From positions 1 to 35,504 of the IMG/VR virus record IMGVR_UViG_3300027985_000565: a stretch of DNA of 35,504 bases. One strand, given 5' to 3'. Positions 1-35,504 of this stretch are shown here, in pieces. Below the pieces are notes generated by a model, which worked only from the letters and a program-made list of their open reading frames with translations, searched no databases and had not been told where the DNA came from. The position numbers were made by a program, and so were the translations under genes. The DNA comes from a virus. Each line of letters opens with the position of its first letter. Positions within the stretch are counted from its first letter, which is position 1.

Positions 1-42
1 TCGGCGTACCGGCCCCGAGTTAGTCCAGAGTGTCCTGTCTGG

Positions 43-402
43 TTAGAGGTTTTGGGTGTCGCGATGAGCGACATAAACGATGGTTTCGGCACTTGCGTTG
101 ATGTGCGCGTTGGTGCCAATGATGAAGCCGGATTTCTTGCCGGTATCGCCGTCGCCGGCATAGGCGGTGATGCCTCCGGTCGACAGGAACTGCTGACCGG
201 GGACTTCGTCTTCGTCGGTGCCCTTGACTGACAGACGCAGCACGCCCTTGCCTGCGCCCATGTCGGGCGTCCAGTCCAGAGTCGGGCAAAGACTGCCGGC
301 GTCGTCAATGTTGAAGAGCTGCACATAGGCCGGGGGGAAGCCCAGCTCGACGTTGATGGCCGAACCGGTGCCCTCAACCGTGCCTTTAACTACGGAGTTC
401 AT
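43..402 (-). CDS. small phage head protein, unknown (119 aa)
   Basis: I do not recognise a named family. The protein is small, rich in Gly, Ala and Val, has no membrane segment and looks like a beta-rich structural protein. It lies directly downstream of the major capsid gene, where head decoration or capsid-stabilising proteins are often encoded; that role is inference from position only. An open frame extends upstream to 531, but the ATG at 402 is preceded by a strong AGGAGG Shine-Dalgarno sequence, and the upstream part would overlap the capsid gene, so 402 is the start. It is the last late gene visible. Confidence 0.75.
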   Translation of the reverse strand: MNSVVKGTVEGTGSAINVELGFPPAYVQLFNIDDAGSLCPTLDWTPDMGAGKGVLRLSVKGTDEDEVPGQQFLSTGGITAYAGDGDTGKKSGFIIGTNAHINASAETIVYVAHRDTQNL

Positions 403-461
403 GAGAACCTCCTTTGATGGGTTGATGATGAAGTGGAGGGGCCGAAGCCCCTTCGCACCGA

Positions 462-1457
462 TTAGAGCGCGGTCGTCGCGACCTCGAGGCGGGCCATCCA
501 CGCTTGGTTGAGGATGACGCCGGCGAACCACGTCTTGAACGCAACCGACCCACGCTGGCCAAGCGGATCGCCGCCACGCGGCTCGTTCGGGTTGAGAACC
601 ATCGGTTTGATGGATTCCTTGCCCTTGAGCGGCACGGTGCCGAAGGCGTTCTTGGCGAAGATGAGGATCGGATAGACGTCCGCGTTGCCGCCGGTAGCGA
701 GCATGTCGGACACCGAGCCGCCAGCACCAGCGAACGGCTCGAGTTCCGGCGAGGTGACGAAGCGGATGCCATGCACTGCGCCGAACTCTTCGGGGCAGAG
801 CGGCGAGCCACTTGCATATTCCTCAACGGATTTGAAGCCGGTCAGTGCCTGGATGTCAGGCTCAAGGTCGGTGTGGCACACAGCCACATAAGCCGGCGTG
901 ATCGGCGAGGTGCCGACATTCACCGAGGCGCTGAGAACCTTGGTGAGTTTCTTGCCCTTCTGGCGCTTCAGGTCACGGATGACAGCGCGCAGGCGGTTGA
1001 TCGAAACCGGCTCAGTCACCTCGTTGCGGGCAGTATGGGCCGCTGTGTCGTAGAAGACGTTGGTGCCGGCACGAAGTACACCGTACAGGACGGCTTCGAT
1101 GGTTTCGGCAGCACATTCGCCGAGCATCATCGACATGTCTTGCAGCACCGGGTCTTCGCAGAGGTCTTCGATCTTGTCGGTCAGTTCCGACCAGCGACCA
1201 TACTGCCGCAGCGTGCAGGAAACGTCTTCGTAACCGAAGCTGTCGCTGGCGGGCGTTACGCCTTCGGCGAGAGGCACGGTCGATTTAGCGTAAGGAACGG
1301 GACGACGAAACTTGACCGTCTCGGCCTTATTCTTCGGCATGGGTTTCGGCATGCCAAACTTCTGGAGCACGATGACGGGTTCAGCGTGATCGAGCATTTG
1401 AACGGCGGCATAGGCAGCGGTGCGCTGGCTGATATCGCCATAACCGGTGGTAGCCAT
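462..1457 (-). CDS. major capsid protein, N4-gp56 family
   Basis: Main shell protein of the icosahedral head. At 331 aa it is close to the usual length for N4-gp56-type capsid proteins. It shows their typical pattern: an N-terminal helical segment (ISQRTAAYAAVQML), a GVTP motif in a loop (about residues 88-91), a YGRW(S)ELTDKIEDL segment, and a C-terminal region resembling the family's HK97-like fold. The ATG at 1457 follows the scaffold gene by 6 nt, so the two are probably translated as a pair. The scaffold-capsid order is the normal one in podovirus and siphovirus head modules. The family assignment is by recognition, not by search. Confidence 0.88.
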   Translation of the reverse strand: MATTGYGDISQRTAAYAAVQMLDHAEPVIVLQKFGMPKPMPKNKAETVKFRRPVPYAKSTVPLAEGVTPASDSFGYEDVSCTLRQYGRWSELTDKIEDLCEDPVLQDMSMMLGECAAETIEAVLYGVLRAGTNVFYDTAAHTARNEVTEPVSINRLRAVIRDLKRQKGKKLTKVLSASVNVGTSPITPAYVAVCHTDLEPDIQALTGFKSVEEYASGSPLCPEEFGAVHGIRFVTSPELEPFAGAGGSVSDMLATGGNADVYPILIFAKNAFGTVPLKGKESIKPMVLNPNEPRGGDPLGQRGSVAFKTWFAGVILNQAWMARLEVATTAL

Positions 1458-1463
1458 GTGGTT

Positions 1464-2450
1464 TTACCTTTTCGATGCGAAGTGATCGAAGGCGCCGTCG
1501 TAGTCGTCAGGCGCGCCAGTTGGCCTTGAGCCTCCGCCACCGGAAGCTGGTGCCTTGGCGCCTTCCTTCTGGAGAGCGCGCTTCTTGTCTTCGGGGTTGG
1601 GTTTCTCCGGCTCGGGGGCCGGCGGTTGTTTGGCCGCAACGTGCTGCTTGTAGAGGTCGAAAAGGTCCGCCACCTCGGCACCGTCCTTCAGCCCTTCGAT
1701 GTTGTTCGCGTACATACGCCGGACAAATTCCGGGGTGGTCGGAGCATTCACGAAGGTGTGGAAGTTGGGATCGAGCTTGATCTGGTCGGCGTCGGGATGA
1801 CGCTCGTAGATCACGGCTGCTTCCTTCTCGACCCGCTGCGTCTCGGCGTCTTCGGCGGCCCGTTGGGCGGCCTGCTCGTCAAGGGCAGACAGTCGCGTGG
1901 AAATATCGGTCAGGACCTCCTTGAGGGGGCCAGATAGTTTGCCGTCTTCGTCTGCCAGTGCTTCGCTGATGGTGGCGATGGCGTCATCGACAGACGGCTT
2001 TTTGGCGGCCTCGCGGGCGGCCAGTTTTGCCTCAAGTTCCTGTACACGCTTTTTCTCGGCGGCGGCCTGCTGCTGGTAGCTGCGGACGCGGCCTTCATCG
2101 CTGGAGACACGATGCTTGAGGTCGTCAAACTCCTTGCGGAGCGATTGGTGTTGGGTCTTCAGTTCTTCCGGGGCCGTAGCCCACGGGTCCGGTGCTTCCT
2201 CAGCCGGTTTCGGATCAGGCGTTGCAGCGCCACCTTGACCTTCATCGCCAGCTCCGTCGCCACCCGCATCATTGTCTTCCTCCCCTTCGTCGTTGACCTC
2301 AGCCGCCTCTTCACCAGAGGGGGCCGGCGCATCGTCTTCCGGGGCATCGGGCTTGGGTGCCATACGTTGGCGGAGAATTTCGTCGTAGGTAGAATCGAAC
2401 TCGTCAGACGCGGGGGCTTGCCCGGCGTCCGTATCCTGAACGTCGCTCAT
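1464..2450 (-). CDS. capsid scaffolding protein
   Basis: Likely internal scaffold that guides procapsid assembly and leaves before or during DNA packaging. It has 328 aa with a very acidic, Ala/Glu/Asp-rich disordered N-terminal third (about residues 1-100), a long predicted coiled coil (about 100-215, with runs such as AAAEKKRVQELEAKLAAREA) and a short basic C-terminal tail rich in Lys, Gly and Pro. A basic C-terminus that contacts the shell is common in phage scaffolds. The ATG at 2450 has an AAGGA site 6 nt upstream. The call rests on composition and on position between portal and capsid genes, not on sequence family. Confidence 0.75.
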   Translation of the reverse strand: MSDVQDTDAGQAPASDEFDSTYDEILRQRMAPKPDAPEDDAPAPSGEEAAEVNDEGEEDNDAGGDGAGDEGQGGAATPDPKPAEEAPDPWATAPEELKTQHQSLRKEFDDLKHRVSSDEGRVRSYQQQAAAEKKRVQELEAKLAAREAAKKPSVDDAIATISEALADEDGKLSGPLKEVLTDISTRLSALDEQAAQRAAEDAETQRVEKEAAVIYERHPDADQIKLDPNFHTFVNAPTTPEFVRRMYANNIEGLKDGAEVADLFDLYKQHVAAKQPPAPEPEKPNPEDKKRALQKEGAKAPASGGGGSRPTGAPDDYDGAFDHFASKR

Positions 2451-2497
2451 GTCTGATCCTTGTTGACGGCCTTTTCAGGCGGTCGGCTTGGGGTGGG

Positions 2498-2689
2498 TCA
2501 CCGTTGGGTGTTCTGCAGGGGTGTCTCGACCTCTGCGATGATCCCGCGGCATGCGTGGATGCGGCCGCGCAGATACTGGGATTCGTCGTGACTGGTGCCG
2601 TCCTGCATGAGGCGGTCGGTGCAGTCCTTGATCTCTTTGTCGAGCAGGGCCTTCACGGCCCGCCAGGTGTCGCCAGAGACTTCAATCAT
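2498..2689 (-). CDS. small hypothetical protein between portal and scaffold (63 aa)
   Basis: Unrecognised. It is predicted to be mostly helical (WRAVKALLDKEIKDC followed by an Arg/His-rich second helix). Its ATG (2689) overlaps the portal stop codon as ATGA, so translation is probably coupled to the portal. A longer upstream frame exists but lies wholly inside the portal gene. A head-assembly accessory role is possible from position only. Confidence 0.7.
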   Translation of the reverse strand: MIEVSGDTWRAVKALLDKEIKDCTDRLMQDGTSHDESQYLRGRIHACRGIIAEVETPLQNTQR

Positions 2690-4908
2690 GGGCCGAACCT
2701 CGTGCCTGCCGACGGATCGGCAATCTGGTTCTGCTGAGAGGCTGAGCCGGTCAACGCCGCCATTGTCAGGTCGGCGGAGATTTCCTTGTCGCCCTGCCGG
2801 TCCTTGAAGGCGGCCTCCGCTGACCAAAGGCGCTCCTTGCTGTCATAGCCCCACTTAGTCATCTGCAACTTGGCTTGCAGTTCCGCCATGGAGAGCCGTT
2901 CCTCGGACGCCAGCTTGATCATCGCGGTGTCGCGGTTCATTTCAGCCACGGCAACACGGGCACTGTTCTCCATCTGCGCGATCTGCAGCTGGGCCTGCAG
3001 CTTCATCATCTCGGGATCTGGTGGCGGCGGGTTCTCGGCCTGCCGTTGTTCTTCTGCCTCGATCTCTTCTTTCGTCATCAGTACCTCGGAGGGCGACTGG
3101 CCAAGTGCCTTCAGACCGGCGCGTGCGGCATCTGCGGCCTTGGTGATCGAGCCAAGGACCGGGTGCACTGACCAGCGTTCCGCGATGGTGAACATGTTCT
3201 CGGCTTGGATCTCGCGCAGTAGCAGCGTGGAGGACCCGCGCGCCTCGATCTCCATGTCGCCCTTGATGTCGGGGTCGTCGCTGAACTGCATGTTCCAGTC
3301 ATAGAGCCGGGTCAGGGCAGGCACCGTGATGTCGTCGTCGAAGTTGCGGGCCACGCCGCGCTTCATCGTGTTGGCACTGCCCATCAGGAGCGCCATGCCG
3401 GTCGCGGTCTGCTGCGGCATCACGCCCTGTTCGCCCTGTGCTTCGGCAGGAAGGCCAGAACTCAGGTCTGCCATCTCCTTGGCGAGGGTCATAATCCCTG
3501 CCAGTTCGGCCTGATGCATGTTGATGTTGAAGGTCTTGAATGGATCGACTTGCCGCGATGCCGCCTTTGAGCTGTCGAACAGCCATTCCTTGTGTGGTGC
3601 CATCGTCCATTTGCCATCGGCTGGCACCACCACCGACTTGTCGATCAGCACCTGCGGACCTGTTCCGAGCCCGCCGTTGTCCATCATCATCCGCCATGCC
3701 GCGTTCATGGCTTCTTGATCGTCAGCCAGCAGGTCAGGGATACCGAAGCCCCAGATGCTGTCCTCGTCCTTCACGAAGTTGAACACGCTGTAGAGCGAGC
3801 AGTTGCGGTCTAGGTGCGAGATGGAGAACTTCAGCAGGCGACCTTGACAGAAGTAAATCACCACCGGGATGTCGTTCAGGATGTCCATCTCCGAGATGGC
3901 TTCCTGCCCGGCCTCATTGCCGATGAAGCGATACAGCTGCTCCACGTCGTCCTTGTCGAGGCTGCCACGGAACTCCCAGACCTCGAACTCATCCTTGACC
4001 GGCGTGGTGTCGCCGGTAACTGCCCTGAGGTTCTGGCGAACCGTGTTGTTTCCGCCCGTTGGCCCATCCTGCAGGACGCCACGGATCGCTTCCTTGTCGA
4101 AGCCCGGCTTGCGCGCCCATGACCGCATCTGCTTCTTGTTCAGCGGATGCAGCTCGAAACTGTATTCCATCGTCTCGACGCTTGAGGCGTTCGGTGCCGG
4201 ATAGAAATACCAGGGGTTCACCCGCACGTTGCTGGGCTTCTGCTTCTTGAGCGGCACCAGCGCCCATGACTCGCCGACCGGCTGGCCCATCTCGTTCAGC
4301 ATCGGCTTGCGCATCCAGCGCTCGGTCGGGCGCATATCGTCGATGGGGCCTTTCAGGACGCCAGTGCCGATCTTGCAGCCGTCCTTGATGACGACGCGGG
4401 CCTGCTTTTCGTAGCGGCACTCCACCAGCTGGTCATCCATCAGGACTTCCATGGCCTCTGAACTACGCTTGGCGGCATCCATCAGGGCCTTGGCGCGTGC
4501 TCCCTTCTGGGCGGCCAGATAGTCAGGACCGGTCGGTTCCTTACCTTCCGCCTTCATGGCGTCGATGTCGGGCGCCTGCGACACGGCCTGAGCCAGTTCT
4601 GGTGCCGGGGTCGGCTGGATCCCCCAGTTTTTTTCGTCGGTCGGAAACAATAGGTCACCGGTATGATCAGCCCATGCCTGTGTTTTCGGGCGGGTGATGT
4701 TCGCGAAATGCTTGGAGCCTTCCTTACCGGCTAGATACTTCTCCATCGTATCGTCGTACCGGCCATGGTAACGCCGCAGAGCTGCGAGCCAGCGCGTCTC
4801 GACCGTGGACCGCGCAGAAACCGCCTCGTCCTTGTCGGCCTCAAGCTTGCCAATGATGGCGGTCACCTGCTCGCGCAGGGCAGCGCTCATCTCGCCGTCA
4901 GTATCCAC
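2686..4908 (-). CDS. portal protein (head-tail connector)
   Basis: Forms the dodecameric ring at one capsid vertex through which DNA is packaged and ejected. The 740-aa length fits the large portal class of P22- and N4-like podoviruses. The N-terminal part (about residues 40-110) has the pattern seen in such portals: a helical region with TRPKTQAWADHTGDLLFP. There is a central stem/clip-like region and a long Gln/Ala/Met-rich helical C-terminus (about 620-720) resembling a barrel domain. The first start is a GTG at 4908 inside the terminase gene, preceded by GAGAGGAAG; an ATG at 4890 is a possible alternative. The N-terminus overlaps the terminase nuclease ORF by 11 nt. Confidence 0.85.
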   Translation of the reverse strand: MDTDGEMSAALREQVTAIIGKLEADKDEAVSARSTVETRWLAALRRYHGRYDDTMEKYLAGKEGSKHFANITRPKTQAWADHTGDLLFPTDEKNWGIQPTPAPELAQAVSQAPDIDAMKAEGKEPTGPDYLAAQKGARAKALMDAAKRSSEAMEVLMDDQLVECRYEKQARVVIKDGCKIGTGVLKGPIDDMRPTERWMRKPMLNEMGQPVGESWALVPLKKQKPSNVRVNPWYFYPAPNASSVETMEYSFELHPLNKKQMRSWARKPGFDKEAIRGVLQDGPTGGNNTVRQNLRAVTGDTTPVKDEFEVWEFRGSLDKDDVEQLYRFIGNEAGQEAISEMDILNDIPVVIYFCQGRLLKFSISHLDRNCSLYSVFNFVKDEDSIWGFGIPDLLADDQEAMNAAWRMMMDNGGLGTGPQVLIDKSVVVPADGKWTMAPHKEWLFDSSKAASRQVDPFKTFNINMHQAELAGIMTLAKEMADLSSGLPAEAQGEQGVMPQQTATGMALLMGSANTMKRGVARNFDDDITVPALTRLYDWNMQFSDDPDIKGDMEIEARGSSTLLLREIQAENMFTIAERWSVHPVLGSITKAADAARAGLKALGQSPSEVLMTKEEIEAEEQRQAENPPPPDPEMMKLQAQLQIAQMENSARVAVAEMNRDTAMIKLASEERLSMAELQAKLQMTKWGYDSKERLWSAEAAFKDRQGDKEISADLTMAALTGSASQQNQIADPSAGTRFGP

Positions 4909-5644
4909 AGCGGGTGCTTCCTCTCTGGCTTGGTGTGAAGTCCATCGGCCCCGCGACCGGCTTGGTGCGCGCGATGCCGAGGCCCGACATCACGAGATAT
5001 CGGGTGGTGTCCATCAGGTGGTCGAACTCTTTGACGATGCGGCCCTTCTCGTCGCGCCGGTACAGGCGCCACTCAGCGAACCAGTTCACGCAGGTCGCGA
5101 ACACCTTCAGGCGTCCGGTCTGCATGCGTTCAAGAACCTCAAGAATTCCGGCCTCAACCGCGTTGTTTGCCGGTGTTAGGTCCAGCCCATTGTCGACATA
5201 AATGTCCAGCAGCTTAGTGCCGTCTAGCGGTGTCCTGTTGCGGGCAGCCGGATCGAAAACTCCCGGAATCCATTCGCCGCGCGCTCGAATCGCCGAGGCG
5301 TGCGTCGAGGGATGCGCCTCGCCGCGATAGTATTCTGCAAACAGGTAGAGCGTGTCGGTTTCTGGATCGATCGCTCCCCAGATCGCAGCGGTCTTCCGCC
5401 ATCCGACATCAAGCGCATAGACCCGTTTCCAGTGCTTCGGGATCGGGAAGGGCTCCACCTTGATGAAGCTTTCCTCGACGGGAAATATCGCCCCAGACCC
5501 AAGACTTGGCGTGCCCTTCGAGCGCGCGTCCCTCAGATGGGGCGGCGTCGAGCGCAGCAGTTCTGCCTTCGTCTCTTCGTCGATGTGCGGAACGTCATCC
5601 CATCCCGCCTGTTCCATCCAGCGGCTGGGCGTGATCTCCGGCAT
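4898..5644 (-). CDS. terL: large terminase, nuclease domain (separate ORF)
   Basis: Carries only the C-terminal half of a large terminase, the RNase H-like nuclease that cuts concatemeric DNA at headful completion. Visible acidic residues fit the metal site: Asp79 in ALDVGW, Asp131 in VFDPAARNR, and Asp208/Asp212 in KEFDHLMDTTRYL. There is no Walker A motif. The N-terminus (about residues 13-20, GWDDVPHI) matches the linker normally joined to the ATPase domain. The ATG at 5644 sits one base beyond the stop codon of the ATPase ORF (TGACATG), in the +1 frame. The two halves together equal one normal TerL of about 510 aa, so the enzyme is either a two-chain protein, a frameshift product, or a single gene broken by a sequence error. 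Confidence 0.88.
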   Translation of the reverse strand: MPEITPSRWMEQAGWDDVPHIDEETKAELLRSTPPHLRDARSKGTPSLGSGAIFPVEESFIKVEPFPIPKHWKRVYALDVGWRKTAAIWGAIDPETDTLYLFAEYYRGEAHPSTHASAIRARGEWIPGVFDPAARNRTPLDGTKLLDIYVDNGLDLTPANNAVEAGILEVLERMQTGRLKVFATCVNWFAEWRLYRRDEKGRIVKEFDHLMDTTRYLVMSGLGIARTKPVAGPMDFTPSQRGSTRCGY

Positions 5645-5645
5645 G

Positions 5646-6428
5646 TCAGGTGCTCAACTGGTATTCTTGCGGCAGGAACTGCATGACCATCTGGGTCATG
5701 CCTTCAAGCGGCGTAAAGGTGACGATGATGATGCCCTTCGTCGTGGTGGTGCGGATCAGGCACTCGCCATAGATGTCGATGGGGCATTCCTCATCGAGCC
5801 AGATACCGTGGCGCGCCGTGCCCTCGAAAGCGCTGCGGCCCTGCTGGTATGACTTGAAACCGAGTTCCGACCAGCCACCTGTGACGTGCCTGACCGTTAC
5901 GGTGTCGACCAGATCCGATACACCTTGTTTCCAGTTAAGGTCGCCGATGGCGTGCCCTGGAATGATGCCAGTGCCGTCAACACTTTTCCGGGCGCCGTCG
6001 ATCACATTGCCGAGCAGCGTAAGCTGCACGATGTCGCGGGTCGTTTCGTTGGTCTTACCTGCCGCCCACCACTTGACGGGATGGTCAAACCGCTTGCCCT
6101 CCCACCAGTGCGGATATTCACCGGTTAGGTGCATCGCCGTTTCGTAGCCGCCAACTCCGAAGGTCTTGCCGACCCGGTTGGCCGCCATCATAAGGCGTTC
6201 CCGGTACTTGGCGCCGGCCGCGAAGAATGACAGGTGACGGGGGTACAGGTGCCGGGCGTGGAAGGTCCTGGTCTGCTTGGCCACCGGATCGAACCAGTCG
6301 CCGGTTTCGTCAGGATACAGGCGATAGAACAGCCTCTGGCCATCCCTGCGCTGTTGCTCGCTCAACACCGAGAAGAGCCGTTCAAGCTCTTCCCGTGGCA
6401 GGGCTTCAATCGCTGCCCTGTTTAGCAT
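5646..6428 (-). CDS. terL: large terminase, ATPase domain (separate ORF)
   Basis: Packaging motor ATPase. Walker A is AANRVGKT at residues 82-89 and Walker B is IWLDEE at about 209-214. The likely coupling motif follows in IIVTFTPLEGMTQMV near the C-terminus, after which the protein ends at 260 aa. The nuclease half is encoded by the next ORF. The ATG at 6428 lies inside the small terminase gene (23-nt overlap), the usual terS-terL arrangement. Only the region 5646-5656 allows a frame change into the nuclease ORF, because both frames are closed by TGA on either side of it. Confidence 0.88.
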   Translation of the reverse strand: MLNRAAIEALPREELERLFSVLSEQQRRDGQRLFYRLYPDETGDWFDPVAKQTRTFHARHLYPRHLSFFAAGAKYRERLMMAANRVGKTFGVGGYETAMHLTGEYPHWWEGKRFDHPVKWWAAGKTNETTRDIVQLTLLGNVIDGARKSVDGTGIIPGHAIGDLNWKQGVSDLVDTVTVRHVTGGWSELGFKSYQQGRSAFEGTARHGIWLDEECPIDIYGECLIRTTTTKGIIIVTFTPLEGMTQMVMQFLPQEYQLST

Positions 6429-6921
6429 TCTGAACCGTCGCCATGCCCATCAGTCGGGCTACTTCTTCCCGCAGGTCGTCGTCGCTCATCTTCGACACCG
6501 TGATGTTGCCGGTATGCTCGACGGTGGAGCGCTCGCGGTACATTTCCGGCTTGCGGGCCTTCAGGATGAAGATGCCGGCGGTCACGCTCGCGCTGTCGTC
6601 CATACGGACGGCCTTTTCCATCATGGCATCTTCGAGCGATTCCGTTCCCGACTTATAGGCTTCGTCGCACTCTGCATCGAACGCCGCGTCAGCTTCGCGC
6701 CACCGATAGTAAGTCTTCTTCGTGATGCCAGAAACGTTGCAGGCCTTCACCACGCTCATGCCCATGCCAAGGGCTCGCAGGATTTGCTCCTTCTGGCGCT
6801 TCTGCCGACGCTCGATGATCTCGGGCTTGTTGCTGGTCGCTTCGGCCTCGTCGATCACAAGCGGCTCAAGCACGGGCGGCTGAATGCTTGGCTCAGCGGC
6901 CTTCCTCGACTGGCGTACCAT
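6406..6921 (-). CDS. terS: small terminase subunit
   Basis: Recognises phage DNA and passes it to the large terminase. In this 171-aa protein an N-terminal Arg/Lys-rich helical region is followed by a helix-turn-helix (about residues 56-75, VVKACNVSGITKKTYYRW). Then comes a helical segment (EADAAFDAECDEAYK) and a segment typical of phage small terminases (GIFILKARKPEMYRER). The C-terminus (LREEVARLMGMA) may contact TerL. It sits immediately upstream of, and overlaps, the ATPase ORF. Its ATG overlaps the stop of the preceding gene as TGATG. Confidence 0.82.
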   Translation of the reverse strand: MVRQSRKAAEPSIQPPVLEPLVIDEAEATSNKPEIIERRQKRQKEQILRALGMGMSVVKACNVSGITKKTYYRWREADAAFDAECDEAYKSGTESLEDAMMEKAVRMDDSASVTAGIFILKARKPEMYRERSTVEHTGNITVSKMSDDDLREEVARLMGMATVQNAKQGSD

Positions 6922-7745
6922 CAGGTTTCCTTTACGGTGATGCGGCCACGGGGGTCGATGCCCTGTGCCATATCTGTGAAGGCAAGGGCCGCGGCATCCA
7001 TGGCGGCGGCAAAGCCGGTGGCACCCGCTATGGAGGCCACAAGCTCGATGTGGGCCCGCAGTCTTTCCTGCGGTGAAATCTCGGTATCATTGCCAAGCGC
7101 GGCGAGGTCGGCGCTCAGATCGTCGGCACGCTGCCTCTGGAGGCTCGACAGGCGCTTATATTCCTCAACGAGGCGTCCTTGCTGCTCCGGGCTGTCTTCG
7201 AAAGCCACGGGCCGCTCCACGCCGTAGAGGAAAGGTATCTTCATCAGGGGCGACTGCTCGGCCACGGTTACCCGCACCCCCATGGCATGGGCCGCCATCA
7301 CCCATCCGATCACTGCGGGGCGCTGCGGGCCATATTCGCTGCCGTGCGCAAGGTCTATCCCCCACAGGCCTATCTCGGTTGCACCAAGGAACAGCGCATA
7401 GGCCATCATGTGGCAGGCGGTTGAGGTGAACTGCAGCGGACCACCCCACCAGGCGGCTATGACCTCATAAGGATAAGGCTCGGCTGCATACGGTTCGTGC
7501 TCCCCTTCCAGCATCGTCAGGCCGGGCAGGTTGCGCAGGTGCGCGTCCCAGTCGCTTCCCCAGCGATCATCTGTGTCGCCGTCATACCGCTTGCGGTGCA
7601 TCTCAAAGCTGCGGGTCACCCGAGGCAAGAGATGGGCGTATCTGGCATGGGCCCAGATTTCCCAAGTGTCATCGCCGTAGGGCGCAAGTCCGACGCTTGA
7701 TGGCGCGGCACCAACGATGGCGACCCTACGCGGCTTCTCCGCCAT
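6921..7745 (-). CDS. unknown Rossmann-like phage protein upstream of terS (274 aa)
   Basis: No confident family. The start of the protein (VAIVGAAPSSVGLAPYGDD) looks like a nucleotide-binding Gly-rich loop after a beta strand. The middle segment (ACHMMAYALFLGATEIGLWGIDL) resembles the motif of DUF115/MptE-like and sialyltransferase-like Rossmann proteins, where an aspartate follows a strand. The last 80 residues are helical. The best start is the ATG at 7745, which has GGAG six bases upstream; in-frame starts at 7757 and 7787 (TTG) lack such a site. It is the first gene after the tailspike and is coupled to terS by TGATG. A role in modifying a sugar or nucleotide is only a guess. Confidence 0.65.
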   Translation of the reverse strand: MAEKPRRVAIVGAAPSSVGLAPYGDDTWEIWAHARYAHLLPRVTRSFEMHRKRYDGDTDDRWGSDWDAHLRNLPGLTMLEGEHEPYAAEPYPYEVIAAWWGGPLQFTSTACHMMAYALFLGATEIGLWGIDLAHGSEYGPQRPAVIGWVMAAHAMGVRVTVAEQSPLMKIPFLYGVERPVAFEDSPEQQGRLVEEYKRLSSLQRQRADDLSADLAALGNDTEISPQERLRAHIELVASIAGATGFAAAMDAAALAFTDMAQGIDPRGRITVKET

Positions 7746-7830
7746 GGTTGTCTCCATCAAAATTTTTGGTTGATTTATCGGGCTCAACCAACAACTGTTC
7801 TGAGTGTGCCAAGAAAGCTTGGAGGTTGTG

Positions 7831-7959
7831 ATGCCTTACGACTTTATCGAGATAGCGGCGTCCATTGTTCTGTTGGTCGTTTTTGTCTTCATGACGCGGA
7901 ATGATGATGCTCCGCCACCTGATGACAAAAAAAAGAACTGGGGCGACCACTGGCCGTAA
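7831..7959 (+). CDS. 42-residue single-span membrane protein on the opposite strand
   Basis: A tiny ORF running against the late block, in the 217-bp gap between the tailspike and the 274-aa gene. ATG at 7831 is preceded by a near-perfect GGAGG with 5-nt spacing. It encodes one hydrophobic segment (about residues 6-21, IEIAASIVLLVVFVFM) and a charged tail with PPPDD, KKK and a final Trp-Pro. The stop is TAA at 7957-7959. The good ribosome site and textbook membrane topology argue for a real gene. Its function is unknown; a lysogeny-expressed moron or an antisense-strand lysis accessory are possibilities. Confidence 0.6.
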   Translation: MPYDFIEIAASIVLLVVFVFMTRNDDAPPPDDKKKNWGDHWP

Positions 7960-7962
7960 TGG

Positions 7963-10900
7963 TTACTCGGTTACCGCACCGTTCACGGTCCAGGTGCCGC
8001 TGCGGCTGCCTTGGTTGTAACCATCGTTCCAGCCTTGGGATGCGTTGCCGAGCCGTTCGTCTGCGGTCTGATAACCTCCCCACATATCCACTGGTGTGCC
8101 ATAGGCCGCTATCAGGTCATCAGGATCTGTCAGCACATTGCCCACAGGGTCGATGATGAAATCAAGCGCAGCGCCAGAGTCTGCCGTCAGGTCAGGCGAT
8201 GCCGCACTCCACACACCGATAAAGGCGACATCGGCGGACAGTTTGTTGGCACCGGCTGCGGTCGCGCCAAGGCTGCCGCCAGATTTCGTCCAGTCGATGG
8301 TTTCACCGGCTACGGTAAGGCTGCGCTCTTGCACCCATGCTCCGGCCCCAGCCTTCACATAGAGGTGGGCGAAGTTGTCTGTATCCACGGAAGCGACCAA
8401 CACATAGCGCCCAGCCGCAGTGCAGCAGGCGGTGCTGGAGAACAGGCTAAGAGTGCCACTTGTGGTCTGAATGGCAAATCGCACATAACCGGTCGAGGTG
8501 CGGCGAATGTAGGTCGAACCGTCAATGGTCCAGATTTCTTCGCTAACCCCGGATGCGTTCGCGAAATCAACCACCACGATGGCAAAAAACTTCTTACTGT
8601 CGGCGGCACCGGTCAGGGCTGCGGTGGTCAGGTAATCGTTCGTGCCATCGAAGGTCACAAAGTGTTCGGCAAAGACGGAGGTGGTTGGTGTCACCAGCTT
8701 GGCTACAGACCATTCACCGGGGCCAATCGCATTCACCGAGCGGATCTGTACCGAAAGGGCTTCATCATCGGTGAGCCCGGTTTTCGTCCACGTGGTCAGG
8801 TCTGAGGCAGTTTCAAAGGTCGAGCCACCATCGAAGGTGAACTGGATGGCGCTCACCGCCTTGCCATTGTTGTAGGGTGGCTTCGATACGGTGAAGCTGA
8901 TCTCCCCACCATCCATGGTGTCGTATACTGTCCAGTCATCATCTCCGAAGGTGCTGGGCACAGCCGGCCAGTTCGACGGTTTCACGGCACCGATGAACGG
9001 GTTAGACCAATCAATCGTGTTGCCGTCACCATCTTTGGTGAAATCAAAGTCGGTAAAGATCGCCGCAAGCGTCGTGATGACGCTAGACATGTCGTAACCG
9101 GCGTTCCGGTGCGGTCCTTGGTCCTTGAGCGAGAAATCATCGCCATCGTAATCGGTATAGACCTCGGCGGGATCGACCTCATAATCGGTCGGGTCAAGGC
9201 TGGTGGCCGGTGCTGTCCAGACGTTGTTCTTCTGGAATCCGTAGTTCGCTGATGGCACGCCGCTTGTCTGACCACCGCCATGGACAAGGTTGTTGGCCAT
9301 GTTGGTGACCTGATCGTCAAGGCTTGAGCCCAACTGGAAGGCGTTACCACCCGCCTTGCTAAGGGCTGATGGAACGGCTGTGTTGTTGAAGAAGTGATGG
9401 TTGCCGGTGGTGCTTGGTCCGGTGTCGTCTGGGTGCTGCTGGTCATCATAGGCGCGGTAATCTGTGCTGTCACGACCACCTTGCGGCATGCGGTTGAACG
9501 CAACGAAAATACCTGACGCCTCCTGGTGGGCGCCGTAGCCGTAGCAGTCTTCCCAGATATTACCCCAGCACAGGAAGTTGAGGATGCCTTCGTAGACCTC
9601 GAACTTGTTGCCGTGCGGTTCTCGCTCGCCTTGGCGGTGTCTGTTGTAGGCATAAATGATGTTCTGGCAGATATCGCCTGACGTTCCGCCATTGCCATAC
9701 ATGCGAAGGTTCGACCGCTCGCAATACTGGAAGTCGTTGTGCCAGATCTTGCTGTGGGACACCCGCTGGAAGAAGACCGGATAGTTTGAAACGAGGTATT
9801 CGCCGCGGCACTTCTGGACGAGGACGTTATCAACGCCGTTGAAATAGAGGCCACCGTAACCGACGTTGGCATGGAATGACCTGCCGAACGTGCATTCCTC
9901 GATGGTCCAGTTTGCCGTGCGTGTGCCTGCGTTTTCGCCTCCGACGGCGCAGGCCTCACGGTACGTTTCTCCAGCCTGTTGAACGATGGTGAAGCCACGA
10001 ACCGTGAAGTTGTTGGAACCACCCCGGCTGATGCCGACACGCCGTGCCGAGTATTCGATGCCGGCGGTCAGGTTGGCCACATCGTTCGGACGGAGATAGA
10101 TCGTGACAGAGCCATCCCCTTCCTCAACATAGAGGTAACGGCCTGTCACCATGTTGGGAATGTTTACGAGGCTGTAGCTGTCATTGTACTGGTTACTCTC
10201 GTAAACCTCACTGCCATCCACCGTGGCCACATTTGTGCCGGTGTTGAAGGCCGTCACGTTCACGATGTCTGTGACGTTCGGGGCGCGCATGATGTACAGG
10301 CGCGCATTCAGCATCTGAGCCTCAGTGTATTGGCTGAATACTGAGGGATCTGTGTAGCTGACGATGGCACCGCCTGAGGTGCCTACGCTATCGGCCACAT
10401 GCCACTGGGCGCTGTTGCGATGGAAGAACGGCTCAGTGGCATCGGCACGGTCGAACGCCAATGGAACCGGCTGGTCATTCTCGTAGATGTTCAGGGCCGA
10501 CAAGTCGAAGGTGGGCTTGTCACCGCTGGGGATTGATGCCTTGTAGATTGACGCATAGTTGGCACCAACGACCGGTTCGTCAGCGATGGTACACTGGGTC
10601 CAGCCGGTCAGAAGGTTGGCGCCGCTGATCTTGGGATTGTCGGTCGAATAGCTCGACAGGATGACACGATCAGTATTCGAGAAGCCATCATAGGGGCTTA
10701 CGTCAAGCGTCTGCCGCCAAACGACCGTATCGCGGACCCCAACGGTCTTCTCGGCCTCTTCTGATATGCTGTCGGTGCTGGCAGCGGCAAGGCCTTCCTC
10801 AATCGTCTTGAAGGCTGTGGCAAGGCTTGTGCCATCGCCAGAAGAAGACACCGTGCCATCGACATAGAAGTCGAAGGATGTGCCAGCATCAAAGCCAGTG

Positions 10901-11007
10901 GTCGGACCATACTGGACGAGGGGTGCAGGCGCAGGGGTGACAGCGACAAGGCAAGCGTACAGGCTCACGCCCATGCGCAGTCGCCTGCCGAGCCCGATAC
11001 CGATCAT
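7963..11007 (-). CDS. tailspike / receptor-binding protein with beta-helix (1014 aa)
   Basis: Likely virion protein that binds and perhaps degrades host surface polysaccharide. After an N-terminal hydrophobic stretch (about residues 10-32), the protein has a long region rich in Asn, Gly and Val repeats with parallel beta-helix character of pectate-lyase type. This spans about 60-650, with rungs such as NFTVRGFTIVQQ, TIEECTF and VLVQKCRGEYLVSN. A fibronectin type III-like segment follows (about 710-800, ending VQIRSVNAIGPGEWS). The C-terminal 200 residues resemble a LamG/concanavalin-like domain (FVTFDGTNDYLTTAA and FAIVVVDF). Catalytic residues cannot be assigned. The beta-helix is easily confused with non-enzymatic adhesins. 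Confidence 0.75.
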   Translation of the reverse strand: MIGIGLGRRLRMGVSLYACLVAVTPAPAPLVQYGPTTGFDAGTSFDFYVDGTVSSSGDGTSLATAFKTIEEGLAAASTDSISEEAEKTVGVRDTVVWRQTLDVSPYDGFSNTDRVILSSYSTDNPKISGANLLTGWTQCTIADEPVVGANYASIYKASIPSGDKPTFDLSALNIYENDQPVPLAFDRADATEPFFHRNSAQWHVADSVGTSGGAIVSYTDPSVFSQYTEAQMLNARLYIMRAPNVTDIVNVTAFNTGTNVATVDGSEVYESNQYNDSYSLVNIPNMVTGRYLYVEEGDGSVTIYLRPNDVANLTAGIEYSARRVGISRGGSNNFTVRGFTIVQQAGETYREACAVGGENAGTRTANWTIEECTFGRSFHANVGYGGLYFNGVDNVLVQKCRGEYLVSNYPVFFQRVSHSKIWHNDFQYCERSNLRMYGNGGTSGDICQNIIYAYNRHRQGEREPHGNKFEVYEGILNFLCWGNIWEDCYGYGAHQEASGIFVAFNRMPQGGRDSTDYRAYDDQQHPDDTGPSTTGNHHFFNNTAVPSALSKAGGNAFQLGSSLDDQVTNMANNLVHGGGQTSGVPSANYGFQKNNVWTAPATSLDPTDYEVDPAEVYTDYDGDDFSLKDQGPHRNAGYDMSSVITTLAAIFTDFDFTKDGDGNTIDWSNPFIGAVKPSNWPAVPSTFGDDDWTVYDTMDGGEISFTVSKPPYNNGKAVSAIQFTFDGGSTFETASDLTTWTKTGLTDDEALSVQIRSVNAIGPGEWSVAKLVTPTTSVFAEHFVTFDGTNDYLTTAALTGAADSKKFFAIVVVDFANASGVSEEIWTIDGSTYIRRTSTGYVRFAIQTTSGTLSLFSSTACCTAAGRYVLVASVDTDNFAHLYVKAGAGAWVQERSLTVAGETIDWTKSGGSLGATAAGANKLSADVAFIGVWSAASPDLTADSGAALDFIIDPVGNVLTDPDDLIAAYGTPVDMWGGYQTADERLGNASQGWNDGYNQGSRSGTWTVNGAVTE

Positions 11008-11119
11008 GTGTGTCTGCCTTGCCTGAATGTGTGTGATGATGCCCGGTGTGTGGCCACCGCACCGGGACGGCGGGGGATCATGCTGCCAAGGGGAGGGAGG
11101 GGCCCGGCATGATCGGCCT

Positions 11120-11167
11120 TGGAATAAGTAACCCCGGATGGTGCGCTTGCGTCAGAGGCGTCCGGGG
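11120..11167 (-). terminator. possible weak intrinsic terminator
   Basis: Inverted repeat CCCCGGA (11132-11138) and TCCGGGG (11161-11167), which on the minus strand is followed by a T-rich but interrupted stretch. It lies just after the 56-aa gene and upstream of the tailspike. Another 7-bp inverted repeat (11042-11048 with 11060-11066) has no T-run. Either could modulate read-through into the tailspike. The 166 bases between genes here (11008-11173) hold no convincing ORF. Confidence 0.35.
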
Positions 11168-11173
11168 TGTTGT

Positions 11174-11344
11174 TCAGTATGTATATGCTTCAGGGTTGAT
11201 CTTGCGGCATACCGCATCGATCTGTGTGGCCCGATCCTGAAGGATGGATCTCACTTCCGCGGGGATGCGCGCATCGAAAGTCATGCCGCGCAAAGTGTTC
11301 GCCACGCTTTCGAGCTTTTGGCAGACGTCCTCCAAGTCAATCAT
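11174..11344 (-). CDS. small hypothetical protein (56 aa)
   Basis: Unrecognised helical protein (LEDVCQKLESVANTLRGM, then an Arg/Ile-rich helix). The ATG at 11344 has AGGAGG six bases upstream and overlaps the end of the gp49-family gene by 8 nt. A longer upstream frame to 11491 lies inside that gene and has no ribosome site. Confidence 0.72.
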   Translation of the reverse strand: MIDLEDVCQKLESVANTLRGMTFDARIPAEVRSILQDRATQIDAVCRKINPEAYTY

Positions 11345-11666
11345 GGATGCCTCCTTGGTGCTCTTTGAGCGAAAGATTCTCGCGCAGAAGGTAGCCCTCA
11401 AGTGCCCAGATTTTGTTCCGGGCATTCGTGAAGGCGATCTTCTCGCCAAGTTCGCGGTCGAAGTTCTCCGGAGATGCACACGCGCTCTCACCGACGACGG
11501 TGTAACCGTTGCGCAGCGTCAAGCAGCACACGGTGACGGTCGTACCTTCAAACACATGGTAGGCGGCGCCAGTGATCGTCGCATCGATCATCTCCGGCGA
11601 CAGGCGCGGGGCATTGAGGCCCTTGTCCTGAATTTCCTTTTCAACGGCAGCTTCTTCGCGTGACAT
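11337..11666 (-). CDS. phage protein of N4 gp49 / Sf6 gp66 family
   Basis: The 109-aa protein has the features of the Phage_gp49_66 family (PF13876): the pattern RLSPEMIDATI, then VCCLTLRNGYTVVGESACA, then KIWALEGYLL near the C-terminus. The function of the family is unknown; members are common in temperate and N4-like phages. ATG at 11666 is chosen because GGAG lies six bases upstream; ATGs at 11678 and 11696 lack a site. It is the first gene after the leader with the two terminators, so its transcription probably depends on read-through. Confidence 0.85.
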   Translation of the reverse strand: MSREEAAVEKEIQDKGLNAPRLSPEMIDATITGAAYHVFEGTTVTVCCLTLRNGYTVVGESACASPENFDRELGEKIAFTNARNKIWALEGYLLRENLSLKEHQGGIHD

Positions 11667-11690
11667 GGCATTCTCCATCTGTTGGGCCAC

Positions 11691-11728
11691 AAACAAAAAG
11701 CCCGGCCACCATCTCTGGCGCCGGGCTT
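11691..11728 (-). terminator. strong intrinsic terminator ahead of the late genes
   Basis: On the minus strand an imperfect 13-bp stem with one bulged G, built from AAGCCCGGCGCCA and its partner, is closed by a GAGA tetraloop (GNRA type) and followed by TTTTTG. It is only 25 nt upstream of the start of the gp49-family gene, which leaves no room for another promoter between them. Confidence 0.75.
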
Positions 11729-11743
11729 GTGTAATTTGCTGAA

Positions 11744-11764
11744 TGGCCGGGCTTGATACCGGCT
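11744..11764 (-). repeat. 21-nt hairpin element, copy 1 (late leader)
   Basis: On the minus strand this 21-nt stretch is identical to plus-strand 26358-26378 in the rightward early transcript. It forms a 5-bp GCCGG/CCGGC hairpin with an 8-nt loop TATCAAGC. In both places it is read in the direction of transcription. It lies just before the terminator at 11691-11728. Confidence 0.8.
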
Positions 11765-11767
11765 AAT

Positions 11768-11860
11768 TGTCATGCCGGGAATTGCACCCGGGATTCTCGT
11801 ACCCTACTAAGGCCACCACAGCCCTTCAAGTAAAGCGCCTTACTGCTTGACCACATGATG
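11768..11860 (-). tRNA. degenerate tRNA-like sequence, closest to class II tRNA-Ser(UGA)
   Basis: Read on the minus strand (93 nt, class II length) it has a perfect 5-bp T-stem (CCGGG/CCCGG) with loop TGCAATT, where C56, A58 and Y60 are in place but position 55 is G. The D-arm has stem GTC/GGC and loop AAGCAGTAA, very like bacterial tRNAs. An anticodon region CTTGAA matches a UGA anticodon context. A long variable arm is possible (7 bp, one G-G mismatch). However, the acceptor pairs at only 5 of 7 positions and the anticodon stem pairs poorly in the canonical register. It is probably a decayed or non-canonical tRNA-like RNA rather than a working tRNA. Confidence 0.4.
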
Positions 11861-11914
11861 GGATACTCGCTGGTTAGGCTTTTTCCCTGCACGTACCTTC
11901 CGTGCTGCATCCAG

Positions 11915-11943
11915 CAAAACGCCCCACGGTTTCCCGCAGGGCG
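11915..11943 (-). terminator. strong intrinsic terminator closing the leftward early operon
   Basis: On the minus strand a 10-bp stem (outer CGCCC/GGGCG, inner part with two G-U pairs) is capped by a GAAA tetraloop and followed by TTTT. It lies about 80 nt beyond the last gene of the leftward early operon. It is also only about 20-45 nt downstream of the promoter predicted at 11966-11995, so it could end both transcripts. Confidence 0.75.
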
Positions 11944-11965
11944 CAACTCTTCAATCTAGGTTCGG

Positions 11966-11995
11966 CTTATATCAGAAAACGCTTATCTTGGACAA
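11966..11995 (-). promoter_or_regulatory. candidate late promoter (sigma70-like)
   Basis: On the minus strand TTGTCC (-35, 11990-11995), an 18-bp spacer, and TATAAG (-10, 11966-11971). The predicted start near 11959 is only about 16 nt ahead of the terminator hairpin at 11943. A promoter followed at once by strong terminators, ahead of the late genes, is the layout of lambdoid late promoters that depend on antitermination. The functional reading is inference. Confidence 0.45.
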
Positions 11996-12023
11996 GGGGC
12001 GATTTCAGCCACCAGATGTGGGG

Positions 12024-12197
12024 TCAAGTATGATCAACGGTCTTCATGTCGCCGCATCCTTTACAGCGAAGTATGGTGACGTCCTGCCGGGCGCCTGTCA
12101 CTCGAAACGTCCTAACCCCACTGCCCCATACCTCCCAGACGTGCTGGTGTGGCTTCCAGTCTTGGCCGTAGATAAGCCAATGCAACAATCTAATCAT
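12024..12197 (-). CDS. small hypothetical protein with Cys pair (57 aa)
   Basis: Unrecognised. Trp/His-rich N-terminal half (HVWEVWGSG) and a CKGCGD motif near the C-terminus, which could be half of a zinc-binding site. ATG at 12197 lies one base past the previous gene's stop (TGAGATG), with GGGAG upstream. It is the last gene of the leftward early operon. Confidence 0.65.
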   Translation of the reverse strand: MIRLLHWLIYGQDWKPHQHVWEVWGSGVRTFRVTGARQDVTILRCKGCGDMKTVDHT

Positions 12198-12198
12198 C

Positions 12199-12567
12199 TC
12201 ACACACTCCCAATCGCGTACCTGCTCTTCACCACAAGCTCCACCATCTGCTCCTCGGTCAGCCACGTCTCGTGCTCGTAGATGCGCTGGCGTTCCCCGGT
12301 CTTCTTGTTGATGGCCTCCATGCCGATGGTGCCATCCGAGAACATGCAGAAGCCCAGACCGACACGCCGGGCACGCAAGCGACCGACAAGCCAGCGCTGC
12401 CAGATGACGACGGGGTTCTCCCCCTTGTGTCTCCGCTGACGGAGCACGGCCTTGATGTCCCGTGTCAGCACCTTCTCGATGTCGCCGTTCTGGTACCGCA
12501 GGAACACCACTGCATTCAGGTCCAGGCGCTTCATGACGGCCCGGTCGCCGCGGCGCAGGCGGGTCAT
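12199..12567 (-). CDS. hypothetical protein (122 aa)
   Basis: Unrecognised basic protein, with an Arg-rich middle (RWLVGRLRARRVGLGF) that could bind nucleic acid. ATG at 12567 overlaps the previous stop as ATGA and has AGGAGG eight bases upstream, which rules against the GTG at 12585. Confidence 0.7.
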   Translation of the reverse strand: MTRLRRGDRAVMKRLDLNAVVFLRYQNGDIEKVLTRDIKAVLRQRRHKGENPVVIWQRWLVGRLRARRVGLGFCMFSDGTIGMEAINKKTGERQRIYEHETWLTEEQMVELVVKSRYAIGSV

Positions 12568-12878
12568 TCCGAAGTCCTCCTGCACGGGTCGTCGAGGTCC
12601 GACAACCGCTGCTCAAGTTCATTGATTCGTCCGATCAGCAGGTTGATCATGCCGTCCGATGTGACAGACGTGATCCGCTTGCCTCGCTCGTTGATGATGG
12701 CCCAGTCTCCATGGCGCATGGTGGCTAGTTCATTGGTAGGCCGCCCAGCCTCTGAGGCAATGACACGGACGGGTAATCCATAGACCTCAGCGCCAAAGCC
12801 CCAATCCTTGAGCCACGCAATCATCGCGTCAGCCCCATCAAGGCAGCCATCGAACTGCATAGCCTCTAATGTTCTCAT
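12564..12878 (-). CDS. hypothetical protein (104 aa)
   Basis: Unrecognised mixed alpha/beta protein whose last third is a probable coiled coil (LLIGRINELEQRLSDL). ATG at 12878 overlaps the stop of the upstream gene as TGATG, so translation is likely coupled. Confidence 0.7.
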   Translation of the reverse strand: MRTLEAMQFDGCLDGADAMIAWLKDWGFGAEVYGLPVRVIASEAGRPTNELATMRHGDWAIINERGKRITSVTSDGMINLLIGRINELEQRLSDLDDPCRRTSE

Positions 12879-13474
12879 CACCGCTTCCTCCCATACTTCC
12901 TGATAAGGCTGTTGATCTTGTCCACCGTGTTGCTGCGGTCGGTTGACGGCAGGTCCACGATGCCCCGGTTCAGCCGCTCGCCCTCGACGATCAGGTCAAG
13001 GCCTTGGCGATACCGGCGACGGATGGTGCGCTCGCTCATGTCGAGGTTCAGCCGCTGGGCCACCATCTCCCACAGCGGGTAGTTTGGCTGGCCGCTCTTG
13101 GTCATCATCTCGCCGAAGCGGGACGAGCAGGCCCAGAAGACGATGCGCCGGATCTGGTCCTCGGCGATGTGCTGCAACAGGTCGAGGCTAGGCTGCATGC
13201 GGTCGATCTCGCCGCTGGTTGGCACGGTGCGGAGCCGTTGCTGCAGGGGCGTCAGTTCCTCCTTGTAGTCCTTGTCGTGCTCCAGCCTGTACTCGGGCCA
13301 GCTGTTGCCGCCGCGCACCATGGCAAGCTCACGGTCTGGCAGCCGTGCCAGTGTCCAGGTGGCTTCTGTCAGCCGTTCCTCGATGATGTCGGCGGTCGGT
13401 GCCGGGCCCATCTCGCGGGCGAGGTCGCGGCATGCAGCGGTGAAGGCGCCCTTGAGTGCTTTGTCTAGGGTCAT
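12878..13474 (-). CDS. DUF6362-like phage protein (198 aa)
   Basis: The pattern ERLTEATWTLARLPDRE at about residues 34-50 and a C-terminal helix-turn-helix-like stretch (LNLDMSERTIRRRYRQGLDLI, about 142-162) recall DUF6362 proteins of alphaproteobacterial prophages. The assignment is from memory. Function is unknown; the HTH-like end suggests DNA binding. The start at ATG 13474 overlaps the upstream gene as ATGA; a longer frame to 13558 lies inside that gene. Confidence 0.72.
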   Translation of the reverse strand: MTLDKALKGAFTAACRDLAREMGPAPTADIIEERLTEATWTLARLPDRELAMVRGGNSWPEYRLEHDKDYKEELTPLQQRLRTVPTSGEIDRMQPSLDLLQHIAEDQIRRIVFWACSSRFGEMMTKSGQPNYPLWEMVAQRLNLDMSERTIRRRYRQGLDLIVEGERLNRGIVDLPSTDRSNTVDKINSLIRKYGRKR

Positions 13475-13656
13475 GACTGCGCTCCCGCCTGATAGGCCGG
13501 GTGAATCCCCGCGATGCGCTGAAGCTTGGTCGACTTGATGTCGCACAACTGCTCCCACGTTCCGAACACGGCATGGATGCGAGACGGCTGCGGGAACAGG
13601 GCGTTTGCCTGCTCTTCGGTGTCGTACTCGTGGATGATGAGGACGTTGTGGGTCAT
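13471..13656 (-). CDS. small hypothetical protein (61 aa)
   Basis: Unrecognised, beginning MTHNVLIIHEYDTEEQ. ATG 13656 has GGAG seven bases upstream and overlaps the preceding stop as ATGA. A GTG two codons earlier is too close to the ribosome site. Confidence 0.65.
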   Translation of the reverse strand: MTHNVLIIHEYDTEEQANALFPQPSRIHAVFGTWEQLCDIKSTKLQRIAGIHPAYQAGAQS

Positions 13657-13883
13657 GACCACTCTCCCCTTAAAAAGCTGGTCACTGCGTAGACGCCTTC
13701 AGGCGGGTTCTGACCGTAAGCACCACACGTGCCGGGTTTGAACGCACTACCTAGCATCTGGTGGCAAATTTCATCCCCTATGCGCTCCCCCATGGCGAAG
13801 GCCATGTCATTCATGATCCTGCCGTCGCTGAAATGCTCCCACGCCCTCTCGCGCTCATAGAACTCGATAAACGAAAAACTCAT
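13653..13883 (-). CDS. small hypothetical protein (76 aa)
   Basis: Unrecognised, with aromatic-rich N-terminus (MSFSFIEFYERERAWEHF) and two cysteines. ATG 13883 has a GGGGGA site upstream. It is coupled to the next gene by ATGA. Confidence 0.65.
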   Translation of the reverse strand: MSFSFIEFYERERAWEHFSDGRIMNDMAFAMGERIGDEICHQMLGSAFKPGTCGAYGQNPPEGVYAVTSFLRGEWS

Positions 13884-13905
13884 GCCTGATCCCCCTCGGT
13901 AGGCG

Positions 13906-14124
13906 TTACTGTGCCAACTTTTCCAAAATGCTGTCCGACAGAAAGGCTATCTGGGTTGGGCTTGGTACGATCATCCCCGCCATGTCCGCGCTCTCATAAT
14001 CCCCGCCCATCCATGTGTTCTTGGCACTGAGCCCCTGCGGTACATGCACGCCGAAGCACTGGCCGGTGTCGGACCAGACCAGCGCCACGATGTCGGCGGG
14101 GATGACGCTCCAGTCGATGGTCAT
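13906..14124 (-). CDS. small hypothetical protein (72 aa)
   Basis: Unrecognised acidic protein beginning MTIDWSVIPADIVALVW. ATG 14124 overlaps the preceding stop as ATGA. The longer frame up to 14340 lies within the neighbouring gene and is rejected. Confidence 0.65.
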   Translation of the reverse strand: MTIDWSVIPADIVALVWSDTGQCFGVHVPQGLSAKNTWMGGDYESADMAGMIVPSPTQIAFLSDSILEKLAQ

Positions 14125-14465
14125 GGCTGTCTCCTGAAACGTTCCTGCCCTCTCGCAAACAACTGCCAGTCGCGCGATTCCTCGGCGGACATCAGCATCC
14201 ATGTGGCATGATCGAACTCGACCACCGTATCCAGACCAAACAGACGTTGCGGTCCACCTTGAAAGCCGACGAACCGGATCATCGCATCGCCAATTCGCGC
14301 GATACCGTGCAAGGCGCTGACTATGGCGTCGTCCGGCCAATTGAAGTTGCGCACGATATTGACCGCCTCTGACATACTCCTGCAGACGTAAGCCACGCTG
14401 ACGCCCTGCCGCGCCTGCCGGATCATCCGCAGTACCTTCTGCTCTGTTGCTTGATCAGCGGTCAT
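14121..14465 (-). CDS. hypothetical protein (114 aa)
   Basis: Unrecognised. The helical N-terminus (ATEQKVLRMIRQARQG) is followed by a mixed domain. ATG 14465 has GGAGG six bases upstream and overlaps the 53-aa gene's stop as ATGA. Confidence 0.68.
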   Translation of the reverse strand: MTADQATEQKVLRMIRQARQGVSVAYVCRSMSEAVNIVRNFNWPDDAIVSALHGIARIGDAMIRFVGFQGGPQRLFGLDTVVEFDHATWMLMSAEESRDWQLFARGQERFRRQP

Positions 14466-14623
14466 CTCTTCCCTCCCTGCGCCTTTGGCAGCCTGTCCCA
14501 TTCGCGGCGTTTGCGTTCCATTTCACCCGCGTGGTCCTTGACGTACTTGCTGTCGATCCCGTCGTACCGGACGGCCGCCGCCTGCTGCTCGCGGGCGGTG
14601 ATGTGCTTCGGGGCGCGTTTCAT
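14462..14623 (-). CDS. small basic protein (53 aa)
   Basis: A short gene fitted exactly between its neighbours, with ATGA overlaps at both ends (14462-14465 and 14620-14623) and GGAGG before its ATG. The protein is highly basic and helical (AREQQAAAVRYDGIDSKY, then EMERKRREWDRL). Function unknown. Confidence 0.72.
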   Translation of the reverse strand: MKRAPKHITAREQQAAAVRYDGIDSKYVKDHAGEMERKRREWDRLPKAQGGKR

Positions 14624-15204
14624 TCCGTCCTCCCCGTGACCTGGTTGAAGCGGTCAAGCATGGCGGCCTCGGCTTCGGCTGCCGTGTTGTCCTGTGGCTC
14701 GTCTATGCCTGCGAGCTTCTGGAACGCCTCGCCGAAAAGATTTGGCCCGATCTCGATTGTCATCTTCTCAATTGGTCGCCAGATGCGGTCTTCGCCCAGA
14801 TCGAGCGGTATCAGCACGCCGAGATCGACCGGCAGGCCGTTGAATGTCAGCATCTCGTTCTTGAAGTCTGTCGTGCCGTTGGTGCCAACGTAGGCTGGGC
14901 TGTCATCCACCGGCTCGTAGGTCTTGGCGAAGATGTCTGCTTTGCAGGGGTAGAACTCACCTTGGACGCCTTTGATGATCCAGTCGCCATCATCAACCCA
15001 CATCGCGCCCTCAAGGGTATTGATCGTCAGGGATGGCACGTCATCGACCAATAGGCTGCCGTCATCGTAGCTGGTAACGCGGCGATCCATGTGCGCTGGT
15101 GTCTTGGAGTCTCGCGTCCAGTCGATGATCTCGCGATTGCTGTCAGGTGTGCCGGTGGCTTGGCGAGCTTCAATCACGACCGGCTTCTTGCGGAAGTAGG
15201 GCAT
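14620..15204 (-). CDS. PGDYG-domain phage protein (194 aa)
   Basis: The N-terminal 95 residues match the pattern of the PGDYG family common in phages: FRKKPVVIEARQAT near the start, INTLEGAMWVDDGDWIIKGVQG in the middle and FYPCKADIFAKTYEPV at its end. Family function is unknown. About 95 further residues form an acidic extension not usual for the family (ending AAEAEAAMLDRFNQV). ATG 15204 is the start; spacing to the upstream 56-aa gene is 13 nt. Confidence 0.8.
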   Translation of the reverse strand: MPYFRKKPVVIEARQATGTPDSNREIIDWTRDSKTPAHMDRRVTSYDDGSLLVDDVPSLTINTLEGAMWVDDGDWIIKGVQGEFYPCKADIFAKTYEPVDDSPAYVGTNGTTDFKNEMLTFNGLPVDLGVLIPLDLGEDRIWRPIEKMTIEIGPNLFGEAFQKLAGIDEPQDNTAAEAEAAMLDRFNQVTGRTE

Positions 15205-15217
15205 CAGGTGTCTCCTT

Positions 15218-15388
15218 TCAGCGCCAATACAGGGTGACGCAACCGATACCGGCGCGACGTGCCCTGCGTTTGATTTTGATGAAGTTCCAGAGGGCGGCGA
15301 TCATGCTCTCGCCTGTCCATTCGGTGTCGTAGCCATAACCGCCATGCCTCTGCCGGACCCAGACGGCGACCTCAAACGTGTATCCCAT
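15218..15388 (-). CDS. small basic protein (56 aa)
   Basis: Begins MGYTFEVAVWVRQRHGG and ends with Lys/Arg-rich FIKIKRRARRAG and CVTLYWR. Resembles short prophage proteins of unknown function. ATG 15388 shares one base with the upstream stop (TGATG), indicating coupling. Confidence 0.72.
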   Translation of the reverse strand: MGYTFEVAVWVRQRHGGYGYDTEWTGESMIAALWNFIKIKRRARRAGIGCVTLYWR

Positions 15389-15945
15389 CACGCACCGCCT
15401 TTCCGGGCGGCCAGCATCGCGTCGGCGAAGACATAAGCCTGTCTGGCCATCAATGCCGCAGCGTGATCTATCTTCTGCTGCGGGGTCATTGACTGCATCT
15501 GTTCAGCACTGAGTAGGTACGGGACAGGCGGCTTCATGCAGGCTGTGGTGAGACGCACATATTCAAGGGCAAACTGGTCGCGGAGGGTAGGCTGTTCGGG
15601 CTGGTCAACCGTGCCACCGACCGGGATGCCGATCTCCGGCCAGCCTTCTGCGTTCGGGTTCTCGGGGCCGTCCTTTCCGCCAACCGCCGCAAACGGCCCG
15701 CCATTCGACGAGTGCTGCCAGCCGGGTGTGCCGGTACCTAACTGGTCTAGTTCGTCGCCGATGGGGTTAAAGGCAGACAGAACCCACTTCAAACCGGCTG
15801 GATTTGTCGTGCTATCCGCAAGACTGATAATCATCGCGCTACAGTGCGGGCATTTGGTGAAGGTCGTTGGCGGTATGCACATCACCTGCTCGCCACACTT
15901 CGGGCACGGCGCGCTGCGGACGTTGCTTTCAGGATTTGTCGCCAT
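15388..15945 (-). CDS. phage protein with N-terminal zinc ribbon (185 aa)
   Basis: Near the N-terminus two Cys pairs (CPKCGE at about 14-19 and CPHC at about 32-35) form a likely zinc ribbon. A Gly/Pro/Asn-rich linker follows. The C-terminus (LRDQFALEYVRL and AYVFADAMLAARKG) resembles the repeated C-terminal module of many small phage proteins. Function unknown. ATG 15945 is 5 nt past the Tad2-like gene's stop; the longer frame to 16083 is inside that gene. Confidence 0.72.
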   Translation of the reverse strand: MATNPESNVRSAPCPKCGEQVMCIPPTTFTKCPHCSAMIISLADSTTNPAGLKWVLSAFNPIGDELDQLGTGTPGWQHSSNGGPFAAVGGKDGPENPNAEGWPEIGIPVGGTVDQPEQPTLRDQFALEYVRLTTACMKPPVPYLLSAEQMQSMTPQQKIDHAAALMARQAYVFADAMLAARKGGA

Positions 15946-15950
15946 GCCCG

Positions 15951-16265
15951 TCACTCCACCGAATGCCAGTCGTTGGCGAGCACATCCGTCGTCGTCGGAT
16001 TCCAGCCGGTCAGGGTGGCCCCGTAGGTCGTCCGCATCGACATGTGCGGCATCCGGGTCACCGTGCCGGTGTCGCCGGTGCAAAACAGTTCGGTTGAAAC
16101 GCCGCCGATCCTCGAACGGAATGGATCACCGGAGGCGACGTTGCCGGGCTCCAGCCAGACGAACATGTCCTTGCCGTTCCACCCCAGGCGGGCAACCTTG
16201 CCCCCGGACTTCAGGTGATGCAGCGCGGTGCCGAAGTCGCCGTCTGAAAATTTGGTTGTCGTCAT
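15951..16265 (-). CDS. tad2: Tad2-like (DUF2829) Thoeris anti-defence protein
   Basis: The 104-aa sequence fits the DUF2829/Tad2 pattern closely: FGTALHHLKSGGKVARLGWNGKDMFVWLEPG at the N-terminus (residues about 11-41) and TGWNPTTTDVLANDWHSVE at the C-terminus (given here in its key part). Known Tad2 proteins bind the cyclic ADP-ribose-type signal made by the Thoeris ThsB sensor and stop it activating ThsA. ATG 16265 has GGGAGAG upstream. The protein is longer in its middle than the smallest Tad2 forms. Anti-defence function here is inferred from family. Confidence 0.8.
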   Translation of the reverse strand: MTTTKFSDGDFGTALHHLKSGGKVARLGWNGKDMFVWLEPGNVASGDPFRSRIGGVSTELFCTGDTGTVTRMPHMSMRTTYGATLTGWNPTTTDVLANDWHSVE

Positions 16266-16328
16266 TTTTCACTCTCCCATTTTCCCGCCCGGACCATCCG
16301 AAGCGGCAGTTCTGTTCAGGTTTGGCCT

Positions 16329-17279
16329 TTAGGCGGGGGCCTTCGTGTCGGTGCTGACGTAGCCGAACTCCCGCAGGATTCGCTCCGGCACATCGGTGAA
16401 TTCGTGGTCAGGTGGTTCGCTGCCGTTGATGCGCTGCCAAGGCTTGCCGGCGCGGTAGGCGGTGATTGCGTTCCGCCAACGGTCGTCCGGGTCATGGCTC
16501 AGCACTGGCGCCTTCGGCTCAGGCTCTCCGCCGACAGGGCACGGCTTGCCGCGGGGCGCTCCGCCGACCGGGCCTTGGTGAAACTTCTTGCGGTTCAGGT
16601 ACCAGGTGCGCCAGACGGCAGACCAGTCGAGCCAGAGTTCCCCCTTGGCGGCGTGGTGAGCCCTAAAGCGTTCAACCTCGTCTGGCAGGTTTGCTGGGAT
16701 GCTGTGCTTAGCCCAGTAGTCCAGCGCCTTGGTCTGGTCCTCGACAGTGGGGCAGTCGTCGGGCAGTCTGCTTTTCCGTTTGGGACGGTCTTCAGGGGCG
16801 GTTTCGTCCTCATTCGTCGAAACCACATCACTTTCTTTGGATACCGAAGGTATCTTTCTTTCTTCCTCTACCTTCCCTTCCCTTCCCTTCCGGGGGTGAT
16901 TGGTCGTCGATTGATCGTCGAACAATGTTGGTTGTGTCGTCGAAAGAGCGTCGTCAGGGGCGGGGAATACGGACCTGTTGGGCCGGTCGATCTTCTGGTG
17001 TCGCCAGCCACGAATGGACATATAGTCAACGTTTTCAACCGTGTAGATAATAACCAGCCGATGACGCGCCAATTCGTCGAGCATTCGCTGAATGTCCGTC
17101 GATGTAAAATCATCTCCGGGGAATACTTCCATCTTGATACGCTTCGGCGAGAGGACCATACGGCCTTCATCGTCGGCAAAGTTCCACAGCCCGATGAACA
17201 GCAGGCGCGCCTCAATCGAGCATTCGACGATCTTCTCATCTGTCCAGAAGGCAGGTTTTATCGTTCTAATTCTGGCCAT
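16329..17279 (-). CDS. phage replication initiator / helicase partner (316 aa)
   Basis: The N-terminal about 110 residues (ARIRTIKPAFWTDEKIVECS, then RLLFIGLWNFADDEGRM and SPKRIKMEVFPGDD) match the winged-helix domain of phage replication organisers found next to dnaB or dnaC genes. A Ser/Lys/Glu-rich linker follows, encoded in part by a tandem repeat. The C-terminal part (about 180-300) has aromatic positions typical of helicase-loader-like ends. It probably binds the origin and recruits the helicase encoded just upstream. ATG 17279 has GGGGGA eight bases upstream; the gene overlaps dnaB by 14 nt. Confidence 0.75.
   Translation of the reverse strand: MARIRTIKPAFWTDEKIVECSIEARLLFIGLWNFADDEGRMVLSPKRIKMEVFPGDDFTSTDIQRMLDELARHRLVIIYTVENVDYMSIRGWRHQKIDRPNRSVFPAPDDALSTTQPTLFDDQSTTNHPRKGREGKVEEERKIPSVSKESDVVSTNEDETAPEDRPKRKSRLPDDCPTVEDQTKALDYWAKHSIPANLPDEVERFRAHHAAKGELWLDWSAVWRTWYLNRKKFHQGPVGGAPRGKPCPVGGEPEPKAPVLSHDPDDRWRNAITAYRAGKPWQRINGSEPPDHEFTDVPERILREFGYVSTDTKAPA
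16871..16890. repeat. tandem 5-bp repeat inside the replication gene
   Basis: Four perfect copies of CCTTC (GAAGG on the coding strand), in the linker of the replication initiator. A change of one unit would shift the frame. Confidence 0.85.
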
Positions 17280-18756
17280 CGAGAATATCCCCCTGAGCAT
17301 AGGTGCTATCGTATTTGCGGCTGCGTATTGAGCCGGTCGCGAGGTCCACGTTGAGCAGAGCCGTGCCGGTCGGTCCCATCCGCTGGGCCGCTACAATGAT
17401 TTCGATCTTGCCTTCGAGGTCGGCCAGTTCGGCCTCGTCCACATCGGCGGTGCTGCTGTATTTGTTGCCTGCCGCCTTCTTGGCCTGTTCTAGGTAATAG
17501 GCCTCGCGGTAGCAGAACATGATGAGGTCGGCGTCCTGCTCAATGGCGCCGCTGTCCCGTAGGTCTGACATCACGGGTCGCTTGTCTTCACGGCTCTCCA
17601 CGCTGCGGTTAAGCTGTGCGAGGCAAAGTATGGGCAACTTGGCCTCCTTGGCGATCAGCTTCAGTTCACGGCTGATCTCTGCCACCTCGTTTACCTTGTT
17701 GCCCTGGTAACGATTGCCGGGCCGCAGCAGCGACAGATAGTCGATCATGACGGCACACAGCGGGGTGCCGGCGCGGGTCATCTTCCGTTGCTCCCGCCTG
17801 ATCCAGTAGCGCAGTTGTGAAACCGTCATGCCGGGCCGGTCGGTAATGGTGATCGGTAACTTTTTGAGGTGGCTGGTAGCGAGCTCCAGCGTTTGCATCT
17901 CGGTTGCGCTGACATGGCCACGTGTCGCCCGGCTATATGGGATGGAGCGGTGTACCTGCAGCGCCGCCATGTCGGTCATCATCCGGGCTGTGAACTGCTC
18001 GGCGCTCATCTCAAGGCTCACCACGCCAACGGTGTGACCCCGCTCGGCGGCACCGCGGACAATATTTGCGGCCACCATCGTCTTGCCCATCTTGGGCCTG
18101 CCACCGAGCACGATGAACTGCCCGGCCTGCATGCTGCCGATCAGGTTGTCCAGTTCCTCGATTCCTGTCGGAACGCCTTTAATCTCGCCCGCCTGCGCGG
18201 CCTTCATGTAGGCCAGCGTGTCGTCACATATCTGGGCGAAGTCGCGTTCGTCGTCGTCGCGCACCGTCTTGGTGCGAATATCGGCCACGATCTGCTCCAC
18301 CTCATCGAGGATCAGGTCAGCGGTGGCGTCCGGGTTGACCCGGGCACCGGCTAGAAGGGCCAGAATGGATGAACTGGCAGCATGGATCTGGCGTCGGGTC
18401 GCAAGGTCGCGCAGCGTCACCGCATAGCCCTTGAGCGAGATAGTAAGGGCTGCACCACCCATCAGGCTCACCAGATAGCTGGGGCCACCTACTTCCGCGA
18501 GGGCTGGATGATCTTTGAAGAAGGCCTGCAGGGTGACGGCGTTCGCCGTCTCACCCTTGTCAACCTTCGTACAGATGATCTCGTAGATTTCGGCATGGAC
18601 CGGTTCCGCAAAGCTATCCGTGCTCAAGATGTCGCGCACCACCAGCATGGCATCGTTGTTGACCAGCAACGCGCCAAGCACCATCTGCTCAAGCTCGATG
18701 TTGATGTCTTCGATCGGTGCGGGGCCTCGCCCCTCCATATGTGCGCTGCCGTCCAT
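17266..18756 (-). CDS. dnaB: replicative DNA helicase, DnaB family
   Basis: Hexameric 5'-3' helicase that unwinds phage DNA at the fork. The 496 residues are a normal DnaB length. The N-terminal helical domain (about 15-115, IELEQMVLGALLVNNDAM) is followed by the RecA-like motor with Walker A GRPKMGKT (219-226), the SLEMS motif (247-251), Walker B-like CAVMIDYLSLL (334-344) and the C-terminal motifs DLRDSGAIEQDADLIMF and AAQRMGPTG. The ATG at 18756 has AGGAG six bases upstream and overlaps the preceding stop as TGATG. Confidence 0.95.
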   Translation of the reverse strand: MDGSAHMEGRGPAPIEDINIELEQMVLGALLVNNDAMLVVRDILSTDSFAEPVHAEIYEIICTKVDKGETANAVTLQAFFKDHPALAEVGGPSYLVSLMGGAALTISLKGYAVTLRDLATRRQIHAASSSILALLAGARVNPDATADLILDEVEQIVADIRTKTVRDDDERDFAQICDDTLAYMKAAQAGEIKGVPTGIEELDNLIGSMQAGQFIVLGGRPKMGKTMVAANIVRGAAERGHTVGVVSLEMSAEQFTARMMTDMAALQVHRSIPYSRATRGHVSATEMQTLELATSHLKKLPITITDRPGMTVSQLRYWIRREQRKMTRAGTPLCAVMIDYLSLLRPGNRYQGNKVNEVAEISRELKLIAKEAKLPILCLAQLNRSVESREDKRPVMSDLRDSGAIEQDADLIMFCYREAYYLEQAKKAAGNKYSSTADVDEAELADLEGKIEIIVAAQRMGPTGTALLNVDLATGSIRSRKYDSTYAQGDILDGQN

Positions 18757-18968
18757 CACACACTCCTGAGCTTCACAGCGGCAAGGGGAATTCCCCGCTG
18801 CTCTGCCGGCGTCGAGGCGCGTTCAATGGCTTCCATCAGCCGGACGCCCATCTGGGGCATGCTGGGCACCGTTACCCCGGCGTTGAACGCTGCCACGTAG
18901 GCGGCCGCCAGCTGGTCGGTCAGGGCCTGCAGTTCGGTCAGGCGTACCTCTTGCTCGAGCGGGGTCAT
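18756..18968 (-). CDS. small helical protein between methylase and dnaB (70 aa)
   Basis: Unrecognised, largely helical (EQEVRLTELQALTDQLAAAYVAAF and MGVRLMEAIERASTPAEQ). ATG 18968 overlaps the methylase stop as ATGA. It may be a DnaB partner, but that is only a guess from position. Confidence 0.65.
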   Translation of the reverse strand: MTPLEQEVRLTELQALTDQLAAAYVAAFNAGVTVPSMPQMGVRLMEAIERASTPAEQRGIPLAAVKLRSV

Positions 18969-20266
18969 GCTGCCACCCCGCTGAGTTCGGCCTTGGCCTC
19001 GTAAAATGTCCTTATGAACTCCGCCGCGACGACTGGGTCGATGGCATTGCCGTAACCGCGCAGTCGTCCCACACGGGCGGGAGCCTCATGAGCGAGCGGG
19101 AATGAGCCGGGTTCAACTGGCCGGAAGTTTCCATCCCGGCAGAAGAGCCAGTCAGCAGCACCCCTTCCGAGGTCAGGCGCATGGGTCCGTGGGGCGGCAG
19201 GTGATCCCGTTCCCCCATCCCATTCACCACTTGTGTGGTCAAGCTTTCCTGAGTGCCCTTCTTGCCGTTGCTGCGGTTCTGGTAGCCCAGCCGCGCTTCG
19301 TGCGCCAAGGTCGTGGTCCAACCCGCCAACGCTGCCGCCGTCGCTATACTCATCGCACCGCTGCCCTTCCGGTCCGCAATCGCGAAGTCCGGTCCCGCTG
19401 GTGACGCTTTGGTCGTCGGCCAGCCCGCCAGTTGAGCTGCCGATCCTATCGTCAAGCCTGCACCGTTCCCGTTCTTGTGCTTCTGCTTCAGAGCGTTGAG
19501 CCTCACTTGAGTTGTCTCCACGCTGCTGCCAATGTTGAACATCTGCGCATCCGGCGTCGGCCACCCAGAACAGGCGCTGCCTGATGTGCCATCCGCCATC
19601 GATAAGGTCTTCATCAGCCCAGCTGGCAAAATCAGACAGTGCCCGGGCAACCAAGGGATCAGGGCAACACTGAATGGCCCTTCGTAGCCATTCCCCGGCT
19701 TGGCTTTTCCCCCACGCCACGCCGACGCCCGCAGAGCAAAGATCGGCTCCTGCAAAGCCATAGGATGCGTTTTGGAGGTCAGCCGATACAACGTCGAGCC
19801 AGCGGCGCCCATCTTCGCTTGCAACCTGTTCCCCAAACACTTCTGCAGGGCGGCACTCCTGGATGAGCCTTGAAAACTCAGGCCACAGGTGTCGATCGTC
19901 GGCAGGGCGAGAGCACCCGCAATCGAGGCAGATGAAATATCCGGTCTTGAGAGGGTGGCACAGATTACGTTTGCCACCGCACGAAGGGCAGGCCTGCTTT
20001 TTGCCGGCAGCCGAGAATGGAGGACATGGACAAGATCCGGTCCAGACGGGGCGGTCGTCGGGCACCCCGGCAAGCCGGAGGGCATAGCTCCACACGCCGA
20101 TTCCGGCAAAGAAGTGGCATTGAGTAAATCCAGCAAGCTCATCTGCTTGGACATCGGCAATACTCCGTGTGTCAACGACGCCATCAGCGATCACGCCGCG
20201 CCGGATCAGTTCGCGCAGCCAGGCGGCGGCCTTGTCATCGATTTCGTTGTAATAGGCGCCACGCAT
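18965..20266 (-). CDS. DNA (cytosine-5) methyltransferase
   Basis: Transfers a methyl group from SAM to C5 of cytosine. Visible motifs: I (HFFAGIGVWS, 51-60), IV with the catalytic Cys in GSCPCPPFS (77-85), VI (EVFGEQV, 142-148), VIII (HIRQRLFWV, 227-235) and X (RLRGYGNAIDPVVAAEF near the C-terminus). An insertion after motif IV carries six cysteines (C93, C96, C103, C113, C116, C118) that probably bind zinc. The stretch at about 240-385 is Gly/Asp/Ser/Gln-rich and repeat-like, where another protein is encoded in a second frame. ATG 20266 overlaps the upstream stop as TGATG. It is likely used to protect phage DNA from restriction. Confidence 0.93.
   Translation of the reverse strand: MRGAYYNEIDDKAAAWLRELIRRGVIADGVVDTRSIADVQADELAGFTQCHFFAGIGVWSYALRLAGVPDDRPVWTGSCPCPPFSAAGKKQACPSCGGKRNLCHPLKTGYFICLDCGCSRPADDRHLWPEFSRLIQECRPAEVFGEQVASEDGRRWLDVVSADLQNASYGFAGADLCSAGVGVAWGKSQAGEWLRRAIQCCPDPLVARALSDFASWADEDLIDGGWHIRQRLFWVADAGCADVQHWQQRGDNSSEAQRSEAEAQERERCRLDDRIGSSTGGLADDQSVTSGTGLRDCGPEGQRCDEYSDGGSVGGLDHDLGARSAAGLPEPQQRQEGHSGKLDHTSGEWDGGTGSPAAPRTHAPDLGRGAADWLFCRDGNFRPVEPGSFPLAHEAPARVGRLRGYGNAIDPVVAAEFIRTFYEAKAELSGVAA
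19012..20154 (-). CDS. 380-aa protein in a second frame inside the cytosine methylase gene
   Basis: This frame is open for the whole span and has its own start, ATG 20154, with GGAG eight bases upstream. The protein has recognisable features of a widespread but uncharacterised phage family: SLLDLLNATSLPESA near the start, LGNRLQAKMGAAGSTLYRLT, then EPIFALRASAWRG. It has repeated Trp-Pro-Thr motifs (SGWPTPDA, AGWPTTKA, AGWTTTLA). It ends with LNPAHSRSLMRLPPVWDD and a Ser/Arg-rich tail. The Trp-Pro-Thr repeats coincide with Ala-Asp repeats of the methylase frame. Function unknown. An ATG at 20184 extends the frame but lacks a ribosome site. Confidence 0.65.
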   Translation of the reverse strand: MSKQMSLLDLLNATSLPESACGAMPSGLPGCPTTAPSGPDLVHVLHSRLPAKSRPALRAVANVICATLSRPDISSASIAGALALPTIDTCGLSFQGSSRSAALQKCLGNRLQAKMGAAGSTLYRLTSKTHPMALQEPIFALRASAWRGGKAKPGNGYEGPFSVALIPWLPGHCLILPAGLMKTLSMADGTSGSACSGWPTPDAQMFNIGSSVETTQVRLNALKQKHKNGNGAGLTIGSAAQLAGWPTTKASPAGPDFAIADRKGSGAMSIATAAALAGWTTTLAHEARLGYQNRSNGKKGTQESLTTQVVNGMGERDHLPPHGPMRLTSEGVLLTGSSAGMETSGQLNPAHSRSLMRLPPVWDDCAVTAMPSTQSSRRSS

Positions 20267-20853
20267 CACGCCACCCCCTCGCACGCGAACTTGTCGGTTT
20301 CGTTACCCCATACCGCCCATCCGGGAGCGCGGGTTCTTGTGAAAAGTTCGATGCGACGGCGGCGCGGATACATGCGCACGATGTCGCGGCGGAACTCGTC
20401 AGGCTTGCGGCTGTGTTCCCGCACCGGATGGTGCTGCCACTGGCGCACGTCATGCACGGCGGGGCTCAGGTCAGCGCCGCGGGTGCCCAGCAGGCAAAGC
20501 TCCGGGTTTGCTCTGGTGTATTTGCCAAGGCCCATGTGCTCGGCACCTGATGGCTTCTCCTTGGTCCACACGAAGGCGATGGTCTTGTAATCGAAGCCCC
20601 AGCCCTCCATGGCCTCCATGGCGTGTTTGAGCATGGAATCGGTGGTCCACAGGAACAGGATGCAGTTGCGACCCGCGATGGCACCAACAGGCAGCGCCTT
20701 GATATCTTCAGGCGGCATGCACTGGTAGTGCTGGTTGGCGTTCCGGTCTTCGCCCTTCTCCGACCAGTTGGCATAGAGCCACGCCGGATCGGCATAGATC
20801 AGTTGAAAGCCTCCAACGGGCCGGGTCGCAAGCATGCTGTCCCTGTCATTCAC
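20266..20853 (-). CDS. MT-A70 family DNA adenine N6-methyltransferase
   Basis: Likely methylates adenine in phage DNA. The 195-aa protein has the catalytic motif DPAW in FQLIYADPAWLYANW (DPPW-like variant), a SAM-site-like region AVHDVRQWQHHPVREHSRKP, and the C-terminal IELFTRTRAPGWAVWGNE typical of phage MT-A70 proteins. The chosen start is GTG 20853, which overlaps the upstream stop as GTGA and has GGAGG eight bases upstream. It lies next to a cytosine methylase, so the phage may carry two kinds of methylation. Confidence 0.88.
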   Translation of the reverse strand: MNDRDSMLATRPVGGFQLIYADPAWLYANWSEKGEDRNANQHYQCMPPEDIKALPVGAIAGRNCILFLWTTDSMLKHAMEAMEGWGFDYKTIAFVWTKEKPSGAEHMGLGKYTRANPELCLLGTRGADLSPAVHDVRQWQHHPVREHSRKPDEFRRDIVRMYPRRRRIELFTRTRAPGWAVWGNETDKFACEGVA

Positions 20854-21041
20854 GACGCGGCCCTCCACGACTTGATTTCGTTGGCGCGGGCGATGACCTG
20901 CTCTGCGGTGAGGTTGATTGCCCTTTCCACCTTGAACAGGTGTTCTGGGCCGCCTTCATCGGTGAAGGCCATGGAGACAACTGGCTTGATGTTTTTGGAG
21001 CGCAGAAATTGAATTGCGTCTTTCAGGGCGCCGCCGTGCAC
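20850..21041 (-). CDS. small hypothetical protein (63 aa)
   Basis: Unrecognised. It starts with a GTG directly after the TAA of the upstream gene (TAAGTG), with no clear ribosome site, so coupling or a later start is possible. It contains ALKDAIQFLRSKNIKPVV and a helical C-terminus (LTAEQVIARANEIKSW). Confidence 0.55.
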   Translation of the reverse strand: MHGGALKDAIQFLRSKNIKPVVSMAFTDEGGPEHLFKVERAINLTAEQVIARANEIKSWRAAS

Positions 21042-21329
21042 TTATGGCGTTGGGGCCGGAGGCGTGCATCCCCAGATCGACTTCGATTTTTGGGGGCGGG
21101 TTGAGATGCCCAGTTCGGTGATGACAATTTTCCGCACCGATCCAACCCCCATGGAGCCACTGGTGATGGATTCGATATGGCGCAGTTTGATCAACTGCTG
21201 AATACGGGAGCGCAGTGCTCCTTCCTCGATACCAGCCATCTTCGCGAGTTGGGCGTTCGTGGGGGATGGCCTACCTGCGCGTGCGGCAGCCACCAAGATG
21301 TCATATATGACCTTCAGGTGAGGCTTCAT
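21042..21329 (-). CDS. winged-helix DNA-binding protein (95 aa)
   Basis: A helix-turn-helix is visible at about residues 22-50 (SPTNAQLAKMAGIEEGALRSRIQQLIKL), followed by a wing-like segment (HIESITSGSMGVGSVRKIVIT). This is typical of small winged-helix regulators. The tail is Pro-rich. It is probably a phage transcriptional regulator. ATG 21329 overlaps the preceding stop as TGATG. Confidence 0.72.
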   Translation of the reverse strand: MKPHLKVIYDILVAAARAGRPSPTNAQLAKMAGIEEGALRSRIQQLIKLRHIESITSGSMGVGSVRKIVITELGISTRPQKSKSIWGCTPPAPTP

Positions 21330-21670
21330 CAGATAAGGCTCCCCTCAATGTGATCGGCATAGACCTCGCGGCCCATGTTGAAGATGATTGCTAAGATCTG
21401 ATACGGCGTCTGTCCGGTGCGCTCGGCCTCACGCATTACATGCTGCCTATCGTTCTCAGCAATCTGGTCAAAGGCTTCTGTGAATGCGCGGCGACGTTTC
21501 GTTTCTGCGGTGTCGCCCCGTCCATGGAAAGTGATATTTTTACGCTTTCCGAGCCCGAGAATGGCGTTGCGTGTGACGCCGAAATGTCGAGCGATGTCTG
21601 TGCCCGTAATTCCGTCATTAGCCATGCGGCGGATCAAATCGACCTGTTCAGGTGTCCATGCCTGTTTCAT
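21329..21670 (-). CDS. GcrA-like regulator (N-terminal domain)
   Basis: The N-terminal 45 residues (WTPEQVDLIRRMANDGITG, then DIARHFGVTRNAILGLGKRKNI) match the GcrA-type helix-turn-helix of alphaproteobacteria. There GcrA binds GANTC-containing promoters and the sigma70 factor to control the cell cycle. The remaining 70 residues, however, lack the sigma-binding domain pattern and are helical. The protein may mimic or interfere with host GcrA. ATG 21670 overlaps the upstream stop. Confidence 0.7.
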   Translation of the reverse strand: MKQAWTPEQVDLIRRMANDGITGTDIARHFGVTRNAILGLGKRKNITFHGRGDTAETKRRRAFTEAFDQIAENDRQHVMREAERTGQTPYQILAIIFNMGREVYADHIEGSLI

Positions 21671-21834
21671 TGCTCACACCCCAGCGCCAAGCGGATATCG
21701 GCGGCGTCCTTTACGGAGCAGCCGTAGGTCATCCAGCCTTTGATGATGCCTTTGCCGATGCCGGTTTTATTGGCGAGTGCTGCGGCATCCAGATTGAATT
21801 TGGACATCAGGGAGCAAAGTTCATTGGGTTTCAT
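21667..21834 (-). CDS. small helix-turn-helix protein (55 aa)
   Basis: Short gene with ATGA overlaps at both ends. It has an HTH-like segment (LDAAALANKTGIGKGIIKGWMT, about 15-36) like those of Cro-type or YdaS-like proteins. Probably a DNA-binding regulator; its target is unknown. Confidence 0.72.
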   Translation of the reverse strand: MKPNELCSLMSKFNLDAAALANKTGIGKGIIKGWMTYGCSVKDAADIRLALGCEQ

Positions 21835-22019
21835 GCCGCTACCTTTCCGGCGCGGATCGCCTCCAAATCAGCGTGCAGGCAGGCGTTTGTTTCGGCCTTC
21901 ATCTCCGCATAGGCCACGGTCGCTGCTGACGAGCGCACACCGTGCTGGTCACGGGCGGCCTGCCATGCGTGATAAAGCTGCTCGTGGCGTTCGCTGAAAA
22001 AACGGATCGGCTTGGACAT
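21831..22019 (-). CDS. small hypothetical protein (62 aa)
   Basis: Unrecognised helical protein (ERHEQLYHAWQAARDQHG and ATVAYAEMKAETNACL). ATG 22019 has a clear AGGAGG six bases upstream. Confidence 0.72.
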   Translation of the reverse strand: MSKPIRFFSERHEQLYHAWQAARDQHGVRSSAATVAYAEMKAETNACLHADLEAIRAGKVAA

Positions 22020-22029
22020 AGGTATCCTC

Positions 22030-22557
22030 CTAGATCATGGTATGTGGCGGGTGTTCGAACCCCGGCACTTTCAGACAGTGAGCGAAGTAGTAGAGGCCCG
22101 CGATGGCGTCGGCGGCGTTGTCGTCGGCGGGGCGAAAGCCCATCTCGATGGCCTGCTTGTAGGTGGGTTTGACCTTGTCTTTCGGTGACCGGCCAATGCC
22201 GCAGAAGTGCTTGCTGCAGGTCTGGTTGTTCAGCTTCATCACCTTGCGGACCGACAGGTCTTCGCAGACCAGTTCGCAGATGCTGGCGAGGCCGAACAGG
22301 CGAAGGGTGGTCTGCGGGTTCGATCCGCCCCCGGCGCCGTACTGCAGCGGTGCCTCGTACCCGACCGCGACAGGGTTCATCACGCCGATGAACTCGGTCA
22401 TCCAATTGCGGGCCTTCTGGAAGAAAGCCCCGTCCGAGTTCATGGGAGGCCGGAAGGAAACCGTGCCATGCTGGATGGGCTCACCGGGCCGGGACAGGAA
22501 CGCCCACCCCGATTGGGTCGCAAGGTCCAGTGTCAGGATTCCCTTCGGCTCAGCCAT
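22030..22557 (-). CDS. RuvC-like Holliday junction resolvase
   Basis: An RNase H-fold nuclease that cuts four-way or branched DNA before packaging or during recombination. The acidic residues are in place: Asp11 in ILTLDLATQSGWA, Glu68 in VGYEAPL, and Asp145, Asp146 and Asp150 in ADDNAADAIAGLYY. At 175 aa it is of normal RuvC length. It resembles the phage RuvC-like group more than host RuvC. The start is ATG 22557. Confidence 0.85.
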   Translation of the reverse strand: MAEPKGILTLDLATQSGWAFLSRPGEPIQHGTVSFRPPMNSDGAFFQKARNWMTEFIGVMNPVAVGYEAPLQYGAGGGSNPQTTLRLFGLASICELVCEDLSVRKVMKLNNQTCSKHFCGIGRSPKDKVKPTYKQAIEMGFRPADDNAADAIAGLYYFAHCLKVPGFEHPPHTMI

Positions 22558-22562
22558 GCGCC

Positions 22563-22889
22563 TTACTCCGCCGCGATGGGATGAACGTTGTCGCCGTCCT
22601 CACCGAAGAGGTCCAACTGGTCATCTAGGTTAAGGGTTGTGCGGTATTCATCGAAGCCACGCAGAAAGTCTGCGCGCTTGTTCGGGTCCATGTTGCGCAG
22701 CTTGCGGATCAGTTTGGCCGCCTCGATGTTCAGGCCATAAGCTTGACCGAACTCCTTGTAGAGCCGCGCGATTGATGCGCTCACATCGCCTTGCTGCTCG
22801 GCGCGGGTGTCCACATCGGTAAAGAAGGTTTCGAGCACATGCTTTTCAATGGGCTTGAATTCCTTCTTGGGCTTGGCCTCTTTCGCCAT
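22563..22889 (-). CDS. helical DNA-binding-like protein, possibly GapR-like (108 aa)
   Basis: Unrecognised for certain. It is fully helical, with a pattern LYKEFGQAYGLNIEAAKLIR followed by KLRNMDPNKRADFLRGFDEY. The spacing of charged and hydrophobic residues resembles the GapR/DUF2312 fold (an alphaproteobacterial nucleoid protein) without a clear match. Basic N-terminus, acidic C-terminus. ATG 22889. Confidence 0.68.
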   Translation of the reverse strand: MAKEAKPKKEFKPIEKHVLETFFTDVDTRAEQQGDVSASIARLYKEFGQAYGLNIEAAKLIRKLRNMDPNKRADFLRGFDEYRTTLNLDDQLDLFGEDGDNVHPIAAE

Positions 22890-22901
22890 GTCGGGTTCCT
22901 T

Positions 22902-23033
22902 TCAGTTGAACAGGTGTGGGTACGCGGTAACGAACAGGGCGCCGATCAGCGTGGCGAGCGCGATGCCCGCCAGCCGAAGGCGCCGGTAGATGATTATTTC
23001 CTTGGTGACGGTGGAGCGCTGGTGGCCGATCAT
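22902..23033 (-). CDS. small single-span membrane protein (43 aa)
   Basis: ATG 23033 overlaps the upstream stop as ATGA. The short basic N-terminus is followed by one hydrophobic segment (LAGIALATLIGALFVTAY, about 21-38). Function unknown. Confidence 0.6.
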   Translation of the reverse strand: MIGHQRSTVTKEIIIYRRLRLAGIALATLIGALFVTAYPHLFN

Positions 23034-23542
23034 GTGGCGGCTCCCCAAGCATAAATTGATGAAGGGTTAGCCGGTGGCGTATCAGGCCAGTTGCCATCCC
23101 AAGCGCTGTCTGACATCAGCTGCTGGCGATAGTCGGCCCAAGAACTATAGCCCTCACCAAAGCACTCATCCTCGACAGTTGACCAGTACACGTCGCCGTA
23201 TAAAGGCGCTGCACCATACTCAAAGGTGCAGTAGCTTAATGTGAAGGGGCCAAGAAACTTCGATACGGCTGACATCATCAGCCCACTCGACGGTCGAACA
23301 CCTTTCCAGATAAAGGTGCAGCGGGTGATGATCCCCCCGGCGATTTCGGTCACGCCATCGGTCACCGGCAGGCCGTCTGTCAGCACAAATGTCTGGCCAT
23401 TGATGTTCACCGGGTTTTCACGCAGCAGCCTGCGCAGGCGGTCCCGGTCGTTCTCAATGACAGGAACCTTCACGCCAAGCGCTGCCGAAGCCGCGAGAAT
23501 GGCTGTACCTGACAGGAATGCGCGGCGGGTGAGGATGGTCAT
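23030..23542 (-). CDS. secreted (Tat-like signal) protein of unknown function (170 aa)
   Basis: The N-terminus (LTRRAFLSGTAILAASAAL) is a classic twin-arginine signal: two Arg, a Phe-Leu pair and a hydrophobic core, so the product is probably exported to the periplasm. The mature part is rich in Tyr, Trp and Cys (for example LSYCTFEYGAAPLYGDVYW) and has no recognised fold. A secreted protein in an early/replication operon is unusual and may act in superinfection exclusion or host envelope change. Confidence 0.68.
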   Translation of the reverse strand: MTILTRRAFLSGTAILAASAALGVKVPVIENDRDRLRRLLRENPVNINGQTFVLTDGLPVTDGVTEIAGGIITRCTFIWKGVRPSSGLMMSAVSKFLGPFTLSYCTFEYGAAPLYGDVYWSTVEDECFGEGYSSWADYRQQLMSDSAWDGNWPDTPPANPSSIYAWGAAT

Positions 23543-23724
23543 TTGAAGCGCTCCAGCTTCCAGCGGCTCAAGTCGCCGTGGTTCAAGCTCAGTGCCCCAT
23601 CCTTGCCGCGCTCAGTCGGCAGGCTGCAGCTGCCGCAGGGCTCGGCCTTGGCACCATTGCTGATACGCAGCTGGTAGCGTGTCTTGCACATCTCGCAGGC
23701 GTATGAAGGGCTGGCTGAGGGCAT
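23539..23724 (-). CDS. small zinc-ribbon protein (61 aa)
   Basis: Two Cys pairs (CEMC and CGSC, 19 residues apart) form a probable zinc ribbon. ATG 23724 lies between the two neighbours; the frame up to 23766 is inside the previous gene. Function unknown. Confidence 0.68.
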   Translation of the reverse strand: MPSASPSYACEMCKTRYQLRISNGAKAEPCGSCSLPTERGKDGALSLNHGDLSRWKLERFK

Positions 23725-23725
23725 G

Positions 23726-24199
23726 TCACTCAGCCTTTCGCAACTGGGTGACACCCATCTTTTCACGGGCGTCTACGTCTTTGAGCGCACCGTCTACGGC
23801 GTCACGCAGTTCCAGAAGTTCCTTCTTCAGGGAGTTGCTGCCATCAACGCCCCGGTGAATTTCGCGGGCGACATCACCAAACTCGGCCGCGATATGCGTG
23901 ATGCGCTCACTGGGCGACAAAACCGCCCATTGCTCACCACCGTAGTCGGCAAGGAGGGATTCGACATGTTCAGTAAAAAGCTGCTCGAAAATGCCCTGAT
24001 GCCCTGAAGCGCGCAGGGCGGCCTCAAGCTTGGCGGCATCCTTCATGTTGATGGTGCGGTCCAGCTCCATCGGGTTGGCGGCCCGGCGAAAAACCTTCAC
24101 GTCCTTATCGGTAAGCTTTTCGATCAGCTCGACACCCAGCAGATGGATTGCCTCAGTGATCGCGGCTTCAAGGCTTCCCGGTTTGCGTGCGTAGGTCAT
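23726..24199 (-). CDS. helical regulatory-like protein (157 aa)
   Basis: The second gene of the leftward operon, a position where CII-like or toxin/antitoxin-like regulators often sit. The N-terminal half (GSLEAAITEAIHLLGVELIEKL, then DRTINMKDAAKLEAALRASGH) has the helical pattern of alphaproteobacterial prophage proteins annotated as HTH-like. The last third is charged and helical. No family is certain. ATG 24199; the longer frame to 24313 runs into the intergenic hairpin. Confidence 0.65.
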   Translation of the reverse strand: MTYARKPGSLEAAITEAIHLLGVELIEKLTDKDVKVFRRAANPMELDRTINMKDAAKLEAALRASGHQGIFEQLFTEHVESLLADYGGEQWAVLSPSERITHIAAEFGDVAREIHRGVDGSNSLKKELLELRDAVDGALKDVDAREKMGVTQLRKAE

Positions 24200-24283
24200 T
24201 GGTGTTTTTCCCTTGGGCGTTGGAACTTTATGTCGATGTCTTGCCGTGGCAGTCTTTGTTTGCCTGATGTAACTCCCTAGAAC

Positions 24284-24330
24284 GGGGCCGGTACTCGATC
24301 CCCCTCGAAACAACCGGCCCCGCCTTTTTC
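24284..24330 (+). terminator. intrinsic terminator facing rightward, upstream of a leftward gene
   Basis: Perfect 9-bp inverted repeat GGGGCCGGT (24284-24292) with ACCGGCCCC (24313-24321), followed on the plus strand by TTTTT (24325-24329). No plus-strand gene ends here, so it would stop either an antisense RNA or nothing; on the minus strand it has no T-run. The gap 24200-24357 holds nothing else recognisable. Confidence 0.6.
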
Positions 24331-24357
24331 CCCGCGCTATGGCAGGGGCAGGGAAAC

Positions 24358-24582
24358 TCAGGCGGCAGATGTGACCTCAATGCCGGGAGGGCAGATAAAA
24401 TCCTCCGGGTTGATTTCCACATTGAGGCGCTTCGCAGCTGCCAAAATGTCAGGGAAGTGACGCGACGGTATGCTGCCGCGTTCTTTCCAGCCCTGTACGG
24501 TCGTAGGATTTTTGTGGCCGAGTTCCTTTGAAAGGACCGTCAGGCCGCCAAATTTCCCGATGATATGGTCTGCAACAGTCAT
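24358..24582 (-). CDS. Cro-like (carph-isopro type) HTH regulator
   Basis: First gene of the leftward operon, directly downstream of the predicted leftward promoter. The 74-aa protein has the pattern IIGKFGGLTVLSKELGHKNP followed by VQGWKERGSIPSRHFPDILAAA of phage Cro-like/YdaS-like proteins, with the helix-turn-helix at about 12-40. It is expected to bind the same operators and to favour lytic growth. ATG 24582; the upstream extension to 24642 overlaps promoter and operator and is rejected. Confidence 0.82.
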   Translation of the reverse strand: MTVADHIIGKFGGLTVLSKELGHKNPTTVQGWKERGSIPSRHFPDILAAAKRLNVEINPEDFICPPGIEVTSAA

Positions 24583-24614
24583 GTGAGGTTTCCCTGTTGG
24601 TCGGTGTCGAACAG

Positions 24615-24642
24615 AATATACGCAAAAAACGTATATCGTCAA
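24615..24642 (-). promoter_or_regulatory. leftward early promoter
   Basis: On the minus strand TTGACG (-35, 24637-24642), a 16-bp spacer and TATATT (-10, 24615-24620), about 30 nt upstream of the Cro-like gene. The spacer and -10 are covered by operator 1. Confidence 0.75.
24616..24636. promoter_or_regulatory. operator 1 (leftward control)
   Basis: Perfect inverted repeat ATATACG-N7-CGTATAT. It is the exact reverse complement of operator 4 (25788-25808) and overlaps the leftward promoter. Repressor or Cro-like protein would bind here and block the promoter. Confidence 0.75.
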
Positions 24643-24654
24643 CGTGGAATGCGT

Positions 24655-24671
24655 ATACGCAACGGACGTAT
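24655..24671. promoter_or_regulatory. operator 2 (leftward control)
   Basis: ATACG-N7-CGTAT, the same core as operators 1, 3 and 4, 37 bp centre to centre from operator 1 and 10 nt before the repressor start. It probably allows autoregulation of the repressor. It overlaps the short palindrome 24651-24660. Confidence 0.65.
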
Positions 24672-24680
24672 TGTCCGTAC

Positions 24681-25430
24681 ATGGCTCATGACACCGATAA
24701 GCGAGGGATGATCGAAGCGCTGCAGGCCCTGCGTAAGCGGGCCGATTTCAGCTCTATGGAAGCGTTTGCGAAGGCCTGCGGGTATCGCGGAGCATCATCC
24801 GTTCAGCGGTATTTCACGCCAGATGGCCTTGAAAACGGCTACTTGCCGATGAAATTTGTCCACAAGATCAAGGATGCCCTCGTAGGTCGCGGCTACCCAC
24901 CGATCACCGAGGACGAGGTTATGCAGCTGGCAGGGGTAGCGGTGCCCAGCACAAAGAAGCGCATCACTGTTTCTGGATCCGTTCAGGCCGGGGCCTTCAA
25001 TAGTGACAACGAACTGCACCCAAGCGAATGCTTCGAGGTGGAGCTACCGGCAGACCTCCACGGCGTGCCTGGCATATCAGCGCTACTGGTAAAGGGCGAT
25101 TCTATGGACATCGCTCTTCCAGAAGGATCGGTCGTATTTGTTCAAAATCTGTTTCAATTTGAGAACGATGCAACACCTTTGCAGATCGGCGATTTTATTG
25201 TCGTTCAGCGGTCGAACAGCCATGACGAGTGGGAAACCACAGTCAAGGAAATCGCTGAGATGAAAGACGACGGCACGCTGATTCTCATTCCGCGGTCACG
25301 GAACCCTCGGCATATACCGTTGGTTTTTGGGCCCGAAGATCACATCGAAGAAAGTTTCGATGACGGCCGCGCAGACAGGAAGCGCATCCTTGGCGTCGTT
25401 CTTCGCTGGACAGCTGCGCGCAAGCGTTAA
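24681..25430 (+). CDS. CI/LexA-type phage repressor (S24 peptidase)
   Basis: Maintains lysogeny by binding the flanking operators. The 249-aa protein has an N-terminal HTH region (about 10-50), a linker with the self-cleavage site VQAGAF (Ala103-Gly104), and the S24 catalytic dyad: Ser141 in VKGDSMDIALPEG and probably Lys189 in ETTVKEI. RecA-dependent self-cleavage after DNA damage is expected. ATG 24681 is right after operator 2 with no clear ribosome site, so the mRNA may be leaderless as in other CI genes. The frame open from 24597 crosses the operators and is rejected. Confidence 0.88.
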   Translation: MAHDTDKRGMIEALQALRKRADFSSMEAFAKACGYRGASSVQRYFTPDGLENGYLPMKFVHKIKDALVGRGYPPITEDEVMQLAGVAVPSTKKRITVSGSVQAGAFNSDNELHPSECFEVELPADLHGVPGISALLVKGDSMDIALPEGSVVFVQNLFQFENDATPLQIGDFIVVQRSNSHDEWETTVKEIAEMKDDGTLILIPRSRNPRHIPLVFGPEDHIEESFDDGRADRKRILGVVLRWTAARKR

Positions 25431-25508
25431 TGGTAATCGCGATTTGTTCGCGTTCATATTTCATTTCTTTAACCATCCCAAAGACTTGACAAAGAAAACC
25501 ATGCGTGG

Positions 25509-25538
25509 CCCCTTGCTATAGCCAGTGCTGGCAAGGGG
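25509..25538. other. hairpin after the repressor gene
   Basis: 8-bp perfect inverted repeat CCCCTTGC/GCAAGGGG with a 14-nt loop. No T-run on either strand, so it is not a classic terminator. It may stabilise the repressor mRNA end. A TTGACA at 25486-25491 has no -10 at the right distance. Confidence 0.45.
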
Positions 25539-25586
25539 TCGCGATCAAGTATCGGCGCGGATGGTATGCAGCTAGCCGCGTGGGAT

Positions 25587-25609
25587 AAGCGGCCCGCCAG
25601 CCGCTTTTT
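25587..25609 (+). terminator. terminator of the repressor gene
   Basis: 7-bp stem AAGCGGC/GCCGCTT with 6-nt loop, followed by a T-run ending at 25609, about 155 nt after the repressor stop. The stretch 25610-25750 contains only a 6-bp inverted repeat (25728-25741, ATGGCA/TGCCAT) and no credible gene. Confidence 0.7.
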
Positions 25610-25756
25610 CCCCGGCCTCTTCAAGGCAGGGCATGGACGGTAATCCACTTGTCCGCCATCCACATCCCCAAATTGTGAACAGCCCAAAAACACTATCTCA
25701 GATTTAAGGCCTGTCAACCCTTGTGGCATGGCATCTGCCATATGCGCGCCCCAGAA

Positions 25757-25773
25757 ATACGTTTAATGCGTAT
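25757..25773. promoter_or_regulatory. operator 3 (rightward control)
   Basis: ATACG-N7-CGTAT core, with one more symmetrical base on each side. 33 bp centre to centre from operator 4. Confidence 0.7.
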
Positions 25774-25781
25774 TTTATTTG

Positions 25782-25809
25782 TTGACCATATACGTTTTTT
25801 GCGTATATC
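25782..25809 (+). promoter_or_regulatory. rightward early promoter
   Basis: TTGACC (-35, 25782-25787), 16-bp spacer, TATATC (-10, 25804-25809). The spacer and -10 lie in operator 4, the mirror image of the leftward promoter. It drives the rightward operon starting at 25886. Confidence 0.72.
25788..25808. promoter_or_regulatory. operator 4 (rightward control)
   Basis: Inverted repeat ATATACG-N7-CGTATAT, the exact reverse complement of operator 1, spanning the spacer and -10 of the rightward promoter. Confidence 0.75.
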
Positions 25810-25885
25810 TTTTGAACTGTCAGCGGCGCTAAGCCCGATCACCGGTTCCTAGGGGCCGGTCGCAGAAAGCAGAGGAGAGGATGAG

Positions 25886-26074
25886 ATGGCTATCACGGAA
25901 GCCGAGGCGAAAAAGATCATCAGGCTAGTTGAGGGAATGATCGGCGGTCTTCGCCGCTCCATGCAAGCAGGGTCGGGCACGGTGACCCGTAGGCGGGCCT
26001 TAGAGCAGTATGACCGCAACGAGAGGAAGCTAACGAAACTTCTTCTTGGCAGCGACGAAGGTGAAGTCAGTTGA
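25886..26074 (+). CDS. small basic early protein (62 aa)
   Basis: First gene of the rightward operon. ATG 25886 is preceded by a purine-rich GGAGAGGATGAG. Helical, basic protein (EAEAKKIIRLVEGMIGGLRR). Function unknown; an early host take-over factor is possible from position only. Confidence 0.7.
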   Translation: MAITEAEAKKIIRLVEGMIGGLRRSMQAGSGTVTRRRALEQYDRNERKLTKLLLGSDEGEVS

Positions 26075-26181
26075 CGCGGAGACGGATAGTCCTGGCGGCC
26101 CTTGGTGCGCTCTCGGTAGGTGCGTTTGGCAATGCTGTGCTCTACGCCGTTGCTGATATTCCTGCGAATTCACTGTTTTAG
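26071..26181 (+). CDS. very small membrane-like protein (36 aa)
   Basis: Starts at TTG 26071 overlapping the previous stop as TTGA, with GAAGGTGAAG just upstream. Arg-rich start (TRRRIVLAALGALSVGAFG) followed by a hydrophobic stretch, like a short membrane or signal-like peptide. The TTG start makes this tentative. Confidence 0.45.
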   Translation: MTRRRIVLAALGALSVGAFGNAVLYAVADIPANSLF

Positions 26182-26229
26182 GCCCTCGTGTCAGCACTAG
26201 CTATTGCAAGTGCTCAACGAAATACGCCC

Positions 26230-26384
26230 AAGGGCTAACTGCCCTTCGGTGGTGTGTGCGGCCCTGAAGGTAGGGCGACGGTGTTCGGGAGTGAAGGCGG
26301 CTTAATCGACCCGCCGACGGACCGTGACGAGCGAACATCAGACAGGGTGAGCCTGTCAGCCGGTATCAAGCCCGGCCACACACC
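26230..26384 (+). ncRNA. candidate structured RNA in the early leader (multibranch)
   Basis: The gap 26182-26412 contains no credible gene. The plus-strand RNA can form hairpin AAGGGC/GCCCTT (26230-26246). A multibranched domain follows, closed by an 8-bp stem GGTGTGTG (26251-26258) with CACACACC (26377-26384). Inside are GCCCT/AGGGC (26261-26276), ACGGT/ACCGT (26278-26282 with 26321-26325) containing GGCGG/CCGCC (26296-26315), GACAGG/CCTGTC (26341-26357) and GCCGG/CCGGC (26359-26376). It lies 28 nt before the next gene, so a cis-regulatory or antitermination role is possible. No known riboswitch consensus was recognised. Confidence 0.5.
26358..26378 (+). repeat. 21-nt hairpin element, copy 2 (early leader)
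   Basis: Identical over 21 nt to the minus strand at 11744-11764. It forms the last hairpin of the structured early leader. Confidence 0.8.
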
Positions 26385-26412
26385 TCCCAAGGACAGATGA
26401 AAGGAACGGATG

Positions 26413-26940
26413 ATGGCATTCGACGAGCGACATAACCCCGACGGCATCGCCTACGCCCGCCGCGAGGAAGCTTTTGAAGCCCTCTGCGGTAGCGACGAGG
26501 TGAAGGAGCTGACCGCTCTCGCCTACAGCCTGTTCGCAGGTGTCGGTGCCATGATTGGCGCGGTGCGCGAATGTTCCGCCCTCAGCACCCATCGCCGCGA
26601 CGATCTTGTGAAGGTGCTGACCAATATCGCCAGCGACCTCGACGGCGACGGCATCTTCGAGATCCGCTGCCAGATCGGCTCCATTCTGGACATAGCAGAC
26701 GCAAACGTTGAAAGCGTCCTGCCTGATTTTCCTCGCGTCGAGCAGTTTCTCGCCGCTGTTTCCTGCCCCGGTGCTGCCGCACCCCGTTTCACGGCACCGG
26801 CCACTATGCCGGGCGGTCAGTTGCATCCGTGCATGACCCCCAGTCACGACCGCCCGGCAGTTTCTTTTGAGCGTGAGATTCAGACAGTGCTTGGCATCGT
26901 CAACGCGCGAGCAGCACAGCAGGTCAGGGGGCGGGGATGA
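26413..26940 (+). CDS. hypothetical early protein (175 aa)
   Basis: Unrecognised mixed protein; the first half is helical (VKELTALAYSLFAGVGAMIG) and it has a Pro-rich region near residue 130. The ATG at 26413 is 7 nt from AAAGGA; an adjacent ATG at 26410 is possible. Its 3' end overlaps the next gene as ATGA. Confidence 0.7.
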   Translation: MAFDERHNPDGIAYARREEAFEALCGSDEVKELTALAYSLFAGVGAMIGAVRECSALSTHRRDDLVKVLTNIASDLDGDGIFEIRCQIGSILDIADANVESVLPDFPRVEQFLAAVSCPGAAAPRFTAPATMPGGQLHPCMTPSHDRPAVSFEREIQTVLGIVNARAAQQVRGRG

Positions 26941-27098
26941 CCTCTCTCACCCTCATAGGCCGCCAGTGGCGCCGCATGACGCGCGGAGAGCGTGTCCGGG
27001 TGGTGTTGGGCTCTCAGGCCGCACTTGTAGCCCTGTGGGTGTTCTGCTGGCTCGCAAGGGCCATTGAAATCATCGCAATGACGGAGGTGCATCCATGA
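26937..27098 (+). CDS. small membrane protein (53 aa)
   Basis: ATGA overlaps at both ends. Arg-rich N-terminal half and one hydrophobic helix (SQAALVALWVFCWLARAIEI, about 27-46). Function unknown. Confidence 0.65.
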   Translation: MTSLTLIGRQWRRMTRGERVRVVLGSQAALVALWVFCWLARAIEIIAMTEVHP

Positions 27099-27523
27099 CA
27101 CGAGAGAAGAAGTTTACGCCGGGGCCTTGGCACGCTGCGCAAGTAACTGATGCTGATGGCGTCACTAGTACGCAAGTGCGCGACGCGGACGGAGATCCTC
27201 TGGCTTATGTGGTTAAGCACAAAGTCACCACATGCACCGTGGAAACAATAAATCACCGCGCTAATGCTGCAACGATGGCAGCGGCGACCGAACTTCTGGA
27301 GATTGCGGAAGCCTGTGAAAATAGCATCAGACGCGCTCCCACCATAAACGCACCAGAGGACGCTGAGATCGAAGCGCTTTGCGAGCGGATTGGCTATGGT
27401 GCCGTCATGGATGCTGCGTGCCGTCTCTGGCATAGGAAAGATCCAGTAGGGTCAATCACAATGGGCCCGTGCGCTGTTACGGTTCGCGCGGCCATCGCCA
27501 AAGCATACGGTGAGCAGAAATGA
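27095..27523 (+). CDS. FTPGPW-type phage protein (142 aa)
   Basis: The start KKFTPGPWHAAQV and the pattern NHRANAATMAAATELLEIAEA are typical of a common group of small phage proteins of unknown function. The last 55 residues are an extension (EDAEIEALCERIGYGAVMDA). It overlaps its neighbours by ATGA-type joins. Confidence 0.75.
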   Translation: MTREKKFTPGPWHAAQVTDADGVTSTQVRDADGDPLAYVVKHKVTTCTVETINHRANAATMAAATELLEIAEACENSIRRAPTINAPEDAEIEALCERIGYGAVMDAACRLWHRKDPVGSITMGPCAVTVRAAIAKAYGEQK

Positions 27524-27900
27524 TGGACATCACCAAACTGCCAGCCCTGAGTATCCGACAGCCGTGGTGCCATCACATCCTGTTCGACGGCAAGCCGGTG
27601 GAAAACCGCAACTGGCCGACCCGTTTCCGTGGTTGGGTGCTGATCCACGCCAGCAAGACGTTCGATGGCACGGCAGCAGAGAAGCGCGCCTTCATCGCAG
27701 CCCACAAAGACACGCCGCCAGAGGAGCTATTCGGCGGCATCGTTGGCCTCATGAAAATCAGCGACTGCGTGACCTCAATGGACAGCGAGTGGTTCTTCGG
27801 TCCCTACGGATTTGTGATCGACGAGGTGAAGCCACTGCCGTTCATTCCCTGCAAGGGCAAGCTTGGCTTCTTCAATCCAGTGTTCGAGGTGCAGTCATGA
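27520..27900 (+). CDS. ASCH-domain protein
   Basis: The pattern LSIRQPWCHHILFDGKPVENR, then NWPTRFRGWVLIHASK, is that of ASCH-fold (PUA-like) proteins, which bind RNA or modified nucleotides in many phages. Length 126 aa fits. The chosen ATG 27520 overlaps the previous stop; ATG 27523 is equally possible. Confidence 0.82.
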   Translation: MMDITKLPALSIRQPWCHHILFDGKPVENRNWPTRFRGWVLIHASKTFDGTAAEKRAFIAAHKDTPPEELFGGIVGLMKISDCVTSMDSEWFFGPYGFVIDEVKPLPFIPCKGKLGFFNPVFEVQS

Positions 27901-28112
27901 CCCCGCGCATTTTCCTCGCCACCATTGCTGGAAGCCTGTTCGGCGCTGCAGTGATCATCGCATCGGCCAGCCTCACCCGCGTGAGTGCCGTTCCCCCCGC
28001 AATCCAATTTCTGAACTCGCCCGTCGAGCCCTGCGTATGGGACGGCGAGGGATACGTTGAAACCTTCGATGACACGCGCTGGGAAGACAGCCTGGCGGAA
28101 GGGGTGCGGTGA
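27897..28112 (+). CDS. small secreted or membrane-anchored protein (71 aa)
   Basis: Starts ATGA at 27897. Hydrophobic N-terminus (FLATIAGSLFGAAVIIASASL, about 6-26) followed by a mature part with one Cys and many acidic residues. Function unknown. The gene is tightly packed between the ASCH and HNH genes. Confidence 0.68.
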   Translation: MTPRIFLATIAGSLFGAAVIIASASLTRVSAVPPAIQFLNSPVEPCVWDGEGYVETFDDTRWEDSLAEGVR

Positions 28113-28618
28113 TGCGAGCGAAGGATTTCGACACCAGCGGGTTTTCGGCTTGGCTGCGCAATGAAGGCGCTGTCGTGCAGGAAACGACCAACGCCTACGA
28201 GGTGATGCGCTATGCGGTCGAGATCGCTGGCAAGAAGCGAACCTTCGTGGTCTATCGGAATGCCAAGGGCCAAATGACGGTGCCGCCCGAAACGGTCGAG
28301 CACTATCTGGCCTTCAAAGACAATCGTCATCTGATCCGCAAGACAACCCGCGTGAAGTCGCAGGCGCTGCGCGAGAAGCTGTTGGAGCGCGACGGCGACC
28401 GCTGCTGGTTCTGTGGCGGACGCATGAAGCTTGAGCAGATGTCGCTTGAGCATCTGGTGCCGAAGTCCCGGCTGGGGCCTGATAATCTCTACAACACGGT
28501 CCTTGTCCACCGGTCCTGCAACCTGCGCCTTGGTGACAAGTCCGTCGCAGAGAAGGTGCTGCTGCGGGACGAAGAACGCGCGCGCCAAAAGACAGAGAAG
28601 ATGGGGGTTGCAGCATGA
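28112..28618 (+). CDS. HNH endonuclease
   Basis: C-terminal half has the HNH fold: zinc pair CWFC (98-101), core SLEHLVPKSR with His114, and VHRSCNLRLGD with His133, Cys136 and Asn137. About 80 residues of unknown N-terminal sequence precede it. It may cut DNA during packaging or recombination, or act as a homing-type nuclease; it is away from the terminase genes, so a packaging role is less likely. ATG 28112 overlaps the previous stop. Confidence 0.85.
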   Translation: MRAKDFDTSGFSAWLRNEGAVVQETTNAYEVMRYAVEIAGKKRTFVVYRNAKGQMTVPPETVEHYLAFKDNRHLIRKTTRVKSQALREKLLERDGDRCWFCGGRMKLEQMSLEHLVPKSRLGPDNLYNTVLVHRSCNLRLGDKSVAEKVLLRDEERARQKTEKMGVAA

Positions 28619-28983
28619 CGGGGCCGCGCATCGATAAGCCGGAACCGGGCCTCTACAAGCGGCGCCTCGTGCGCGGTGGCCCGTGGGTCACCGTCTGGAT
28701 CGACCGTTTCTGCACCTGCACGGCCGCAGACAATTACGATGGCAAACGGCACATCTGGACCAGTGAATGCGACCGCTTCCCCCCCCTCAGGGCTCTTGTG
28801 AGCGAAAACCGCTTTGAAGACCTCGATGAGCAATGGACGCACTGCGCCGGAAACCGGATCAGCCTCAGTGAATATCTGCACCTGAACAATCTCAAAGAGT
28901 GGGCGCAGCGTCACGCGCCGGACGACCCGTTCGCAAACCCTTCAAAGCCTGCGAACAACCTCTCAATTCCATCGCTTTTTTGA
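28615..28983 (+). CDS. hypothetical early protein (122 aa)
   Basis: Unrecognised. Contains RRLVRGGPWVTVWIDRFC and Trp/Cys-rich central part. ATGA overlap with the HNH gene. It looks globular and soluble. Confidence 0.7.
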   Translation: MTGPRIDKPEPGLYKRRLVRGGPWVTVWIDRFCTCTAADNYDGKRHIWTSECDRFPPLRALVSENRFEDLDEQWTHCAGNRISLSEYLHLNNLKEWAQRHAPDDPFANPSKPANNLSIPSLF

Positions 28984-28997
28984 AAGGAACCAATCAG

Positions 28998-29738
28998 ATG
29001 GATGACCTTAGCCCAGCCAATATCGGCCATAACCAAGCGCCCGACCCTCTCGACCTGATCCGCAACGACCTCAAAACAGAAAATGCGGCCCTGTTCGAGC
29101 GCGCCGACAATCTGATCGAAGCTTTTGATCGCATTCCGCCCAAGGTCGATGATGAAGTCACGGCCAGCAAGGTGACCGACCAGGTGCGCTTGATGAAAGG
29201 GTGTGCGAAAGCGCTCGATGAACAGCGGGTCGTTGCGAAGCGTCCCTATGATGAAAAAGCATCAGCCGTTCATGGCCTGTTCAAGGGACCGATCGATGAC
29301 CTCTCAGGAAAGGCCAAGACGCTTGAAGGTCGCCTGAACATTTACACGCAGCAGAAGCTTGCTGACGAACGCAAGCGCCTTGAGGAAGAGGCCCGCAAGG
29401 CTCGTGAGGAAGCGGAGGCCGCCGCACGTGCAGCGCGCACAGAAGGTGATCTCGAAGAGGCTGTAAAGGCCGAGGAAGTTGCAAAGGCCGCTCAGGATGC
29501 CACGCAGACCAGAACGGCAGACCTTGGCCGTGTGCGCGGCGACTATGGCGGAACCGCTTCGGTCCGTACCACATGGGCTTTCAAGATCGATGACGCACGC
29601 AAAATCGACCTTGAGGCAATCCGCCCATATCTCGACCTGACCGCCATCGAAAAGGCTGTACGCGCTTTCGTGAAAGCTGGTGGTCGCGAGCTCAAGGGCG
29701 CCACCATTTTTCAAGATCAACAGACGGTCGTGCGCTGA
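28998..29738 (+). CDS. helical protein preceding the recombinase (246 aa)
   Basis: Resembles proteins commonly found just upstream of RecT/Bet genes in alphaproteobacterial phages. It begins LSPANIGHNQAPDPLDLI, has a long coiled coil (about 115-185, rich in Glu, Lys and Ala), and ends with a small globular part (SVRTTWAFKIDDARKIDLEA, AVRAFVKAGGRELKG). Possibly a partner of the recombinase. ATG 28998 has AAAGGA upstream; the frame from 28899 is inside the previous gene. Confidence 0.75.
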   Translation: MDDLSPANIGHNQAPDPLDLIRNDLKTENAALFERADNLIEAFDRIPPKVDDEVTASKVTDQVRLMKGCAKALDEQRVVAKRPYDEKASAVHGLFKGPIDDLSGKAKTLEGRLNIYTQQKLADERKRLEEEARKAREEAEAAARAARTEGDLEEAVKAEEVAKAAQDATQTRTADLGRVRGDYGGTASVRTTWAFKIDDARKIDLEAIRPYLDLTAIEKAVRAFVKAGGRELKGATIFQDQQTVVR

Positions 29739-29767
29739 GTAGCCATTACCAACAGGAGTAATAAGCA

Positions 29768-30997
29768 ATGAACAATCAGACAGCGGTTCAATCCAGTGAT
29801 CAACAGCAGGGCGGCGCTGTCGCGCAGTTCCGTCCGCCGCGTCTGCCTTTCCATCCGCAGATCACGGAGTCCTTCGGCATCCAGAAGTCGGAATGGAAGG
29901 CGCTCGTCGAGGCAATCTATCCCGGCGCCCAAAGCGTGGATAGCGTGATCATGGCGTTGTCCTACTGCAAGGCCCGCAAGCTCGATCCGTTCAAGCGGCC
30001 CGTCTATATCGTGCCGATCTGGGACCGTGCAGCGGGTTGCATGGTCGACACCGTGTGGCCAGGCATTTCTGAACTGCGCACCACGGCCCATCGCACTGGC
30101 CTGTTCGCCGGACGCGACAAGACCGAGTTTGGTCCGGTCAAGCAACGCCAATGGAAGGACAAGAACGGCAAGCCTGTAATTGTTGAATTTCCAGAATGGG
30201 CGCAGGTCACCGTCTATCGCATGGTTGCTGGCGTGAAGGTGCCGTTCGAGGGCCCGCAGGTCTGGTGGGAAGAAACCTACGCCGGCGACAAGAACGATGT
30301 GCCCAACAGCATGTGGCAGCGCCGCCCGCGTGGTCAGCTTGACAAGTGCGCCGAAGCTGCTGCCCTGCGCGCCGCCTTCCCCGAAGAAATGGGTGATGAC
30401 ATGACCGACGATGAAGTCGGCATCATTCAGGCCAAAGGAAATGTCGGTGGCATCATCAATGGTGAGGCTGAGGAAATCCGCCCGGATCGTCAGGTAACAG
30501 CGCAGCAGCAGAAGGTTGTCGAGAACGTCTTCTCAGATCTGATCAGTGAATGGGGGGAGGTCGTTGGCGCACACCGCACGCCGCTGGCTTGGGCCGGTGC
30601 TTTCTGTGCCGCCGTGGAAGAGGCTGAAAACCGCGCAGCAATGTACGAGCACAATGCTGAGGCCCTTGCCGACCTGGAGAAGGTACGCCCGGATCTTTAC
30701 AGGGATGCCATGCAGTATGCGCCTGCCATGCCTGAGGAAGAGCAGGTTGATGATCAGAAGGCCGAAGAAGAGCGCCCTGATGCAGGCGCAACAGCTGACC
30801 CAGTTCCCTCCGCAGCTGATGTGACAGCAGCCTATAACGCCATCGTCAAAAACAGGAACCTTGCCGAGTTCAAGGCCGCTCGGAAGCGTTACGCAAAGCT
30901 CTTCAGCCGCATGGCCGATGATGAGCGCCGGAAGCTTGAAGACGACCTCGATGAAGCTCAGGCCGCGCTCGAAGGCGGCAACGCAGGGGACGAGTGA
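29768..30997 (+). CDS. RecT/Bet-type single-strand annealing recombinase
   Basis: Anneals complementary single strands during phage recombination. The Bet pattern is clear: ALSYCKARKLDPFKRPVYIV, then VDTVWPGISELRTTAHRTGL, and QLDKCAEAAALRAAFPEEMG. The core ends at about residue 230; the remaining 180 residues are a variable acidic and helical extension. It is longer than lambda Bet (261 aa). ATG 29768. No exonuclease partner is evident in the window. Confidence 0.88.
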   Translation: MNNQTAVQSSDQQQGGAVAQFRPPRLPFHPQITESFGIQKSEWKALVEAIYPGAQSVDSVIMALSYCKARKLDPFKRPVYIVPIWDRAAGCMVDTVWPGISELRTTAHRTGLFAGRDKTEFGPVKQRQWKDKNGKPVIVEFPEWAQVTVYRMVAGVKVPFEGPQVWWEETYAGDKNDVPNSMWQRRPRGQLDKCAEAAALRAAFPEEMGDDMTDDEVGIIQAKGNVGGIINGEAEEIRPDRQVTAQQQKVVENVFSDLISEWGEVVGAHRTPLAWAGAFCAAVEEAENRAAMYEHNAEALADLEKVRPDLYRDAMQYAPAMPEEEQVDDQKAEEERPDAGATADPVPSAADVTAAYNAIVKNRNLAEFKAARKRYAKLFSRMADDERRKLEDDLDEAQAALEGGNAGDE

Positions 30998-31698
30998 TGC
31001 CAAATCATGTAACGAATATCGTGACCTGCGAAGGCTCGCCGGAAGTCCTGAAATCATTGTTGAATGCAGACGGCGACGTTGACTTCAACGCGGTCGTTCC
31101 AATGCCAGAAGGCTACAAGGATTTTCAACCTCACTGCGGTATCGAGGACCGGTGCTTAGCGGCGCTTGGGTTGGCTGGTAATCCGGGCGAAAACCTATCC
31201 GGCATGGATGCGGTGATTGCGCGCCTGAAATTCCATAACATCGCTCGGGACATCTCGACGCCTGCATCACGTGAAGATGTGCAGATGGTCATCACCGCCT
31301 TGTCGCTCTGGCTCAATCACGGCCACCTGTACTGGTACCCGTGGTCACTTGAGCACTGGGGCACCAAATGGAACGCCTACAGCCAGACGATTGAGGACGA
31401 ATCCCTGCGGTTCGACACCGCGTGGTCGACACCCAAGAAAATCTTCATGGCTCTCTCGGCCAAACATCCCGAGCACGAAATCAAGGTGTCGTTCGCTGAC
31501 GAGGATTTCGGCGCGAACTGTGGCGTCCTGACCCTTAAGGGCGGTGAAATCATCAGCGAGTGGCTGCCGGAGGCCTATACGTTTGAGGCGCGCCAGTTCG
31601 CCTTCAATGTCCGGTGGCCCGGGGAAGACCCTGCCGACCACGAGATGGATGAGAACTTCGAATACATCGAAGACGAAGATGAGGACGAGGTTGCCTGA
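30997..31698 (+). CDS. Api92-like (DUF1281-type) protein (233 aa)
   Basis: The start PNHVTNIVTCEGSPEVLKSL and the motif SLEHWGTKWNAYSQTIED are those of the Api92-like family with a ferredoxin-like fold, found in phages and plasmids; function unknown. The acidic tail is rich in Glu and Asp. ATG 30997 overlaps the previous stop as TGATG. Confidence 0.78.
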   Translation: MPNHVTNIVTCEGSPEVLKSLLNADGDVDFNAVVPMPEGYKDFQPHCGIEDRCLAALGLAGNPGENLSGMDAVIARLKFHNIARDISTPASREDVQMVITALSLWLNHGHLYWYPWSLEHWGTKWNAYSQTIEDESLRFDTAWSTPKKIFMALSAKHPEHEIKVSFADEDFGANCGVLTLKGGEIISEWLPEAYTFEARQFAFNVRWPGEDPADHEMDENFEYIEDEDEDEVA

Positions 31699-31901
31699 TG
31701 CCACCCCTGACCGACAGCCAGCGCGATCTGCTTGATCATATCGACTATGCCGCCGGATGCGGCTGGCAGGTCTTCGCTGATATGCAGGCCCTGTTTCGGC
31801 ACGGATTTGCCGAAGTCCATATGGAACGTTGGGGGCAGTGCTTCTTTGCAGCGGTCTATCCGACTCCGCAAGGCATCGCCGTCCTACGAGGATTGAACTG
31901 A
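31698..31901 (+). CDS. small hypothetical protein (67 aa)
   Basis: Unrecognised, beginning LTDSQRDLLDHIDYAAGCGW. ATG 31698 shares a base with the previous stop (TGATG). A winged-helix shape is possible. Confidence 0.65.
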   Translation: MPPLTDSQRDLLDHIDYAAGCGWQVFADMQALFRHGFAEVHMERWGQCFFAAVYPTPQGIAVLRGLN

Positions 31902-32092
31902 TGACCGCCGCCCCACACCGCTGGACCGTTGCCCGCAAGGCCGATGTCGTGAAGGCCGTCCGTGCCGGTGCCATGACGCTCGCTCAGGCATGCGAACGGT
32001 TCAGCCTGACGGTTGAAGAGTTCCTGTCATGGCAGCAGGCGGTGGACCGGGGCGGCAAGGAAGCACTCAAGCAGAAGAACAGGAAGATGTGA
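31901..32092 (+). CDS. SciP-like (DUF1153) regulator
   Basis: The 63-aa protein matches SciP: RWTVARKADVVKAVRAGAM, then LAQACERFSLTVEEFLSWQQ and AVDRGGKEALK. In Caulobacter, SciP binds DNA and blocks activation by the cell-cycle regulator CtrA. It is slightly shorter than chromosomal SciP. A phage copy could lower CtrA-driven expression in the host. ATG 31901 overlaps the previous stop by one base. Confidence 0.82.
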   Translation: MTAAPHRWTVARKADVVKAVRAGAMTLAQACERFSLTVEEFLSWQQAVDRGGKEALKQKNRKM

Positions 32093-32280
32093 TGATGGAC
32101 GTGGTGAAAGAACTGGCCCGGTTCGGCCTGATCCATGACCGCACCGATGCCGACGAAGACGGTCGCATGGCATTCCTGCACGCGGCATGGCCTATCGGTG
32201 TGGCGCTGCTTCTGACGGAGCCGCAAGCACATCTTTTGATCCAACTTCTGCAATACCAGGGAGCGGCAACCAATGACTGA
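32092..32280 (+). CDS. small hypothetical protein (62 aa)
   Basis: Unrecognised; DVVKELARFGLIHDRTD then a hydrophobic stretch (AAWPIGVALLLTE). ATG 32092 or 32095. Overlaps both neighbours. Confidence 0.62.
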   Translation: MMDVVKELARFGLIHDRTDADEDGRMAFLHAAWPIGVALLLTEPQAHLLIQLLQYQGAATND

Positions 32281-32890
32281 CGATGTGAAAGCGCGGCTGT
32301 CGAAGTATGGGCTTGAGGCTCGCGCATGTGAAGATGAGCCCCGGCTGACGGAACTGGTATCTGGTGATGAGACATATGGCCCGTACTCGGCATATGAGCT
32401 TGAGGAATTGGCTGTCCTCCTCGACGCCATCACCGCGCCGCTTGAGCGCCGTATTGCAGAGCTTGAGGCAAAAACTGGCCGATACCGTGACGCTCGCGAG
32501 ATTGTAATTAAAGAACACACCCAGACTATTGAGACGTTAGCTAGGATTGACGCAGAGAACGCGCGGCTGCGTAACGTATGCGCTAACTTTGAAGTGCGTG
32601 ATCCAGATGACGATGGTGATGTTTGGCTTATTCTTAGAGGCGTTGGTACGACAGGGAAAGCTGCCGTCAATCTCGGCTCTAAAGAGCGGTTTTCAGCACA
32701 AATAGGCCTTCTACTTGAAGAAGACCGCCGTGCCGCCCTCCAACAGGGTGTGCGACTGGACCTAGCCGATGGTTCATCTGTGACGTTCGCAGGTAACGGA
32801 AGCCCGATCAAATCGATGGCCGACGGTGGTGTTTCAGTTGGGGAAATGGATGACGCCACCCTCCAACAGAAGGGGCAGGAGAATGAATGA
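32273..32890 (+). CDS. hypothetical coiled-coil protein (205 aa)
   Basis: Unrecognised. A helical middle section (APLERRIAELEAK and LARIDAENARLRNV) suggests a coiled coil, followed by a short globular C-terminus. ATG 32273 overlaps the previous gene by 8 nt. Confidence 0.68.
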   Translation: MTDDVKARLSKYGLEARACEDEPRLTELVSGDETYGPYSAYELEELAVLLDAITAPLERRIAELEAKTGRYRDAREIVIKEHTQTIETLARIDAENARLRNVCANFEVRDPDDDGDVWLILRGVGTTGKAAVNLGSKERFSAQIGLLLEEDRRAALQQGVRLDLADGSSVTFAGNGSPIKSMADGGVSVGEMDDATLQQKGQENE

Positions 32891-33173
32891 TAGGTTATTC
32901 CTTGGAAAGCGTGGATCTGTGTTCATGGATGCGGACGGAATTTGGCTTGGCAATGGCGACCATGTTGAGGAAGTCGTAATCCTCCCCAAAGCGCTGGTGG
33001 AGCGGGTCCTCGTGGCACGGATCGAGGTGCGACGCATCCAAGCCGATTTCGACAACTTCGACGGCGACAGGCGCGGCATTGCTCACGCTTTATACGAGGC
33101 TAAGCAAGAACTTTCGTCCGCGCTCGACGCTCTCACCGCGGCATTGGAGAAGAACGATGAAAACCGGGATTGA
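32883..33173 (+). CDS. hypothetical protein (96 aa)
   Basis: Unrecognised. Short beta-like N-terminus, then a helical C-terminus (VERVLVARIEVRRIQADFDN). ATG 32883 has CAGGAG upstream and overlaps the previous gene. Confidence 0.65.
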   Translation: MNDRLFLGKRGSVFMDADGIWLGNGDHVEEVVILPKALVERVLVARIEVRRIQADFDNFDGDRRGIAHALYEAKQELSSALDALTAALEKNDENRD

Positions 33174-33459
33174 ACTGATAGCCGAGGAACGCCTGCGCCA
33201 AGTGAGCGCCGAGAGCTGGACGCCAGAGCACGACGACGGACACGATGATGGAAGCCTAGGCAAAGCTGCCGTTTGTTACATCAAAAGCGCCCGTCTTTGG
33301 TGCCTTAAAAAACCAGTACATTGGTTATCGCCAAGTGGATGGCCTTGGTCACCGAATTGGTGGAAGCCGAAAGATCCGATCCGCGACCTCGTGCGTGCTG
33401 GTGCCTTGATTGCCGCCGAAATCGACCGGCTACAGCGCAAGGAGAACCCCCATGAGTGA
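33157..33459 (+). CDS. small phage protein with EERxRQ / TPEHDD motifs (100 aa)
   Basis: The pattern LIAEERLRQVSAESWTPEHDDGH and LVRAGALIAAEIDRLQRKE is that of a common phage protein group with a MazG-like helical layout. A nucleotide-hydrolase role is sometimes suggested but is not established, and the usual MazG metal site is not complete here. ATG 33157. Confidence 0.72.
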   Translation: MKTGIELIAEERLRQVSAESWTPEHDDGHDDGSLGKAAVCYIKSARLWCLKKPVHWLSPSGWPWSPNWWKPKDPIRDLVRAGALIAAEIDRLQRKENPHE

Positions 33460-33715
33460 ATGCAGAGAGGCGTTTGAACGCGGAGGGCGGTTGGAGCTTC
33501 CCTGTGGCGGTGTTTTGGAACTTATAAACGGCGAACTCTTTATGACCACGCCTGACGACGAGGTTTTTCCAGTACGCATTGAGAATGCATGGAACGCCCG
33601 TCCCGGCGTCACGGTGCCGGTGGCGGCCGAACACTGCGCTGGCGTCTATGATGGCTGCTTTGGGTGCCCCGCGTGCGACAGCGCCATCAAGGGAGGCGGC
33701 GATGCGGAAGAATGA
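33452..33715 (+). CDS. hypothetical protein with C-terminal Cys motif (87 aa)
   Basis: Unrecognised; ends with CFGCPACDSA, three cysteines that may bind a metal. ATG 33452 overlaps the previous gene by 8 nt. Confidence 0.62.
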   Translation: MSECREAFERGGRLELPCGGVLELINGELFMTTPDDEVFPVRIENAWNARPGVTVPVAAEHCAGVYDGCFGCPACDSAIKGGGDAEE

Positions 33716-33896
33716 AGGATACTGCGGGTGGGGAATTAAAGCGCCATTTTCTGATCTAGTACGCTTTACTGGGTCAAGCGAGCAGCACTCTTGGTGCCAG
33801 TTCTATGAAAAATATGGAATGAACAGGGAAGATGCAGTCAACAACAGTTTTCGCGCCGCCCGCGTCAAGATAACAGAGGTGGGGAAGGATGATTAG
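33702..33896 (+). CDS. small hypothetical protein (64 aa)
   Basis: Unrecognised; Phe/Trp-rich (SEQHSWCQFYEKYGM). ATG 33702 overlaps the previous gene by 14 nt and the next by 8 nt. Confidence 0.6.
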   Translation: MRKNEGYCGWGIKAPFSDLVRFTGSSEQHSWCQFYEKYGMNREDAVNNSFRAARVKITEVGKDD

Positions 33897-34728
33897 GCAG
33901 CCTCTTTTTCAACAGGCTTCGAACTTTTGCGACAAAGGATGGTGGCAGAAAGCGTGGAACAACGCCAGCACGCTCACGACCAACAGAAAGCGCGTGGTCG
34001 GCCTGTCTGGCGGAAAGGACAGCACGGCTCTATCTGTCGCCCTCTCTATCTTCGAACCGGCTGATTACACCTTCGTTTGCACTCCAACAGGAAATGAACT
34101 TCCTGAGATGGGCGCGCACTGGGAAAAGCTCGAAGGCCTACTCGGAAGACCCCTGCTGCGCGTCGGGAGCCGCACCCTGCTCGGCCTGATAGTCGAGCAG
34201 AAAGCCATACCTAACCACGCGCAGCGCTGGTGTACGCGGCTTATAAAGCTCAAACAGTATTACGAGTGGTTGGCTCAGCAAGGCCCCTGCATCTCGTACA
34301 TCGGGCTGCGCGCGGACGAAGAAAGCCGCCCCGGCATGGTGTTCCCGGATCAGGACGGCGTGGTCATGGATTTCCCGATGCGCCGCTGGGGTTGGACGAT
34401 TGACGATGTGTGGGAGTTCCTGCGAGATATGCAGATTGCGGTTCCCGCAAGAACCGATTGTGCCCTTTGCTTTTGGCAGAAGCTCGGCGAATGGTACGAA
34501 CTCTGGCTCAACCACCCCGATCTATATGAGCAGGGCGTTATAGCTGAGGATTTTGTCAGCAATGCGCGTGGGTCTGAGTACACTTTCCGCAGCCCTAGTA
34601 GGGATACCTGGCCCGCCAGTCTACGCGATCTCCGTGCTGAGTTTGAAAAAGGGCGTGTCCCGACGCGCTCCCTTAATGGCATGGATAAACTTCGGCAGAG
34701 CGGCGCCTGCCGTGTGTGCACGCTATGA
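33889..34728 (+). CDS. PAPS reductase-family (PP-loop) protein
   Basis: 279 aa with the PP-loop SGGKDS (40-45) that binds the ATP-type group, then RWCTRLIKLKQ, YIGLRADEESR and a CALCFWQK motif. A second Cys pair (CRVC) ends the protein, so an iron-sulfur cluster or zinc site is likely. Phage members have no proven role; sulfur transfer to DNA or nucleotides is possible because DndC-type enzymes belong to the same family. No dnd genes are seen nearby. Confidence 0.85.
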   Translation: MIRQPLFQQASNFCDKGWWQKAWNNASTLTTNRKRVVGLSGGKDSTALSVALSIFEPADYTFVCTPTGNELPEMGAHWEKLEGLLGRPLLRVGSRTLLGLIVEQKAIPNHAQRWCTRLIKLKQYYEWLAQQGPCISYIGLRADEESRPGMVFPDQDGVVMDFPMRRWGWTIDDVWEFLRDMQIAVPARTDCALCFWQKLGEWYELWLNHPDLYEQGVIAEDFVSNARGSEYTFRSPSRDTWPASLRDLRAEFEKGRVPTRSLNGMDKLRQSGACRVCTL

Positions 34729-34931
34729 CCCTCACCCCCGACATGGAAGCGGCGCTGATGGCGCTGCCTGCCAAGGGCTCAAAGGCCTACGAGCATACGG
34801 CAATCCAAGACGGGCTTGTCCATGCTCGCCTAGCTGACCTGTCACCGTCGCGGTGCGGATTTTACATCAAAATAAGCCTCACCCCCGAAGGCGCGGCTAT
34901 GCAGAAGAAACTGAAGGAGAGGGACGCGTGA
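34725..34931 (+). CDS. small hypothetical protein (68 aa)
   Basis: Unrecognised. ATG 34725 overlaps the previous stop as ATGA. The middle (VHARLADLSPSRCGFYIKIS) could be a wing-like fold. Confidence 0.62.
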   Translation: MTLTPDMEAALMALPAKGSKAYEHTAIQDGLVHARLADLSPSRCGFYIKISLTPEGAAMQKKLKERDA

Positions 34932-35134
34932 GCAAGATCATTGTCGGGCTGTTCGGGCTATCCATGTTCACTTGCGGCGCGGTTACCGCATCGCTCGGCT
35001 GGCATCAGTACGTTGAAGGTGTCGAGGCCGATCTGGACCGGCGCAATGCCGTCTGGGAGCGCATGAAAGAAATTGGCATCTTGGAATATTGCGACGCCAT
35101 GCGTGAAATCGAGAAGGACCGCCCACATGACTGA
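34928..35134 (+). CDS. small membrane-anchored protein (68 aa)
   Basis: Starts with GTG 34928 overlapping the previous stop as GTGA. N-terminal hydrophobic helix (IIVGLFGLSMFTCGAVTASLG) then a charged helical part. Function unknown. Confidence 0.62.
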   Translation: MSKIIVGLFGLSMFTCGAVTASLGWHQYVEGVEADLDRRNAVWERMKEIGILEYCDAMREIEKDRPHD

Positions 35135-35333
35135 CCTCCACGCACCGCGCCCCTGCGAGATGTGCGGAAAGACCTTCCAGCCACGCTCCAAGGGCCAGCA
35201 GGCGCCGCAGGTGTTCTGCGGTACGTCATGCCGCAACAACCACCAGAAGGTGGTCTATGAGGCCGGTAAACGCGCTGTAGAAGCAATGCCGGTACTGGTA
35301 AGGTCCGCATGGGCAGAAGCACTCAAGGATTGA
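35127..35333 (+). CDS. small zinc-finger protein (68 aa)
   Basis: Zinc motif CEMCGK, then FCGTSCRNNHQ, a common layout of phage and prophage zinc fingers. ATG 35127 overlaps the previous gene by 8 nt. Function unknown. Confidence 0.7.
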   Translation: MTDLHAPRPCEMCGKTFQPRSKGQQAPQVFCGTSCRNNHQKVVYEAGKRAVEAMPVLVRSAWAEALKD

Positions 35334-35347
35334 CGAAGGGCCCGCAT

Positions 35348-35504
35348 ATGGCGTCTATTTTCGACATCGCAGCCAAATTTCGGCGCGCCGCTCGGAACGG
35401 GACAGGCACCAAATTGGATGCCGAAGAAATCCTGCTCCTTGCTGAGGGGCGGATTCTGTCCGCTGTTTACCAGATGGAAGAAGATGAAGAGCGCACAGTA
35501 TGTC
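35348..35504 (+). CDS. partial hypothetical protein (runs off the window)
   Basis: Starts at ATG 35348 and is open to the end of the window (52 codons visible). Helical (DIAAKFRRAARNGTG and AEEILLLAEGRI). No family can be named from this part. Confidence 0.55.
   Translation, partial: MASIFDIAAKFRRAARNGTGTKLDAEEILLLAEGRILSAVYQMEEDEERTVC

Follow-up and report, generated by a model that had tools for sequence, protein, structure and literature searches.

What does a second open frame of 380 codons do inside a phage cytosine methylase gene, and is it a gene at all? We address this question in a 35.5-kb virus record (IMG/VR record IMGVR_UViG_3300027985_000565), of which the whole stretch of 35,504 nucleotides, hereafter the window, was analysed. 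The reading that we favour, at a probability of roughly 0.87, is that a single stretch of DNA at this locus specifies the two chains of one C5 methyltransferase: alpha, the methylase, and beta, nested in its +1 frame, which would be the half carrying target recognition and motif IX.

Two overlapping frames

Read on the minus strand from 20154 to 19012, the sequence gives 380 codons and a stop with no internal stops, wholly contained in the alpha ORF (18965-20284). The description in the earlier note of a frame with a GGAG-N8-ATG start inside a cytosine methylase gene is confirmed, and each segment that it listed is present: SLLDLLNATS, GSTLYRLT, W-[PT]-T repeats (three) and LNPAHSR. An in-frame ATG further upstream, at 20184, is an alternative start that would give 390 amino acids.

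18965..20284, minus strand: alpha, a cytosine-5 DNA methyltransferase ORF of 439 aa counted from GTG 20284 (PHROG 363, E 3.6e-60)
19012..20154, minus strand: beta, the nested ORF (380 aa), in the +1 frame of alpha; proposed to be the subunit for target recognition and motif IX
20163..20166, minus strand: GGAG, putative ribosome-binding site of beta, followed after 8 nt by the ATG at 20154
20266..20868, minus strand: upstream DNA methyltransferase gene (PHROG 359), whose stop overlaps the alpha ATG

For alpha, the ATG at 20266, which overlaps the stop codon (TGA) of the adenine methylase gene upstream, is a more likely start than the GTG at 20284. The overlap of the end of the PHROG 359 gene with this likely start (TGATG, 20264-20268) suggests coupled translation of the two methylases. 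Elsewhere in the window, positions 33889-34728 on the plus strand hold a phosphoadenosine phosphosulfate reductase-like gene (PHROG 424).

The alpha family profile matches M.HhaI over a span from motif IV to motif VIII (8e-16). The AlphaFold model of alpha is a C5 catalytic domain whose core and motif X helix have pLDDT >90, and a Foldseek search with it returns M.HaeIII and M.HhaI as top matches; Pfam PF00145 scores the window's alpha under its cut-off (15.5 versus 22 bits). In family alignments, alpha carries the C5 methyltransferase signatures of motifs I (FxGxG), IV (PC), VIII (QxRxR) and X (GN). Motif IX, sought between VIII and X, is absent from alpha and its match sits in beta. Judged by these motifs, alpha alone is an incomplete member of the C5 methyltransferases, and AlphaFold predicts a disordered middle at its residues 274-355 (pLDDT 32-40).

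20090..20116, minus strand: alpha motif I (HFFAGIGVW), from the family alignment
20012..20038, minus strand: alpha motif IV with the catalytic PC (GSCPCPPFS; PCQ in most relatives), from the alignment
19904..19990, minus strand: zinc-ribbon-like alpha insert (CPSC...CLDC), with both frames open; weak Pfam matches, common to five relatives
19574..19588, minus strand: alpha motif VIII (HIRQR), from the alignment
19172..19567, minus strand: alpha 'filler' between VIII and X, the same DNA as the beta modules; pLDDT mostly 32-40, substitution frame switched to beta
19040..19072, minus strand: alpha motif X (VGRLRGYGNAI), from the alignment; final helix pLDDT >90

The zinc-ribbon-like insert lies directly after the catalytic PC motif, and PCP replaces PCQ in six of six genes (the window, L046, L066, L082, L122 and L130). 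A second insert, of about 42 residues (19589-19720), lies just upstream of motif VIII in the window copy only and is open in both frames. The window's alpha departs from most relatives in having PCP for PCQ and the insert before motif VIII, and its beta departs from near-invariant residues (W354S and G357R). Because near-invariant residues are altered and an insert is present, activity of the window copy is less certain; the copy may be diverging, with both frames still open through both inserts. The genes of the relatives N15 and epsilon15 lie nearer to the consensus at these residues.

Betas of this family mostly hold two to four modules of about 40 residues each, starting W-P-T-P. In the window, the nested frame divides as follows.

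19723..19848, minus strand: beta core, a predicted helix and strand pair (LQKCLGNRLQ...GSTLYRLT...FALRAS); the best part of the beta model, pLDDT 74-86, where alpha synonymous codons are nearly fixed
19423..19563, minus strand: beta module 1 (WPTPDAQMFNIGSS...), from the module analysis
19321..19422, minus strand: beta module 2 (WPTTKASPAGPDFAIADRKGSG...); cassette also in a fused Gordonia phage enzyme (Sanjuju) and four nested loci
19180..19320, minus strand: beta module 3 (WTTTLAHEARLGYQNRSNGKKGTQESLTT...); cassette also in L030 and L035, whose alpha is of another methylase branch
19060..19122, minus strand: putative beta motif IX (GQLNPAHSRSLMRLPPVWDDC), from a profile alignment (E 4.5e-6) to the IX-X segment of the fused and the split enzymes

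Openness and selection among relatives

A tblastn search of phage records, which is a sample and not a census, found beta in 202 and alpha in 279 of them. Beta lies in the +1 frame of alpha at 198 of 198 loci among the matches listed. These loci were mostly selected by likeness to beta, and a second set was therefore fetched by likeness to alpha. The related-locus search required an alignment as query, the window methylase as a single sequence giving no match. Among the matches listed for the alpha-selected set, the +1 frame is stop-free in 67 of 67 non-redundant genes (counted from codon 45 to the end minus 25), which share ancestry and are not independent trials; at 40-50% methylase identity, synonymous sites upstream of beta are near saturation (third-base entropy 1.76 bits). 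The earlier note had held that homologues with a routinely closed frame would speak against a second product, and the opposite is seen.

Codon shuffles that preserve the methylase protein and its codons carry a mean of 3.3 stops in the +1 frame of the relatives and leave it open 4% of the time; for the window gene the mean is 3.5 stops and the frame is open in 2%. The +2 frame has 11.8 stops, like the shuffles (10.7). Could beta nonetheless be a shadow frame that is never made as protein, owing its openness and its likeness across relatives to the methylase sequence and a high G+C content (61%)? The methylase does impose some likeness, as shuffles still reach a median of 106 bits (maximum 193) against the nested-frame profile; real genes, however, reach a median of 345 bits, and all 67 are open where 3.3 stops would be expected. 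An SD-like site and an ATG are found at the beta start in 141 of 191 relatives versus 21% of codon shuffles. This conserved start and ribosome site and the fixed synonymous codons set in at the beginning of beta, the first 90 or so residues of which are weakly constrained.

The positions of substitutions bear directly on which frame is held. We compared 50 close pairs with at least 75% identity, in which alpha codon position 1 is beta position 3. Upstream of beta, changes are distributed over alpha positions 1/2/3 as.19/.11/.70, and across motifs I-VIII as.24/.10/.66, a pattern that reads as ordinary alpha coding. In the module region, from motif VIII to the C-terminal domain, the distribution becomes.70/.19/.11; because the changes sit at alpha position 1, and so at beta position 3, it is beta that is under purifying selection there. 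Both frames are held over IX/X (.41/.24/.35), and the alpha pattern returns around the beta end (.24/.11/.65). Within the module region, position 1 changes more in 43 of the 50 pairs and position 3 in none, and the pairs are 0.79 identical in alpha and 0.90 in beta. By this measure the alpha frame between VIII and IX is nearly free.

Synonymous sites follow the same course. Among conserved alpha residues with four-fold sites, the entropy of the third base is 1.76 bits before beta, 1.23 inside it over motifs I-VIII and 0.62 over IX/X; it drops sharply from about alpha residue 132, and several sites are 100% fixed in all sequences. The repeats that the earlier note saw in both frames do coincide with methylase-frame repeats (WVADAG, GGLADD and GGLDHD), but its suggestion that both frames are constrained there does not hold, and constraint on the methylase frame alone, which it had raised as the contrary case, is again the opposite of what the module region shows.

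These position-specific substitutions, together with the non-nested homologues, separate and fused, described below, refute the idea of a shadow frame, to which we assign next to no probability. The open frame, the synonymous constraint and the conservation bear out the proposal of a dual-coding gene, and indicate that it is kept in hundreds of phages and prophages.

One set of parts in three gene layouts

In phage databases the nested protein has significant matches to PHROG 31772 (1.8e-25) and PHROG 1008 (4.4e-16), both labelled just 'DNA methyltransferase'. The earlier note had described it as having no known role, a view that its relatives overturn: one-chain methylases carry them in frame as their C-terminal half, and split methylases as a separate second gene.

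The one-chain layout is found in the Gordonia phages Sanjuju (L284) and Derg (L288) and in Mycobacterium phage Filuzino (L289), in which motifs I-VIII, LPTP modules, motif IX (for example LNAAFAEWMM) and motif X (GNGV) follow one another in a single frame. In the side-by-side layout of the mycobacteriophages Arturo (L280; gp76/gp75, 23 bp overlap) and MadKillah (L281; gp6/gp5, 209 bp overlap), gene 1 stops after motif VIII and gene 2 holds the modules, IX and X. The nested layout comprises the window, N15, epsilon15, K1G, Lily, L030, L035, L278, L282, L283, L285 and hundreds more; the non-nested forms were found in actinophages only. The first candidates for a beta standing apart from any methylase frame, L030 and L031, were rejected, as both are also nested, in another methylase branch.

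PHROG 1008 links the three layouts, matching the window beta (4e-16), the separate second genes of Arturo (2e-79) and MadKillah (7e-60), and Sanjuju gp4 over its C-terminal half (3.5e-67). The single frame of Sanjuju gp4 is matched by PHROG 363, the alpha family, as well (8e-78). By HHalign, a profile of 106 betas matches the Arturo second gene with 90% probability (E 1.6e-6), and the beta profile also aligns to fused and split enzymes over their motif IX segment; beta against the fused protein alone is a weak match (probability 1.5). The fused genes also serve as a control for the substitution analysis: in the closest pair (Sanjuju and Derg) changes fall at position 3 in every region, including the modules (.29/.11/.60), a pattern that is less clear in the modules of more distant fused pairs, and each of the three fused genes has stops that close its +1 frame.

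Selection on beta in the module region, the absence of motif IX from alpha and the alignment of the beta tail to motif IX of the other layouts make it most likely that beta is the subunit for target recognition and motif IX, a role drawn from these one-chain and split relatives. Beta might instead be a real protein but no subunit of this enzyme, with some other task such as an anti-restriction or regulatory one, and it does carry extra N-terminal sequence without an assigned role. We consider this improbable, as Gordonia and Mycobacterium phages carry homologous sequence between VIII and X, fused in frame, and beta homologues hold the motif IX that alpha lacks.

The existence of one-chain forms, and of two frames that are offset by +1 and share just the stretch in which a switch would have to occur, also raises the thought of a programmed +1 frameshift near motif VIII that joins the catalytic part of alpha to the beta modules. 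The joined product would be without motif X, however; a conserved SD and ATG mark the start of beta, and split genes exist side by side. The frameshift is disfavoured because constraint on beta sets in ahead of any site at which a shift would be useful, the entropy collapse from alpha residue ~132 lying well before VIII, and we judge it highly improbable. The SD/ATG and this upstream constraint point to translation of beta from its own start.

In the two-chain enzyme that we favour, alpha would be the catalytic large domain with motifs I-VIII and X, binding S-adenosylmethionine and holding the catalytic cysteine. Beta, made from its own ribosome-binding site and ATG, would contribute an N-terminal region, a small core, the row of W-P-T-P modules and motif IX, and the two chains would assemble into the active enzyme with beta in the role of the M.HhaI small domain. 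Assembly and DNA reading we infer from the fused forms and from M.EcoHK31I. The product would protect phage DNA from restriction or mark the DNA.

EBPR siphovirus 2 (L038, 2542-5034) has a LAGLIDADG intein in the catalytic PC motif of alpha, and its open beta frame restarts within the intein DNA. In Mycobacterium phage Seabastian (L279, 1287-2046) the locus is recombined, the N-terminal part of beta running in frame into the second half of alpha, apparently after a frame change. In L007 and L028 the alpha ORF extends some 500-600 nt beyond the end of the nested ORF into further methylase-like sequence, which may represent partial 3' duplications.

Modules, meaning and known systems

Modelled alone by AlphaFold, beta has a mean pLDDT of 58, with its best stretch at residues 99-145. 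Foldseek with this model gave no fold match in the PDB, and PDB sequence searches with beta and with its profile gave no usable match and no solved structure. A poor model may be what is expected of a chain that folds with a partner.

The same module cassettes reappear in differing orders and in distant phages. In single-linkage clustering the largest group (117 modules) merges unlike modules, and we therefore cite the small clean clusters alone. A tentative interpretation, to which we give somewhat less than even odds, is that the W-P-T-P modules are interchangeable DNA-reading cassettes that phages recombine to change or add methylation targets. Because beta is nested, each swap would also rewrite the alpha filler, which tolerates change; if this is true, the overlap is a durable swap site for methylation specificity in a large phage-borne enzyme class.

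For annotation, 'DNA cytosine methyltransferase' entries of phages and prophages, in their hundreds, appear half-annotated: the middle of the annotated protein would be largely filler, and the likely essential reading half lies in the overlapping frame, which is usually omitted. Recoding such a gene for expression would silently destroy beta. As a natural series of fused, tandem and nested forms of one protein, the family is also a test bed for how overlapping genes originate and persist.

Nesting has a precedent in M.EcoHK31I, whose smaller chain, reportedly described by Lee, Kam and Shaw in 1995, is said to be encoded inside the larger gene in another frame and to have 176 aa. The second ORF of the window is likewise nested in a methylase gene in another frame, but beta is about twice as long as that smaller chain and is modular. 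According to PMC3404938, M.EcoHK31I (YGGCCR) is a two-chain C5 methyltransferase with I-VIII and X in the larger chain and IX in the smaller; compared by this description, the window agrees in having motif IX solely in the smaller chain and I-VIII and X in the larger.

The same paper states that the target-recognition domain of M.EcoHK31I is predicted in the larger chain (PMC3404938), and recognition might by analogy reside in alpha here, with beta giving IX only and its modules having another role. This seems unlikely, as the alpha VIII-X interval is nearly unconstrained and predicted disordered, and the modules occupy the target-recognition position of the one-chain forms. Unlike the prediction for M.EcoHK31I, selection and modules here place the whole target-recognition interval in beta.

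M.AquI (CYCGRG), the second chain of which holds motifs IX and X (PMC3404938), is likewise split into two chains after motif VIII in the target-recognition region; the window differs in keeping X in alpha and in its nested genes. Arturo and MadKillah resemble the M.AquI type, with IX and X together in the second chain. The one-chain enzymes Sanjuju gp4 and Derg gp4 have the same parts as the window, including one module common to Sanjuju and the window, but carry everything in one frame with the +1 frame closed. The multispecific Bacillus phage methyltransferases with tandem target-recognition domains, mentioned in PMC8936443, are a parallel only in working with tandem recognition units, theirs being one-chain and one-frame. 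K1G ORF30 ('Mte8-like') and Lily LILY_63 ('g62 internal gene') are annotated examples of this nested ORF, each in the +1 frame of a cytosine methylase gene; both were deposited without a role, and most records annotate the methylase alone. A literature search for published nested phage methylase genes returned only papers citing M.EcoHK31I and an unexplained mention of 'Mte8-like'. A nested two-chain C5 methyltransferase is apparently a known kind of enzyme, and what appears to be new here is a modular recognition region placed wholly in the nested frame, and the breadth of its occurrence.
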